64,000 bases of DNA from assembly GCF_000161795.2 (NCBI RefSeq), contig NZ_CP006882.1, positions 1,426,001 through 1,490,000 of the forward strand, written 5' to 3'. Of this stretch, positions 1 to 64,000 are shown one piece after another (position 1 is the stretch's first letter; the number at the start of each line of letters is the position of its first letter). The position numbers and the translations under genes are program-made. Below the pieces are notes generated by a model. The model was given only the letters and a program-made list of their open reading frames with translations. It was not told where the DNA came from and did not search any database. This DNA comes from Synechococcus sp. WH 8109. Lineage in GTDB: Bacteria; Cyanobacteriota; Cyanobacteriia; PCC-6307; Cyanobiaceae.

Positions 1-1178
1 GCGGCGCCGGTGTGGCTGTGGTAATGGGTTGGATCGGGGGCTTAAGCCAGCGGCTCTGGGGAGATCCGGTGCTCGAGGGCTTGGATCGCAGCCTTCCACT
101 GGGCTGGTCGCTGCTGATCTGCGGCGGCAGTGGCTTGATTCTTTCGCTGCTGCATCGCCCCGGCCCCACCACGTTGCTACCGGAGCTGCGGGACACCCTG
201 AGTGATCTTCGTGATCCCGACCAGGCTCCGAAACGCGATGAAGCTCGCGGCCTTCTCGGAGCGGCGCTGGCCCAGGTTGGGGGAGGATGCATCGGACCTG
301 AGGCCCTGATGAGCCGCATGGCCGCCCTGATCAGTCAACGGATCTGGCGTGGTCGTGACCAGAAGCTGCAGGAAGCAACAGTGGCAGGCAGCCTCGCCTT
401 TTTCGGAGCTCCACTGCTCGGTGGTGCTTTGGTTGGCGATGTCGCTCACCCAAAAAACGGCAAGCAGACCTTCCTCGACCGCTGGTTGCCGGGCAGCCTC
501 GGCGGTGTTGCCGGGTTTGCCGCCTTCAATGGCATGGGAACCGCCAGCGGTGGATCGCTGCAACGGCTTCCGTACATCTGGCCCAGCAACCTGGGGGAAG
601 ATCTCGGCAGCCTCAGCGCAGGCCTAATGGGGGGGCTCATCGGTTGCGGCCTCGGTTTGTTGTTTCTGCGGTGGCGAGGCTGGCTGGAACAGCGCCAACT
701 CCTGGCCCAATGGCCCTGGTGGCCGCTGCTGACCGGCCTGCTGTTGGGGGCCTGCATGCACTGGTTGCCGTTGGTTCCCTTCGCCGGGGAAGAGCAGCTG
801 CGCCCCCTGCTGGAAGGCCAGAACTCAAGTGAGGCCTGGGTTCTGCTCCTCTCCGCAATCGTGAAACTGGTGATGCTCGGCCTTTGCCTGGAAACAGGCT
901 GGCGCGGAGGGGTGTTCTTCCCCTTGTTCCTGGTGGCCTGCACACTCGGGATTGGACTCCACCTGCTGTTGCCCGATCTGGGCAGCCTGGGCAGCTGGTG
1001 CGGCGCCCTCACAGGTGCGTTGTACCGCTGCGTGCTTCCTGCACCCTTGTCGGTTCTGGTGCTCGGGGTTGCCCTCCTGCAGGGTCACGGCACAGCCGGC
1101 CTGCTGGTGGGCCTAGGCATGGCGCAGCTGATCAGAGGCCGTGCTGAGCGGGATGGTGACCCTCCACTTCGCCCTTGA
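1..1178 (+). CDS. ClC-type chloride channel/transporter, 5'-truncated by window edge
   Basis: Reads in frame from the first bases, so the true start lies upstream and only the C-terminal ~390 residues are visible. The protein is very hydrophobic with repeated Gly-rich membrane helices. A segment around [10 protein letters not shown] resembles the conserved GxEGP-type anion-pathway motif of the ClC family, and the later Gly-Gly-x-Phe-Phe-Pro segment (GGVFFPLF) matches the GGxFxP motif of the second repeat. ClC proteins move chloride, often in exchange for protons, across the plasma membrane. No C-terminal CBS domains follow. Its 3' end overlaps the convergent cbbX gene by 47 bp. Family call is good; substrate and whether it is a channel or exchanger cannot be read from this part. 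Confidence 0.8.
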
Positions 1179-2037
1179 ACACACGGCTGGCCCGGATATC
1201 TCCCTCCTCAAGGGTGGTGAGATCCTGTTTGGTGAGGGCTTCTCCCATCCGCGAGAACAACCGATTGGCCTGGCGCAGACGGGCCCGATCCAAGGCATTG
1301 CGAACCGAGCGCGCATTGGCGAAGAAAGGCAGCTGACGCCGGCGCGAGACGTACTCGAAAAAAGCTGTCTCGGCCTTGGCACTGAACTGGTAGTGCTGGG
1401 CCTCGAGGAGCAGGCCTGCAATCGCCATCAGCTCGTCGTCGCTGTAGTCGGGAAAATCAAGATGGTGCGCCACCCTGGATGACAGGCCTGGATTGGAGCT
1501 GTAGAAGGTCTCCATCCGATCCCTGTAGCCCGCAAAGATCACCACAACGTCGCTGCGCCGGCTCTCCATCTCCTGCAGGAGAATCTCAATCGCTTCGGCG
1601 CCGTAATCGCGTTCGTTGTCTGGCTTGTAAAGGTAATAGGCCTCATCGATAAACAGCACGCCACCCTGGGCACGCTTGAGCATCTCCTTGGTTTTTGGGG
1701 CAGTGTGACCCACGTACTGACCCACGAGATCGTCGCGTGTGGCCGTCACCACATGGCCCTTGCGGAGGTAACCAAGGCGATGCAGGATTTGCGACATCCG
1801 CTGCGCCACGGTGGTCTTGCCCGTACCGGGATGGCCGGTGAACGACATGTGCAAACTGGGTGCGGTACTGGGCAACTCCAGTTGCTGCCGCGCCTGATCC
1901 ACCAGCAGCAGCGCAGCGATCTCCCGGATCCGCGTCTTCACCGGCGCCAAGCCGATCAGTTCACGGTCCAGTTGGTCCAACACCTCAGCCACACCGGAAT
2001 CGGCGTAGGCCGAAGCCAGATCAACTGAGGAGGGCAT
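1132..2037 (-). CDS. cbbX: CbbX-type Rubisco activase (AAA+ ATPase)
   Basis: A 301-residue AAA+ protein. Walker A (GHPGTGKT, about residues 68-75), Walker B (VLFIDEA, about 127-133) and the pore-loop segment GQYVGHTA match CbbX. CbbX proteins remodel inhibited Rubisco to release sugar-phosphate inhibitors; the well-studied members act on red-type (Form IC/ID) enzyme. Here it sits at the 3' end of an alpha-carboxysome cluster with Form IA Rubisco. ATG 2037 is preferred: a longer in-frame start at 2058 is GTG and would overlap the preceding acRAF gene by 38 bp instead of 17. Its 3' end overlaps the convergent ClC gene. No cbbQ or cbbO is present in the window. Confidence 0.93.
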
Positions 2038-2272
2038 CGATCTCTGCGGCAAAGGCACGATCGGCGTCGCTCAGCTGGGCCTCGGGGCCGTCATCCTCCG
2101 GCCGGATCGTGATGTTCACGTAAGTGCGCCCAAAGCTGATGTCGGGAAAGCACTGGGTCGCCTCACTGTGGTCGCCGAGCTTGTCGAGGAAATCCCTGGT
2201 GGCGTCGTAGCTCTCAAACTCGAAACGACACTCGAGGCATACGGGTCGTTTCCGCTCTTGCCACTGATTCAT
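2021..2272 (-). CDS. acRAF: Alpha-carboxysome Rubisco assembly factor (pterin dehydratase-like)
   Basis: An 83-residue protein with the fold signature of pterin-4a-carbinolamine dehydratase (central [13 protein letters not shown]-terminal Leu-Ser-x-Ala-Asp-xx-Phe-Ala helix). Proteins of this family encoded in alpha-carboxysome clusters are known as acRAF and help Rubisco folding or assembly. They have lost the dehydratase active site. The position between chpX and cbbX is the usual one in alpha-cyanobacteria and supports that role over a pterin-recycling enzyme. It overlaps the start of cbbX, consistent with translational coupling. A CxxC-like pair near the N-terminus (CLEC) is present. Confidence 0.85.
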
Positions 2273-2306
2273 CAGAGTCCCCGTTCAGCCTGAATCTGCT
2301 GAAAAC

Positions 2307-3446
2307 CTAGAGGAGCGCCACCCGCTGGCAGCCCATCAAGCGCCCAGACCAAGCCTCGGCGTAGGCCCGATTGGCGGCCTGCTGCTCAGGGTCATCGGTG
2401 TCCAGCGGATGCGGCATCGTGCCGGCGATGGCGGCATTGGTGACGCAGAACATCGACTTCTGGAAGCTGACGCAGATCTGCACGTGCACGTCAGTTTGGC
2501 CACGACCGTTGTCGTCGTACCAGAGGCTCAGTTCCTCGGGCAGGTGGCGGTACATGTCCTGCATGCAGAGGCTGGGGGGAATGCCCGCACCCATGCTCGG
2601 AATCGGGTCGGCGTAAAGGGCGCCGTACTTGAAATCACTGATGTCCGGCGAAATCTGCCGGGCCTGGGCGTTGTAGGACACCGTTCCAAGGAAAGGCATG
2701 CCGCGGAAGAAAACGGCCTCCACGTAGGGCACCGCTACATCCACGAGGAACGTGAGACCCGCCTCGGGGGGGAGGACCCAGATCTCTTCACCACCGATCG
2801 TCACCTTGTATTCAATCGGGCTTCCAGCCGCCGCCACCAAGCCATCTCGGATGTGATGCACCACATCGTTAACACAGGTGACTTCCTTGATCGCGTAGCG
2901 ACGGGCTAGATCGACAAAGATGTCACTCATCACCCGCCAGAACAGACCGAGGCAGTAGATGGTGGTGAGCGAACGGATGGCCTCGGGGGCGAAGTCTGGA
3001 TAGAGGCGGTTGTTGAGGGCCAGCAGAGGGTCGCGCGCCGACTTGCACTTGATGATCCGCTGGCAGGCCTCTGCGAATTCGGGCGTGTCGAGGTAGGCAT
3101 CCAACCCGCCGGTGCCATGCCAGAACATCGCCTTCTGGCAGTACTCGGCGTACTCGAAATTGATGCGATCCCCCATCAGATGGGTCCAGAGGCGCTTGAG
3201 GCTGAAGCCCTCATGGAAAAAGCGGAACACCGGGAAGGGATTGAGCATCTGCTGCTCGCCCTGATCCACCAGATTCTTGCTGTAAGCATCGAGTACAAGC
3301 CCATAGCTCTCGAGGACATTCACCACCTGCAGCAGATGGTCGGGGGTGTCCTTGAGCAGCGGCGTATCGCTGAGCAAACGACGGATCAACTCCTCCTGAT
3401 CAGGAAGCACCGGGGGTTTCACAGGGGATGCGGATGTCGGGGTCAT
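2307..3446 (-). CDS. chpX: CO2 hydration protein ChpX/CupB of the NDH-1 CO2-uptake complex
   Basis: A 379-residue soluble protein of the ChpX/ChpY (CupB/CupA) family. These proteins bind the distal membrane arm of specialised NDH-1 complexes and convert CO2 to bicarbonate in the cytosol using electron transport to drive net uptake. It follows ndhD4 with a 4-base ATGA overlap, as expected for a three-gene module ndhF4-ndhD4-chpX. Pairing with F4/D4-type subunits suggests the constitutive, lower-affinity system; this is inferred from gene order and subunit type. No competing identity was apparent. Full length for the family. Confidence 0.92.
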   Translation of the reverse strand: MTPTSASPVKPPVLPDQEELIRRLLSDTPLLKDTPDHLLQVVNVLESYGLVLDAYSKNLVDQGEQQMLNPFPVFRFFHEGFSLKRLWTHLMGDRINFEYAEYCQKAMFWHGTGGLDAYLDTPEFAEACQRIIKCKSARDPLLALNNRLYPDFAPEAIRSLTTIYCLGLFWRVMSDIFVDLARRYAIKEVTCVNDVVHHIRDGLVAAAGSPIEYKVTIGGEEIWVLPPEAGLTFLVDVAVPYVEAVFFRGMPFLGTVSYNAQARQISPDISDFKYGALYADPIPSMGAGIPPSLCMQDMYRHLPEELSLWYDDNGRGQTDVHVQICVSFQKSMFCVTNAAIAGTMPHPLDTDDPEQQAANRAYAEAWSGRLMGCQRVALL

Positions 3447-4933
3447 GACAGATCTCTGGTGATCAGGCTGAGGCCCGTGGTGGCCGCCTCACTGAGGTTC
3501 GAAAGCAGCTCCGGAGCAAGGCCAAGCACCAGCACACCAAGGCTGAGGGCGATGGCTGGAGCCTGCTCCCGCAGCGCCACGCGATTGAGGATACGGGGAT
3601 TCACCACCTCGCCGGGGGCGATCGCCAGGCGACCGAAGAAGGCACGGTTCACCAACAGCAGGAAGTACACCGCCGTCAGTCCCGATCCCACCATGGAAAG
3701 CAACGTGGCCAGGGGGAAGGGCTGCAGGCTGCCGCGGAATATCAGGAATTCAGAAATGAAGCCGGCCATGCCGGGAATTCCGGCACTGGCCATCACCCCG
3801 ATGATCATCAGAGATCCGGTGAGCGGCAGGCCGCGCTGGGGGTTGAGCAGGCCACGCAAGACGTTGAGGTCGCGGGTACCGGTCTGGGCGTAAACGACAC
3901 CCACCACTAGGAACAGCACCCCGGAGATCAGGCCATGGCTCACCATCTGGAACAGGGCCCCCATCAACCCGAGCGGCGTGGCGGCGGCGGCAGCCAGCAG
4001 CACGTAGCCCATGTGTCCAACAGAGCTGTAGGCCACCATGCGCTTCATATCGGTCTGGGCGATCGCGGCAAGGGATCCATAAAGGACCGAGATCGCAGCC
4101 CAGCCAGCCAGCCATGGAGACGCTAGCTGCCAGGCATCGGGGAACAAGCCAAGGCAGAAACGCAGCAGGCCGTAGGTGCCCAACTTGAGTAGCACACCTG
4201 CCAGAAGAACCGACACCGGTGTGGAGGCCTCGGTGTGGGCATCCGGCAGCCAGGTGTGGAAGGGGAAGAGGGGGATCTTGATACCGAAGCCGATCAACAG
4301 AGCACCCATCAGCAGCAGCTGGGCGGTCATGCCCAGTTCACCGGCAAGGATCGGCCGCAGGCTGAAGTCCATGGTTCCGGTGACAAAAGCAATGCCAAGG
4401 AAGGCACCGAGGATCAGCACGCCTGAGACGGCGGTGACGATCAGAAACTTCGTGGCGGCGTAGGCCCGGTTGGCGCCACCCCACACAGCGATCAGCATCC
4501 AGAGGGGGATGAGCTCCAATTCGTAGAACAGGAAGAAGAGCAGAAGGTTCTGGGCCAGGAAGGCACCATTCACCGCTCCGGAAATCACCAGCAACAGGGC
4601 GAAGTAGACCCGGGGGCGGTTTTCGATCGTGCGCGACGCGATGGCCGCCACAAGGCAGAGCACCCCATTCATCAACACCAGCGGCAAGGACAGACCGTCC
4701 AGCGCCAAGGCGTAATCCAGGCCGATGGCATGCACCCAGCGGGCCTGTTCCACCAACTGCAAACCTGCGTCGGCGGCATCGAAAGGCAGCAGCAAGGCAA
4801 AGCTCGCCAGACACTGCACCACCAGCAGCACGATGGACACATCGCGCAGGCGTGCACCGGACGGGGATCCCGGCCAGAGGATCAGAGCCAGAGCCCCGAG
4901 GAAGGGAATCAGAAGCAGGAGGGAAAGAAGCAT
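3443..4933 (-). CDS. ndhD4: NADH dehydrogenase-like subunit 4, NdhD4 type
   Basis: A 496-residue polytopic membrane protein of the NuoM/NdhD antiporter-like family with about 14 predicted helices. Family motifs include a helix with Glu in FLFYELELIPLWML and Lys-rich loops such as DMKRMVAYSSVGHMG. It is one of the proton-pumping subunits of NDH-1. Its place between ndhF and chpX identifies it as the D4 paralogue of a CO2-uptake complex rather than the respiratory NdhD1. Ten bases separate it from ndhF4 and the stop overlaps the start of chpX. Confidence 0.93.
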   Translation of the reverse strand: MLLSLLLLIPFLGALALILWPGSPSGARLRDVSIVLLVVQCLASFALLLPFDAADAGLQLVEQARWVHAIGLDYALALDGLSLPLVLMNGVLCLVAAIASRTIENRPRVYFALLLVISGAVNGAFLAQNLLLFFLFYELELIPLWMLIAVWGGANRAYAATKFLIVTAVSGVLILGAFLGIAFVTGTMDFSLRPILAGELGMTAQLLLMGALLIGFGIKIPLFPFHTWLPDAHTEASTPVSVLLAGVLLKLGTYGLLRFCLGLFPDAWQLASPWLAGWAAISVLYGSLAAIAQTDMKRMVAYSSVGHMGYVLLAAAAATPLGLMGALFQMVSHGLISGVLFLVVGVVYAQTGTRDLNVLRGLLNPQRGLPLTGSLMIIGVMASAGIPGMAGFISEFLIFRGSLQPFPLATLLSMVGSGLTAVYFLLLVNRAFFGRLAIAPGEVVNPRILNRVALREQAPAIALSLGVLVLGLAPELLSNLSEAATTGLSLITRDLS

Positions 4934-4943
4934 CTCGGGGCGA

Positions 4944-6788
4944 TCAGGTGAGGAACCAGCTCACCGCGGTGAGGAAAAGAACGATGGCCAGGAGCACCGT
5001 CAGCACGTACGACTGGCTCTGGCCGCTGACGCTGAGCTTGAGACTGTCGGCACTGGCCAGGGAGAAGCGAGCCACCCCGTTGAGAAGACCATCCACCACA
5101 TTTCGGTCGAACCAGGACGCCAGGCGAGAGAAGCCAGCCACCACGTTGACGATGGTGAGGCGATAAAAGCCCTCGGTGTAGAAGTCGTAAGCCAGCAGGT
5201 CCTGCCACCAGCGCAGCACAGGATTCAGCGAGCGGGACCAGGCCTTGCTCAGAGGGAGAACGGCGCCAGCCAGCAGACCCAGCAGTCCGCTTCCCACCAC
5301 CAGCGCTGCTGCCCAGAGCGGGAAGGCCAACAAACCATCGAGCGACTCAAGCCGCACCAGCAACAGCGGGGTGATCAGCACAATCACGGTGAGCGCCACC
5401 ATCGGGAACGCCATCTGCCAGTTCACCTCGGCAGCCCGGCGGGACTTGATCAGGGAATTCCCCATGAACACATGGCGGAACACCCGCACCAGACCCATGG
5501 CGGTGAGTGCGTTGGTGAGAAGGAACACCGCCATGAACGGCACCGAGCGAACGCTCAGCAGTTCAATCGACTGGGCCAGGGCTAGGAAGCCACCCAGGGG
5601 CAGGAATCCCACCAGACCAGCACCACCCACAAGAAACGCAGTTGTGGTGGCCGGCATGCGGCTGCCCAGTCCCCCCAGCTCGGTGATGTCCTGACAGTTG
5701 GTGGAGGCAATCACACCGCCAATGCTCATCGACAGCAGCGCTTTGGACACGGCATGGGTGAACAGCAGCAACAAGGCAAGAACAGGGATCTGCAGCGCGA
5801 TGGCGATGAAGACAAGCCCCATGTGGGCCGTTGTGGAATACGACAGCGTGCGCTTGATATCCACCTGAGCCAGAGCCACCAAAGAGCCACCGATCGCACT
5901 GATGCTGCCGATCACGAGCATCACACCGATGGCGATGGGCGAGAGCTGAAGGATGGGCATCACCTTCAGCAGCACGATGGCGCCGCAGGTCACCACCACC
6001 GAGTTCCGCAAAATCGAAGCAGGGTTCGGGCCCTCCATGGCTTCGTCCAGCCAGAGGTGCATTGGGAACTGGGCGCATTTGCCCGTTGGGCCAGCGACCA
6101 GGCCTAAACCCAACAGCGTTGCCGCCAACGGAGAGAGGGTGTCTTGAGCGGCCCAGGCATAAAGATCGTTGAACCCCATCACTCCGGAGTAGCTGCAGAG
6201 CGCCACCACACCCATCAGCAGGAGCACATCACCAACGCGCTTGGTGAGGAAGGCGTCCCGGGCTGCTGTGACGACCAGGGGTTGGGCATACCAGAAACCC
6301 ACGAGCAGATAGGTAGAGAGCGTCAACATCTCCAGCAGGAAATAGCTCTGGAAGAGGGAGTCGCTGAGCACGACACCACTCATCGCCCCCTCAAAAAATC
6401 CAAGCAGGGCAAAGAAGCGGGCCAACGCCCATTCCTTGTCCATGTAGCCCAGGGAATACACCTGGGACAGCAAGCTGAGGCCCGTGATCAGTTCCAGGGC
6501 TACCAAATTTGTGAGCGAAAGACTGAAGCTGATATCCAGCTCCAGATCGGCCACAGTGAGCCACGGAAAGGCCAGATCCACTGGCCCTGATTGGTACACC
6601 TCCTGCAGGATCAGGCTTCCGTGAACGAAGGCCACCAGGGTCAGAAATATATTTAGATACGCCGCCGGTCGATGCGCATCACGCCTGAACCAGCCACAGG
6701 CCCACGGCAAAGAGACCAACATCCCGATGAACCCGTAGAGCGGGATCAACCAGGCGGTCTGCTGAGGTAGCGAAAGCTCCGGAGTCAA
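4944..6788 (-). CDS. ndhF4: NADH dehydrogenase-like subunit 5, NdhF4 type
   Basis: A 614-residue polytopic protein of the NuoL/NdhF family, with the conserved lysine loops (AQVDIKRTLSYSTTAHMG) and a histidine-bearing helix (LLFTHAVSKALL). NdhF subunits form the distal proton channel of NDH-1 and carry the long lateral helix that reaches across the arm. The linked ndhD4 and chpX show that it belongs to the CO2-hydrating variant complex. It is separated by about 110 bp from csoS1E upstream, the largest gap in this half of the cluster. A separate promoter is possible there but none was recognised. Confidence 0.93.
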   Translation of the reverse strand: MTPELSLPQQTAWLIPLYGFIGMLVSLPWACGWFRRDAHRPAAYLNIFLTLVAFVHGSLILQEVYQSGPVDLAFPWLTVADLELDISFSLSLTNLVALELITGLSLLSQVYSLGYMDKEWALARFFALLGFFEGAMSGVVLSDSLFQSYFLLEMLTLSTYLLVGFWYAQPLVVTAARDAFLTKRVGDVLLLMGVVALCSYSGVMGFNDLYAWAAQDTLSPLAATLLGLGLVAGPTGKCAQFPMHLWLDEAMEGPNPASILRNSVVVTCGAIVLLKVMPILQLSPIAIGVMLVIGSISAIGGSLVALAQVDIKRTLSYSTTAHMGLVFIAIALQIPVLALLLLFTHAVSKALLSMSIGGVIASTNCQDITELGGLGSRMPATTTAFLVGGAGLVGFLPLGGFLALAQSIELLSVRSVPFMAVFLLTNALTAMGLVRVFRHVFMGNSLIKSRRAAEVNWQMAFPMVALTVIVLITPLLLVRLESLDGLLAFPLWAAALVVGSGLLGLLAGAVLPLSKAWSRSLNPVLRWWQDLLAYDFYTEGFYRLTIVNVVAGFSRLASWFDRNVVDGLLNGVARFSLASADSLKLSVSGQSQSYVLTVLLAIVLFLTAVSWFLT

Positions 6789-6898
6789 AACAGCGAGCGG
6801 AATGATGATCGAGCTTGTCGCTAGATGGCCGGCGAATCTAAGAGCCGGTCATCAGCAAAAGTGCTCTTTGTGAACGGCAATGAGGTGCTTTTGGTCCT

Positions 6899-7435
6899 TC
6901 AGCTGCGGCGGACTGCGCCGCTGCCGGCCAACACTGGTTCAACTTCGTTGTGGGGGCGAGCAATGATGTGCGCGGCAACGAGACCATCACCCACACGCTC
7001 GCAGGCATCAGCTCCGGCACGAACAGCGGCATTCACGGCACCGGTTTCACCACGCACCATCACGGTGACGTAGCCACCACCAACATATTCACGGCAGATC
7101 AGGGTGACTTCCGCAGCCTTGGTCATCGCATCGGCTGCCTCGATGGCGGGAACCATGCCGCGGGTTTCGATCATCCCCAGGGCCACACCGGGAACGATGG
7201 GGGAAGGGGTTGCAGCGGGTTTGGCCACAGCTGATCCGCCGCCGGTTCCGGTGTTGGAGACGCTGCTGCGACGCGTTGTTGTGGACGCGCGACGGGTGGT
7301 TGAAGCAGGAGCTGCCTTGGCGGGAGTAGAAGCGGGAGCAGGGGTGCTGGCCACAGGCTTCACATCCACGGTCTTGTTTGCTGCAGGGGTGCTGCGGGTG
7401 GTGCGACGACGGGGGGTGGGGGAAGGAGTGGCCAT
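6899..7435 (-). CDS. csoS1E: Carboxysome shell protein CsoS1E, BMC-H domain with long N-terminal extension
   Basis: A 178-residue protein. Residues ~81-175 form a single bacterial microcompartment hexamer domain nearly identical in pattern to CsoS1 (ALGMIETRG, GGGYVTVMVRGETGAV, AAHIIARPH). Residues 1-80 are low-complexity, rich in Ala, Thr, Pro, Ser and Arg, and probably disordered. This architecture matches CsoS1E of alpha-cyanobacteria. A basic disordered tail on a shell hexamer could face the lumen or cytosol and bind a partner; that is inference. It sits after csoS4B and before ndhF4. ATG 7435 is the only good start giving the tail. Confidence 0.85.
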   Translation of the reverse strand: MATPSPTPRRRTTRSTPAANKTVDVKPVASTPAPASTPAKAAPASTTRRASTTTRRSSVSNTGTGGGSAVAKPAATPSPIVPGVALGMIETRGMVPAIEAADAMTKAAEVTLICREYVGGGYVTVMVRGETGAVNAAVRAGADACERVGDGLVAAHIIARPHNEVEPVLAGSGAVRRS

Positions 7436-7488
7436 GGATTGGAAGGTGTGGAAGCGGAACGGAAACGGCAGAGGGAAATGAAGGATCC

Positions 7489-7740
7489 CTATCCGTCCGG
7501 ATTCCAGAAATCGATGATTCCACCGATGGTGAGATCGGTGAGAACGGTGTTGTCAGGGCAGGCATGCCGGGCAGCTGAACCGCTGGCGGTGAACACCCAG
7601 TTGCCCTCACGGGCACCCACGGGGTCAACGGCAACCAACTTCTTGCCCTTGTTGTTCTTGAGAATGCGCAGGTGCATGTGATCCAAACCGGCAACCCGGT
7701 AGGAGCAGACCAGCGTTCCCATCACCTGCATGATTTCCAT
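7489..7740 (-). CDS. csoS4B: Carboxysome shell vertex protein CsoS4B (BMC-P)
   Basis: An 83-residue protein of the EutN/CcmL pentamer family. Family features include MGTLVCSYRVAGLDHMHL near the start, LVAVDPVGAREGNW in the middle and a C-terminal Thr-Ile-Gly-Gly-Ile-Ile-Asp. Pentamers cap the vertices of the icosahedral shell and are needed for a CO2-tight carboxysome. It overlaps the csoS4A stop by one base (TGATG), so the two vertex proteins are probably translationally coupled. Length is standard. Confidence 0.95.
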   Translation of the reverse strand: MEIMQVMGTLVCSYRVAGLDHMHLRILKNNKGKKLVAVDPVGAREGNWVFTASGSAARHACPDNTVLTDLTIGGIIDFWNPDG

Positions 7741-8051
7741 CAGCTGGCTTTGCCTCCTGCGGGTTTGCTGGGGCTGGGGGATGGAGAGGGAGCGGAGGTC
7801 TTCGGAGGGTCGGGTTCCCAGTGGTCAATGATCCCCACAATGGTGAGGTCACTGGGATAGGACTTGCTGCCGGCGGCTTCACGGGCGGCCGAGCTGCTGA
7901 CGCAGATCACCCAGTCACCAGGTTTCGCACCCACCGCATCGACAGCCACCTTCTTGGTGCTGCCATCGAGCACCACCTGTAGGTGCTTGTGCTCGAAATC
8001 GGGGATCCGGTTGGTGGAAACGAGCGGCTTGACGACCTTGACGATGAGCAT
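7740..8051 (-). CDS. csoS4A: Carboxysome shell vertex protein CsoS4A (BMC-P)
   Basis: A 103-residue EutN/CcmL-type pentamer. The domain starts at MLIVKVVKPLVST and includes VAVDAVGAKPGDWVICVSSSAAR and LTIVGIIDHW. The C-terminal ~20 residues are a Ser-Pro-rich tail (SAPSPSPSPSKP) not seen in CsoS4B. The ATG at 8051 is chosen over a longer in-frame start because it matches the family N-terminus and lies two bases after the csoSCA stop. It is a vertex capper of the carboxysome shell, coupled with csoS4B downstream. Confidence 0.95.
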   Translation of the reverse strand: MLIVKVVKPLVSTNRIPDFEHKHLQVVLDGSTKKVAVDAVGAKPGDWVICVSSSAAREAAGSKSYPSDLTIVGIIDHWEPDPPKTSAPSPSPSPSKPAGGKAS

Positions 8052-8053
8052 GA

Positions 8054-9799
8054 TCAGTGAGCCTCCGGAAGTTGCGGGTCGAGGGTGGAACCGACGACCT
8101 CGGCCGGAGCCGTCTGGTTGCGGTCGCGAATGGTGAGACAAGTGTGGAGCAGACCCTCATGAACGAGGGCTGCGTAGCGATCGGCGATGGCCTGGTTGAC
8201 CCGTTGGCAATCAGCAATGGCCCGTTCCCGAGCACCGGGCACCCGGCCGGAATAGTCGAAACGCACCACAACCGGAATCGGCAGATCCCTGGACACATTC
8301 AGACCCTTGAAAATTTTTACGCCCACATCGAGATCAGGGGCGCCCTCCTCGACGGTGTCGAGGTGAGCGAAATACGTGAGGTTGCGCAGATGCACCTCTT
8401 TGAAGCCGATGCCAACGCCAATGAAACGCTCTGCGTGTCCGGCATCGGGGTAAGTGCCACCGTGCAGATCCTGCACGTAATCGATCTGGGAGAAATTATT
8501 GGCGAGCAACCGGGTCAGGAACGAAACCATGCCGGCATCCATGGGGCCAGGAGCCGCGCTCTCAACAGCTTCGGCAACCTGTGCCATCGCTTGATCGGCA
8601 CTCATCGATGCTGTTGCGGCATGCAGTTCCCTGGCACAGAGCCAACGGTCGAGCACCATTTCGCTGTCACGACTTGGGGGGTGCACCCGGATCGCGTCGG
8701 TGTCGGTGTCGAGGCCGATCAGCAGAAGATCAACGGAGGCACCGCAGCAGAAGCTGTTTTCCACCGACTCACGAAAATCGAGCAGGCGCTGATGACCTGC
8801 CGCTGCCGCCAGTTCGTCATTGCTGCCATGGGCAGCGCAGCCCTGGTGGGAAGGATCGAGGGAACTGAAGTGGTAAGTCACCACTTTCAGATAACGGGTC
8901 GGTTCCGTGGAGGGATTGGGTGAACCTTCGCGGTAGCGACGATGCTCGGTTTTGACCCAGCGGTTCACCGTGTTCTCCACGTCGAACATGGCACCAGCGT
9001 GGGAACGGCGACGCACAGCGCTGAAGGGAATGCGCAGGGCGTAGGCCACGGTGTGGGCCAAGCGACCATCGGCGCAGGGCGTCAGGTCGAGCAGATGGAT
9101 CCCGCAGTCGAGCAAAAACTGTTCGAACTGTCTGGAGGCAGCACTGCCCGTGCCGGCATCCAGTGGGTCGTCCTGAAAAAAGCGATCACTAAACAGCCGG
9201 TGGCTTTCAAAGACACACCAGGCGAACAGGGCGCGCATGTCGAGGGGGCGAACCCAGGCCAGCTGCAGGGTGTGATCCGGCAGATCAAAGCCGAGTTCGG
9301 CCCGGCACAACCGCTGGGCTTGGGGAATGAAATCTGTTTCGTGCTGAAGCGCTGAGACCTGCTGGAGCAGGGGAACGATCCGATCAAAACGTCCCTTGAT
9401 CTCCAACTCGTAAGCCTGAAGACGGGCGTTCGCCGCTGCATCCGTCAAGGGATGGCGCCGATGGGTGATCGGCAGAGAGCTGCGGCTCAAATTGAAAGGA
9501 ACCGCCCGGGTGGCTGCCTTCTCACGTCGTACCCAGCCCGGCTGTGAAGGAGCGGGACGCTTGACGTCGTTGCTGGAGCGAATCCGACCACCGCCCACTG
9601 AGCCGCCACCCAGTTGAGCGGCCTTACCCGATGTGGTGAGGGCACGCCGCCTTTCCAGAGCGGCTTGGCGGGTGGAAGACTCCACCTCAGATGCTGTCTG
9701 AGCTAAATCAGATGTTGTGGCCAGCTGCTGAAGCTGGCGTCGAGTGGGTGCCGAGGGGGCCTGAGGTCGCCCGCCACGGAGAGGCTTGGAGCGAACCAT
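8054..9799 (-). CDS. csoSCA: Carboxysomal carbonic anhydrase CsoSCA
   Basis: A 581-residue epsilon-type (divergent beta) carbonic anhydrase that dehydrates bicarbonate to CO2 inside the carboxysome. The metal and catalytic pattern is intact: Cys242 with Asp244 and Arg246 in PCADGR, His310 in TYHF and Cys321 in HQGC, an 11-residue His-Cys spacing as in the Halothiobacillus enzyme. An all-helical N-terminal part precedes the catalytic domain, and a degenerate second domain follows. Residues ~45-59 (QAALERRRALTTSGK) closely copy the CsoS2 N-repeat that binds Rubisco. It starts seven bases after the csoS2 stop and is followed two bases later by csoS4A. Confidence 0.95.
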   Translation of the reverse strand: MVRSKPLRGGRPQAPSAPTRRQLQQLATTSDLAQTASEVESSTRQAALERRRALTTSGKAAQLGGGSVGGGRIRSSNDVKRPAPSQPGWVRREKAATRAVPFNLSRSSLPITHRRHPLTDAAANARLQAYELEIKGRFDRIVPLLQQVSALQHETDFIPQAQRLCRAELGFDLPDHTLQLAWVRPLDMRALFAWCVFESHRLFSDRFFQDDPLDAGTGSAASRQFEQFLLDCGIHLLDLTPCADGRLAHTVAYALRIPFSAVRRRSHAGAMFDVENTVNRWVKTEHRRYREGSPNPSTEPTRYLKVVTYHFSSLDPSHQGCAAHGSNDELAAAAGHQRLLDFRESVENSFCCGASVDLLLIGLDTDTDAIRVHPPSRDSEMVLDRWLCARELHAATASMSADQAMAQVAEAVESAAPGPMDAGMVSFLTRLLANNFSQIDYVQDLHGGTYPDAGHAERFIGVGIGFKEVHLRNLTYFAHLDTVEEGAPDLDVGVKIFKGLNVSRDLPIPVVVRFDYSGRVPGARERAIADCQRVNQAIADRYAALVHEGLLHTCLTIRDRNQTAPAEVVGSTLDPQLPEAH

Positions 9800-9806
9800 C
9801 AGTGAA

Positions 9807-12167
9807 TCAGCCCCGTGCGCCGCCGGAGACGGTTATCAAGGAACCTTTCTCGGTGTTACCGCTGGAGCCGGTCACGCGGCTCACAGGCCATTCAGTTTCC
9901 TCGTTGCGCTTGCGCTCGAAGGAAGACATGGCACTCATCGGGCCAGGACGGCTGGGGTTACGACGGCGGGCCGAAGCACCCTCGGTTCCGGTGACATGCT
10001 CCCCACGATCCCAGTCATCGCCAGTGATCTTGGTGGAGGAACCCTCGCCGGTCACCCGAGATGCTGGCTTTTCAGAGGGCTCGCTGACCACAGCCACGGT
10101 GGGCTGAAACTGGCGCTGCTGCTGACGGTTCTGGAACTCGCGGTTATCGAAGCGGAACTGCTCGGTACCGGTCACCTTGCCGCCAGCCATATCAAAAGGG
10201 CCGGTGATGCGATTCCCATCCTCGTAAGACGTACCGGTCACTCCGGAATTGGCCTCACGTTGCTGCTGAGCAGCGCGGGCTGGTGACACCACGCTGAAGC
10301 GGGTCCAGGCAGCACCCTCAGGGGCTTGACCGTGGGTATCGGTGCCGGCAGGGGCATCAGCACCGCAGGCAGCGGCAAGCTGGTCAGCACCCACATAAGG
10401 AGTGCCGGTGACTGCTTCACAAGCACCGCGCTTGTCGCCGGTCATCACACCACCCACACCGGGTTGGAGGCCCGTCATGGCAGCGGAAGGGGTGCCGACA
10501 CGAACAGGAGTGCGCTCACGAATGGCTTTGACGGCGGGATTGCCGCAGTGTTGGCCGGCCTGCTCGAGGCCTGCATAAGGAGTTCCTGTTACGGCCTGGC
10601 AGCTGCCGGGCTCGTCACCCGTGACGTGCTCCGAGCGGCCGGTGCGGGTTCCGCTCACCACCTGGTTTCGGTTGGTGACACTGAAACCAACCTTGGCAGC
10701 TTCAGGCTCAGGTTTGCCGCCGCAAAAGGAATTCACCTGCTCAGCACTGATGTATTGATCACCAGTCACACGGTGGCAGGAGCCGAATTCATTACCGGTG
10801 ACCTGGGAGGAGCGACCCACCAAAGTTCCAGTGACGCCCGTACCCGAAAGGGTGCCTGACAAACCAACCTTGGCTGCCGGACGGCCTTCAGGAAGGGGGT
10901 CAGAACCGAGGTATTGATCTCCAGTGAGGCTGCGATTCGCGCCGGCCTCATCACCAGTGACGCTGGCGGAGCGACCAACCATGACACCACTCACGGGACG
11001 ACCCTGTTCGGTGAGGCTGTGACCCACCTTGCGAGGGGAAGTCGTGCCACCACCGCAGTAGGCAGCAGACTGGTTGGCTGAGATGTATTCGGTGCCGGTC
11101 ACGCTCTTACAGGTGCCAGGCTCATCGCCGGTGACCTTTTCGGAACGGCCGACTTCGTTACCAGTAACGCGGTTGCCGTGGCTGGTGGCAGTGACGCGCA
11201 CCTTGGCAGGAGTTGTGGGAGCTGGAGCCGTCTGACAGAAGGTCTGGAAGACTTCAGCACCCAAGTACTCCGTGCCTGTGATGGAACGGCAGGTGCTCGC
11301 TTCATTGCCGGTAGTTTTGACCGAGCGGTTGGCCTGGGTTCCAGTCACGGTCTGGCCAGCCGTGGTGGTGCTTTCACCAACTTTCCAATGGGCATCAGCA
11401 GCTGCGGCTTGCTTGGCGCCGTGGCGGTTGGGACCGGTGGGGCGGGTCACACCAGCGCTTTGCTTGTTGCGGGCGCCTGCCTTGGTGCGCAGATCGCGCA
11501 CTTGCTGGGCCAGCTCACGGCTGGTGAGATCGGGATTGGCCTGACGAGCAACTGCAGCGGCACTGGTGGACTGCTTGCCTGCGGTTTTGCCATGCTTGGC
11601 CATGGCATCGCGGCGGGCCAAAACCAGGGCGCGGCTGGGATTCTCGATAGCGCGGCGCTTAGGGGCCGCTGCACGACGTTCTGTGCGAACGGAAAGCTTG
11701 GGGGCAGAGGCACTCAATGAGGTCAGTGCGGTCTTCTCGGCAGCACGCTTGCCACCGCAGCCACAGCTCTTGGTGGTTTCAGCAGGTGCCGCAGCCTTGG
11801 TCTGACGGGCAACATCAGCGCGGTTGCGATCGCGGCTGGTGTCTGCAGTTTTGCCGCGACGGGACAAGGCTTCGCGACGAGCAAGCACCAGATCGCGGCT
11901 TGCATCGCGATGCGGCTTGACCTGTGAACTGCGCCTGGAAGGAACAGCAGTGAATGAAGTTGTTCGCTGCGTAGCTACAGCAGCGGGAACAACAGGTGCG
12001 GAAGCAGGTTCTGCAACTGCAGCCGCATTCGTGCGGGTGGGACGGGCGTCATCAACGGTGCGAACACGGTTGGCGCCAGTACCAGCTGCAGCTGAGGACT
12101 TCTTACCGGAAGTGGTCAGCGCCTTACGGCGTTCTAGTGCGAGTTCGCGACTGGAGAGTCTTGCCAT
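9807..12167 (-). CDS. csoS2: Carboxysome scaffold protein CsoS2
   Basis: A 786-residue intrinsically disordered scaffold that joins Rubisco to the shell. The N-region has three clear N-repeats (near 6-22, 90-106 and 178-194, pattern SRxLxLxRRxAxxxxGK) and a divergent fourth near 216-235. The middle holds six M-repeats starting near 261, 322, 380, 433, 491 and 555, each with VTG/ITG triplets. Five carry a Cys pair; the third (380-425) has none. A CGCGG cluster lies near 135-139. The C-region (~622-786) carries further VTG motifs and a conserved C-terminal end. No need for a frameshift: the long form is one open frame. A hairpin with a U-run precedes the gene. Confidence 0.96.
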   Translation of the reverse strand: MARLSSRELALERRKALTTSGKKSSAAAGTGANRVRTVDDARPTRTNAAAVAEPASAPVVPAAVATQRTTSFTAVPSRRSSQVKPHRDASRDLVLARREALSRRGKTADTSRDRNRADVARQTKAAAPAETTKSCGCGGKRAAEKTALTSLSASAPKLSVRTERRAAAPKRRAIENPSRALVLARRDAMAKHGKTAGKQSTSAAAVARQANPDLTSRELAQQVRDLRTKAGARNKQSAGVTRPTGPNRHGAKQAAAADAHWKVGESTTTAGQTVTGTQANRSVKTTGNEASTCRSITGTEYLGAEVFQTFCQTAPAPTTPAKVRVTATSHGNRVTGNEVGRSEKVTGDEPGTCKSVTGTEYISANQSAAYCGGGTTSPRKVGHSLTEQGRPVSGVMVGRSASVTGDEAGANRSLTGDQYLGSDPLPEGRPAAKVGLSGTLSGTGVTGTLVGRSSQVTGNEFGSCHRVTGDQYISAEQVNSFCGGKPEPEAAKVGFSVTNRNQVVSGTRTGRSEHVTGDEPGSCQAVTGTPYAGLEQAGQHCGNPAVKAIRERTPVRVGTPSAAMTGLQPGVGGVMTGDKRGACEAVTGTPYVGADQLAAACGADAPAGTDTHGQAPEGAAWTRFSVVSPARAAQQQREANSGVTGTSYEDGNRITGPFDMAGGKVTGTEQFRFDNREFQNRQQQRQFQPTVAVVSEPSEKPASRVTGEGSSTKITGDDWDRGEHVTGTEGASARRRNPSRPGPMSAMSSFERKRNEETEWPVSRVTGSSGNTEKGSLITVSGGARG

Positions 12168-12201
12168 GTCCGCCCGAGGGAGTCGTCGTGAGGTGGAAGG
12201 G

Positions 12202-12250
12202 CACTTGCCCCTCCGGAAAAAGCTGGAGCCCTGATCAGGTCAGGGCTCAG
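12202..12250 (-). terminator. Strong hairpin with U-run between rbcS and csoS2
   Basis: On the minus-strand transcript a perfect 9-bp inverted repeat (12240-12248 with 12226-12234, sequence GAGCCCTGA, 5-base loop) is followed four bases later by five Us (12217-12221). It lies in the 101-bp gap after rbcS, so it looks like an intrinsic terminator placed inside the operon. It may be leaky and set a lower level of csoS2 and downstream genes than of Rubisco, or protect the rbcLS mRNA 3' end. Which of these applies is inference. Confidence 0.65.
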
Positions 12251-12268
12251 AACCATGGGTCCGAAGGA

Positions 12269-12610
12269 TCAGCGTCCTTCGAAGACCACGAAGCATGCAC
12301 CCTGGCTCTGGGTGTAAGCGTCGTAACCGACGATGCGCACGTGGTGGTCGGGGTATGCGCGGTGGCAAGCCTCGAGCTCACTGACGACAACGTTCAGATC
12401 CTTCTCACCGAAGAAGGGGAGCTTCCAATAAGACCAATAGGTGGCCATGGAGTTGCTGGGATGGACGTGCTCAACGAGCGGGCTCCAACCCTGGGCAATG
12501 ATGTACGCGATCTGGTCGTAGATCTCGTCCTGGGTCATCGGCGGGAGGAAGCCGAAGGTCTCCAGGGTGGCGACTGTTTGATAGTCACCCACGGTGCTCT
12601 GGAAAGGCAT
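12269..12610 (-). CDS. rbcS: Rubisco small subunit, Form IA
   Basis: A 113-residue small subunit (also named cbbS). The N-terminal half carries TFGFLPPMTQDEIYDQI, and the central YWSYWKLPFF segment is the typical beta-strand/loop region that shapes the L8S8 core. It is required for full activity of the carboxylase. It lies 59 bases downstream of rbcL, separated by a strong hairpin, and upstream of csoS2. The size and short beta-A/beta-B loop fit the Form IA type of alpha-cyanobacteria. Confidence 0.97.
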   Translation of the reverse strand: MPFQSTVGDYQTVATLETFGFLPPMTQDEIYDQIAYIIAQGWSPLVEHVHPSNSMATYWSYWKLPFFGEKDLNVVVSELEACHRAYPDHHVRIVGYDAYTQSQGACFVVFEGR

Positions 12611-12628
12611 GGGGATCCTGGGTTTAAG

Positions 12629-12659
12629 AAAAAGGGTTGGCCGGTTGCATCAACCGGCC
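12629..12659 (-). terminator. Strong hairpin with U-run between rbcL and rbcS
   Basis: On the minus-strand transcript a perfect 9-bp inverted repeat (12651-12659 with 12639-12647, GGCCGGTTG type, 3-base loop) is followed five bases later by five Us (12629-12633). It fills most of the 59-bp rbcL-rbcS gap. Because L and S subunits are needed in equal numbers, full termination here is unlikely. mRNA stabilisation of rbcL, processing or partial attenuation are all possible. Confidence 0.6.
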
Positions 12660-12669
12660 GAAGAAACGA

Positions 12670-14085
12670 TCAGTTCTGAACGTCGAGCTTGTCGACGGTG
12701 TCGAACTCGAACTTGATCTCCTTCCAGGTCTCGAGAGCGATGGCCAGCTCAGGGCTGTGCTTACCGGCTTCCATGAGGATGTCCCGGCTTTCTTTCTCGA
12801 TCTCGCGACCGGCATTGCGTGCCTTGACGCAGGCCTCGAGGGCCACACGGTTGGCAGCAGCACCTGCAGCGGAGCCCCAGGGGTGACCGTGGGTACCACC
12901 ACCGAACTGCAGCACGGAGTCGTCACCGAAAATGGCGACCAGTGCAGGCATGTGCCACACGTGGATACCGCCGGAAGCAACGGCGAACACGCCAGGCATG
13001 GAACCCCAGTCCTGATCGAAGAAGTTGCCGCGGCTGCGGTCTTCGGGCACGAAGGATTCGCGCAGCTGGTCGATGTAGCCGAGGGTGGTCTGACGATCAC
13101 CTTCCAGCTTGCCGACCACGGTGCCGGTGTGGAGCTGGTCACCACCGGACAGACGCAGACACTTGGCGAGAACGCGGAAGTGGATGCCGTGCTTGGGATG
13201 ACGGTCAATCACCGCGTGCATGGCGCGGTGAATGTGCAAGAGCATGCCGTTCTTGCGGCACCACTTCGAAAGACCGGTGTTGGCTGTGAAGCCACCGGTG
13301 ATGAAGTCGTGCATGACGATCGGCATTCCGAGTTCCTTAGCGAACTCAGCGCGCTCATACATCTCTTCGGGAGTGTTCGCAGTCACGTTGAGGTAGTGAC
13401 CCTTGCGCTCGCCGGTCTCCTGCTCGGACAGCTTGATGGCTTCCGCAACGAATTCGAAGCGGTTCTGCCAACGCTGGAAGGGCTGGGAGTTGATGTTTTC
13501 GTCGTCCTTGGTGAAGTCCAGACCGCCACGCAGGCACTCATAGACAACACGGCCGTAGTTCTTACCGCTCAGGCCGAGCTTCGGCTTGATGGTGCAACCC
13601 AGCAGGGGACGGCCGTACTTGTTCATCCGGTCGCGCTCGACCTGGATGCCGTTCGGCGGGCCGTAGCAGCTCTTGATGAACGCCATCGGGAAGCGGATGT
13701 CTTCCAGACGGAGGTGGCGGAGAGCCTTGAAACCGAACACGTTGCCGACCAGGGAGGTCAGAACGTTGGTGATGGAACCCTCTTCGAACAGGTCGAGGGG
13801 GTAGGCGATGAAGGCATAGAAAGAATCCTTGTCACCAGGGACGTCTTCGATGCGGTAGCAACGGCCCTTGTAGAAGTCGAGATCGGTGAGGAGCTCAGAC
13901 CACACAGTGGACCAGGTGCCGGTGGAGGATTCAGCAGCCACAGCAGCGGCAACTTCTTCCTTGGGCACACCTTCTTGGCCGGTGCACTTGAAGCAGGCCA
14001 GCAGGTCGGTGTCGAGGGGGACGTAATCAGGAGTCCAGTAGGTATCCCTGTACTCCTTGACCCCAGCGTCGTACTTCTTGCTCAT
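12670..14085 (-). CDS. rbcL: Rubisco large subunit, Form IA
   Basis: A 471-residue large subunit (also cbbL) that fixes CO2 onto ribulose 1,5-bisphosphate. Catalytic features are intact: Lys167 in TIKPK, the carbamylated Lys193 with metal ligands Asp195 and Glu196 in FTKDDE, the His-rich HIHRAMH segment and loop-6 region KLEGDRQ. The sequence is of the proteobacterial Form IA kind, as in other alpha-cyanobacteria, not the Form IB of beta-cyanobacteria. A GGAGA ribosome site precedes ATG 14085. It is second in the carboxysome cluster after csoS1. Confidence 0.98.
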
Positions 14086-14156
14086 GGGAAATCTCCGTTA
14101 GGTCGGTGAAGAGGGTGAGACGTTCGCGTGCCTCATAAGAGGCTCAGCGGAAGATC

Positions 14157-14468
14157 TCAGTCCTTCTGACCAAGGAAGTTGCCGTTGCCCAATGCAGGCT
14201 CCACTTCGCGGTGGGGGCGGGCAATGATGTGAGCAGCAACCAGGCCGTCACCAACGCGCTCGCAAGCATCAGCGCCAGCGCGCACAGCAGCGTTCACAGC
14301 ACCGGTTTCGCCGCGCACCAGAACGGTGACGTAACCGCCACCGACAAACTCGCGACCAATAAGGCGCACTTCGGCAGCCTTGGTCATGGCATCAGCTGCC
14401 TCGATGGCGGGGACCAGACCGCGGGTCTCGATCATGCCGAGGGCGATGCCCATGGTTTCGTTAGCCAT
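14157..14468 (-). CDS. csoS1: Major carboxysome shell hexamer CsoS1
   Basis: A 103-residue single-domain BMC-H protein (MGIALGMIETRG at the start, GGGYVTVLVRGETGAV, AAHIIARPH). Hexamers tile the facets of the carboxysome shell and their central pores are thought to pass bicarbonate and sugar phosphates. It is the first gene of the minus-strand cluster and the only plain CsoS1 copy here; Halothiobacillus has three. Other hexamer types are supplied by csoS1E and csoS1D. About 330 bp of non-coding DNA upstream should hold the operon promoter. Confidence 0.97.
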   Translation of the reverse strand: MANETMGIALGMIETRGLVPAIEAADAMTKAAEVRLIGREFVGGGYVTVLVRGETGAVNAAVRAGADACERVGDGLVAAHIIARPHREVEPALGNGNFLGQKD

Positions 14469-14799
14469 TGCCTACCGGGAAATGAGGTGGAATGTTCGCT
14501 CGGGACATTGCTTTGCCAGAACCCTTCCCGTCAAGCGATTTGGGCAACTTTCTCGATCACTGTCCATAGTGAACCAAATAAGCCAGGCTTATCACCCAGT
14601 GCCTCACTGTTCCGGTCTGCTGTGGTGGTTCCTGTGATCACATCCGCACAAGTCGTTGTCGAGTTCGATGAAGCTCCATAGGTTCACAGTGCGACACGCT
14701 TCCCCAAGCCTTGCTGAGGGGTGGAATGTTCAACCCAAATGCGAGTCGCAGGGTCGAATTCAGAGATTTTTAAGTCCTACCCCCCAATCAGCCCGCACA
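14469..14799 (-). promoter_or_regulatory. Probable promoter region of the carboxysome operon
   Basis: A 330-bp stretch without a convincing gene separates csoS1 (minus) from rdgB (plus). It must hold the start signals of the carboxysome cluster. A TTGACG box on the minus strand (14529-14534) lies about 60 bases before csoS1, but no good -10 box at the usual spacing was found. A short palindrome TGTGATCACA occurs at 14633-14642. No regulator site can be named with confidence. Confidence 0.4.
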
Positions 14800-15408
14800 A
14801 TGGAGGCCCTCATTTGTTGGCCTTCCTTGGCGCTTCAGCTCACCATTGCCACGGGCAACCCCACAAAGGTTGCTGAAATCGAGGCCATGCTGGGTCCACT
14901 CCCAATCAACGTTCAGCGTCAACCAGACGATCTAGACGTTGAGGAAACGGGCAGTACCTACCGTGAAAACGCCGAGCTGAAGGCCTCTGCGGCAGCACTG
15001 CGAACCAACGGTTGGGCGCTAGCAGACGATTCAGGACTTGAAGTCGACTCACTTCAATGCGCACCTGGACTGTTCTCCGCCAGGTATGCCGAAGGCAACG
15101 ACGCAAAAATTCAGAGAATTCTTTCGGAGTTGGGCGCGTCCCTCTACCGCAGCGCCTGCTTCCGCAGCACGATGGTGCTGTGCGACCCCACAGGGAACTG
15201 CCGAGCGGCGGCAGAGGGCATTTGCTGGGGTGAGCTCCTCAACGCACCGGCCTACCCAGATGGCGGCTTTGAATCCTTGCTCTGGGTGCGTGAAGCCCGT
15301 TGCACGTACGGCGAACTAAACCCGGCACAACTCAGCCGACTGGGCAGTCGCGGCAAAGCAGCACGGGCTCTGGCACCTCAATTGCGCCAACTTCTTGGCC
15401 TGAACTGA
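14800..15408 (+). CDS. rdgB: Non-canonical purine NTP pyrophosphatase (RdgB/HAM1 family)
   Basis: About 202 residues. It hydrolyses XTP, dITP and related damaged nucleotides to monophosphates, keeping them out of DNA. The family signature TIATGNPTKVAEIEAML opens the domain, followed by ETGSTYRENAELKA, the LADDSGLEVDSL metal-binding stretch and the C-terminal SRLGSRGKA. The start is uncertain: ATG 14800 gives a short leader, and a TTG at 14827 would start nearer the domain. It is divergent from the carboxysome operon and convergent with csoS1D, ten bases apart. Confidence 0.9.
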   Translation: MEALICWPSLALQLTIATGNPTKVAEIEAMLGPLPINVQRQPDDLDVEETGSTYRENAELKASAAALRTNGWALADDSGLEVDSLQCAPGLFSARYAEGNDAKIQRILSELGASLYRSACFRSTMVLCDPTGNCRAAAEGICWGELLNAPAYPDGGFESLLWVREARCTYGELNPAQLSRLGSRGKAARALAPQLRQLLGLN

Positions 15409-15417
15409 GCTCAGCGA

Positions 15418-16203
15418 TCAAAGCGATCGTGCATTTCGATTGACATGGTCGATGGCGCGCATCGCAGCTGCCGCCGCTTCCTCAACATCACCTTCCCGCC
15501 CCACCAGAGTGAGGCGTCCAAAAGCACCCACCGCTTTCACGTCCACCAAAGTGATGTTGGAGGCTTTTTCAGCCTCGTTGGCAGCAATCAAGACATATCC
15601 AGCCGGCTCAGTCTCCAGGATGAACATGCTCATTCCCGCCTCAATCATGGAACCGCGTCGGTTCTGGCGGTTGATCAACACGGCATGGTCCGGAGTGATC
15701 GCTCGAATGACTTCGGTCCAGCTCACGTCCGCTGGAGAACGCTGCTCAATGGTGCTGCCGATCGCTTCCAGCACCACATCCCCGGAATGGAGAACAGTGC
15801 TCTGGTCACGGTGATAAAGAGCCATCGAGCCAAAAGCCCGCTCCACCACCATCTGGCCGAGGCGAACATTGCTGGCTTTCAGCGCAATGTCGGTCACGCG
15901 ATGAACCGCCATGCCCGGTGAAACCTCCATCCAGAGGCAGGCGTCTCCTGGAATGGGCAGGAATCCTTGACTCACTGTCCCCATGTAGGCCGCAAGTTGG
16001 GGCTGAAGGGAGTCGATGAAGACATGCGTGCGCAGTTCGATCGACTGCACATGGCTGTTTTGGCGAAGCAGCCTGGGTGACTCAGAATCAGTCGTGACAA
16101 CACAACTTGCCCCGCCCTGCTGGGAGGTCACCTCAGTCCCGGTGACGAGAGCACTACCGCCGCGTCGCCGCTCCCGAGCATCGAAGCTGGCAAAACGGGT
16201 CAT
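15418..16203 (-). CDS. csoS1D: Carboxysome shell protein CsoS1D, tandem BMC-T with gated pore
   Basis: A 261-residue tandem BMC protein that forms trimers (pseudohexamers) with a large gated pore in the alpha-carboxysome shell. An N-terminal extension of ~50 residues precedes two BMC domains. Glu121-Arg122 in [10 protein letters not shown] matches the Glu-Arg pair that opens and closes the pore in the Prochlorococcus protein. ATG 16203 (MTRFASFD) is chosen; the longer open frame has no family support. It is separated from the main cluster by rdgB, the usual arrangement, so it has its own promoter. Confidence 0.93.
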
Positions 16204-16321
16204 GGCGGGGAGTGTACCGGACGAATTCAGCTGAAACGGCCCAATAAAGAGTTGGAGCCTGCGGTCTTGCGCCTTGAAAAACAGCCGATACCGTCCGGAG
16301 AACCCCTCTAGAGACCTTGCA

Positions 16322-16699
16322 ATGACTGAGCAGTCTTCTTTGAAGCCCGTTGATCTCAACGCTGATCAAGCCCTTGGGATGGTGAGCTTCGGCCTAATGC
16401 AACGCCTTGCGCAGGATGGACAGGTGGATCTGCCCTGGCTGGAGGGATCAGGAAATGCAGACAGTGAGCGTCTGCGTCAGCTGCGTCAACGGCTGGAACT
16501 GACGTCTTTGGCCATCGAAACCGGTGCTCCCCTCACCACCGCGGAGGTGAGCATGCTCCTGGGAGCCCGCCCTGGAACGGAACGGGTGGAACGCGGTGGC
16601 CTCGTCGCCCGCCGTGTTAGCCGCAACGTCTGGCGGTTGAGCAAAGCAGAGGAGAGCGATCGGTCAGAGCGTTACGACGGATTCCGTCGCCGCCTTTGA
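16322..16699 (+). CDS. Conserved hypothetical protein upstream of chlN
   Basis: A 125-residue soluble, charged protein of unknown function. The C-terminal half ([23 protein letters not shown] onwards, ending in many Arg) resembles a short helix-turn-helix-like segment, but no family was recognised. The start at ATG 16322 (MTEQSS) is favoured over an upstream in-frame start. It is divergent from csoS1D and co-directional with chlN about 110 bp downstream. Codon use is like its neighbours. It reads as a real gene, probably limited to picocyanobacteria. Confidence 0.7.
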
Positions 16700-16794
16700 G
16701 CTCTAGCCAAGGTTGACCTGCACTAAGCGATCCCAAAGAGTTTGAGCGACCTTTCCACTCCCAAGCGAATTTATTTGCAGCGTGGAGAGGTTGA

Positions 16795-18090
<1,296 letters not shown>

Positions 18091-18094
18091 TCCC

Positions 18095-19669
18095 ATGCAA
18101 CTGACGCTCTGGACCTACGAAGGGCCACCCCATGTGGGGGCCATGCGCATCGCCGCCTCGATGCACGGCGTGCACTACGTGCTCCATGCCCCCCAAGGGG
18201 ACACTTACGCCGACCTGCTATTCACGATGATTGAGCGGCGCGGGCAACGACCGCCGGTCACCTACACCACATTCCAGGCCAGGGATCTGGGGGGTGACAC
18301 CGCAGAACTGGTGAAACGGCATGTACGCGAAGCCGTGGACCGCTTCCAACCCGATGCCCTTCTGGTGGGTGAAAGCTGCACCGCAGAGTTGATTCAGGAT
18401 CAACCGGGCGCCCTGGCCCAGGGCATGGAGCTGACCATGCCGGTCGTGAATCTTGAGCTGCCGGCCTACAGCAAAAAGGAGAACTGGGGAGCTGCGGAGA
18501 CCTTTTATCAATTAATCCGCAACCTGCTCAAGGCGCAGGCCCCCACAGACATCAACCATGACCCCAAGGCGTGGCAACAGGAGGGGCGTCGACCTCGGGT
18601 GAACCTGTTGGGTCCATCGCTGCTCGGTTTCCGCTGCCGCGACGACGTACTGGAAGTGCAGAAGCTGCTCACCTTGCACGGCATCGATGTGGGTGTGGTG
18701 GCGCCCCTGGGTGCAGGAGTGGAGGATCTGAAGCGGATCCCCGATGCCGATCTGAACGTTTGCCTCTATCCGGAGGTGGCCGAATCCACCTGCAGCTGGC
18801 TGGAGCGCAACTTCGGGATTCCCTTCAGCCGAACGGTGCCGATCGGGGTGGGCGCGACCCACGATTTCCTGGTGGAGGTGCACAGTCTGCTGGGGATGGA
18901 GGCACCCGCTCCAGATGAGGGATACAAGCGCTCACGCCTGCCATGGTATTCGGAATCCGTGGACTCCACTTATCTCACCGGCAAGCGGGTGTTCATCTTT
19001 GGCGACGGCAGCCATGCCCTCGCCGCAGCAAGAATCTGCAGTGAAGAACTGGGCTTCACTGTGGTGGGGCTGGGCACCTACAGCCGGGAGATGGCCAGGC
19101 CCGTACGGGCGGCCGCCAAGGCCCTGGGCCTGGAGGCATTGATCTGTGACGACTACCTAGAAGTGGAAGCCGCCATGGCCGAAGCGGCACCGGAACTGGT
19201 GCTGGGAACCCAAATGGAGCGCCACAGCGCCAAGCGTCTGGGGATTCCCTGCTCCGTGATCAGCACACCGATGCACGTGCAGGACGTGCCCGCCCGGATG
19301 AGCCCCCAGATGGGCTGGGAAGGGGCAAACGTGATCTTCGACGACTGGGTGCACCCGCTGATGATGGGGCTCGAGGAACACCTGATCGGCATGTTCCGCC
19401 ACGACTTCGAATTCGTGGATGGCCACCAAAGCCACCTCGGCCATGCCGGTGGTGCCGGCGCCGCCGACAGTTCCGCCTTGAGTGATATCCCCGGGGAGGG
19501 CGACGGTGCCCTGCATTGGACAGCCGATGGGGAAGCCGAACTGAAGAAAATTCCCTTTTTCGTGCGGGGCAAAGTGCGACGCAACACCGAGGCGTATGCC
19601 CGCGATACTGGCTGCCGGGAGATCAGCAGCGAAACGCTGTATGACGCCAAAGCCCACTTCAAGGCATGA
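18095..19669 (+). CDS. chlB: Light-independent protochlorophyllide reductase subunit B
   Basis: A 524-residue subunit that completes the NB heterotetramer with ChlN. Asp36 ([10 protein letters not shown]), the unusual aspartate ligand of the NB cluster, is in place. The C-terminal region (residues ~460-524) with FFVRGKVRR belongs to the family's cap domain. It starts four bases after the chlN stop, so the two are almost certainly co-translated. It acts in the cytosol or at the thylakoid surface in chlorophyll synthesis, and allows greening in the dark or under low oxygen. Confidence 0.97.
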
Positions 19670-19756
19670 GCATTTGCACTCATTTCTTTTTATTTAACTG
19701 AAAGAAATTCTGCTTTTGCAACTCAGCCCAGATGCAGATCTTTCATTTCTTGGTGA

Positions 19757-20710
<954 letters not shown>

Positions 20711-20726
20711 CCCTTGATTTGATCGA

Positions 20727-20760
20727 CAAAGCCCCGGCAGCTGCAACCGGGGTCTTTTTG
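20727..20760 (+). terminator. Intrinsic terminator after chlL
   Basis: A 6-bp GC stem, CCCCGG (20732-20737) with CCGGGG (20747-20752), 9-base loop, is followed by TCTTTTTG. It lies 20 bases past the chlL stop. On the other strand it lies just past the por stop with a shorter T-run, so it may serve both convergent genes weakly. Confidence 0.85.
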
Positions 20761-20773
20761 TGAAGAGCTCAGC

Positions 20774-21784
<1,011 letters not shown>

Positions 21785-21793
21785 TCACGAATC

Positions 21794-22147
21794 TCAGCGC
21801 CAGATCACGCGCAGACGATTGGGGGCGATCCACTGATCCTGCTCGCTTATCAGACGCTTCTCTCCACCGATGCTGAACAGACGATCGAAGCGTTGTTGAA
21901 GCGTTTCCAATTTGGCCGACTCAATCGAAACGACCGCCGCGATTTCACTGTGGCGATCCATGCGTTCCTGATAGGCCACCGATAGGCGGATCAGGCTCAC
22001 AGCTCCCAACAGAACAAGCCCCGCCTTGGCCGCCAAGGCGAGAAGGCTGCACTGCAGTTCCTGCTGGTCGGTCTGCCGCTGAATCTCCGCAGCCATGCTG
22101 GCTGCATCCGTGCGGGGAGCTGATCTTTGAACCTGACTGGCGGTCAC
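21794..22147 (-). CDS. Conserved hypothetical single-pass membrane protein
   Basis: A 117-residue protein with one predicted membrane helix (about residues 39-58, SLLALAAKAGLVLLGAVSLI) between a Gln-rich N-terminal part and a charged, probably coiled-coil C-terminal part (about 65-90). No family was recognised. It lies downstream of psaM on the same strand and upstream of por, in a photosynthesis gene neighbourhood. A thylakoid or plasma-membrane location is possible but only inferred. Confidence 0.65.
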   Translation of the reverse strand: MTASQVQRSAPRTDAASMAAEIQRQTDQQELQCSLLALAAKAGLVLLGAVSLIRLSVAYQERMDRHSEIAAVVSIESAKLETLQQRFDRLFSIGGEKRLISEQDQWIAPNRLRVIWR

Positions 22148-22235
22148 CGCATCAGCACGAACATCCGCTTGTAACGCAATCCGTTCGAAGTGCCAAGACC
22201 AGCTCTACGCCCGTTGATCTGGGCTGCCTTTGAAA

Positions 22236-22340
22236 TCAGGCCTCGTAAAGGCTGATGGATAGACGAAGAGCCAGAACAGCGGCATGGGCAGCCACCACGA
22301 GGGCAATGAACACCTCAGGTGCAGACAGAACGGTTTCCAT
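22236..22340 (-). CDS. psaM: Photosystem I subunit XII (PsaM)
   Basis: A 34-residue single-helix protein. The pattern APEVFIALVVAAHAAVLALR followed by LSISLYEA matches PsaM, whose members read TDTQVFxALxxALxxxxLAxRLxxxLY. PsaM sits at the periphery of each photosystem I monomer near the trimer interface. The gene is easily missed because of its size. It is divergent from the CRR6-like gene, whose start lies ~84 bases away. The C-terminal Arg-Leu-Ser and Leu-Tyr residues are the strongest support. Confidence 0.85.
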   Translation of the reverse strand: METVLSAPEVFIALVVAAHAAVLALRLSISLYEA

Positions 22341-22423
22341 GGGAGCCATGCATCAAACGGTCCCATTCTTCTCTGAGGGAAGGGCTGCAGGCCATCATTC
22401 GCAAAGGCCTGTCACACCAGCCC

Positions 22424-22894
22424 ATGGATCCGGTTCTGATCGATGCCCCTGCCATCCGCGCGTTGGATCTACGGCCGCTGGAGATCTGGAGCACTCAGCC
22501 GCTGGATGCACTGCTCAGTCAGGGGCCGGTGCTCGAGCTTCGTTTCGATTGGCCCCGGGCGCAGGATGACCCACGCGAACTGCCGGAATGCCCCGAGCCT
22601 CGGCTCTGGGCCCTCCGGGCCGACGCGCGCTACCCCTGGCTGCCGCTGTTGCTTGAACGCGACCAGGGCAGCCTGATTCGCCATGTGGCCCTGGTGGTGC
22701 CCCACAGCTTCAGCCGCAGCGAAGGCCTGCGTTTTGACCCGGAAGCCTTGGAGCCCTGGGTAACGCATCGATTGATGGTGTTGGACGACCTCTGCCAGCG
22801 AGAGCTCGGACGCCCGATGCGGGGCAACCTCTCCCAGATGGCTGCAGCCCTGGGCTATGAGCTGGATGCGGGATTTTGGAGCCTGATGAGCTGA
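22424..22894 (+). CDS. CRR6-like protein, probable NDH-1 assembly factor (DUF1817)
   Basis: A 156-residue soluble protein. The sequence pattern (ALRADARYPWLPLLLER, a VPHSF segment and FDPEALEPWVTHRL) resembles the chlororespiratory reduction 6 family. In plants and cyanobacteria CRR6 helps assemble the NdhI-containing connecting module of NDH-1. Recognition is from memory of the family pattern and not verified by a search. Start is ambiguous: ATG 22424 (MDPVLIDAP) is favoured because it leaves room for the psaM promoter; an upstream in-frame ATG would overlap psaM. Confidence 0.6.
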   Translation: MDPVLIDAPAIRALDLRPLEIWSTQPLDALLSQGPVLELRFDWPRAQDDPRELPECPEPRLWALRADARYPWLPLLLERDQGSLIRHVALVVPHSFSRSEGLRFDPEALEPWVTHRLMVLDDLCQRELGRPMRGNLSQMAAALGYELDAGFWSLMS

Positions 22895-22898
22895 CCAG

Positions 22899-23666
22899 TC
22901 AGCTCAGCCAAAGCTGCAGGGCTCGCCTGGAGCTGTCGATCGCCAGGATGATGGCGAGCACCCGCAGACAGCGCACCAGTAGGGCCGCATCAAACTGATC
23001 GAGACGGCTGGCCGTCCACTGCGCAGCGATCGCTGCCACCGCTCCCAGCAGCAGGCCCATCAGAGGAACGCCGCGTCCTTCATGCAGGAACTGGAGGGAT
23101 GCTGCGCTGGCCGAGCAGAGCACCGCCACCGTGCTGAGCCGCACGGCCTGATGAATCGGCACAGACATCGGACCGCTCATCAGGGGCACCATCACAAGCC
23201 CCCCGCCCAGGCCCAACATCCCAGCGGTCCAGCCAGCGATGCAGCCCACACCTGCCAACTGCGGAGCGCGGCTGTCATCAACGTCATCATTGGCATCCGC
23301 CTCGGGCCGTTCGCGAACACAGAACGCCAGCACGATGTACATCAGCGTCTGCATCGCCAGCAGAATCCAGCCCGCTGCCAAACCGGCCAAACCACCGAAC
23401 AGCAGTGCCGAGCCAAAGGCTGCCAAGCCGATGGCGAGTCCCGGCCAGGTCGGCAGCCGGCCCTGGCGCAGATGGGTGATGGTGCCTGCCAAAGCCGTGG
23501 GCACAATGGCGAAACTGCTGGTGGCCAGGGCCTGATGGGGCGGGAGATCAAGCCAGAGCAGGAGCGGGGCAAAGATCAAGCCTCCGCCGATCCCCAACAA
23601 CCCGGCCAAGCCCCCCGCCAGCAGGCCCAAGGCGATCAGGATCGGCACATCCCACCAGGGCACCAT
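22899..23666 (-). CDS. TSUP (TauE/SafE) family membrane permease
   Basis: A 255-residue membrane protein with about eight helices in two repeats. Both repeats carry the family glycine motif (GLLGIGGGLIFAPLL near the start and GMLGLGGGLVMVPLM after the middle). TSUP proteins export or import sulfite, sulfonates and other organic anions; the substrate here is unknown. A charged loop rich in Asp (residues ~135-150) separates the halves. ATG 23666 is chosen; the longer frame upstream runs over the divergent ligase gene and is not plausible. Confidence 0.88.
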   Translation of the reverse strand: MVPWWDVPILIALGLLAGGLAGLLGIGGGLIFAPLLLWLDLPPHQALATSSFAIVPTALAGTITHLRQGRLPTWPGLAIGLAAFGSALLFGGLAGLAAGWILLAMQTLMYIVLAFCVRERPEADANDDVDDSRAPQLAGVGCIAGWTAGMLGLGGGLVMVPLMSGPMSVPIHQAVRLSTVAVLCSASAASLQFLHEGRGVPLMGLLLGAVAAIAAQWTASRLDQFDAALLVRCLRVLAIILAIDSSRRALQLWLS

Positions 23667-23678
23667 GGCGTGCGATCG

Positions 23679-24410
23679 ATGCTTTCCTCCAGCATGCCCG
23701 CAACCGGGCGTTTGCTCCCCACCCAGCAAGCGGATGGACACACCCAGATGGCTTTGGATGCCTGGCTTCTGAAGCGCAGCAACGGTCCGGTTCTGCGTTT
23801 TTACCGCTGGAATGGGCCCTGGCTCTCGCTGGGACGCCATCAACACCAATGGCCTGGGCACTGGAATGATCTGGCTCGACGCGGCCGCATCAGCCTGGTG
23901 CGACGCCCTAGCGGAGGTAGGGCCGTGCTTCATGCGGGCGGTCTCACCTATGCCTTGATCTGGCCGGATGCACCCCGGCGACGCCAGGAGGCTTACAGCC
24001 AGGCCTGCCAGTGGTTGATCGATGGCTTCCAGGATCTAGGGCTGCCGCTGCACTTCGGTTCCGATCCGGCGGGTGCTGAAGCCAACAACTGTTTCGCCTC
24101 GGCAACGATGGCCGACCTGGTGGATCCGTGCGGCGTCAAACGGGTCGGTAGCGCCCAGCGCTGGCAGAACGGTCGCCTGCTTCAACACGGTGAAATTCTG
24201 CTGGATCCCCCTGCTGAGCTCTGGGAGGAGGTGTTTGAGGAAGCGGCTCCAGCAGCGGCTCCAGCCCGCATCAACCGGCTGGAGCTGGATCAGCAACTGC
24301 GCCAGAGCCTGGTTCAATCCTGGAGCCGTTGCCCTTGGCAGATGCAGCCCCTAAAGGCTGACGAAGTTCAGGAGTTGGAGGTCGAGCTGGCGTCCGGCTC
24401 TGCGCTCTGA
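23679..24410 (+). CDS. Lipoate-protein ligase/octanoyltransferase family protein
   Basis: About 243 residues of the BPL/LplA/LipB fold. Family motifs include RRPSGGRAVLHAGGLTYAL (the RRxxGGxxVxH box), NNCFASATMADLV and GSAQRWQNGRLLQHGEIL. The cysteine in NNCF sits where LipM-type octanoyltransferases have their catalytic Cys, so transfer of octanoyl groups to lipoyl domains is as likely as ATP-dependent ligation. Start could be ATG 23679 or 23694. It is divergent from the permease by 12 bases and overlaps the convergent M50 protease gene by 43 bases. Confidence 0.82.
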   Translation: MLSSSMPATGRLLPTQQADGHTQMALDAWLLKRSNGPVLRFYRWNGPWLSLGRHQHQWPGHWNDLARRGRISLVRRPSGGRAVLHAGGLTYALIWPDAPRRRQEAYSQACQWLIDGFQDLGLPLHFGSDPAGAEANNCFASATMADLVDPCGVKRVGSAQRWQNGRLLQHGEILLDPPAELWEEVFEEAAPAAAPARINRLELDQQLRQSLVQSWSRCPWQMQPLKADEVQELEVELASGSAL

Positions 24411-25660
24411 GCCTGCATCGTCTGCACCATCTGGGGAAGCATCGCCAAACCCAGGGGGTATCCATTGCGCTTGCGCGCCTCATCGAGGATCGCGGGGGGC
24501 AGGGTCACCCCGAGCCGCTTCAGCACCGCATCGCCTACATCCATGCGGTCAAGGGTGCCGGAAGGAAGGCCCGCAGCACTCGTAACCAATAGGCGTCCCT
24601 GGGAGGCCGCCTCCAGGGCCGGCACCGCCTCCGCCAGGGGAGCCGAACTGGCGATGGACGGCAGTTCAGCGAGGGGGCGCAGATGATCCTCGAGGCGCTG
24701 TTGGTCCCATTGCTGCACCGGCAGAAGTTTCAGGGGTTGATCGTCAATCCAACCCACCCAACGGCCGCTTTTGCAGACGAGCACCCAATCGGCAGGTCCC
24801 TCCGCCTCGCTGGCGGTCAGCCGCAGCTGACTGAGGCGTCGCAAGGTCTGATCCGCCTCCAGCACGCGGAAACGTTTGCCTGCTGCACCCTCCACCTTCA
24901 ACTCCCGCAGCACCGTCTGCAACTCCAGCATCTGGGTCTGACTGCGGTTGGCACTCAGGCCGAACCAACCGATCAACATCAGTAGGAGGCCGTTGATCCC
25001 CCACCCCTGCCAGAGCAGAACACCGCCCAACAGGATCATCAGCATCGACAAAGCGCGTCCAGACGCCGATGCCACCTGAACGCCTTTCTGCTGACTGCCG
25101 CTCAGCTGCCAGACCAAGGCCTTGAGGATCAGCCCGCCATCGAGGGGCAGCCCGGGCAAGAGATTGAACAAGCCGAGCATCAAGTTGAGCAAACCCACCT
25201 GGCTCAACAACTGTGTGGCCAAGGGCTGGGTGTCCGACAGCGCTGCAGCCCCTGCCAACATCCCAAAGGCCAGCACCAAACTCACGATCGGGCCAGCAGC
25301 CGCAATGCGCAGATTGCCCATTGCGGTAGGGCATTCCTTCTCCACCCGCGCGATGCCACCCAGATGAAACAGGGTGATGCTCAAGACCTTCACCCCTTCT
25401 CGCAGGGCCATCAGGGCATGGCCCAATTCATGCAGCAGCACGGAGCTGAACAGCAACAAGGTGGTCAGCAATCCCAGTCCCCAACTCGCCGTTACCGAGG
25501 CCGTGGGCGCGTAGCGGGATTGAAACAACGTGGTGAAGATCGCCACGGCAAACAACCAGCTGGGCTGGAGCCGCAGGGGAATTCCGCCAATCTTGAGCAC
25601 CTGCCAGCCCTCTCCCACCGCCAATCCCATCGTGTGCCGCTGCTGCGGACTGTCATCCAC
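24368..25660 (-). CDS. Membrane-embedded zinc protease, M50 (site-2 protease) family with CBS-like domain
   Basis: A 430-residue intramembrane metalloprotease. The zinc motif HELGH is at residues 77-81 and the third ligand Asp174 lies in LLPGLPLDGG. About six membrane helices make up the first half; the C-terminal half (from ~240) is soluble and resembles paired CBS modules. Members of this Rip3-like group cleave membrane-anchored regulators; the target is unknown. It is divergent from trpF, and its 3' end overlaps the lipoate ligase gene. Confidence 0.88.
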   Translation of the reverse strand: MDDSPQQRHTMGLAVGEGWQVLKIGGIPLRLQPSWLFAVAIFTTLFQSRYAPTASVTASWGLGLLTTLLLFSSVLLHELGHALMALREGVKVLSITLFHLGGIARVEKECPTAMGNLRIAAAGPIVSLVLAFGMLAGAAALSDTQPLATQLLSQVGLLNLMLGLFNLLPGLPLDGGLILKALVWQLSGSQQKGVQVASASGRALSMLMILLGGVLLWQGWGINGLLLMLIGWFGLSANRSQTQMLELQTVLRELKVEGAAGKRFRVLEADQTLRRLSQLRLTASEAEGPADWVLVCKSGRWVGWIDDQPLKLLPVQQWDQQRLEDHLRPLAELPSIASSAPLAEAVPALEAASQGRLLVTSAAGLPSGTLDRMDVGDAVLKRLGVTLPPAILDEARKRNGYPLGLAMLPQMVQTMQAQSAEPDASSTSNS

Positions 25661-25680
25661 GATCCTAGGGAGAGCAACCC

Positions 25681-26352
25681 ATGCAGCCCTTGCGTGATCC
25701 CCGCCCCACTCCAGACCTCAAGATCTGTGGGATCACCGACCCCGAGCAGGCTCAAGCCATCGCACAGATGGGCGTGCAGGCGATTGGTGTGATCGGCGTT
25801 CCCGCCACCCCACGCTTTGTGGAACCAGCCATGCGCAGGGCCTTGTTCCAGCTTCTGGAACAACAGCACCCCCAGCTGAATCGCGTTTGGGTGGTGGCCG
25901 ATCCCGACGATGCCGCACTCGAGGAAGCGCTCAATGGAGCTGGGCAGCCCTCCGTGGTGCAGCTGCACGGCAGTGAGTCAGACGAACGCTGCCAACGCTT
26001 GAAACAACGCTACCCCGGGCAGCAGTGGTGGAAAGCGTTGCGAGTGCGTGAACCCGAAGATCTCAACCAGCTCGAGCATTACGCGGCCCATGTGGATGCT
26101 TTGCTGCTCGATGCCTGGACCGCGGATCAACTGGGCGGCACCGGGCACCGGATCCCTCTTGATTGGCTGGCTGAAACCGAGCTGTCTGTGCCGTGGTGGC
26201 TGGCAGGAGGGGTGAGTGCGGAGTGGGTTCCAGAACTACTCAGTCGCGTCACGCCTCAGGGCCTCGATGCCTCCAGCCGGCTGGAAGAACGACCGGGATG
26301 GAAAAACCTCGACAAGGTTCGAGCCCTTGTCGAGGCCGTGAAAGAGCGTTGA
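25681..26352 (+). CDS. trpF: Phosphoribosylanthranilate isomerase
   Basis: A 223-residue TIM-barrel enzyme of tryptophan synthesis that converts phosphoribosylanthranilate to its carboxyphenylamino-deoxyribulose phosphate. The catalytic cysteine is in LKICGIT near residue 17 and the catalytic aspartate in LLLDAW; the phosphate-binding region WWLAGGVSAE is present. The last 50 bases of the gene also contain an 11-bp perfect inverted repeat that looks like the terminator of the convergent folE. Confidence 0.95.
   Translation: MQPLRDPRPTPDLKICGITDPEQAQAIAQMGVQAIGVIGVPATPRFVEPAMRRALFQLLEQQHPQLNRVWVVADPDDAALEEALNGAGQPSVVQLHGSESDERCQRLKQRYPGQQWWKALRVREPEDLNQLEHYAAHVDALLLDAWTADQLGGTGHRIPLDWLAETELSVPWWLAGGVSAEWVPELLSRVTPQGLDASSRLEERPGWKNLDKVRALVEAVKER
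26302..26335 (-). terminator. folE intrinsic terminator inside trpF coding sequence
   Basis: A perfect 11-bp inverted repeat, CCTCGACAAGG (26307-26317) with CCTTGTCGAGG (26325-26335), 7-base loop. Read on the minus strand, it is followed directly by five Ts (26302-26306), about 30 bases past the folE stop. The opposite strand has no T-run, so it should act only on folE transcripts. Confidence 0.8.
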
Positions 26353-26363
26353 AACGCAGCTGA

Positions 26364-27113
26364 TCAGGTGCTGAGCAGCGCTTCCTGCTGACGCACCAGC
26401 TCAAAGAACTCCTGTTTGAGACTGGGATCGTGGCGGAAATCGCCGCGCACCACGGAGTTCACCATGCTGGTTTGGGGCTCTTTCACGCCACGCCACTTCA
26501 TGCAGTAGTGCTGCGCCTTGATGATGATGCCGAGACCCTGGGGCTCACAGAGCTTCTCGATTTCGTCGGCAAGGATCATCACAGCCTCTTCCTGGATGTG
26601 AGGGCGGGAGAAGACCCAATCAGCCACGCGGGTGAATTTGGAGAGACCGATCACCCGGGCACCAGGTTTGATCCCGATCCAGCAGTTGCCCATGATCGGC
26701 ACCAGGTGGTGTGAACAGGCGGAACGAACCGTGATCGGGCCAACGGTGTAGATCTCATCCAGCTGTTTCACATTGGGGAAGCTGGCCACTTTGGGCTGCC
26801 GGTGGTAACGCCCCTTGAACACCTCCTGGAGGTACATCTTGGCGACGCGCTCCGCCGTCTCATGGGTGTTGTGGTCATTATCGATATCGATCACCAGGCT
26901 GCGCAGCAGGTCGCGAACCTTGTCTGCAACTTCAACCTGAAGGTGATCTAGCTCACCCGGCTGGAGGTGATCAGCGATGTTGTCGTTCGCCAGGAAGGAA
27001 GCACCCGCTTCCCTCAGGCGCTCACGGATGCGTGCTGAAACCTGGGTATTCAAGCTGCCATTGCCGTTGCCGTTGGCGACGCCGTTGGAAACGAAAGGGA
27101 CTGTGGAGGTCAT
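26364..27113 (-). CDS. folE: GTP cyclohydrolase I
   Basis: A 249-residue enzyme that converts GTP to dihydroneopterin triphosphate, the first step to folates and other pterins. Zinc and catalytic residues are in SACSHHLVPIMG and QHYCMKWRG (Cys and His ligands, catalytic His). The N-terminal ~45 residues are a low-complexity extension rich in Asn and Gly. It follows the short-chain dehydrogenase gene by nine bases and ends at a strong hairpin terminator. Confidence 0.95.
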   Translation of the reverse strand: MTSTVPFVSNGVANGNGNGSLNTQVSARIRERLREAGASFLANDNIADHLQPGELDHLQVEVADKVRDLLRSLVIDIDNDHNTHETAERVAKMYLQEVFKGRYHRQPKVASFPNVKQLDEIYTVGPITVRSACSHHLVPIMGNCWIGIKPGARVIGLSKFTRVADWVFSRPHIQEEAVMILADEIEKLCEPQGLGIIIKAQHYCMKWRGVKEPQTSMVNSVVRGDFRHDPSLKQEFFELVRQQEALLST

Positions 27114-27122
27114 AGTGTTCGT

Positions 27123-27830
27123 TCAGAAGGCGCCGGCGGCCGGCATAAGGGTGAGGTCTTCGATCAACTGGTTGCTGGGTTGCATCGCCAGATTCGCCAG
27201 TGTTTCTGCCGCCTGATCGACAGAGAGCATGGCACGACGATCGAAATCGCTTTGTACGGTTTCCGCGTCCCACAGTGGTGTGTTCACGGCCCCAAGAGTG
27301 AGAGTGCAGGCACGAATGCCGTTGCTCCGTTCCTCTTCCGCCAGGCAGCGAGTGAAGCTAGCCAAGGCAGCTTTACTGACGCAATACGCACCCCATTGAG
27401 GGAAGGCATTGCGGGCGGCGTGGCTGCTGATGTTGATCACCAGTCCACCGTTCTCACGCATGGCGGGAACAACAACAGAACAAACCTGCATCACGCTGGT
27501 GACATTCAGCTGTAGCAGCCATTGCCAACGCTCGATCGGCATGGCCAATAGATCCCCGGTGTAGGCCGCACCCGCGTTGTTGATCAGCACTGAAGGGGTC
27601 TCACCCTGCTGCAACAAGCCAGCCATCGCAGCTGCGATGCCATCAGGTTGAGTCAGGTCGATGGCAGCAGAGTCCACAGAAACACCTTTGGAGCTGAGCT
27701 GAGCACTCAGCTGCTCCAGTTGATCAGCGCTACGGGCGGTTAGCAGCAAGTCCCATCCTTGATGAGCCAGAAGCTCAGCAGTTCGGCGACCTATGCCTCG
27801 GCTCGCACCTGTGATTAGAGCCGTTGGCAA
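27123..27830 (-). CDS. Short-chain dehydrogenase/reductase
   Basis: A 235-residue classical SDR. The cofactor motif TGASRGIG, the NNAG motif and the catalytic Ser with YCVSK (YxxxK) are present. Arg residues after the glycine motif suggest NADPH use. It lies nine bases before folE, so a pterin reductase role (sepiapterin reductase-like) is an attractive guess, but SDR substrates cannot be read from sequence. It is downstream of accA in the same direction. Confidence 0.87.
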   Translation of the reverse strand: MPTALITGASRGIGRRTAELLAHQGWDLLLTARSADQLEQLSAQLSSKGVSVDSAAIDLTQPDGIAAAMAGLLQQGETPSVLINNAGAAYTGDLLAMPIERWQWLLQLNVTSVMQVCSVVVPAMRENGGLVINISSHAARNAFPQWGAYCVSKAALASFTRCLAEEERSNGIRACTLTLGAVNTPLWDAETVQSDFDRRAMLSVDQAAETLANLAMQPSNQLIEDLTLMPAAGAF

Positions 27831-27854
27831 AAACCGTTAGCAAACCACGACACC

Positions 27855-28844
27855 TTAAGCGGCTTTGTCGACATCCTGTGACGTTTTTTCAAGGAACCGC
27901 CCCATGGCCCTGAATTTGGAGTAGCGAGCCTCGCGCAGTTGCTGTTCCGAAAGGCTCAGCAGTTGGTCGAGGTGACGCTCGATCGCCGCCCGAAGGTTTT
28001 CTCCAGCATCCAATGGTGCCCAGTTGTTGCCACCGGAGGGCTCTTCGAGCACCTCATCCACCACCCCAAGCTCCAGCAGATCCCTGCCGGTGATCCGCAA
28101 GGCTGCCGCCGCATCAGGCGCTTTAGCCGCATCACGCCAGAGAATGGAGGCGCAGGCCTCAGGGCTGGCAACCGTGTAGACGCTGTGCTCGAACATCAGC
28201 AAGCGATCGGCCACCCCGATGCCCAAGGCACCGCCGGATCCGCCTTCACCGATCACGGTGGCGATCACCGGAACGCGCAATCGGAACATCTCCCGCAGGT
28301 TGACGGCGATCGCTTCGCCCTGGCCCTGCTCTTCGGCCTCAAGGCCGGCATAGGCCCCTGGGGTATCGATGAACGTGAGAATCGGCAAGCGGAATCGATC
28401 GGCATGATCCATCAACCGCATGGCTTTGCGGTATCCACCCGGAGCCGCCATCCCGAAATTACGGGCGACGTTCTCTTTGGTGTCGCGGCCTTTCTGATGG
28501 CCGATCAACATCACGGGTCGATCTCCCACCCGGCCGACACCGCCGATCAAGGCCTGATCGTCGTTACCGCGACGATCGCCGTGCAGTTCAACCCAGTCAT
28601 CGCAGAACATCTGGATGAAATCCAGCGTGCTCGGACGCTGCGGATGACGGGCGACCTGAATTTTCTGAGCGGGAGTCAGCCCCTGAAAGATCTCCTGACG
28701 CCGACGGGCCGCGAGGCTTTCCAGTTGCTGGAGCTGCTGCGAGACGTCGACTTCCGAATCTCTGGCCAGCTGACGTATCTGCTCAATCTGCTGCTCCAGC
28801 TCGACGAGCGGTTTTTCGAACTCAAGCAGGGGGCGACGGGGCAT
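27855..28844 (-). CDS. accA: Acetyl-CoA carboxylase carboxyltransferase subunit alpha
   Basis: A 329-residue subunit that with AccD transfers the carboxyl group from biotin to acetyl-CoA, giving malonyl-CoA for fatty acid synthesis. The crotonase-like core carries [28 protein letters not shown] and [13 protein letters not shown]. It sits 20 bp downstream of the acyl-ACP reductase gene on the same strand, linking fatty acid supply with alkane synthesis. Confidence 0.97.
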
Positions 28845-28863
28845 GGCTCTGGCTCTTCAAAGG

Positions 28864-29904
28864 TCAGGCAGCAGTGGCCTGCAGGTTGGGTTGAAGGTTC
28901 AAGGTGCTGAACCCATGGCGCACCGATGCCGCACCGATGAAATCCATCTTCTCGAGGGTGATGTTGTTGCGCCCCCAGCTGAAGTTGGTGTGGCAGCGCT
29001 CAAATTCGAGCAGCATGGCTTCAGCAAAGCAGGCAAACATCTGGCGCTGAGGCCGCTCCATCTCGGCGATGGCCATCATCGACCAGCCGATGTCGCGGCA
29101 GAACTCAACGATTCCACCCTTGAGCACGTGGATGCCACCACCGGCAACCTTCGTATCGAGATTCTTGGGATAGCCCCCATCAATCATCAGACAGGGCTTC
29201 TTGAGGCTGTCTTGATCGATCTCAAGGGTGCGGGGCATGCTTGCCACCCAGACGACCACATCGGCCTCAGGTAGGGCCTCATCGAGCGACAAAATCCGTC
29301 CACCGCCCAGTTCCTGCTGAAGATCAAGCAGCGGTTGCTGCTGACGCGCCACCAGCAGAAGCTCACCGACTCCAGTGCGCGCCTGCAGCCAACGACAGAC
29401 GGCGGAGCCGATATCACCAGTGGCACCAACGACGGCCACCTTGGCTTTGCTGAGATCGATCCCAAGACTTGGAGCGTTGTTCTCCACCTGACGGCAGATC
29501 ACCCAGGCCGTGTGGGTGTTTCCGGTGGTGAAACGCTGCCAATCCAGGGTGGTGCTCCGCACCGTCTGGTGCTGGAGCAGGTTGAAATTCTCGAAAATGA
29601 TCGAGGTGAAGCCACCCAGGGCAGTGATATTGATGCCCTTCTTCTGAGCGAGTTCCATGGCGTTGAGAACCTTGCGCCTGGCCGTTTTGAAGCGGCTCAG
29701 CATCTCGGGTACGAAGCAGGAGTCGATGTAGGCACCCTCAATGGTCGTTCCCACTGGACTGGTGACTTCCACGTGCTCAACGAGCTGCGGAGGTGCACTG
29801 CACCACACATCCAGATCACCGTCGGCAATGTGATCGAACCCGAGTTCCATCGCCTTGCGGCGGGCAGCCTCAAAACTCGTTGAATGTCCGATCAGACCAA
29901 ACAT
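28864..29904 (-). CDS. aar: Long-chain acyl-ACP reductase (fatty aldehyde-forming)
   Basis: A 346-residue NADPH-dependent enzyme that reduces acyl-ACP to fatty aldehyde. The family start [16 protein letters not shown], the catalytic Cys in DSCFVPEM, and the Rossmann motif [16 protein letters not shown] are visible. Aldehydes pass to the aldehyde-deformylating oxygenase encoded just upstream on the same strand, giving C15-C17 alkanes or alkenes that go into membranes. Confidence 0.95.
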
Positions 29905-30018
29905 GTCTTACCGCTGACGTCTCAAAGAACACCTCGAACAACCATGCTCCCATGGCAACCGGTATCGACGGCAACGTGCCTGTCGATAAACCGGCGTTGG
30001 ATCAAGCCCTGAAACGGG

Positions 30019-30738
30019 TCAAACAGCAAGCGCTGCTGCGGCCATGCGGGCGATGTCGCGGGAGGTGAAGCCGATTTCACCCAAAGCTTCCTGGTAAGCG
30101 ATCAGGAAGTCTTCGATCAGATCTTCCTTCTCCATGTGAAGGACGGCAGCATCAGCAGCCACGTCTTCCAGCATCGAGCGGATGAGGGGAAGGTTGGCTT
30201 TGTTGGCCTCGAATAGTTCGTCCTTGCTGGCCTCGAAGTTGGCCTTCAGCCATTCCTGGCCGTAGTTGAGGTGGGTGTATTCGTCCTTCACCACACCCTC
30301 AGTGATTTTGCGGGCGAAGGGATCGGCCACAGGGATATAGATGTGATAGGCCGAAATGGCGAATGCTTCGATCAGCAGGGCCTGAATCAGCAGGCAGGTG
30401 ACCACCTTGCCCTCCTTAAAAGCGGCCTGAAAATTGCCGTGAAGGGGTTCAAAAAACTTCTTGGCGAAGGGAAGATCGGCTTCAACCCCGAGGTTGCGTC
30501 CGCAGGAGGTGAAGCCCTTCATGTGCTTCATTTCCATCCGGGCCAAACGCTTAAGTTCCTCGGCTTGATCTGGGATCAGCGTGCCCAGGGAGATGTAGTT
30601 GTCGTGGGCTTCCTGTTCGCCCTCGATAACGATGGCGTTAATCCGGCTGTAGGCGTCTTTGTATGCCTCGGTTGTGAAATCGGGCAGTGCGTCCTGGCCC
30701 TCCAGCACGGGTGCTTCAGGTGCATTGAGGGTAGTCAT
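30019..30738 (-). CDS. ado: Aldehyde-deformylating oxygenase (alkane synthesis)
   Basis: A 239-residue ferritin-like di-iron enzyme that turns fatty aldehyde into alkane plus formate. The iron ligands are in the helices with [27 protein letters not shown] and [16 protein letters not shown] 30738 (MTTLNAPE) is preferred to a longer in-frame start. It lies 114 bp upstream of aar, the usual pairing in cyanobacteria. Confidence 0.96.
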
Positions 30739-30814
30739 AGGACGCTGTCCACCACGTTCAGTGGGACCGACAATAACCAGTGCCCCAAGAGTTGGTGACA
30801 CATGCGTCCAAGGT

Positions 30815-31657
30815 TCAGGACTTGGGCGTGATGTTGGACGATTTGGTTAGGAGACTTTGCGTGGGTGGCCAGTCACTGGCCAAAAGGGTTTGAAAACGCT
30901 CCTGCCAGTGCTTGATCAAGCGATCTTGCAGGCAACGTCCCAGATCAGCGGAGGCCTGGCGCGCATCCCCGATCACTCCCGTCGCGCTGAGGTCGTCGGT
31001 GAGCCAAGCGCAGGGCGCCGCCCCTTCGAGACTCCAGCCCGCTGGAGGGTCCTGGGCGGAGCCCTGCGCTGGACGTCCATCCACCGGGCGGGCGGATCCA
31101 ACCAGCTCTGGGGCCATCTGCAGCATCAAGCTGGTTTCGGCTTGGCCGGCATGAAGTCCATGGGCCAACTCCTGCTCAGGCAACAAATCAGCCACCCCCT
31201 CCACACCACTCCAGAGGAAGCAGGGCAGAACCGCCAACGATGGGCAGCAAGCGCGCAGCTGTCGGGCTGCCACCTGGAGCAAACCGATCTGGCCGCCATG
31301 GGCGTTGAACAGAACCAGGCGCTGCAACCCCATCGCCGCCAGCTGCGTGCCCACCTGGTCGACCAGATCCAGAAGCAGAGGAGCTGAAAGGCTGAGGGTG
31401 CCAGGAAAGTTTTGGTGCTCAGGCGAAAAGCCGATGGCCTGACACGGCAGTCGCCAAATTGGCAGAGCTGGCTCAAGCCCACGCAACACTGAATCGAGGA
31501 TGCCCTCAGCAAAAACAGCGTCCGTCGAAAGCGGCAGTTGGGGGCCGTGTTGCTCACAGGCTCCAAACGGCCAGATCACCGTGGCACCAGGTTGGCTGGC
31601 AGCACGGCTGGCCTCGGGCCACGTCAGCTGATCAAATCTCTTGCGGAGCTGGTCCAT
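30815..31657 (-). CDS. Creatininase family amidohydrolase
   Basis: A 280-residue protein of the creatinine amidohydrolase superfamily. The metal-binding patterns are [18 protein letters not shown] (Glu, His, Asp ligands), FNAHGGQIG and a later His-Ala-Gly-xx-Glu (HAGQAETS). Cyanobacteria do not use creatinine this way, so the substrate is unknown; relatives act on formamide-type pterin or flavin precursors. ATG 31657 (MDQLRKRF) is the best start. It is divergent from the S1-domain gene. Confidence 0.85.
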
Positions 31658-31704
31658 GTCGTTGCACAGGCACGGGGGTGCTGATCCCAACCCAGCCTGT
31701 CAAA

Positions 31705-32979
31705 ATGAGCGATCGACAAGCCCAATGGTCCATGCCCGCAGCCGGCAGTCCGCAGCCCAACCGCCCCAAGGCACCCAAGCCGGCAGCGACGAAACCGCTG
31801 CAGGTAATGCAGATCAACCGCCGTGAAGAGCAGGAAAAGCTGGCTCGTGAGGCGGCTGAAGCACGGGCAGCAGCAGAGGCTGCGGCGGAAAAGGCACGCA
31901 TCCTTGAGGAACGGGCGGGTCTCGCCACCCCTCCGCGACCGGTCCAGCAGGACCCCACCTCTTCTCCAAGAACGGATGACGACGCTCTGTTCGACATGGG
32001 CGGCATGGAAGGCATGACCATGGCCGACCTGATGGGCGCGCCTGATCAACAACCCAAAAAGGAGCAGCGCAATCAGCCGCGCAGTGTGGATGACTTCGAT
32101 TTCGATGAAGAAGCCTTCCTCGCCGCCCTGGACGAGAACGCTCCGGTTGGCACCACTGGTGAGGTGATTAAGGGCACGGTGATCGGCATCGAAAGCGATG
32201 GCGTGTACGTGGATATCGGCGGCAAAGCCCCCGGCTACATGCCCAAGAGCGAGGCAGGCCTGGGCGTTGTGACCAACTTCCGGGAGCGCTTTCCCAAGGG
32301 CCTGGAGGTTGAAGTTCTGGTGACCCGTGAGCAGAACGCTGATGGGATGGTCACAATCAGCTGTCGCGCTCTTGAGCTGCGCAAGAGCTGGGACCGGGTG
32401 AAGGAACTGGATAAACAGGGAAAAGTGGTTCAAGTCATCGTCAATGGCTTCAACCGCGGCGGTGTCACCTGCGATCTCGAAGGGCTGCGCGGCTTCATTC
32501 CCCGCTCTCAACTCCAAAACGGTGAAAACCACCAGGAATTCGTGGGCAAGACCCTGGGCGTTGCCTTCATCGAGGTGAATTCGGAGACGCGCAAGCTGGT
32601 GCTTTCCGAAAAACGAGCCGCCGTCGCCGAACGCTTCCAGGATCTGGAAGTGGGCCAATTGGTGGAAGGCCAGGTTGCTGCGGTGAAGCCCTACGGCCTG
32701 TTCATCGACCTTGGTGGCATCAGCGGACTGCTGCACCAATCAGCCATCACCAATGGCAGCCTGCGCTCGATCCGTGAGGTGTTCGACCAGGGCGACCGCG
32801 TTTCGGCCCTGATCACGGAACTGGACCCGGGCCGCGGACGGATCGGCCTCAACACAGCCCTGCTAGAGGGGCCTCCTGGAGAGCTGCTGATCGAAAAAGA
32901 CAAAGTGATGGCTGAGGCCGCCGATCGCGCCAGCCGCGCCCAGAACACCTTGAAACAGCAGGAGCAATCGGCCGGATGA
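31705..32979 (+). CDS. S1 RNA-binding domain protein, ribosomal protein S1-like
   Basis: About 424 residues. A disordered, Ala/Glu-rich coiled-coil N-terminal part (to ~150) with an acidic stretch precedes three S1 domains (from ~153 GEVIKGTVIGIESDGVYVDIGG, ~245 and ~325 GQLVEGQVAAVKPYGLFID). It is not the main rpsA by architecture; picocyanobacteria carry such a second S1-like protein. It probably binds RNA at the ribosome. Start at ATG 31705 is favoured; ATG 31732 is possible. Its stop overlaps the next start (ATGA). Confidence 0.85.
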   Translation: MSDRQAQWSMPAAGSPQPNRPKAPKPAATKPLQVMQINRREEQEKLAREAAEARAAAEAAAEKARILEERAGLATPPRPVQQDPTSSPRTDDDALFDMGGMEGMTMADLMGAPDQQPKKEQRNQPRSVDDFDFDEEAFLAALDENAPVGTTGEVIKGTVIGIESDGVYVDIGGKAPGYMPKSEAGLGVVTNFRERFPKGLEVEVLVTREQNADGMVTISCRALELRKSWDRVKELDKQGKVVQVIVNGFNRGGVTCDLEGLRGFIPRSQLQNGENHQEFVGKTLGVAFIEVNSETRKLVLSEKRAAVAERFQDLEVGQLVEGQVAAVKPYGLFIDLGGISGLLHQSAITNGSLRSIREVFDQGDRVSALITELDPGRGRIGLNTALLEGPPGELLIEKDKVMAEAADRASRAQNTLKQQEQSAG

Positions 32980-33860
32980 GCACTGCTGCCCTGACAGCCG
33001 CCGAAGATTGGGAACTCGACTTCTACTCCCGACCAATTCTTGAGGCCGATGGCCGCAAGCGTTGGGAACTGCTGATCACCTCCACTCCCGCCGCAACTGG
33101 CGATACAGAGCCATTTCGCTTCGCCAAGGTGTGCCCCTCTGGTGACGTGAACTCACTTTGGTTGAGCCAAGCCCTGGCTGAAGCCAAGCAGGCATCCGCC
33201 AGCGGGGGCTGGGGTTCGCCCGTGCGATTGCGCTGCTGGCGCAGTTCGATGCGCACCATGGTGCAGCGCGCCGCAGCCGAACAAGACCTCGAGGTGATTC
33301 CCAGTCGCCGCACCTTCGCCCTGCTCGATTGGCTTCAACAGCGCGAAAGGGAGGTGTATCCCGAGGAGGAGGGCTTCATGGCGGGCCCACTGGCACCGCC
33401 GCCTGCGCCCGTTCCCACCCCTCCGGCACCCCTGCCGGAGGAAGTTCAAGGAGACGCCTGGAGCTGGGCCGCCCTACCTGCGAGCCTGCTGCTGGAGGCA
33501 TCGGAATGGCCGATGAGTTTCAGCGGGCTGCTGCCTGTGCCCGATGGCATCGACCCCGAGGCCTCTGTACCGGGTCTGCGCCTGTTCAGCCAGAGCCGCT
33601 CCGTCGCCATGGCGGGCTGGTTGGGGGGTCTGGAACCCGTGCGGATGATCGTTGAAGACCGCCAGCTGGTGCTGGAGGCTGGTCAGGACGACCGCTGGCT
33701 GGTGAGCGACCTTGAGCCGGGCGTCGCCGCTGAAATCTCCGAAGCCCTGGCGACCTCGCAGCAGCAGGTGCGCGGCCTCCAATTCATCGCCATCCAGTCC
33801 ATTCCCGAAGAACAGACCTTCGGCGGCTTCTGGATGTTAAGGGACATCCCCATGGCCTGA
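32976..33860 (+). CDS. Tab2/Atab2-family RNA-binding protein
   Basis: A 294-residue protein. The N-terminal motif WELDFYSRPI with WELLI and the C-terminal GFWMLRDIP are hallmarks of the Tab2/Atab2 family (DUF1092). In algae and plants these proteins help translation of photosystem I psaB mRNA and photosystem assembly; in cyanobacteria the role is less clear. A Pro-rich linker occupies residues ~137-160. Coupled by ATGA overlap to the S1-domain gene upstream, which supports a shared RNA or translation role. Confidence 0.87.
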   Translation: MSTAALTAAEDWELDFYSRPILEADGRKRWELLITSTPAATGDTEPFRFAKVCPSGDVNSLWLSQALAEAKQASASGGWGSPVRLRCWRSSMRTMVQRAAAEQDLEVIPSRRTFALLDWLQQREREVYPEEEGFMAGPLAPPPAPVPTPPAPLPEEVQGDAWSWAALPASLLLEASEWPMSFSGLLPVPDGIDPEASVPGLRLFSQSRSVAMAGWLGGLEPVRMIVEDRQLVLEAGQDDRWLVSDLEPGVAAEISEALATSQQQVRGLQFIAIQSIPEEQTFGGFWMLRDIPMA

Positions 33861-33871
33861 TTGCAGGGTTG

Positions 33872-34666
33872 ATGAAAGACGGGCCGTTTGATCGACCAGA
33901 CAGCCGCTTCAACACGTTGAAGGACTGGACCTGGATCGGTTGTTACGGGGGCTATTACCTCCAGAGCGATCTGCTGCATAAGCAGGGGTTCGAGCACGGC
34001 TTCTTCACCCGGCTCTGGCACGGCCGTGGTCCTGATGAACTGGCGGGGTATGTCAGCGCCGGCATCAGCGTCCACCGGCCCCAGCAGATTCACAGTGGGA
34101 TCGTGCTGAACGCCAGCGACGCCCCTCAGGATCCCTGGCCTGAGGCCGATGGCCTGGTGAGTGATAGCGGGGGCCAGAGCCTCTGGGTTTGCGGTGCCGA
34201 CTGCACACCGGTTCTGATCGCGGATCCCGGCACCGGGCATGCCGCGGCCTGTCATGCCGGTTGGCGTGGGGTGGCGGCTGGAATCCTGCTCACGGCCCTG
34301 GATCGGTTGGTGGAGCGGGGGGCCCGGCGGGAGGATCTGGTGGTTGCCCTGGGCCCGGCCGTCAGCGGCCCCTGCTACCAGGTAGGCGACCAGGTGGTGG
34401 AGGCTGTCAGCGCCGCGATTCCCAATAAGGCTTCCTTGTCAGATGCAGGGGCCCTGCTGCCGGATGAGCAACCGGGGCGGCATCGCCTGGACATTCGAAC
34501 CGCCACCAGAGTGCAGCTCCAGGGAGCAGGAATCCCCAGCGAACGGATCGCCCACTGCCCGCTGTGCACCGTCAGTGAACCCGAGCTGTTCCATTCCTGG
34601 CGACGGGATCAGGTGAAAGCCGTTCAGTGGAGCGGAATCGTTGCGCAAGCCCCCGTCTGCAGCTGA
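33872..34666 (+). CDS. pgeF: Multicopper polyphenol oxidase-like/peptidoglycan editing factor PgeF
   Basis: A 264-residue YfiH/LACC1-family protein. The zinc ligands Cys and His are in CGADCTPVL and AACHAGWRG with a further His-Cys stretch near the end (IAHCPLCT). Family members have purine nucleoside phosphorylase-like activity and in bacteria remove L-Ser-containing peptidoglycan precursors. It follows the Tab2 gene by 11 bases and ends three bases before the convergent flavoprotein gene. Confidence 0.88.
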   Translation: MKDGPFDRPDSRFNTLKDWTWIGCYGGYYLQSDLLHKQGFEHGFFTRLWHGRGPDELAGYVSAGISVHRPQQIHSGIVLNASDAPQDPWPEADGLVSDSGGQSLWVCGADCTPVLIADPGTGHAAACHAGWRGVAAGILLTALDRLVERGARREDLVVALGPAVSGPCYQVGDQVVEAVSAAIPNKASLSDAGALLPDEQPGRHRLDIRTATRVQLQGAGIPSERIAHCPLCTVSEPELFHSWRRDQVKAVQWSGIVAQAPVCS

Positions 34667-34669
34667 AAC

Positions 34670-36331
34670 TTAAACAGGCTTGGTCCCCAGGATCTGGATG
34701 GCCAAGGCTTCAGCAGCCCGGATGCCATCGATTCCAGCCGAGAGGATGCCGCCGGCATAGCCCGCTCCTTCACCCGCCGGCACCAGCCCCTTCACATTGA
34801 GCGATTCCAACGCTTCATCCCTGGGAATCCGCACGGGCGATGACGTGCGGGTTTCCACGCCGGTGAGCACCGCATCGGGGTGGTCATACCCCTTCAGCTT
34901 GCGGGCAAAGGCGGGTAATGCCTCCCGCAAGGCCTCAACGATGGCAGCCGGGAGCAGATCATCCAGATCGGCGGGATGCACACCCGGCTGATACGACGCG
35001 ACGATGCCACCCAAACGGGTGGAGGGACGGGCAGCCAGGAAATCCTCCAACCGCTGCGCAGGTGCGGCATAACTGTTTCCCCCCAGCCTGAAGGCGCGCT
35101 CCTCCAGCTCCCGTTGGAGGGCAATCCCCGCCAACGGATCCCCGGGGAAACGCTCAAATGGTGCCAAGTCATCGGCGTCCAGAGCCACGACCAAACCGCT
35201 GTTGGCGTTGCGCTCGTTGCGGGAGTGCTGGCTCATGCCATTGGTCACCACCCGGCCTTCCTCCGAGGTGGCGCCCACCACAAATCCTCCGGGACACATG
35301 CAGAAGCTGTAGACGCAGCGGCCGTTCTCGGCATGGTGCACAAGCTTGTACTCGGCCGCCCCGAGTCGCGGATGGCCCGCCGCCTCCCCCCAGCGGGCTG
35401 CATCAATCAGATGCTGTGGATGCTCAATCCGTACGCCCACGGAAAAGGGCTTGCGCTGCAGGTGCACACCGATCTGCTCCAGCATTTCAAAGCAGTCGCG
35501 CGCGGAATGACCCGGAGCCAGCACCAGATGGCGGCAGGGAATCTCCGTTCCATCGGCCAGCACCACTCCATCGAGTTGATGGGGCTTCGCAGCGCTGCTG
35601 TCGCTGAGCTGAAGGCGTGTCACGCGACTGTTGAAACGCACCTCACCGCCCAGGGATTCAATCCGTGCCCGCAAGCCACGCACCACGGTGGCGAGCTTGA
35701 ACGTGCCGATATGGGGACGGTGCAACGTCAGGATCTCCTCGCTGGCACCACAGGCCACCAGCTCCTCAAGCACCTTGCGGCCGTAGTGCTCGGGATCACT
35801 CACCTGGCTGTAGAGCTTGCCGTCGGAAAAGGTGCCGGCTCCGCCCTCACCAAATTGGGCATTGGATTCAGGGTTGAAGGGGCTGGTGCCCCGCCAGAAG
35901 CCAAAAGTGTCAGCAGTGCGTTGCTTCACGGCCTGACCCCGTTCCAGCAACAGCGGTCGGAAACCCATCTGTGCCAACAGCAGAGCAGCGAAATAACCGC
36001 AGGGGCCTGCCCCCACCACCACGGGCCGATCGCCCGCATCCAGGGGGAAGCCATCGGGGGCATGACTCACAGACCGGTAGCGGGTGTCTGGAGCCAGACG
36101 CACCCGGCCTTTGTTGCCAATGCGCCGTAACAGGGCGGCTTCACCCTTCACCTGCACATCTACGCTGTAAATCAGCTGAATCTGGTCGTGACGCCGCGCA
36201 TCAACACTGCGCTTCACCAGGGTCTGAGCCAGAAGACGATCCGCTGGAATCCTCAAACGCTTGAGCACCGCCTCCTGCAACGCTTCCTCCCCATGGTCGA
36301 GGGGTAGCTTCAGTTCACTCAGGCGCAGCAT
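34670..36331 (-). CDS. FAD-dependent dehydrogenase-like flavoprotein (COG2509 type)
   Basis: A 553-residue flavoprotein. Residues 1-90 form a small alpha/beta lead domain, followed by an FAD-binding motif VVGAGPCGYFAALLLAQMG, then NAQFGEGGAGTFSDGKL. The C-terminal LVPAGEGAGYAGGILSAG region completes the FAD site. A cluster of Cys near residue 340 (CVYSFCMCPGG) is conserved in the family. The reaction is unknown. Convergent with pgeF. Confidence 0.88.
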   Translation of the reverse strand: MLRLSELKLPLDHGEEALQEAVLKRLRIPADRLLAQTLVKRSVDARRHDQIQLIYSVDVQVKGEAALLRRIGNKGRVRLAPDTRYRSVSHAPDGFPLDAGDRPVVVGAGPCGYFAALLLAQMGFRPLLLERGQAVKQRTADTFGFWRGTSPFNPESNAQFGEGGAGTFSDGKLYSQVSDPEHYGRKVLEELVACGASEEILTLHRPHIGTFKLATVVRGLRARIESLGGEVRFNSRVTRLQLSDSSAAKPHQLDGVVLADGTEIPCRHLVLAPGHSARDCFEMLEQIGVHLQRKPFSVGVRIEHPQHLIDAARWGEAAGHPRLGAAEYKLVHHAENGRCVYSFCMCPGGFVVGATSEEGRVVTNGMSQHSRNERNANSGLVVALDADDLAPFERFPGDPLAGIALQRELEERAFRLGGNSYAAPAQRLEDFLAARPSTRLGGIVASYQPGVHPADLDDLLPAAIVEALREALPAFARKLKGYDHPDAVLTGVETRTSSPVRIPRDEALESLNVKGLVPAGEGAGYAGGILSAGIDGIRAAEALAIQILGTKPV

Positions 36332-36353
36332 CTCGAGGTCGTCTCCCCAGACC

Positions 36354-37544
36354 TCATTCGATCAGACCGGCCATGGCCTGGCCAGATGGTGCCAGGCCAG
36401 CACGAAAGCGAGAATCACTGGCCACGGCCTTCAGACGCAGACGCTCCCCGCGGCGACGCTGATCAAAGGCCTGGCAAATCGGAACGACCTCCTTCTGATC
36501 AGGGTCCAACCAACCCATCGCATTGATGCCCCCGTCAGCGGACAGCGGCAAGGGTGCTGCATCGGCCAAGGCCAACAGCCGAGCTGCATCAAAGCCCGCC
36601 CCCGCGAGCAACGACGGAGCCTTGCCGGTGGTCTGCTGGAAGTCCTGTTGAAACTCAGCCCAGGCCGCCCCACGGGCTGGGTGCTGCAGCCCAAGCTGTT
36701 GCCAGGGCACCGCGGGCGCATCCTGCAATTCTTCCGCCTCAGTGAGCCAAATCCAGTTCGGCGTCTGCGGTGCACCACCGCCGAAGCGCCCCTGCTGCTG
36801 CTCAGCCCGCAGCTCTCGGGAAAGGAGACCGTTCGGAGCATCAGCCACCACAACGGTGGGCACCCAAGTCCAGGCCATGTCGTCCTTAAACCGTTGCAGA
36901 CGCCAGTTGTCGCTGGGGTCCACCCGCTGGACTGGCTGTGTTTCGTAGCTCTCAACAATGCCGCCAGCGGCCTGGAACAGCTCCACAAAGGCCTTGGAGC
37001 TGATGGACTCAAGGGCAGAAGGATCCTCCACCACCATCGCCCGTCCCCAGCCGGCCTCCATCGCCGCCGCCACCATCGCCTTTAGATCCTCCTGACGGGA
37101 AGGAACCAGTGGCCAGAGCCGTTTACGGCCTTCCAGCCCGCGCAGGGTGTCCAGCGACTGTCCACGCTGATAGGGGAGCAGGACGGTGAGATCCCGCTCG
37201 TCAGCGAAGGCGGCAAAGGCCCGTAGATCCGCAGAAGGGGGAGCCACCAGCAGCTTGAGCTCCGTCGAGGGAATCAACGGCGGATCGGGCGCATCGCCGG
37301 AGTTGGTCCCATGCCAGGCAACCTGCGGGAAGGGCTCACCACAGGCCTCAACCGACGCCTGGCCCAAACGAAAGCCCTGGAGGAAGTTGTGCCGCAATTC
37401 AGCATCACGCTGCCCCATCGGCAACAGCACCGCGAGCCTTGGGCGGCTGACGCCACTGGCCACGATCGACTGGCAGCCGATGAGCGTGGCTGCAACAACA
37501 CACCACGACAGCCAAGGCCAACGTCGCCACTGAGGCTTCGACAT
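36354..37544 (-). CDS. Periplasmic-binding-protein-like lipoprotein
   Basis: A 396-residue predicted lipoprotein. The signal peptide ends in a lipobox ATLIGC with Cys24. The rest resembles type I periplasmic binding proteins of the branched amino-acid or LpoA type (RPRLAVLLPMG at the start, RAMVVED, then GFDAARLLALAD near the end). It may bind a small ligand or a cell-wall enzyme at the membrane. No transporter genes are adjacent. ATG 37544 is chosen over a start six codons upstream. Confidence 0.8.
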   Translation of the reverse strand: MSKPQWRRWPWLSWCVVAATLIGCQSIVASGVSRPRLAVLLPMGQRDAELRHNFLQGFRLGQASVEACGEPFPQVAWHGTNSGDAPDPPLIPSTELKLLVAPPSADLRAFAAFADERDLTVLLPYQRGQSLDTLRGLEGRKRLWPLVPSRQEDLKAMVAAAMEAGWGRAMVVEDPSALESISSKAFVELFQAAGGIVESYETQPVQRVDPSDNWRLQRFKDDMAWTWVPTVVVADAPNGLLSRELRAEQQQGRFGGGAPQTPNWIWLTEAEELQDAPAVPWQQLGLQHPARGAAWAEFQQDFQQTTGKAPSLLAGAGFDAARLLALADAAPLPLSADGGINAMGWLDPDQKEVVPICQAFDQRRRGERLRLKAVASDSRFRAGLAPSGQAMAGLIE

Positions 37545-37577
37545 GGGATCGGAGGGAAGCAACCCGATCCCCGCAAA

Positions 37578-37802
37578 TTAGGGAGAGGGTTCGGACTCGT
37601 CTGGTTTTGTCACAGAGGACTCAGAGCCGCCACCCAACTGGGACAGCCAACCCGCCAAAAGCAAGCCAGCACCGATCCCGATGGCCAGGGTCCGATTTTC
37701 AGCTGCGGCGCCCTGCCCCCAGGCCGCTGTGGCCAGAAAGGCAGCCCCCAGCAGCAGACAGGGCACCAAGACAATGCCCCGGGCAATGCGGTTATCAGCC
37801 AT
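37578..37802 (-). CDS. Small hypothetical two-helix membrane protein
   Basis: A 74-residue protein with two predicted membrane helices (about 9-27 and 38-55) and an acidic C-terminal tail ending in DESEPSP. No family recognised. It overlaps the preceding SNase-like gene by eight bases and is 33 bases before the lipoprotein gene, all on the same strand as ilvB, so the four may form one transcript. Confidence 0.65.
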   Translation of the reverse strand: MADNRIARGIVLVPCLLLGAAFLATAAWGQGAAAENRTLAIGIGAGLLLAGWLSQLGGGSESSVTKPDESEPSP

Positions 37803-38142
37803 CGACCCCACAGCTGTTGCTGGCCAAACCCGCGGCAATCAAGCTGGTGCTGAGGTCACGCTCAGCACCGATCGGGGTCACCCTGGCCATCAGCTGCCCC
37901 TCGCTGGAGCCGACCGGCCGCAGATTGACCTTGCGACGGCGCGGCAGTTCCTGACGCAGCCATGCGGTGGCCTCGACCTCTTGGCTTGCATCAACGGCGG
38001 AACAGGCCAGGGCAACGGTGTAGGTGCGGTTGTGATCTCCCACCTGCAGCAGGGAACTGCTGCGCACCTGAAGCACCTCTGCGGCCTGCACCGGCACGGC
38101 CCAAAGCAGCAGCAGAACGCCGATTAAGACAAGACGAATCAA
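37795..38142 (-). CDS. Secreted SNase-like hypothetical protein
   Basis: A 115-residue protein with a clear signal peptide (cleavage likely after AVPVQA, residue ~20). The rest has the spacing of a small nuclease-like OB fold: a strand with CSAVDASQEVEATAWLRQEL, then VNLRPV and a final SLIAAGLA. The catalytic Arg/Glu residues of true thermonucleases are not seen, so it is probably a non-enzymatic relative. The fold assignment is inference. It overlaps the ilvB stop by four bases (ATGA). Confidence 0.65.
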   Translation of the reverse strand: MIRLVLIGVLLLLWAVPVQAAEVLQVRSSSLLQVGDHNRTYTVALACSAVDASQEVEATAWLRQELPRRRKVNLRPVGSSEGQLMARVTPIGAERDLSTSLIAAGLASNSCGVDG

Positions 38143-39926
38143 GAGGTCGGGGCGTTAAGAACCGGCATGGGAGCCGGAAGGCCCACCATTTCAGCATTGC
38201 TTTTGCCCGGGGGAACCATCGGATAGCAGTTCTCACCACGACGCACGTGGATGTCGATCAACATCGGTCCGGGGGCCTTGAGCGCAGCCTCGAGATCACG
38301 CTTCAACGACTCCCGCTCGCGGATGTGCACGCCATCCACACCGAAGGAGCGGGCAAGAGCCACGAAGTCGGGCATGCCATTGAGCATGTCGGAAGCCGAA
38401 TAACGCTCCTCGTAGAAGCTCTCCTGCCACTGACGCACCATGCCCTGCCAGTGGTTGTTGACGATCACCACCTTCACCGGAAGGCCATAAGCCGCCAAAG
38501 TTCCCAACTCCTGAATGTTCATCAGGATGCTGGCGTCACCCGCGATGCACACCACCTGACGATCGGGACAAGCAACCTGGGCGCCCATGGCGGCCGGCAT
38601 GCCGAAACCCATTGTGCCAAGACCGGCGCTGCTGATCCAGCCCCGGGGCCCATTGCGCAGGTACTGGGCCGCCCACATCTGGTGCTGGCCAACGTCCGTG
38701 GTGACGATGGCATGCGGTGCCAGCTCGCGAACGGCTAGTAGCACCTCCTGAGGGAAGAGGGGGCCTTCAGTTGGAGGCACGGTGAGGGGATAGGTCTGTT
38801 TCCACTCGGCGATGCGCAACAACCAAGGGGACGTGCGGGGTTGCACCTGCTGCTGCAGGCTCAGCTCCACCAAGCGCGCCACGCTCAGGCCCAGATCACC
38901 GAGCACCGCCACATCGGGGCGGCGGGTCTTGCCGATTTCGGCCGGGTCAATCTCAAAGTGGATCACCCGGGCCCGGGGGGCGAAGGTATCGAGCTTTCCG
39001 GTCACCCGATCGTCAAAACGGGCGCCAACAGCAATCAGCAGATCGCATTCGGTGACGGCGAAGTTGGCATAGGCCGTGCCGTGCATGCCGAGCATGCCCA
39101 CCGAGAGGGAGTCGTTTTCATCGAAGGCACCCTTCCCCATCAAGGTGGTGGTGACAGGGATCTGATAGCGCTCAGCGATCACCCGAAGGCTGTCGTGAGC
39201 ACCAGCTGAGATCGCACCACCGCCCACATAGAGCAGCGGACGCTCCGCCTCGGCGATCAGCTCAAGCGCCGACAGGATCGGTTCATCCCGGGGGGGCTGA
39301 GGCTTGCGGAAGCCTTTGGGAACAATCGATCCGGGCTCAATCGGCACGTAATCGAACATCTCCTGGCCAACATCCTTCGGGATGTCGATCAGCACGGGGC
39401 CCGGACGGCCACTAGCTGCAATCAGGAAGGCCTGGGCAACGATGGAGGCGAGATCGGCCGGATCGCGCACCACCCAGGAATGTTTCACGATCGGCAGGGT
39501 GATGCCGAAGATGTCGGTCTCCTGGAAGGCATCGGTACCAATCGCCGGACGCGGCACCTGACCGGTGATCACCACCATGGGCACCGAGTCCATCTGGGCG
39601 GTGGCGATGCCGGTCACCAAGTTGGTGGCACCAGGCCCCGACGTGCCGAAGCAAACGCCCACCTTGCCGGTGGCACGCGCATAGGCATCGGCCGCGTGGG
39701 TGCCGGCCTGCTCATGCCGCACCAGGATGTGCTTCACCCAGCCCTCGCTCTCGGCGATGTGGAGTGCGTCGTAGATCGGGAGAATCGCGCCGCCGGGGTA
39801 GCCAAAAATCGTATCGACGCCATGGCGCCGCAACGCATCCATCAGGGCCGTTGCCCCAGTCATTCTCTGGCCACCGTGACCGGCTTGCTGCCCAGTGACG
39901 GCCGAAGACGCTGAGGTGAGAGTCAC
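38139..39926 (-). CDS. ilvB: Acetolactate synthase large subunit
   Basis: A 595-residue thiamine diphosphate enzyme of valine, leucine and isoleucine synthesis. FGYPGGAILPIYDAL, the catalytic Glu region VRHEQAGTHAADAYARATG, and the thiamine motif GDASILMNIQELGTLAAYGLPVK-type segment are present in order. It condenses pyruvate to acetolactate; the regulatory small subunit is not in this window. It leads a likely transcript with three small downstream genes. Confidence 0.96.
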   Translation of the reverse strand: MTLTSASSAVTGQQAGHGGQRMTGATALMDALRRHGVDTIFGYPGGAILPIYDALHIAESEGWVKHILVRHEQAGTHAADAYARATGKVGVCFGTSGPGATNLVTGIATAQMDSVPMVVITGQVPRPAIGTDAFQETDIFGITLPIVKHSWVVRDPADLASIVAQAFLIAASGRPGPVLIDIPKDVGQEMFDYVPIEPGSIVPKGFRKPQPPRDEPILSALELIAEAERPLLYVGGGAISAGAHDSLRVIAERYQIPVTTTLMGKGAFDENDSLSVGMLGMHGTAYANFAVTECDLLIAVGARFDDRVTGKLDTFAPRARVIHFEIDPAEIGKTRRPDVAVLGDLGLSVARLVELSLQQQVQPRTSPWLLRIAEWKQTYPLTVPPTEGPLFPQEVLLAVRELAPHAIVTTDVGQHQMWAAQYLRNGPRGWISSAGLGTMGFGMPAAMGAQVACPDRQVVCIAGDASILMNIQELGTLAAYGLPVKVVIVNNHWQGMVRQWQESFYEERYSASDMLNGMPDFVALARSFGVDGVHIRERESLKRDLEAALKAPGPMLIDIHVRRGENCYPMVPPGKSNAEMVGLPAPMPVLNAPTS

Positions 39927-39982
39927 AGAGGCGACGGGTCATTGACCCCAAAGGTTAAGGGCCCGCAGCTCCCCTGGCTTGG

Positions 39983-41158
39983 TCAGAGCAAGCCGAGGGC
40001 GTGCAGAGGGCCTTGACCACTGATCAACTCGAGCAAAAAGGCCGAAAAACCAACCATGGCCAGACGGCCGTTCCAAACCTCGGAACTGTTGTTCCAACCC
40101 CATTCCCACTTCTCCTGGGGATAGAGCTTCACCTTGTTGGGCAGCTCCGCCGCCGCATCGAGACTCACCTCTGGGCCCTGCAGGCTGGTGGCCACGAGAT
40201 CCGCCAATCCCTCGATGAAGGGGGCATAGGTGTCGAGAGCGCGCACCCGACGAAAATTCACCACACCGGCTTCAGTGGCCAACTCCCGGTATTCGATGTC
40301 GATTTCCTCAAGCGTCTCGATGTGTTCGCTGACAAAGCTGATCGGCACCACCACCAGATCGTTGGTCTTGGCTTGACCCAATTCCTCAAGGGCCTCCTCG
40401 GTGTAGGGCTTGAGCCACTCCACCGGACCCACACGGCTTTGGTACGCCAGGGTGAAGGGGTTCTCATGGCCCACCTGAACGGCCAACTCCTTCATGATCA
40501 AACCGGTGCAGGTTTCGATCTCCTTCTGATAGGGATCGCCCGCTTCTTCGACATAGCTCTTCGGCACACCGTGGGCACTGAAGAAGACATGGGCCTTCGT
40601 GGGGTCGTCGCTGTTGCGGACCTCTGCCGCGATCAGCTCGGCCATGGCCTTCACATAGCCCGGGTGATCAAACCAGCTGCGGATGCAGCGAATCGGCAAC
40701 TTCTCAAAGGCCGGATCTGCCTGACGCAGGCGCTGCAGCTCACGGAAACTGGATCCACTGGTGCTGATCGAGAAATGGGGGTAGAGGGGGAGCACCACCA
40801 CCTCATCCATGCCATCGGCCTTGATGTCCGCCACAGCGGATTCGGTGAACGGATGCCAGTAGCGCATGGCCACGTAGCTGGTGGCATCGATGCCGCGCTG
40901 ACGCAGCAAGCTCTGGAGTTCACGAGCCTGCTGCTCGGTGATGCGCCGCAGCGGTGATCCGCCACCGATGGAGCGATAGGCCTCCTGCGACTTGCCACTG
41001 CGCAGGGTGCTGATCAACCAAGCCAGCGGCTTCTGGAGCGCCGGACTGGGAAGCCGAATGATCTCCGGATCGGCGAACAGGTTGTAAAGAAACGGTCCAA
41101 CGTCCTGGATACGCTCCGGGCCACCCAGGTTCAGCAGGACGACACCTACGCGAGACAT
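39983..41158 (-). CDS. hemH: Ferrochelatase with C-terminal chlorophyll a/b-binding-like (HLIP) tail
   Basis: A 391-residue enzyme that inserts iron into protoporphyrin IX to make heme. The catalytic core is complete, with the active-site His in [11 protein letters not shown] and a Glu further on in the [12 protein letters not shown] region. Residues ~356-391 add a membrane helix with [17 protein letters not shown], the chlorophyll-binding motif of high-light-inducible proteins. This tail is typical of cyanobacterial ferrochelatase and is thought to help control tetrapyrrole flow at the thylakoid. Confidence 0.97.
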
Positions 41159-41206
41159 ACCGATCAGAACGGTTTTCGGGGGTTGAGCGTAGCCGCCACG
41201 GACGCG

Positions 41207-42385
41207 ATGCTTGGTTCCAACGACACATTTATGGAGTTCAAAAGTGCGCTGGAGACCGCCAATGCGCAGCTGGCGGCACAGGGGTCACGCCTGCGCATCG
41301 AACAGCGGGGTCGGCGACTGAACCTGCGTGGGTCTCTGCCATTGCGCAGTGATCCGAGCCGGAACGGCCTGCAACGGATCAGCCTGGGGCTGATGGCCGA
41401 TGCAGCCGTACTGAATCAGGCCATCAGCACCGCTGCCCTGGTGCAACTGCAACTGGAGCAGCGCAGTTTTGATTGGACGCTCTGGTCGGTCTCCACCTCA
41501 GCAGCCACGGCCAGAGGCCGTTCGATCGAGATCCAGGCCGCCATCGAGGGCTTCGAAGCAGCCTTTTTTGCCGACCCACGCCGACGCCGTTCCCCGGCGA
41601 GCAGTCGCACCACCTGGACCAGTGCCTACTTGCCCTACCTCCGGCGACTGGCGGGTCAGTGCGGTGATCAGCCGCTGGAGCCAGCGCTTCTGATGCAGAC
41701 GCTGGCCAGTTACGACGACGGCAGCCGCAGCCGGCAGCAATGCGCCACAGCCCTGGCCGCCCTGGCCCGGCACCTGGAGCTGCCCTTGCCGGAGGACTGG
41801 CGCCAGGAGGCCGGCGGCTATGGCCTGCACCGGGCCCGGTTCCGCCAGCTGCCGACCGATCCGCAGATCCTCGAGGCCGCAGGCCGCATCCCCAATCCTC
41901 AGTGGCGCCTGGCCTTTGCCCTGATGGCCACCTACGGCCTGCGCAACCACGAGGTGTTCTTCTGCGATTGCTCCTCCCTGGCACCGGGCAGAGATCAGGT
42001 GCTGCGGGTGCTTCCCACCACCAAAACCGGTGAGCACCAGAGCTGGCCGTTCCACCCCGACTGGGTCGAGCACTTCGGGTTGCAGGAGCTTGCGAAGAAT
42101 CCGGCCGCTCTGCCAGCCATCCAGACCGATCTGCGGCGCACCACCCTCCAGCAGGTGGGACGACGGGTGAGTGAGCAGTTCCGCCGCTACGACCTACCGA
42201 TTACCCCCTACGACCTGCGCCACGCCTGGGCGGTGCGCACCATTCATGTCGGCCTGCCGGACACCGTCGCCGCCAGGATGATGGGCCACTCCGTGACGAT
42301 CCACACCCGCACCTATCACCACTGGATCACCCGGCGTGACCAGCAACAGGCGGTGGATGCAGCTCTGGCCCGGCAATCGGCCTGA
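41207..42385 (+). CDS. Tyrosine recombinase/integrase family protein
   Basis: A 392-residue protein with a C-terminal tyrosine-recombinase domain: Arg246 (GLRNHEV), Lys273 (TTKTGEH), Arg338-His339 (DLRHAW), His361 (MMGHS) and Tyr370 (RTYHHW). The first His of the usual HxLRH box is Tyr335 here. An N-terminal arm of ~220 residues is unlike XerC/XerD. No tRNA, att-like repeats or phage genes are nearby, so it may be a resident gene. Start uncertain (ATG 41207, TTG 41183 or ATG 41231). Divergent from hemH. Confidence 0.85.
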
Positions 42386-42418
42386 CAACACTCTGCCTGC
42401 CCTTTTTGCACATCAAGG

Positions 42419-43051
42419 ATGACATCGTTTCTGAGGCCGCTGGCCTACCGCTACCGCTGGATTTACGACATGGTCACGGCGGTGTCGTCTCTGAGTGTTG
42501 GCGGGGTGGAGCGCCTGCGGGGCCTGGGGCTCGAAGCGTTGCAGCCCCATCTCAAGCCCGGCGCGGCGGTGCTGGATCTCTGCTGCGGCAGTGGCGAAGC
42601 AGCGGCCCCCTGGCTGGCGGCGGGCTACGCCGTGACGGGACTCGATGTCTCCCCCCGAGCCCTGGATCTCGCCGCCCAACGCAACCCCAGCCTGGAGCGA
42701 GTGGAAGGGCTGGCCGAAGATCCACCACTGGCCGATGCCAGCTTCAGCGCCATCCAGCTGAGCGTGGCCCTGCACGAATTCCCCCGCAGCGATCGGGAAC
42801 AGGTGTTGCGCAGTGCCCTGCGGCTGCTGGAACCGGGCGGCTGGTTGGTGCTTGTGGATCTGCATCCAGCCGGGCCTTGGCTGAAGCTTCCCCAACAACT
42901 GTTTTGTGCCCTGTTTGAAACCGACACCGCCACCGCCATGCTGGAGGACGACCTCCCAACCGAGCTGGAGCAACTCGGGTTCAGCTGCGTGTGCCAGGAG
43001 CTGCTGGCGGGACGAGCCCTGCAACGCATCACTGCCACACGGCCTCGATAA
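42419..43051 (+). CDS. SAM-dependent methyltransferase (UbiE/class I type)
   Basis: A 210-residue class I methyltransferase. The SAM motif AVLDLCCGSGEAA is near residue 50 and GYAVTGLDVSPRALDLA follows; motif LLEPGGWLVLVDLHP lies near 140. Substrate unknown; related genes act on quinones or small metabolites. It stands between the recombinase and cobO in the same direction. Confidence 0.87.
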   Translation: MTSFLRPLAYRYRWIYDMVTAVSSLSVGGVERLRGLGLEALQPHLKPGAAVLDLCCGSGEAAAPWLAAGYAVTGLDVSPRALDLAAQRNPSLERVEGLAEDPPLADASFSAIQLSVALHEFPRSDREQVLRSALRLLEPGGWLVLVDLHPAGPWLKLPQQLFCALFETDTATAMLEDDLPTELEQLGFSCVCQELLAGRALQRITATRPR

Positions 43052-43072
43052 AACCAACAACGCCCCCCTTCC

Positions 43073-43738
43073 ATGAGCACGAACGACCTCGATCAATCCG
43101 CCGCGGAACTGGGCATGGGGGGCAAGCTCGCCCCAGAAACCGACGATGCCGGTTACCGCAAACGGATGGAGCGGCGCCAGCAGGTGCAGAAGCAACGGGT
43201 GGAGGAACGCAATAAAGAGAAGGGACTGGTGCTGGTGTTCACCGGCCAGGGAAAGGGCAAAACCACCGCCGGGCTTGGGCTGGTGCTGCGCACCCTTGGC
43301 CATGGCGAGCGGGTGGCGATTGTTCAATTCATCAAGGGGGGCTGGGAGCCCGGCGAAGCACGGGCACTGGAGGCCTTCGGTGATCAGGTGAGTTGGCATG
43401 CCCTGGGGGAAGGCTTCACCTGGGAAACCCAGAACCGAGAGCGGGATCAGCAATTGGTGGAGGCGGCCTGGCAGACGGCCCTGGGCTATCTGCGCGATGC
43501 CAGCGTGAAATTGGTGCTGCTCGACGAGCTGAATGTTGCCTTGAAACTGGGCTACATCGAGGCCCGGACGGTGATCGCCGGATTGAACGAGCGACCTGAG
43601 CTCACCCACGTGGCTGTGACCGGCAGGGGGGCACCAGCCGAGCTGGTGGAGCGGGCCGATCTGGTGACGGAGATGACCCTGGTGCATCACCCCTTCCGCG
43701 AACAGGGGGTGAAGGCCCAGGCGGGCATCGAGTTTTAA
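43073..43738 (+). CDS. cobO: Cob(I)alamin adenosyltransferase
   Basis: A 221-residue CobO/CobA(BtuR)-type enzyme that transfers the adenosyl group of ATP to cob(I)alamin in the (pseudo)cobalamin pathway. The P-loop GQGKGKTTAGLG is near residue 61 and LVLLDELNVALKLGY near 145. Marine Synechococcus make pseudocobalamin, which fits. A cobyrinate diamide synthase gene begins at the far end of the window, not linked to this one. Confidence 0.95.
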   Translation: MSTNDLDQSAAELGMGGKLAPETDDAGYRKRMERRQQVQKQRVEERNKEKGLVLVFTGQGKGKTTAGLGLVLRTLGHGERVAIVQFIKGGWEPGEARALEAFGDQVSWHALGEGFTWETQNRERDQQLVEAAWQTALGYLRDASVKLVLLDELNVALKLGYIEARTVIAGLNERPELTHVAVTGRGAPAELVERADLVTEMTLVHHPFREQGVKAQAGIEF

Positions 43739-43756
43739 GGGTTGAACAATCCAGCC

Positions 43757-43951
43757 TTAGGCCGCGTCAGCGGCTTCGAGATCATCCTGAAGATGACGGG
43801 TGGCTGCGGTTAGCACCGACAGCCCACTCACCAACAGAGCGCGATGCACCACCGGTTCACGCCAGCAGTCGGGATCTTGGCTGGCCCGTTCCAGGGCTGA
43901 AAGCGTGAGACGGGCCATCACACCGCTTTGGCTGGCATCGGTCTCTGGCAT
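43757..43951 (-). CDS. Small hypothetical protein
   Basis: A 64-residue soluble, Ala/Leu-rich, probably helical protein. No domain recognised. It is convergent with cobO (18 bases apart) and divergent from pyrH. ATG 43951 is preferred to the TTG just before it. No clear ribosome site was seen. Open frame and codon bias are consistent with a real gene, but at this size that is weak evidence. Confidence 0.5.
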   Translation of the reverse strand: MPETDASQSGVMARLTLSALERASQDPDCWREPVVHRALLVSGLSVLTAATRHLQDDLEAADAA

Positions 43952-44034
43952 CAAACAGCCGCGGTTTCCCCATCCAAGCGGCGATCAGAGGCTTGTGCCA
44001 GTGCTTGCTACTGTCGAAAGGATCTGGACCGTAG

Positions 44035-44748
44035 ATGACCTACAAACGCGTCCTGCTGAAACTCAGCGGCGAAGCCCTGATGGGATCTCAGGGCTATGGC
44101 ATCGATCCCGCCATTGTTCAGTCGATTGCTTCGGATGTGGCCAAGGTGGTGGCCAATGGCACCCAGCTGGCGATCGTCGTAGGCGGCGGCAACATCTTCC
44201 GAGGCTTGAAGGGGTCTGCAGCGGGTATGGAGAGAGCAACAGCTGACTACGTCGGCATGTTGGCCACGGTGATGAACGCCATTGCCCTCCAAGACGGTCT
44301 CGAGAGGGCTGGTGTTCCCACCCGGGTGCAAACCGCCATCGCCATGCAGGAAGTGGCGGAGCCTTACATCCGACGCAAGGCGATCCGGCATCTGGAGAAA
44401 AACCGGGTGGTGGTGTTCGGCGCCGGTTGCGGCAACCCTTTCTTCACCACCGACACAACCGCTGCCCTGCGGGCCGCCGAAATCAATGCCGATGTTGTGT
44501 TCAAAGCCACCAAGGTGGATGGGGTCTATGACAAAGACCCGGCCAAGCACGCCGACGCTGTGAAGCACCCACATCTCAGCTATCAAGACGTGCTCAGCGG
44601 CGAGTTAGGGGTCATGGACAGCACCGCCATCGCCCTGTGCAAAGACAACAACATCCCGATTGTTGTCTTCAACCTGTTTGAACCTGACAACATCGGCAGA
44701 GCCGTGGCCGGGGAACCGATCGGGTCCCGCATCGGCGACCCCGCCTAA
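44035..44748 (+). CDS. pyrH: UMP kinase
   Basis: A 237-residue hexameric amino-acid-kinase-fold enzyme that phosphorylates UMP to [14 protein letters not shown] at the start, [10 protein letters not shown] near residue 60, [20 protein letters not shown] and [15 protein letters not shown] are standard. It precedes frr, the widespread bacterial pyrH-frr pair. Confidence 0.98.
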
Positions 44749-44789
44749 ACAACGCCAACCCAGTTCGCACGCCTCCTCCCTCATCAACC

Positions 44790-45338
44790 ATGTCGACCCA
44801 GGACCTCGAAGCCAGCATGCGCAAGTCGGTGGAGGCCACCCAGCGCAACTTCAACACGATCCGTACCGGCCGGGCCAATTCCTCCCTGCTGGATCGCATC
44901 AGCGTGGAGTACTACGGCGCTGACACACCGCTGAAGTCGCTGGCCACCCTGTCGACCCCAGACTCCCAGACCATCCAGATCCAACCGTTCGACATCAGCG
45001 CCCTGGCCTCGATCGAGAAGGCCATCGCCATGAGTGAGCTGGGCTTCACCCCCAACAACGACGGCAAGATCATCCGCATCAACGTGCCGCCCCTCACCGA
45101 GGAGCGCCGCAAGGAGTTCTGCAAGCTGGCCTCGAAGTACGCCGAAGAAGGCAAGGTGGCCTTGCGCAACCTGCGCCGCGACGCGATCGACAAGATCAAG
45201 AAGCAGGAAAAGGAAGGCGAGTTCTCCGAAGACCAGAGCCGCGACGAACAAGACGGCGTTCAGAAAACACTGGACAAGTTCATCGCCGAACTGGAACAGC
45301 ACCTGGCCACCAAGGAGGCCGACGTCCTCAAGGTGTGA
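44790..45338 (+). CDS. frr: Ribosome recycling factor
   Basis: A 182-residue three-helix-bundle protein that, with EF-G, splits terminated ribosomes. The conserved [22 protein letters not shown] and [12 protein letters not shown] stretches are present. It lies 41 bp after pyrH, and its stop overlaps the next start (GTGA). Confidence 0.98.
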
Positions 45339-46480
45339 GCAACGAAGTGGATCGGACCCACGACGTCCTGATCGTCGGGTCCGGAGCTGCTGGCGGTTCT
45401 GCAGCTGTACATCTTGCGTTAGCGGGCCATGACGTTCTGACGCTTGAGCGCGACGCCGAGCCGCGGATCAAGCCCTGCGGAGGTGGCATGGCGGCCTCAG
45501 TTCAGCAGTGGTTTCCGTTTTCCCTGGGACCCGCGGTGGAGCAGGTGATACGGCAGGTGGATTTCAGCTGGTGCCTTGAGGATCCGGTAGTCGCCGAGCT
45601 GCCCGGCGATGCACCGTTCTGGATCGTGCGCCGCGAAACGCTGGATCAACTGCTCTCAGACCAGGCCATTCAGGTGGGAGCTAAACGCCTTACAGGCGTT
45701 GAGGTCGATGATATCCGGCGCCATAGAGACTTTTGGCAAGTCACGGCAACCGACGGACGCCATTGGCAGGGGCGGACCGTGGTGATCGCCGACGGTTCGG
45801 GGTCGCCCTGGCCCCAACGGCTCGGTCTGGGAGCCAAACAGCCCCAGATGGCCACCACCATGTCGGTGCGACTGGAGGGCCAAGGTCAGCTCAGCGATGG
45901 CACGACCCGCTTTGAATTCGGCCTGGTGAAACAGGGCTTCGCCTGGGCCTTCCCCCTCGCTGGTGGTGTGAACATCGGTGTGGGCAGCTTCATCGGCAAG
46001 CAGGACGCCGACCCGGAGCAGGTGCTGGCTCAGCTGTTGCCGGATCTGGGTTTCCCCGCCGACGCAGGCATCCGTCAGCGCGGCCAACTGCGGGTGTGGA
46101 ACGGTCATCACCGTCTTGATGGCGACGGCATTGTGGTGGTGGGCGATGCGGCATCGCTATGCGACCCCTTTTTGGCAGAAGGGCTACGCCCCGCGCTGAT
46201 GAGTGGCTGCGAGGCGGCTCGGCATCTGAACCTATGGCTCAAGGGCGACAGCCGAGATCTGCGGGGCTACAGCGGCAGCATGCGGGAGCGCTGGGGTGAG
46301 TCCATGGCCTGGGGGCGGCGCATTGCCCAGGTGTTCTATCGCTTCCCCGGCGTGGGATATCAGCTGGGGATCAAGCGGCCCACCGCACCACGGCGGATTG
46401 CTCAGATTCTCTCCGGGGAGATGGGCTATGGCGACATCGCCCAACGGGTGATCAAACGACTGCTGCTGCAGCGCAACTAA
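45335..46480 (+). CDS. Geranylgeranyl reductase family flavoprotein
   Basis: A 381-residue FAD protein. [21 protein letters not shown] at the start binds FAD, PCGGGMA is the family Cys-Gly motif, and [19 protein letters not shown] the second FAD motif. It is related to ChlP and digeranylglycerophospholipid reductase but more divergent than ChlP itself, so the substrate is open. Start is GTG 45335, overlapping the frr stop. It overlaps the convergent photolyase gene by four bases. Confidence 0.87.
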
Positions 46481-47958
46481 AAACCGAGGCTGAGCTGCTG
46501 GCTACCTTTGTCGGGATGCTGAGGTTTGCGCCGGCGGCGGCGAACCGTTGCTGGCTTCAACCCCGCCTTGCGGGAGCCATGCTTGCGCTGAATCGCATCG
46601 GCATGGCGATCAAAACCGGCCAATCGACGAACCTCCCAGATGCGGTCTTTGGCATCCTGCATCGATGTGGTCACATCAACGATCGGTGGTGGCATGCCAC
46701 CACCCAACATCCAGGGCTCATGGATGTGAATCTTGGGTACATCCTTGAGTTCAGGACACCACTGACGAATGAACAGCCCCTGAGGGTCGTGGTCCATGCC
46801 CTGCTTGATCGGGTTGTAAATCCGAATCGTGTTGATCGAGGTGCTGCCCGACTGCATCTGGCACTGGCTCCAGTGAATCCCCGGTTCGTAATCCACAAAC
46901 TGACGAGCCAGATGCAGGCCACTGTCTCTCCAGGGCAGCCAGAGGTTGTAGCTGGCAAAAGACATCAACATCGCCCGCATGCGGAAGTTGATCCAGCCAT
47001 GGGCCCGCAGGGCGCGCATGCAGGCATCCACAAAAGGGACACCCGTACGACCTTCGCTCCAGGCCGTCAAGCGCTCGGCGTCGTCTGCGCGAATACCGCG
47101 CATGAACGGATGGAAATCGCTGTATTCAATTGCCGGCTGATCCTCCAGCTTCTGAATGAAATGGCAATGCCAGTGCAGCCGTGATTCAAAGCTGCTAACG
47201 CCGCGGCCGCTGTTGGTGCGGCTGGTCTGCAGCACCTCCCGCATCGAGAGGCAGCCCCAGGTGAGATAAGCCGACAAGCGCGAACAACCCGTGAACGCTG
47301 TGTTGGGGCTGGACATCGCCCGTTGATAGCGCGAGGCTCGGTGCTGCAAAAAATCGCTCAACTCCCCCAGGCCGATCGAACGCCCACCTGTCTGGCGCTG
47401 CGGGCAACCATCAACCGGCAGCTCTCGGCAGGGCCGCTCCGGGATCACGCCGGGATCAATCCCCTCCAGCGATTGCAACGCGGCCGGCACGGGTGTGATG
47501 GGCTCCATCATCTGAACCTCCCAGCGTTTGGCCCAGCCATTGCGGCTGCGCATCTGGCGCGTCACCCCAAACTGCGGGATTTCCGTCCAGGCGATGCCGT
47601 GCCGACGGGCCCAGGCCCCAACGCGTTTGTCGCGCTGGTATGTCCAGCCATTGCCAGTTTCCTCATGGCTCCACAGCCCATCGATGCCGAACTGACGCCG
47701 GGCCCGTTCCAGCACCTGCACCACATCCCCGGCGCGCACCACCAAGGGTTGGCCCCGATCCGCAAGAGCCTGGCGCAACTCCAGTAGCGACTCCCGGCAA
47801 AACATCCACTGCCGCTCGGAGGCATCGGGCTGCTGCCACAACTCCGGCTCCACCACATACAGCGGTAGCACCAAACCCCGCTCCGCAGCAGCCGCCAAGG
47901 GCTGGTGATCAACGATGCGCAGATCACGCTTAAACCAGACGATCTGCAGCGCTGCCAT
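46477..47958 (-). CDS. Photolyase/cryptochrome family protein
   Basis: A 493-residue flavoprotein. The N-terminal antenna-type domain opens with [15 protein letters not shown]. The FAD domain carries the [31 protein letters not shown] and [14 protein letters not shown] stretches. The C-terminal ~60 residues are basic, with RRRRRK. Classical CPD photolyases have partly different residues in these motifs, so DNA repair or a cryptochrome-like signalling role are both possible. Confidence 0.85.
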
Positions 47959-48109
47959 TCACTGCAATGGAAAGGACTCGTTTCTAGTGGATCCGGAGCT
48001 CCAATCAAGATTCAATCCACTGCTACTTCCATGACATTGACAAAGCGGGTTTTCACCGTGTTGCGGAAACCCATCACATCCAAACGGCGCGTCATCAACG
48101 GGGACCTAC

Positions 48110-48400
48110 ATGCGGCTCCACAGCCACCAGCAAAACGGCCCCGGTACTGGCTTCGAATTCTTTCTGATGCTGCAGGGAACCATCGGACTGCTGCTGTTCA
48201 ACAGTGAGGGCGATATCCAGCAGCAGCTCCATCACAGCGCCAAGGGGCCCACCCACGGCATCGAGATTGCAAAAGGTCGGTCCAGCACCCCGGTGGCCCT
48301 AGAGGCCGACAGCGTGATTTTCGAGCTGAAACAGGGGCCCTACCAACCCTCTCAAGACGAAGACTTTTTCAACTTCTTCCCCAAGGTGGGCACAACGTAG
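48110..48400 (+). pseudogene. WbuC-like cupin remnant, N-terminus lost or frameshifted
   Basis: Ninety-six residues matching the second half of WbuC-family cupins: TYMRLHSH (HxH), FEFFLMLQGTIGLLLF and SVIFELKQGPY. The expected N-terminal ~50 residues are absent in this frame; a stop lies just upstream at 48038-48040. In the next frame a MTLTKRVFTV... stretch (from 48031) ends with RRVIN, which could be the missing part before a small indel. A late metal His is also replaced. Probably a decaying gene; a short functional cupin starting at ATG 48110 is less likely. Confidence 0.55.
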
Positions 48401-48437
48401 GCCGCAAGGCAGGAATAGCAGTGGCGCGGCCTTCTTT
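48399..48437 (+). terminator. Possible terminator after the cupin remnant
   Basis: AGGCCGC (48399-48405) can pair with GCGGCCT (48426-48432), a 7-bp stem with a 20-base loop, followed by TTCTTT. The loop is long, so the call is weak. Confidence 0.35.
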
Positions 48438-48442
48438 GAGGA

Positions 48443-48643
48443 TCAGGCCTGGCGCGAGGCTTCACGGTAGCGCTGCTTCTCATCCAGCAGTTCCCCCTCC
48501 AGCTGCTCGATCAAACGACTCACCAACGCCTGAAATTCCGGCTGGCAACCACGGAATGCCGCCTTGTGACGAATCGGCTCGTTGCGCATGCGCAGATCCG
48601 TGAGCATCAGCTGCGGCGAATCGATCCGGGCATTGGAAGTCAT
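48443..48643 (-). CDS. Small hypothetical protein
   Basis: A 66-residue charged protein, mostly helical (residues ~33-62, EFQALVSRLIEQLEGELLD with regular leucines). No family recognised. It is upstream of no close same-strand partner, lying between the convergent cupin remnant and the CrtISO-like gene. Charge and helical pattern look like a real short protein. Confidence 0.55.
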   Translation of the reverse strand: MTSNARIDSPQLMLTDLRMRNEPIRHKAAFRGCQPEFQALVSRLIEQLEGELLDEKQRYREASRQA

Positions 48644-48686
48644 GGACTGCGTCGGCGTTCCGGAACGAGGTTATGACGCAGCTGCT

Positions 48687-50222
48687 TCAAAGCTCCAGCT
48701 CCCGCAGCAGACTGTTTTGCGTCTCCCGGCCGAGGACGGCATGGGCCGCCATGGCACCACTCGCCGCCACGGGGGGGATGCCGATCCCGGGGAAGGTGCT
48801 GGCACCACAAAGCCAGAAATTGGCCAGGGGCGTCGTCACGCCAGGGAAGAGACCTTCAGCTGCTGAAAGGGCAGGGCCATAACTGCCCTGATGAACATTG
48901 AGGAAATGGCTGTGGGTCAGCGGCGTTCCCTTCATGATCAGCTCACAGCGGTCGCGGATGTCGGGAATACGGCGTTCCAGCACCCGCCAGAACACAGCAC
49001 ATCGCTCCTGTTTTCTCAGCTGATACGCCGCGCTGTCGCGCTCTAGATCAGCCCAGAGCTGCCAGGGTTCGCTGGCCGGGGTATAGGCATGCAGCACATG
49101 GCGACCGGCCGGTGCCATCGAGGAATCCAACACTGAAGGAATCGACAACACCACGGCATTGCGCTCGGCATCGATCCCACGCTCCCAGTCATCCACCCAA
49201 ACGGTGTGGATCGGCAGATCCTCCAGCCCCGTGGCATCAAAGCCCAGATGCAGATGGAGGAAGCCGTTGCAGGCCGGCGTGGCCTGGCGCTGACGCTGCC
49301 ACTTCGACGCCACGGACTCCGGCAGCAGAGCAAGGGTGGACCAGATGTCGGCATTGCAGATCACCTGACGCGCCGAGATCTGCGTTCCATCGGCCAACTT
49401 CACACCTACTACTCGATCCCCCTCCACCCGCAGCTGTTGCACCGCCGTTCCCGTGTGCAGGGTGCCGCCGTGGGCTTTCAAGCCACGCACCAGGGCCTCA
49501 ACCACCGCAGCACTGCCGCCAACGGGGTAGTCGAGATGGGCATCCGGTTCAAACCACTCACCGAACAGCGTGGCCATGGCTGCGGCGTTGGTATCTCCCA
49601 TCGGCATGCCGCTGATCAGGAAGGAGAGCAGATCCACCCAATGGCGCAGGAAAGGATCGCTGAGGTGACGATCCACCAGGGGCCCAAAGGAACCGGAGAG
49701 GTGACGCATCGCCGCAAGATGCGGCAGCAAACGTCCACCGCGCTTCAGCAGTTGCGCCATGCCATCCACCCCAGGCCGGAGGGCCAGCAAGGGCAAAGCA
49801 TCGGCAGCTGCGGCAATTGGCTGAAGCGCCTCCACAAAACGCCGCCATTCGGCGGCCACCTCGGGGCCGCGCAGGCTGCACACCACAGCTTCAAAGTCGT
49901 CGTGCCCAACGGCGATACGCAGATCCCCTTCCGGCAACAGCACATCCCAGCTGCGGTAGGGAATCACCTCCAAGGTCTGACCCAGCGCGCGCAGCACCTG
50001 GGCCAGGGGATTGCTGCTGGGCCAACGCCCCAGTCCACTCCAGAGGGATGGACCGGATTCGAAGTGATACCCCTGGCGTTGAAAGCCATGGGCAGCTCCA
50101 CCGGGTTGGTAATGGGCTTCCAGCACCAACACTTCACGGCCGGCGCGGGCACACAAACCTGCAGCACACAGTCCACCGATGCCGCTGCCGATCACCAGAA
50201 CGTCGACGTCGCTTCTGATCAT
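48687..50222 (-). CDS. Phytoene desaturase/carotenoid isomerase family flavoprotein
   Basis: A 511-residue FAD enzyme. VLVIGSGIGGLCAAGLCARAG opens the protein and GASTFPGIGIPPVAASG closes the FAD site near the end, a motif seen in CrtISO/CrtH and related proteins. Such enzymes isomerise or desaturate carotenoids; which one is not decidable from sequence alone. The divergent rhomboid gene starts 44 bases away. Confidence 0.8.
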   Translation of the reverse strand: MIRSDVDVLVIGSGIGGLCAAGLCARAGREVLVLEAHYQPGGAAHGFQRQGYHFESGPSLWSGLGRWPSSNPLAQVLRALGQTLEVIPYRSWDVLLPEGDLRIAVGHDDFEAVVCSLRGPEVAAEWRRFVEALQPIAAAADALPLLALRPGVDGMAQLLKRGGRLLPHLAAMRHLSGSFGPLVDRHLSDPFLRHWVDLLSFLISGMPMGDTNAAAMATLFGEWFEPDAHLDYPVGGSAAVVEALVRGLKAHGGTLHTGTAVQQLRVEGDRVVGVKLADGTQISARQVICNADIWSTLALLPESVASKWQRQRQATPACNGFLHLHLGFDATGLEDLPIHTVWVDDWERGIDAERNAVVLSIPSVLDSSMAPAGRHVLHAYTPASEPWQLWADLERDSAAYQLRKQERCAVFWRVLERRIPDIRDRCELIMKGTPLTHSHFLNVHQGSYGPALSAAEGLFPGVTTPLANFWLCGASTFPGIGIPPVAASGAMAAHAVLGRETQNSLLRELEL

Positions 50223-50266
50223 CCGCTCAGCATCCGCGTCATCATTGTGGTCATTGGCGCAAGACG

Positions 50267-50806
50267 ATGCGCACTCGGCTGCTGCTTCCCCTGCTGATCC
50301 TGGCCTTGGCCTGGGGGCAGGAGCTGATCGACCAACTGCTTTTTGCAGGGCAGTGGAACCTGCCGATGGGGCCGGATCAACCGTGGTGGGGGGTGATCAC
50401 AACGCCGTTCAGCCATGCCGGCTTCGGGCATCTGATCTCCAACAGCCTGGCGTTTCTGCCCCTGAGCTGGCTGTTGCTCAGCCGGGGGCTGCGCGATTAC
50501 CTGAGCGTCTGGCTGTCGGTGCTGCTGATCAACATTCCCGTGGCCCTGTTCTGGCCCGCCCGCAGTCATGGACTCTCAGGCGTGGTGTACGGACTGCTTG
50601 GCTACCTGCTACTGATCGGCTGGCTGGAACGCCGCATCCTCTCCATCGCCCTGGGACTGGTGGCGTTCTGGCTTTACGGCTCAGCCCTGATCGCCTTGAT
50701 CCCCGGTGTCTCACCCGCCGGCGACAGCTGGATCGGCCACAGCTCAGGGTTCATCGGCGGCTTGGTGGCGGCTCTTGCGGTGTATCGCAAGCCCCCAGCA
50801 AGTTGA
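50267..50806 (+). CDS. Rhomboid family intramembrane serine protease
   Basis: A 179-residue protein with six predicted membrane helices. Ser104 in GLSGVVYG and His158 in GHSSGFIGG form the rhomboid dyad, and FSHAGFGHLISN has the conserved His-Asn of helix 2. It cleaves substrates within the membrane. Substrate is unknown. Convergent with the peroxiredoxin-like gene. Confidence 0.85.
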   Translation: MRTRLLLPLLILALAWGQELIDQLLFAGQWNLPMGPDQPWWGVITTPFSHAGFGHLISNSLAFLPLSWLLLSRGLRDYLSVWLSVLLINIPVALFWPARSHGLSGVVYGLLGYLLLIGWLERRILSIALGLVAFWLYGSALIALIPGVSPAGDSWIGHSSGFIGGLVAALAVYRKPPAS

Positions 50807-50822
50807 AGACAGCCGGCTGAGC

Positions 50823-51554
50823 TCAGCCCTGAGCCAGAACCTCATCGAGAAACGCCAAGGGACGTTCCATGGTGGCGGAGTAGCCGAGCAGGCTTTGATC
50901 GCGGTGGCAATAGATCACGCTGTCATCGGCGTCGAGCAGCACAGTGGCGCCGCGCTGGGTGATGTAGTCGTCACAGGGCACGTAGGTGCGCCAGTTGCGG
51001 AGCACTTCATTCATGTTGCGCAAACGCTTGGTGGCAAGCTCAAACGGTCGCTGGAACCCCGCACCACCGGCCCGGCGGAACAGAGCCCCCCGGAACCGCG
51101 GCAAAGGAAAGGCTTCAACCCACTCCTCATCGTCGAAGATCTGGGCCGCCGAGCTATCTCCGGTGTATCCGCGCAGCACCTCGCGCAGGGTGCCTGGCGA
51201 GCCGACGCCGGCACACATCAGCAGAAAACCGGGCCAAGGCCCACCGGGAAGTTTCAAGCCGGCCTCCAACCCCAGGGCCTGATGCAACAGCGGCGATGGA
51301 TCAGCGATCAGCTGCTGCAGAGGAAACCCGGTGAAGGCCGCGAAGCGTTCGGCACTGGCAGCGTTGCCGATGCCGAAGAGCTGAACCTTGACCCCAAGTG
51401 CCGCCAACTGGGGAAGCCTTGGCACCAGCGCCTGGGCGTATTCGATCGAGTCGAAATCCCCCAGCTGGCCCTGCACAACAACAAGGCGCTTGCAGCCGCT
51501 CTCCATGCCGGCAACTGCGGCCAGCCGTTGCAACAGTGGATCCAGTGGAATCAT
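50823..51554 (-). CDS. Peroxiredoxin-like (AhpC/TSA family) protein without the usual active-site Cys
   Basis: A 243-residue protein with a thioredoxin-like layout of the PRXL2 kind (LVVVQGQLGDFDSIEY, then VQLFGIGNAASAERFAAFTGFP). Where such proteins have CPxC or a peroxidatic Cys, the sequence reads QGQLGDF, with no cysteine. It therefore probably lacks classic peroxidase activity. The ATG at 51554 (MIPLDPLL) is the family-like start; the longer frame overlaps the divergent gene at 51639. Confidence 0.7.
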   Translation of the reverse strand: MIPLDPLLQRLAAVAGMESGCKRLVVVQGQLGDFDSIEYAQALVPRLPQLAALGVKVQLFGIGNAASAERFAAFTGFPLQQLIADPSPLLHQALGLEAGLKLPGGPWPGFLLMCAGVGSPGTLREVLRGYTGDSSAAQIFDDEEWVEAFPLPRFRGALFRRAGGAGFQRPFELATKRLRNMNEVLRNWRTYVPCDDYITQRGATVLLDADDSVIYCHRDQSLLGYSATMERPLAFLDEVLAQG

Positions 51555-51638
51555 CCCGACAGGCTGACATTTCGCCTCCGAGAACGTGGATGGCGTTTGC
51601 GCACCGCCTGAGAGACTCAAATCAAAGGCAGGAAGCAG

Positions 51639-52037
51639 GTGGGCAAGAAATCTGGCTTCACAAATGCTGAGATCGAGGAGATCAAGCGTTTGTATATGCA
51701 GGAAGGGCGGTCGATCCTGCAGATCCCCAAGATCCTGGGCAAAGGCAGTGAAAACTCCGTGCGCAACGCCCTGCACAAGGCCCGGGTCAAGCATGCGCCG
51801 GAGGAACGCACCAAGCTGGAGCGATTCAAGCCAGATCAAGTTTTTGAGAACGTCACCCTTTTAAAGCGACTCAAAAAAGCGAAAAAACTGAAGTTCCATG
51901 CCCGCTGTGCCTGTGGCTACGAATTTGACGTGGATCCATTCCGGCTAACGCTGCCGGAACACCACAAAGACAGAATTACTGCATGCCAACGCTGCAGCAA
52001 AGCGCAAACAGAGGAACGCTCCAAGCCTCGAGCCTGA
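51639..52037 (+). CDS. Unknown protein with helix-turn-helix and zinc-knuckle-like C-terminus
   Basis: A 132-residue basic protein. Residues ~5-50 (TNAEIEEIKRLYM, then SILQIPKILGKG) look like a helix-turn-helix. The C-terminal part has CAC at ~89-91 and CQRC near 116-119, a possible zinc site. No exact family was recognised. GTG 51639 is the likely start. It heads an AT-richer patch of short genes, unlike the neighbours. A DNA-binding regulator or a fragment of a mobile-element protein are both possible. Confidence 0.6.
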   Translation: MGKKSGFTNAEIEEIKRLYMQEGRSILQIPKILGKGSENSVRNALHKARVKHAPEERTKLERFKPDQVFENVTLLKRLKKAKKLKFHARCACGYEFDVDPFRLTLPEHHKDRITACQRCSKAQTEERSKPRA

Positions 52038-52287
52038 TAAAATCGATAGAGACAATTTCAACAGCGCGACCAAAACCAAAAATATTTCAACTTCTTTACC
52101 TCAAAAACACAAAATCTCACAACTGACATCGATCCCTTCCTCCTGTCAGGGCAGGGGTCAAGAGCAGAACTTGTATCAAGATAACGCAACCCTAACAATA
52201 GCTAAAGAGCAAGGTATTAAGCGTAATCTTGCCATATTTGGGCGACGGCGTAGAACTCAAAAGTTTTTATCCATCCCTGTTCAGGCC
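52038..52287. other. AT-rich stretch without a recognised gene
   Basis: About 250 bp noticeably richer in A and T than the rest of the window, with A-rich tracts near 52070-52115. No convincing gene, RNA or repeat was seen. An open frame begins at 52171 but its first 39 codons lack family support. Confidence 0.5.
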
Positions 52288-52389
52288 ATGGAACTCACTT
52301 TCTTGGGCAGCAAATATGCAAAGACTGAAGCAGTATCGACGAGGCCAACAATCCAACTGAAATACATGGGGCAAAAGCTATCGGGCTGA
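52288..52389 (+). CDS. Possible tiny DUF4278-like protein
   Basis: A 33-residue open frame starting ATG 52288. The pattern MELTFLGSKY then QLKYMGQ resembles the repeated LxYRGxxY/KYRG units of DUF4278 proteins, small proteins common in picocyanobacteria with unknown role. The size and lone location keep confidence low. Confidence 0.4.
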   Translation: MELTFLGSKYAKTEAVSTRPTIQLKYMGQKLSG

Positions 52390-52531
52390 GCAAATCAAAT
52401 CCCTACGCAATTGCGTTGCTCTGACCTACCGCGGCGTCTCCTACTCCAAAGTCTGAGAAGGCGTTGGACTTGGGCACTGAGAACGCAGCTGACGTGACGG
52501 CATGACGCCGCAGGATCGGCACAATTGCGCG

Positions 52532-52768
52532 ATGAGAGTTCTGATCACAGTCCTGATCGCGTCCAGTGCTTTGGCCTGGCCGGCAAAGAGTGCGGAATCG
52601 ATCCCCCTCGTGGTGGTTCCCTTCGATGCCGCATGGGGGTCGCGACGTCTTCCCGTTCAGCCCGCAGCGTTGTTGCCGCCACCTCCAATCCCTGTACCGA
52701 GTCCAGGAAGCAAACCCGACGCTGAACCAAGGCCGCAACGCCAACGCTGGTGCCGGGGTGGCTGCTGA
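52532..52768 (+). CDS. Possible small secreted Pro-rich protein
   Basis: A 78-residue frame starting MRVLITVLIASSALAWPAKSA, a plausible signal peptide, followed by a proline-rich stretch and a Cys-containing end. No family recognised. Its frame ends just where another frame with a Cys-pair domain begins downstream, so the two could be parts of one gene split by a frameshift, or separate genes. Confidence 0.4.
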   Translation: MRVLITVLIASSALAWPAKSAESIPLVVVPFDAAWGSRRLPVQPAALLPPPPIPVPSPGSKPDAEPRPQRQRWCRGGC

Positions 52769-52878
52769 ACGGGACGGCTGCTGAACGCAGCACGGCTGTC
52801 ACCTGGAAGCGTTCTGTGTACACCGAAGTTAGAAGCCAACCCCATCGGGCCCTAACGACGCGAAAAGCGGCGCTGTTG

Positions 52879-53076
52879 ATGGCCAGCCTCCATCTGGGAT
52901 CCATGGATCTTGCGGGTGGCAAGCGGGCCACAGCCCAAGGGCCGTCTAAACAGTTCGCCACCGCTGAGGCGATGCGGGTGATCCCGAAAGGGGCAACGAT
53001 CACCAACACCACCTGCAAAAGCATTGATCGGGGAGCCAGAAGCCGCTATCTGTGCACCATCACCTACAGCCCCTGA
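52879..53076 (+). CDS. Possible small secreted protein with two cysteines
   Basis: At least 65 residues in a frame that is open from 52750. The C-terminal half (AMRVIPKGATITNTTC, then YLCTITYSP) looks like the end of small secreted picocyanobacterial proteins with one disulfide. A hydrophobic stretch before it may be a signal peptide; the start is not certain (TTG 52876 or ATG 52879). It may be the second part of the gene starting at 52532. Confidence 0.4.
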   Translation: MASLHLGSMDLAGGKRATAQGPSKQFATAEAMRVIPKGATITNTTCKSIDRGARSRYLCTITYSP

Positions 53077-53084
53077 GCTGATCG

Positions 53085-53354
53085 ATGAAAGGCTGGCGTG
53101 CTGCGTGTTGGAGCCTGATCCTGTTGGGGATCCCGGCTGCGGGGCGCGCCGAATTTGATCAGTGTCGCTTGATCGATAAGGTGCTGAATCGCCTGGGCAA
53201 CGCCATGGCAAACAACCGTTTGATCATTGCGGAAGGCAATAACAGCACGGCCGTCGCTAAGGCGAGTGAAGCTCTGGCCCAACAAAACGAGAGCTACCGG
53301 CGCACCAAGCGCCAACGCGCCAAAGCCGGCTGCGATGGCTGGCAAACGGACTGA
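53085..53354 (+). CDS. Small secreted hypothetical protein
   Basis: An 89-residue protein. A signal peptide is likely at residues 1-22 (WRAACWSLILLGIPAAGRA). The mature part is helical and basic, with two Cys (near residues 27 and 83) that could pair. It starts nine bases after the preceding frame ends. Function unknown. Confidence 0.6.
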   Translation: MKGWRAACWSLILLGIPAAGRAEFDQCRLIDKVLNRLGNAMANNRLIIAEGNNSTAVAKASEALAQQNESYRRTKRQRAKAGCDGWQTD

Positions 53355-53402
53355 CTGCCTGGCTCACGCCAGGCAAGCTGGTAGAACGCTGATCGAGAGA
53401 CC

Positions 53403-53612
53403 TTGGCCGTCACCGTCTGCCAGAACTGCGGAAGCCGCCGGTTTCGTGCCGACCGCTCAATGGGCGGGCGCCTTGTCTGTCAGCACTGCGGCCTTGCGGC
53501 CGGAAGCCGAGCTGCGCGGTCCACACCGCACAGCAGCCGGCGCAGCAACGCAAAACGCTGGCTGGTGATCCTGCTGATCGCGGTGATCGTGCTGGTGGTA
53601 GTCACGTCGTGA
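53403..53612 (+). CDS. Small zinc-ribbon membrane protein
   Basis: A 69-residue protein. CQNCG and CQHCG (Cys pairs ~22 residues apart) form a zinc ribbon of the transcription-factor or rubredoxin-like type. A basic linker and a C-terminal membrane helix (WLVILLIAVIVLVVV) follow. The start is TTG 53403. It overlaps the convergent pepN gene by 11 bases. Function unknown. Confidence 0.65.
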   Translation: MAVTVCQNCGSRRFRADRSMGGRLVCQHCGLAAGSRAARSTPHSSRRSNAKRWLVILLIAVIVLVVVTS

Positions 53613-56205
53613 GCAACTGCACCACCTCGGCGGTGTTCGCTGACAAAGGCTTGGCGGCCAGCTGGTCGATGGCCTGACGCATGACCGTTTGGCGCTCGGG
53701 GCCGTAACTGCCGCAGCGACTGAACACCTTGGCCATCCGTGATGCGGTAATCGGATTGCGGGAGTCGACCGCTGCGATCTGCTCCGCCATGAAGCGGTAG
53801 CCACTGCCATCGATGGCGTGAAACGCCTGAACATTGGCGGTGAATCCACCGAGAACGGCGCGAAGGGAATTGGGCGCCAGGGGATCGAAGCGCGGGTGCT
53901 CCAGCAGCTGTTGAACACGCTCCAACGCGTTGGACCTGGGGGCTGATGCCTCCATCGCAAACCAGGCGTCCAGAATCACGGGCTTGTCTTGCCAACGGTC
54001 GTAAAACAGCGCCATCGCCTGCTCACGCTCAGCACTTTCCTGCGGCAACAATGCCCGCAGGGCACCACGCGCCAGGGTCATCGAGGGGCCGGAAACAGCA
54101 GCCAACGCCTCCGCTTGAACCGTGGCATCACCAGCCGCGGCAAGCCAGCGCCAGGCCAAGGCCGTCAGGGCCCGGCCGCCCTGACCAGCCGGCCAAGCCA
54201 AGGTCCAGTCAGCCCGGGCCAGCTCCAGAAGTCGGCGCAGGGACTGCTGCAATTGAACGCCCATCTCCTGGGTCCACGCCCGGAAGGCTTGATCCAGCGC
54301 CAACGGATCCACCGGGGATTGCAACGCCTCCAGTTCCGCCATGCCCGGCAGCGCCAGCAGCGCCGCCAGATCCATACCATCACCACCGTCATAGGCGCAG
54401 ATCCGCTGATCGAAGGCCTGAATCAGCGCCGCTTCCACAGCAGGCTTCGGCTGGTTTTCAGCCCGCGCCAACAGCACCTGGCGTGCCAGGCGCTGGGCCG
54501 CATCCCAGCGGCAGAACGGGTCATCATCGGAAGCCAACAGCTGCAGGCACTCCTCCAGCGGCTGCTCCAAACGCACGTGCACGGGCGCCGAGAAGCGGCG
54601 CAGCACGGAAAGGGCAGGGGGTGTGTCGCCGGGCTGGCCCTGCAGGGTGATGCTGGCGCGCTCAGCCTGCATCACCAACAGCTGCTCCTCACCAACACGG
54701 CCTTGCTCACCCACAAGGGCCATGGCAACCGGCAGCACCAGGGGCTGCTTCTCTGCCTGCCCTGGCGTCGGAGGCGTCGCCTGGTGCAAGTCCACCGTCA
54801 ACTGACCAGATTCGGGGTTCCACTGCCGATCAATGCTGAGTTCAGGAGTTCCAGCCTGGTGGTACCAACGCTTAAAGCGTTCCAAATCAAACCCAAGCGG
54901 CTCACCCTGGCTGGTGGCGCCATCGGCAATCGCCTGAACGAAGTCTTCCGTTGTGGCGGCCGTGCCGTCGAAGCGTTGCACGTAGACCTCCATTCCCTTC
55001 ATGAACCGCTCGGGTCCCAGCAGGGTGCGCAGCATGCGGATCAACTCCGCGCCTTTTTCATAGATGGTCGTTGTGTAGAAGTTATCGATCGCCTGGTATT
55101 CCGCTGGCTTCACCGGATGGGCCGTCGGACCAGCATCCTCACGGAATTGAGTGTTGCGCAACATCGCAACATCCTCAATGCGCTTCACCGCTTCTGAATG
55201 CAGATCTGCGGTGAAGCACTGATCACGGAACACTGTCAGACCTTCTTTTAGCGACAGCTGGAACCAATCACGGCAGGTGATGCGATTTCCGCTCCAGTTG
55301 TGAAAGTATTCATGAGCAATCACACTTTCGATGCGCTCAAGTTCAGCATCGGTGGCTGTTTCCGCGTCAGCCAAAACAAGCTTTGAGTTGAAAATATTCA
55401 GACTCTTGTTTTCCATCGCGCCCATATTGAAGTGACGGACGGCGACGATGTTGTATTCATCAAGATCGTATTCAAGGTTGTAAACCGATTCATCCCATTG
55501 CATGGATCGTTTCAACGAAGCCATGGCATGGGCCGTGAAGGCTTCATCCCCCTCCTCCACATGCAAGCGCAGGGTGACCTGCCGGCCCGACGCCGTTGTG
55601 TAGTGATCACGAATCTCCCTGAGGTCTCCGGCCACCAGAGCGAACAGATAGGAGGGCTTGGGGAAGGGGTCATCCCACGTGACCGCATGACGATCAGCGC
55701 CGACGGCTTCCTCCTGAACCGCATTGCCGTTGCTCAACAGGACAGGGCAACTGCTGCGGCTGGCCTCTATCCGCACCTGCCAGCGGCTCAACACATCCGG
55801 ACGATCGGGGTGCAGGCTGATGCGCCGGAACCCCTCGGCCTCACACTGGGTGCTCAGCAGGCCACCGCTGGCGTATAGGCCTTCGAGGGAACTATTGGAG
55901 TAGGGATCCAGACGGCAACGGGTTTCCAGCACAAACGGATGGCCCGGCACGTTGGGGATGGTGAGACGGCCGTCGGCAAAGCTGTACTCCTCGGACTGCA
56001 ATGGCTCCTGATCGATCGCAAGGGATTCGATCGCCAGATCGACGCCGCACAGCACCAACGGCTCTCCAGAGCGACGCGGTTCAATGCTGAGCCTGGAGGC
56101 AATGACGACATGGTCGTCCTGGATGTTCACGTCCAGAACGATGGAAGGGAGTTCAAAGGCCCACGGCGTGTAGTCCGCCAGACGAATCGAAGCAGCTGCA
56201 GTCAT
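53602..56205 (-). CDS. pepN: Aminopeptidase N (M1 family)
   Basis: An 867-residue zinc aminopeptidase that trims N-terminal residues from peptides. GAMEN at residues 262-266 binds the substrate N-terminus. The zinc motif HEYFH (298-302) with Glu321 is intact. The rest is the Ig-like and helical C-terminal domains of the M1 family. It is a cytosolic recycling enzyme. Confidence 0.96.
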   Translation of the reverse strand: MTAAASIRLADYTPWAFELPSIVLDVNIQDDHVVIASRLSIEPRRSGEPLVLCGVDLAIESLAIDQEPLQSEEYSFADGRLTIPNVPGHPFVLETRCRLDPYSNSSLEGLYASGGLLSTQCEAEGFRRISLHPDRPDVLSRWQVRIEASRSSCPVLLSNGNAVQEEAVGADRHAVTWDDPFPKPSYLFALVAGDLREIRDHYTTASGRQVTLRLHVEEGDEAFTAHAMASLKRSMQWDESVYNLEYDLDEYNIVAVRHFNMGAMENKSLNIFNSKLVLADAETATDAELERIESVIAHEYFHNWSGNRITCRDWFQLSLKEGLTVFRDQCFTADLHSEAVKRIEDVAMLRNTQFREDAGPTAHPVKPAEYQAIDNFYTTTIYEKGAELIRMLRTLLGPERFMKGMEVYVQRFDGTAATTEDFVQAIADGATSQGEPLGFDLERFKRWYHQAGTPELSIDRQWNPESGQLTVDLHQATPPTPGQAEKQPLVLPVAMALVGEQGRVGEEQLLVMQAERASITLQGQPGDTPPALSVLRRFSAPVHVRLEQPLEECLQLLASDDDPFCRWDAAQRLARQVLLARAENQPKPAVEAALIQAFDQRICAYDGGDGMDLAALLALPGMAELEALQSPVDPLALDQAFRAWTQEMGVQLQQSLRRLLELARADWTLAWPAGQGGRALTALAWRWLAAAGDATVQAEALAAVSGPSMTLARGALRALLPQESAEREQAMALFYDRWQDKPVILDAWFAMEASAPRSNALERVQQLLEHPRFDPLAPNSLRAVLGGFTANVQAFHAIDGSGYRFMAEQIAAVDSRNPITASRMAKVFSRCGSYGPERQTVMRQAIDQLAAKPLSANTAEVVQLLTT

Positions 56206-56320
56206 GGCCGAACCACGCGAGGACCAAACGATCCTGACGGACGAAGCTCAAAACCGGGACGTTTCAGCCAAGGTGCCGGCCATGAGACGACTAACGGCAA
56301 CAGAGCAGAGGAACAATCAT

Positions 56321-56351
56321 AAAAAAACGTCTGACCTCAGCAGGCCAGATG
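56321..56351 (-). terminator. Intrinsic terminator downstream of the secreted protein gene at 56380
   Basis: On the minus strand a 9-bp stem (with one mismatch and one G-U pair; 56343-56351 with 56328-56336, 6-base loop) is followed by seven Ts (56321-56327). It lies ~29-59 bases past the stop of the gene at 56380 and before pepN. Confidence 0.75.
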
Positions 56352-56379
56352 TTTTCGATCTTTAGAACCTGAAAAGATC

Positions 56380-56811
56380 TTATTTTTTCGAAGACTTCAA
56401 CGAAGCAGCAGCTTTATCAAAGCGTGCTTTTTCTTCAGCAGGAACTGATTTAGGGCAGAACTTCAGCGCACCACCAACGATCATGAATCCTGCATTATTG
56501 AGAAATTGCTTCTCAGGCAAGGGGTCTTTGGTGCCCGGAAGCAAACCACCGTGCTTGCCATAAATCACATGCAACTGACCAGCGAGAGCCACCGCCAGAG
56601 ACTTATTGAAATCGATCTTCTGCGCCCTCGCCTCACAGAAGGTGGCAATCGACATCACCCCATAGGTGTTGACATCCATGGCTGTTGCAGGAGTGGGCTT
56701 GTCCTTGGAGGCCTGAGCCAGAGCCGTTGCTGGTGACAACAAGGGGGCAGCCAGCACGAGAGCTGCGGCAGCAAACGAACTACGAATCACCTTGGGTCCC
56801 AGCAGCGTCAA
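56380..56811 (-). CDS. Secreted hypothetical protein
   Basis: A 143-residue protein with a signal peptide (likely cut near ATALA, residues 28-33). The mature part has two Cys (TFCEARA and KFCPKS) probably disulfide-bonded, and a lysine-rich end. No family was recognised. It is followed by a good terminator, so it is a free-standing gene; the codon usage looks like its neighbours. Confidence 0.7.
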   Translation of the reverse strand: MTLLGPKVIRSSFAAAALVLAAPLLSPATALAQASKDKPTPATAMDVNTYGVMSIATFCEARAQKIDFNKSLAVALAGQLHVIYGKHGGLLPGTKDPLPEKQFLNNAGFMIVGGALKFCPKSVPAEEKARFDKAAASLKSSKK

Positions 56812-56910
56812 ATTTTTCGCAACTTACCGCCCATGCAAAAGCTGGCCGGAGCTCAGGCGCGGTTGTTGAACTGGGCCATCAACACAACGGCGCCGTTCAA
56901 TCGTCCTCGA

Positions 56911-57510
56911 TCAATCGTCATCGATCGGTGGCAAGGGGTCTGACATTCTAATTTCATGGTGGTGCTCAACGATCGAGAGGTCACCGTTCTCCCAGCTGTA
57001 GATGGCGCGGTAGCGGTAGCGGTCCTGATCGACAAGGCGAATGTGCTCAAGGATGTCCCACTGCTGGTAGTGGGATTCGAGGATGGTTTCGTGCTCATCC
57101 ACCTGACGCAGCCGGGTACGCACCGGGTCCCCCGTCAAATAACCACGACTTCTCTGGAGTTGATGGCCCCACAACGTGGCTTCCATTACTCCATTGCGTT
57201 CAAACCAGGGCTTGCGAGCAAAGAATTCGTCGGAATGCTGGTCTTCCTGGTCAGACCACCAGCTGAAGCGGTAGCGGCTCTCACCCACCTCGGGGTGTAC
57301 GAACGCCTCCATTTTCAGGTTCATGTCCAAGTGGAGAACCTGGTCGTCACTGAAGGTGTATTGCCGCCGGGAACGCCACAAGCCCAGATTGCGGCTGAAC
57401 CAGCGACGCAGGTTGCTATCCACCTGGATTGAAGGCTGGGCAGCCACTCCGCCGGGAAGGGTCAGAGGAACACGGTTTTGCGCAGAAAAAAGCGACATGG
57501 ACCGCGTCAA
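56911..57510 (-). CDS. CpcS/CpeS-like lipocalin-fold protein
   Basis: A 199-residue protein. The pattern FFxRNLGLWRSRRQYTF opening, then SRGYLTGDPV and a final HHEIRM, resembles the CpcS/CpeS family of phycobilin lyases (lipocalin-like barrel), which attach bilins to phycobiliproteins. The match is to spacing and a few residues, so it is suggestive only. No phycobiliprotein genes are nearby. Confidence 0.5.
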   Translation of the reverse strand: MTRSMSLFSAQNRVPLTLPGGVAAQPSIQVDSNLRRWFSRNLGLWRSRRQYTFSDDQVLHLDMNLKMEAFVHPEVGESRYRFSWWSDQEDQHSDEFFARKPWFERNGVMEATLWGHQLQRSRGYLTGDPVRTRLRQVDEHETILESHYQQWDILEHIRLVDQDRYRYRAIYSWENGDLSIVEHHHEIRMSDPLPPIDDD

Positions 57511-57605
57511 TGACGCAACGGAGTGTTCCTGTTCGTCTTAGCGCTGCTGGCGGTGCAGTCAAAAACCCATAAGGTGAGCATCGGTTTTGCTGTCTTGCAG
57601 TCCGC

Positions 57606-58757
57606 GTGGTCAAGGACGCTCCCAAGACACGGCAAACCCTGAAGTTGTTGCTGGTGGCAGCTCGACATCACCTGTCGGGTCAGGACCTCCGATCCCTGGT
57701 GCAGTTCCTAGAACGTGAGGATCTGGGCTTCGAAGTCACCCTGCAGGTTGCCGATCCCGCCCAGCAACCCGAACTGCTTGAGCTCCATCGACTCGTGGTG
57801 ACGCCAGCGCTGATCAAATTGGCGCCGAACCCCAAGCAGGTGTTCGCGGGCAGCAACATCCTTCAGCAACTCAAAGGATGGGTACCCCGCTGGAAACAGG
57901 ATGGGGTGGTAAGCGGCCTTGGCCTCAGCCTCAGGCCAACCGAACTCGATGGCAGTCGCACCCAGAAGGAACTCCAGCTGGAGGATCAGCTGCTGGTGCT
58001 GCGCCAGGAGAACGAGACGCTGATCGATCGCGTCAGCGCCCAGGAACGCCTGTTGCGCATGGTGGCCCACGAACTGCGCACCCCACTCACGGCAGCGGCC
58101 TTGGCCCTGCAAAGCCAGAAGCTGGGCCAGATCGATATGGATCGCTTTCAGGATGTGATCACCCGCCGCCTGCAGGAGATGGAGGCGCTGTCGAAGGATT
58201 TGCTGGAGGTAGGCACCACCCGGTGGGAAACCCTTTTCAACCCACAAAGGCTTGACCTGGCCAGCGTTTCAGCCGAAGTGATCCTCGAGCTCGAAAAATT
58301 GTGGCTGGGTCGCAACGTCGAAATTAAAACCGACATTCCCGCTGACCTGCCCAAGGTTTTCGCCGATCAGCGCCGTATGCGCCAAGTGCTGCTGAATCTG
58401 CTCGAAAACGCCCTGAAGTACACCAACGACGGCGGGCACATTTCACTCACAATGCTTCACCGCACCAGCCAGCGGGTTGAAGTGAGCGTTTGTGACAGCG
58501 GCCCGGGCATTCCGGAAACGGAACAGCAGCGGATTTTCCTGGATCGGGTGCGGCTACCGCAAACCTCCGACCAAACCACCGGCTACGGCGTGGGGCTGTC
58601 GGTTTGTCGACGCATCGTCGAAGTGCACGGCGGCAAGATCTGGGTAGTGTCTGACCCTGGCGAAGGCGCCTGCTTCACCTTCACGGTGCCGATCTGGCAA
58701 GGACAAGGTGTCGAATGGGGTCAAGCTGTCTTGACGGAGGGTCCGACCAAGCCCTAG
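57606..58757 (+). CDS. sasA: Circadian output histidine kinase SasA
   Basis: A 383-residue sensor kinase. Residues ~10-95 form the KaiB-like thioredoxin-fold domain that binds KaiC, followed by a coiled-coil linker. The phospho-accepting His155 is in [10 protein letters not shown], and the N, G1 and G2 boxes are complete. It passes clock phase to RpaA, so it links the Kai clock to transcription. Start is GTG 57606. The kai genes are elsewhere. Confidence 0.95.
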
Positions 58758-58804
58758 TGTTCACAAGTGATCAGGAGCACAGATCGCTCGCTGATTACGG
58801 CCTC

Positions 58805-58877
58805 GCCCCCATCGTCTAGAGGCCTAGGACACCTCCCTTTCACGGAGGCGACAGGGGTTCGAATCCCCTTGGGGGTA
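58805..58877 (+). tRNA. trnE: tRNA-Glu (UUC)
   Basis: A 73-base cloverleaf. GCCCCCA pairs with TGGGGGT in the acceptor stem; the anticodon stem CCTCC/GGAGG holds loop CTTTCAC with anticodon TTC; the T-loop is GTTCGAATC. The CCA end is not encoded. Besides translation, Glu-tRNA feeds 5-aminolevulinate and tetrapyrrole synthesis. It stands alone between sasA and the SRPBCC gene. Confidence 0.97.
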
Positions 58878-59009
58878 TGACGTCATCTCCTGACCTGTTT
58901 AGGTGATGAATTGATTACCAGTTCAACCGTTTGTGAGGCTTTCACTTTCAGGCCCCAGTTCACATCACGATTGAAGATGCCTTGAAATTGCTGCGCCCTT
59001 GCTGCTCGT

Positions 59010-59531
59010 TCAGCTGTTTCTGCGGTGTGCTTCCTGCACCACGGCATTGAGATTGCTGGAGAGATCGTCTCGCAATCGCTCTTCGATCAGACCAATCGGC
59101 ATACCGAGACAGCCTTGAACCGTCAGCTCATAGAGCAATGAGCTGCCCTCGGGACGTTGACGGATCTGCCATGACCCTTCAAAGCGTCGGAAATCACCTT
59201 TCACCATGCGGAACTGCAGCAGTCCGTCCTGGCGGTATTCCGTCAGCTCAAGCTGCACCTGGGCCGAGAAGCGAAGCCCGAGAAGTTGCTGACTGCCTAC
59301 TTGTAGAAGACGCACCGTCTGACCCTGGCGCTGGATCAACTCGCTGGTGCTGAGGTTGGGGATGAACTGGGAGAGGTTCTCGTAATCCGTCAGCACATCC
59401 CAGAGAAGCTGAACTGGCAGTGGTGATTTGAGTTCAGCGGCGAGACGGCGCGTCCCCTGGGGCAGCCTCTCCATGATCTGCTCGATCGCAGAACTTGAAT
59501 CTGAAGAGGTTTGAAGCCCTCGTCCAAACAT
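59010..59531 (-). CDS. SRPBCC (START-like) fold protein
   Basis: A 173-residue protein with the Bet v 1/START-like sequence pattern (SPLPVQLLWDVLTDYENLSQFIP, GSSLLYELTVQ). Such proteins bind hydrophobic ligands, for example quinones or lipids, or help coenzyme Q use. Nothing nearby fixes the ligand. ATG 59531 is chosen over a TTG six codons upstream. Confidence 0.8.
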   Translation of the reverse strand: MFGRGLQTSSDSSSAIEQIMERLPQGTRRLAAELKSPLPVQLLWDVLTDYENLSQFIPNLSTSELIQRQGQTVRLLQVGSQQLLGLRFSAQVQLELTEYRQDGLLQFRMVKGDFRRFEGSWQIRQRPEGSSLLYELTVQGCLGMPIGLIEERLRDDLSSNLNAVVQEAHRRNS

Positions 59532-59665
59532 TGTCTGGGGGAAAACCAAAAGAGACGCCGAGTTGAGGGGCCGAACCTGAGGATCTTAAGGAGGTCGCCT
59601 GGATCACATCAGATTCTGTTCCGAAGAGCAACCGTTTTGTGTGAAATCAAAGGCCACGCCTATAG

Positions 59666-60883
<1,218 letters not shown>

Positions 60884-60921
60884 TCGATCAAGCGCTGATC
60901 AATCAGGCATCGATCGTTTGT

Positions 60922-60950
60922 AGTCCACCCCTCGCGGTGGACTTTTTTTT
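60922..60950 (+). terminator. Intrinsic terminator after petH
   Basis: An 8-bp stem AGTCCACC (60922-60929) with GGTGGACT (60936-60943), 6-base loop, is followed by a T8 run. Strong terminator ~38 bases past the petH stop. Confidence 0.92.
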
Positions 60951-61051
60951 GGGTTGGCAACAAACGCTGAAACCAACACGTAAACAAAGCGGCGAGTCCA
61001 TGTCTGTTGCAGGTTCCGTGCCTAAACCAGCGTCAGAAGCCTGGACACTCC

Positions 61052-62575
61052 ATGGTTGCCACGATGACGAACCCCCTCAGGGTTGGACTGCGTCAGGAGC
61101 GCGTGATCGCGCCGCAGTGTCTAGTGATCTTCGGCGCCAGCGGTGATCTGACCCACCGCAAACTGGTGCCAGCCCTGTTTGAGCTGTTCAAGCAACGGCG
61201 TCTCCCCAGTGAGTTCGCCCTGCTGGGTTGTGCGCGACGGCCTTGGAGTGACGAGGAGTTCCGCGGAAAGATGGCGGAGGCACTGGCCAGCACAATCGAG
61301 GACGATCCCCAGGCCTGGGAACAGTTCGTGGGCAAATTGTTCTACGAGCCGGTCGACCTACAGAACACCGATCACATGCTGAGCCTGCACACCAGGCTCG
61401 AGCAAATCGATCAACAGTGCGCCACCCGCGGCAACCGCACCTTTTATCTCTCCGTCTCCCCCAAGTTCTATGGCAGTGGCTGCCGTTCACTGGCCGACGC
61501 TGGCCTATTGAAAGACCCCAAACGCAGCAGGGTGGTGATCGAAAAACCCTTCGGACGCGACTACGGCAGTGCCCAGGCCCTCAATCGAGTGGTGCAGGCC
61601 TGCGGTCAAGAGGACCAGATCTTTCGCATCGACCATTACCTGGGCAAAGAAACCGTCCAGAACATCATGGTTCTGCGGTTTGCCAACACAATCTTCGAGC
61701 CGATCTGGAACCGCAATTACATCTCCAGTGTTCAGATCACCGCCGCTGAAACGGTTGGAGTGGAGGAAAGGGCCGGGTACTACGAATCGGCCGGTGCCCT
61801 GCGGGACATGGTGCAGAACCACCTGACCCAGATGCTGGCGATCACCGCCATGGAACCACCCGGGCGCTTTGACCCGGAGGCTATCCGCAACGAAAAGGCC
61901 AAGGTGCTCCAGGCTGCCCGCCTAGCCGATGAGCTCGAACCCTGGAACTGCTGCATCCGTGGCCAGTACGGACCCGGTGGTTCCGCGGAATCGCCCCTGG
62001 CCGGATACCGCCATGAACCCGGTGTGGATCCCAACAGCACCACTGAGACCTACGTCGCGATGAAGCTGTTCATCGACAACTGGCGCTGGCAGGGGGTTCC
62101 GTTCTATGTGCGCACTGGCAAACGACTGGCCAAACGCACCAGTGAGGTGGTGCTCACCTTCCGTGAAGCACCCGTTCACCTGTTTGATGCGGCCACCGGA
62201 GGCCCCACGGCTAATCAGCTGATCCTGCGAATCCAACCGGATGAGGGGGCCGAATTCCGCTTCGAGGTGAAGTCACCCGGATCTGGCATGCGCAGCCGCC
62301 CTATCGACATGGAGTTCTCCTACGACGAATCCTTCGGGGAACCCTCCGATGAGGGCTATGTGCGTCTCCTGGCTGACGCCATGCTCAGCGACCCCACTCT
62401 GTTCACCCGCAGCGATGAGGTGGAAGCGGCATGGCGTCTCTACACCCCCCTACTGGAACTGATTGAAGACAGTCCCTGGCAGCTGCCGGTTCATCCCTAC
62501 GAATCCCGCACCTGGGGACCGGCCGCCGCGGATGCCCTGCTGGCAAAGGACGGACTTCTCTGGCGACGCCCCTGA
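61052..62575 (+). CDS. zwf: Glucose-6-phosphate 1-dehydrogenase
   Basis: A 507-residue enzyme that starts the oxidative pentose phosphate pathway, giving NADPH for dark metabolism. The cofactor motif FGASGDLTHRKL, the catalytic RIDHYLGKE and a C-terminal WGP stretch are present. ATG 61052 (MVATMTNPLRVG) is preferred; a longer frame upstream is likely non-coding. opcA follows 56 bp later. Confidence 0.97.
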   Translation: MVATMTNPLRVGLRQERVIAPQCLVIFGASGDLTHRKLVPALFELFKQRRLPSEFALLGCARRPWSDEEFRGKMAEALASTIEDDPQAWEQFVGKLFYEPVDLQNTDHMLSLHTRLEQIDQQCATRGNRTFYLSVSPKFYGSGCRSLADAGLLKDPKRSRVVIEKPFGRDYGSAQALNRVVQACGQEDQIFRIDHYLGKETVQNIMVLRFANTIFEPIWNRNYISSVQITAAETVGVEERAGYYESAGALRDMVQNHLTQMLAITAMEPPGRFDPEAIRNEKAKVLQAARLADELEPWNCCIRGQYGPGGSAESPLAGYRHEPGVDPNSTTETYVAMKLFIDNWRWQGVPFYVRTGKRLAKRTSEVVLTFREAPVHLFDAATGGPTANQLILRIQPDEGAEFRFEVKSPGSGMRSRPIDMEFSYDESFGEPSDEGYVRLLADAMLSDPTLFTRSDEVEAAWRLYTPLLELIEDSPWQLPVHPYESRTWGPAAADALLAKDGLLWRRP

Positions 62576-62631
62576 CCGCGAACGTTTACAGCACTGTTTC
62601 TCAGCTCTCCAATTCTCGTTCATCCGTCACC

Positions 62632-63918
62632 ATGTCCCCTCAGCTCACCCTGCAAACCCCATTGGAACTGGCACCGGCGGAGGTGCCCCACTACCTCGAA
62701 CAGCTCTGGTCCCCCGAGCAACAGGGCAGCACGGGCACCGGAGCCAACACCTTCTGTCTGCTGATCTGGCAACCCGCCTGGGCCGAGCAGCAATTGATCC
62801 GCAGTGGTCGTCTGTCAGGCCCCATCACGGGACAGCAGTCCGCCCCCTTGATCGCTGCAGGCCGCCTGGCGGTGCTGGATGCAGACCTTCCCCTGAGCAC
62901 GCCGCCCCTGGATGGGGCCGTGGTGAAGGCGGTGGCTGATTTGGAAGGGCAAGCAAACGCCGAAGACCTGCGTGGGCAGTACATCGATCCAGCCCTGAGT
63001 GCACTGATGCCCCGGCGCCTGATCACCCTGGCGCCAACCATCGATGCAGCCCAGCCCCTGGAAACACTCGTGGCCGCCTACTGCCCGCTGCCTGAAGAAG
63101 GCGGCGGTACCGCCGCCTGCGGCGATGTTGTGGTGCTGAGGGGCGGCCATGGCGCCCTGGATGAGGGCCTTTCGATTCTCGACCCCCTGCTACCGGAGTC
63201 GATGCCTGCCTGGGTCTGGTGGAACGGCTGCATCGACGAAGCACCGGAGCTGATGCAACGCCTCACCAGCGCACCACGGCGCCTGATCATCGACACCGCT
63301 TTGGGGGATCCGCATCAGTGCCTTGAGCTACTGCGTCGCCGCGTGGAGAGCGGCCAGGCGGTGAACGATCTCAACTGGCTGCGCCTGCGCAGCTGGCGCG
63401 AGACCCTGGCCATGGTGTTCGACCCGCCGCAACGGCGTGATGCCCTCAGCCACATCACCCGTCTCGACATCGACGTTGAGGGCTATCACCCTGCCCAGGG
63501 ACTGCTGCTGGCTGCCTGGATCGCCGATCGACTGGGCTGGACGCTGCTCTCGACCGTTGCGGTCGAGAACGGCACAACCGCCCAGTTCAAGCGCTCCGAT
63601 GGCAAGGAGGTGCGCTTCCAACTGATGGCCGTGCCAACAGCCCAGCCCAACGTGCACGCCGGCCAGATGGTGGGGCTGCGGCTGATCGCTGAACCGGAGA
63701 ACGGTCAGGGCATGTGCGTGATTCTCTGCGCTGAATCCGGGGGCTGCATGCGTTTGGAGGGGGGAGGCATGGCCAACCTGGAGCTGCATGAAGAAGTCGT
63801 TCCCGTGCAGCACGACACTCCTGAAATGGATGTGGCCCGCCTGCTGGGCGGCGGTCACGACAGCACCAATCCCCTGCTGGCCGCTGCGGCTCCGCTGGCT
63901 GCCAGGCTGCTTTGCTGA
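62632..63918 (+). CDS. opcA: Glucose-6-phosphate dehydrogenase assembly protein OpcA
   Basis: A 428-residue protein of the OpcA family that activates G6PDH, and in cyanobacteria responds to thioredoxin redox state. Family regions include QQGSTGTGANTFCLLIWQ near the N-terminus and LPESMPAWVWWNG in the middle. Linkage to zwf is the usual arrangement and supports the call. Confidence 0.93.
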   Translation: MSPQLTLQTPLELAPAEVPHYLEQLWSPEQQGSTGTGANTFCLLIWQPAWAEQQLIRSGRLSGPITGQQSAPLIAAGRLAVLDADLPLSTPPLDGAVVKAVADLEGQANAEDLRGQYIDPALSALMPRRLITLAPTIDAAQPLETLVAAYCPLPEEGGGTAACGDVVVLRGGHGALDEGLSILDPLLPESMPAWVWWNGCIDEAPELMQRLTSAPRRLIIDTALGDPHQCLELLRRRVESGQAVNDLNWLRLRSWRETLAMVFDPPQRRDALSHITRLDIDVEGYHPAQGLLLAAWIADRLGWTLLSTVAVENGTTAQFKRSDGKEVRFQLMAVPTAQPNVHAGQMVGLRLIAEPENGQGMCVILCAESGGCMRLEGGGMANLELHEEVVPVQHDTPEMDVARLLGGGHDSTNPLLAAAAPLAARLLC

Positions 63919-63932
63919 TCCGCATCTGAGCC

Positions 63933-64000
63933 ATGGCCGCTGTCATCGCTGCACCAGCCAGTGGCAGCGGCAAAACCCTGTTGAGCCTGGCGCTGCTGAG
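63933..64000 (+). CDS. Cobyrinate a,c-diamide synthase, start of gene only
   Basis: Only the first 22 codons are in the window. They read MAAVIAAPASGSGKTLLSL, the P-loop-containing start of CbiA/CobB-type amidotransferases in corrin synthesis. Reading continues to the window edge. The family call is good for so short a piece, but CobQ-related ATPases start similarly. Confidence 0.65.
   Translation, partial: MAAVIAAPASGSGKTLLSLALL

Follow-up and report, generated by a model that had tools for sequence, protein, structure and literature searches.

Four kinds of described system stand closest to the locus treated here: the DUF4278 genes of marine picocyanobacteria, the GS inactivating factor IF17, the genomic islands of marine Synechococcus, and phage proteins that combine zinc ribbons with HNH or AP2 domains. 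According to PMC6316151, NtcA recognizes GTA-N8-TAC, in marine picocyanobacteria the type 2 glutamine riboswitch accompanies DUF4278 genes, and DUF4278 covers the N-terminal part of IF17, a part that is disposable for IF17 function. The same source reports an NtcA motif in the promoter region of PMM1846 and describes GS regulation in marine picocyanobacteria as unclear.

The locus is a short interval between the genes prx and pepN in Synechococcus sp. WH 8109. The explanation that we consider best, and as a whole rather likely, is that an ancestral slot was filled in one clade, that its content has been vertically inherited and is eroding, and that its AT-rich core consists of the leader and gene of a DUF4278 protein. 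This article sets out the evidence for this explanation, weighs the alternatives to it and to its parts, and describes two types of DUF4278 leader that came to light on the way.

Genomes, Slot Borders, and Gene Content

The window, meaning the whole stretch of 64,000 nucleotides that was analyzed, comprises positions 1426001-1490000 of this genome (G000; one contig, 2,111,515 bases); other G-numbers denote relatives. The genus sample contained 34 genomes, G000 included; in 27 of them the interval found some match at the DNA level, and the slot was readable in 22. Twelve genomes carry the cassette of small genes (G000, G012, G021, G028, G027, G023, G002, G014, G033, G030, G022, and G007). In most relatives examined prx is the neighbor of the slot. 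The features in G000 are the following.

50823..51587, minus strand: prx, AhpC/TSA-like (PF13911; Pfam 65.7 bits, cut-off 27), left border of the slot
51639..52037, plus strand: hth, 132 aa, N-terminal helix-turn-helix (HTH), C-terminal CxC..CxxC zinc ribbon, GTG start
52038..52287, plus strand: AT-rich spacer, 3' end of the hth unit and promoter/leader of DUF4278, without an Rfam family
52214..52227, plus strand: altered GTR-N8-AAC element, GTA-N8-AAT in the slot leader of G000
52288..52456, plus strand: DUF4278 remnant, frameshifted in G000, early stop at 52387-52389
52532..52768, plus strand: sA, 78 aa, proline-rich, signal-like N-terminus, C-terminal RWCRGGC
52858..53076, plus strand: sB, a 72-aa exported-looking protein in relatives; in G000 ACG replaces the ATG start
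53085..53354, plus strand: sC, 89 aa, signal-like N-terminus, open in G000
53403..53612, plus strand: znr, 69 aa, zinc ribbon and C-terminal hydrophobic segment, TTG start
53602..56205, minus strand: pepN, right border of the slot

Much of this content had been anticipated by a first-pass annotation made from the sequence alone. Its statement that only short genes lie between prx and pepN was borne out by the ORF calls, which gave short ORFs only, and by the Pfam scan; its HTH/zinc-knuckle protein is the HTH and zinc-ribbon protein at 51639-52037, recognized from Pfam matches below cut-off and from an HTH in the structure model; and its zinc-ribbon membrane protein is znr, at 53403-53612. Two further entries stood in part. 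The DUF4278-like mini-gene exists as a DUF4278-like stretch but is frameshifted in G000, and the two or three secreted small proteins are three that look exported by eye, the middle one of which (sB) has lost its ATG.

Inheritance of the Cassette in a Variable Slot

Eleven relatives share the gene order hth - DUF4278 - sA - sB - sC - znr, apart from some losses. In a pepN tree of 20 rows, from which G014 and G013 were omitted because their pepN is cut, a branch supported at 100/99 separates all 11 included carriers from the other rows. A single change suffices to explain the carrier label on this tree, against a mean of 6.8 after shuffling, and none of 500 shuffles was as low. Because the order is shared by 11 relatives and the carriers belong to one pepN clade, the cassette is best regarded as inherited, not newly acquired.

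The slot itself is filled in various ways outside the clade. Of ten non-carrier slots, those of G020 and G024 are near-empty (283 and 287 bases), that of G029 holds 1028 gene-poor bases with 30% GC, that of G011 has hth alone, and the remainder contain other ORFs. As hth occurs there by itself in G011, the cassette may have been assembled in steps. Across the genus the distance from prx to pepN ranges from 283 bases (G020) to about 10.8 kb (G002), with 6441 bases in G030 and about 10.4 kb in G022, and this is by far the most variable interval in the 20-kb neighborhood (15 relatives). The remaining core intervals measure 9-374 bases wherever both of their genes could be located, with few exceptions, these being rhomboid-prx (1458 bases in G020, 732 in G024) and pepN to the next gene in G005 (994 bases), a genome in which prx is located elsewhere. 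Extra DNA between prx and hth amounts to 8.8 kb in G002, 7.0 kb in G022, and 4.5 kb in G030. In G007 and G022 a gene of 462-485 aa lies between hth and sA, beside or replacing DUF4278.

L042:5985-7370 (G007), counterpart in L041 (G022), minus strand: 462-485-aa gene with a weak glutamine-amidotransferase match

The G007 copy scores 16.2 bits for the glutamine-amidotransferase family, below the cut-off of 22.8.

We propose that accessory genes have long had a slot between prx and znr-pepN, that in the ancestor of one Synechococcus clade this slot was filled with the cassette hth - DUF4278 - sA - sB - sC, and that the cassette was then passed down and eroded. The slot is in itself an ordinary case of small-gene turnover.

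Base Composition

The GC content of the window is 61.4%. Values fall to 53.4% in hth, 41.6% in the spacer (52038-52287), and 48.5% in the DUF4278 stretch, and stand at 62.9% in sA, 60.8% in sB, 59.6% in sC, and 66.7% in znr. The AT-richer patch announced by the first-pass annotation therefore holds for the first half of the interval (hth, spacer, and DUF4278) but not for the last four genes, which have 60-67% GC. The interval that it delimited has 56.6% GC overall, and 3.6% of windows of equal size are as low or lower. At a window size of 500 bases (step 50) the seven most AT-rich windows begin at 51751-52051, and at 2 kb the most AT-rich begin at 54801-55301, in or after pepN (lowest GC 55.1%). 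The AT-rich core is mostly intergenic promoter/leader plus the short DUF4278 gene. This composition is shared, the DNA between hth and sA having 44-49% GC in all nine aligned genomes, G000 included. Comparison of the pepN-peroxiredoxin interval among relatives, the check proposed for an island, accordingly yielded the same genes with equal AT-richness and came near to refuting that claim; the exception is G033, a carrier relative without the AT-rich block.

Two Kinds of DUF4278 Leader

A Pfam search of G000 for DUF4278 (E 0.001) returned eight matches, and the slot copy was not one of them. The Glutamine-II aptamer RF01704 was found at five of the eight loci with 60-75 bits, and three are without it. 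Two of these matches form a tandem pair in which each gene has its own Glutamine-II aptamer (G000:C1:1290391-1291349; L074, L075). Near-identical short DUF4278-like ORFs of about 48 aa occur at G000:C1:1743858 and 1304674 (L078, L079), one of them lying no more than about 1.5 kb from the tmRNA gene.

At the slot DUF4278 gene neither G000 nor nine relatives gave a match to any Rfam family, the limit being E 2. A known RNA family in the AT-rich block was considered and rejected, as only PVT1_7 and SCARNA6 appeared, below threshold (E about 0.7) and by name families of animals. A small protein encoded in the leader was likewise rejected, given single-base insertions and deletions and no common start codon.

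The leaders compared come from 29 DUF4278 loci in three genera, a set that does not include weaker matches or those lacking a locus. Seven of them form the riboswitch class, as called by the pattern GGAACGGGG and not by cmscan. In 19 of the 22 riboswitch-free leaders the sequence GTR-N8-AAC-(n)-TTG is present with its first base 64-79 bases before the start codon, and GAACnTTG is present in 20. Neither the full element nor GAACnTTG occurs in any of the seven riboswitch leaders (200 bases), and exact GTA-N8-TAC occurs in three. The riboswitch-free leaders that depart from the full element are the slot copy of G000, with its GTA-N8-AAT, L101 (GAACnTTG at -133), and L121 (GAACnTTG without GTR). 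Within 200 bases, exact GTA-N8-TAC was seen in 1/22 riboswitch-free leaders, that of L098, where it stands at -39 and next to a GTA-N8-AAC, and not at the slot locus. Six of eight representatives contain the full pattern; over 5000 mononucleotide shuffles the mean was 0.005, and the count never reached six. As the pattern was chosen after the alignments had been viewed and the genes have a common ancestry, these counts speak for conservation and not for function.

A Candidate Nitrogen Control Site Shared With amt

The amt gene was collected from 31 of the 34 genomes; of 30 loci retrieved (L193-L222), 29 were inspected and 16 aligned. In 26 of the 29 GTR-N8-WAC lies 97-114 bases before the amt start, and GTA-N9-AC is present in 28; canonical GTA-N8-TAC was absent from the 260 bases searched before amt. 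At the element match in G010 the amt family was confirmed (PF00909, 94.3 bits, cut-off 23.2), and this amt site agrees with the DUF4278 site of G021 at 14 of 14 letters. PMC9430850 gives for amt1 of WH7803 an increase of about 46-fold on nitrogen starvation as compared with ammonium. The amt sites together with this nitrogen response of amt1 support an NtcA-type GTA-N8-AAC form in the genus, and the resemblance suggests, at the level of sequence, that the conserved DUF4278 leader element is an NtcA-type nitrogen control site. Two results speak against this identity: the lack of a TAN3T box behind the DUF4278 and amt sites tested, and the rarity of the exact consensus GTA-N8-TAC in the riboswitch-free leaders. 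By analogy with the domain that it shares with IF17, the slot-type DUF4278 protein would have a putative function in nitrogen control.

The reading that ties these observations together distinguishes two regulatory classes of DUF4278 genes in this group of Synechococcus, one governed by the glutamine-II riboswitch and the other riboswitch-free and under putative direct NtcA-type control, with an element core shared with amt. We put it forward tentatively, as a possibility that falls somewhat short of an even chance. If it is true, the members of the riboswitch-free class would be mini-proteins resembling IF17 and directly linked to nitrogen status, one of them lost in G000; together with the element before amt the class would give a concrete and testable regulon, and the loss of members from strain to strain would show that parts of that regulon are dispensable. 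This class is the useful by-product of an analysis whose other results are mostly ordinary.

A different identity for the element, which we think unlikely, is that of a -35 box read by an alternative sigma factor of the ECF type that recognizes GGAAC, in place of an NtcA-type site. GGAAC is a typical core of ECF -35 boxes. It is found in 20 of the 22 riboswitch-free leaders, and the absence of a TAN3T box, which was sought 18-27 bases behind the element and found at 0/19 full DUF4278 elements and 0/16 amt sites tested, would also agree with an ECF promoter. Against this, GTR stands at a fixed distance of 8 bases in 19 of the 22 leaders, the GTA-N8-AAC spacing recurs before amt, no conserved -10 was visible by eye at ECF spacing, and GGAAC is found in the seven riboswitch leaders as well, where it is part of the aptamer.

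In the 34 genomes the pattern GTA-N6-GGAAC-n-TTG matched 65 times and its reversal 41 times. Some 26-28 of these 65 matches represent a recurrent rRNA-like sequence, which in G000 (L166) lies within the 23S rRNA; with this sequence set aside there is no clear genome-wide excess of the element, and the scan does not point to a wide regulon. The same element also precedes similar small ORFs (...LWLQTHFP..EWD...) at L173:1501 (G011) and L180:1501 (G018), which are possibly another member of the same set.

The slot leader might instead act as RNA, in the form of a regulatory hairpin (GCAAGGT...ACCTTGC) that would constitute a new riboswitch-like element. An exact inverted repeat is indeed present at the slot locus in 6 of the 34 genomes, once in each, and a consensus hairpin is predicted. 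None of the ten predicted pairs shows a two-sided change among seven sequences, however, and in paralogues the left arm is not kept and the right half is, so that we regard the hairpin as very improbable and retain the NtcA-type site as the preferred, if tentative, reading of the leader.

hth, znr, and the Case for a Recent Island

The first gene of the cassette, hth, is intact in 12/12 slot genomes, with a GTG start in 11. Its only Pfam matches are Zn_ribbon_CSL and HTH_38, both below their cut-offs, and a sequence comparison with solved structures gave three matches at chance level (E 0.45-0.74). The structure model (mean pLDDT 76.7, pTM 0.49) contains an HTH that matches many DNA-binding domains, the best with Z 6.5 over 45 residues at 3.5 A; middling Z values are common in this fold search and the matches are to generic HTH. 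hth is presumably a DNA-binding regulator. The last gene, znr, is intact with a TTG start in 12/12 slot genomes of the clade and stands beside pepN in the other ten slot genomes as well. Codon-position counts show a third-position excess throughout for hth and znr, and in most comparisons for sC.

In the wider family, 29 of 350 sampled genomes contained hth, each in a single copy, and these belong to 2 of 59 genera. A planctomycete MAG contig (L062, JAAXJB010000041.1, assigned to Rubripirellula) carries an hth fragment with 94% identity over 49 residues and is probably a misbinned Synechococcus contig.

The first-pass annotation called this interval the most island-like part of the window, and a recent genomic island or phage remnant in G000 would account for the local AT-richness, for the variability of the slot with its larger insertions in G002, G022, G030, and G007, and for the resemblance of the zinc-ribbon half of hth to domains of phage HNH/AP2 proteins, which appear among the best 50 Foldseek matches of the model (best viral E 9.8e-4, a putative transcriptional regulator). 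What stands of the claim is that the slot itself is unusually variable; its content, the same genes in 11 relatives and a single clade, argues the other way. A viral scan with two hth peptide patterns gave 58 stretches, none of which was confirmed as a relative. As had been stated from the outset, an integrase or tRNA boundary is lacking: the window has a single tRNA, tRNA-Glu at 58805-58877, and the nine scanned proteins include no match to an integrase family. A recent island or phage remnant in G000 is thus very improbable, and as the origin of the cassette it was rejected because of the clade-wide synteny.

Erosion of the Cassette in the Clade

The inherited cassette is not equally preserved in all its carriers. 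No known family over cut-off was found for sA, sB, or sC, and sA was without a Pfam or PHROG match up to E 1. It is intact in 12/12 genomes. sB is intact in 8/12, its start being lost in G000, the gene broken in G028 and G014, and at most a remnant left in G007. Among the 12, sC is broken in G028 and has a shifted start in G027; its tail is shifted in G012 and changed a little in G014. From their N-termini, judged signal-like by eye as was that of sB, sA and sC would be exported proteins.

On the branch to G000, sB has accumulated one synonymous and seven non-synonymous changes, the start codon included, and within its signal-like segment the replacements L to H and A to D introduce polar or charged residues. 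The branch to G012 has four synonymous changes and no non-synonymous one. In G006 an sB homologue adjoins a DUF4278 gene at another genomic place (L044:4436-4994), a hint that the two genes travel or work together.

The slot copy of DUF4278 is intact in 9/12 genomes (55 aa in one frame), frameshifted in G000, and was not found in G033 and G007. The first part of the G000 copy scores 19.9 bits against PF14105, below the cut-off of 25.3, which an intact relative (P0001, G021) exceeds with 40.8 bits. In G000 the copy is probably a pseudogene; a related DUF4278 copy at G000:C1:1723571, in which gene and element are both intact, could take over its role. The frameshift could also stem from misassembly at a run of G. 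Programmed frameshifting that leaves the gene functional is scarcely credible: both halves are still recognizable, but 9/9 relatives with the gene have it in a single frame, and sB and the leader element are damaged in G000 too.

Comparison With Described Systems

The genomic islands of marine Synechococcus (PMC2441476, Genome Biol 2008 R90) likewise hold strain-variable accessory genes at one place; the slot differs from these islands in its size of about 2 kb, in that no mobility gene was found, and in its clade-wide vertical inheritance. Phage HNH/AP2 homing endonucleases and regulators have zinc-ribbon domains that the hth model matches, weakly and with partial coverage; unlike them, hth has no detected nuclease or AP2 domain. 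The PMM1846-type DUF4278 proteins with a Glutamine-II riboswitch (PMC6316151) belong to the same protein family as the slot gene, which differs from that type in lacking the Glutamine-II aptamer, in having a GTR-N8-AAC element near its start codon, and in being broken in G000. The GS inactivating factor IF17 (gifB) shares the DUF4278 domain, and the slot protein, at about 55 aa, corresponds to the DUF4278 part only.
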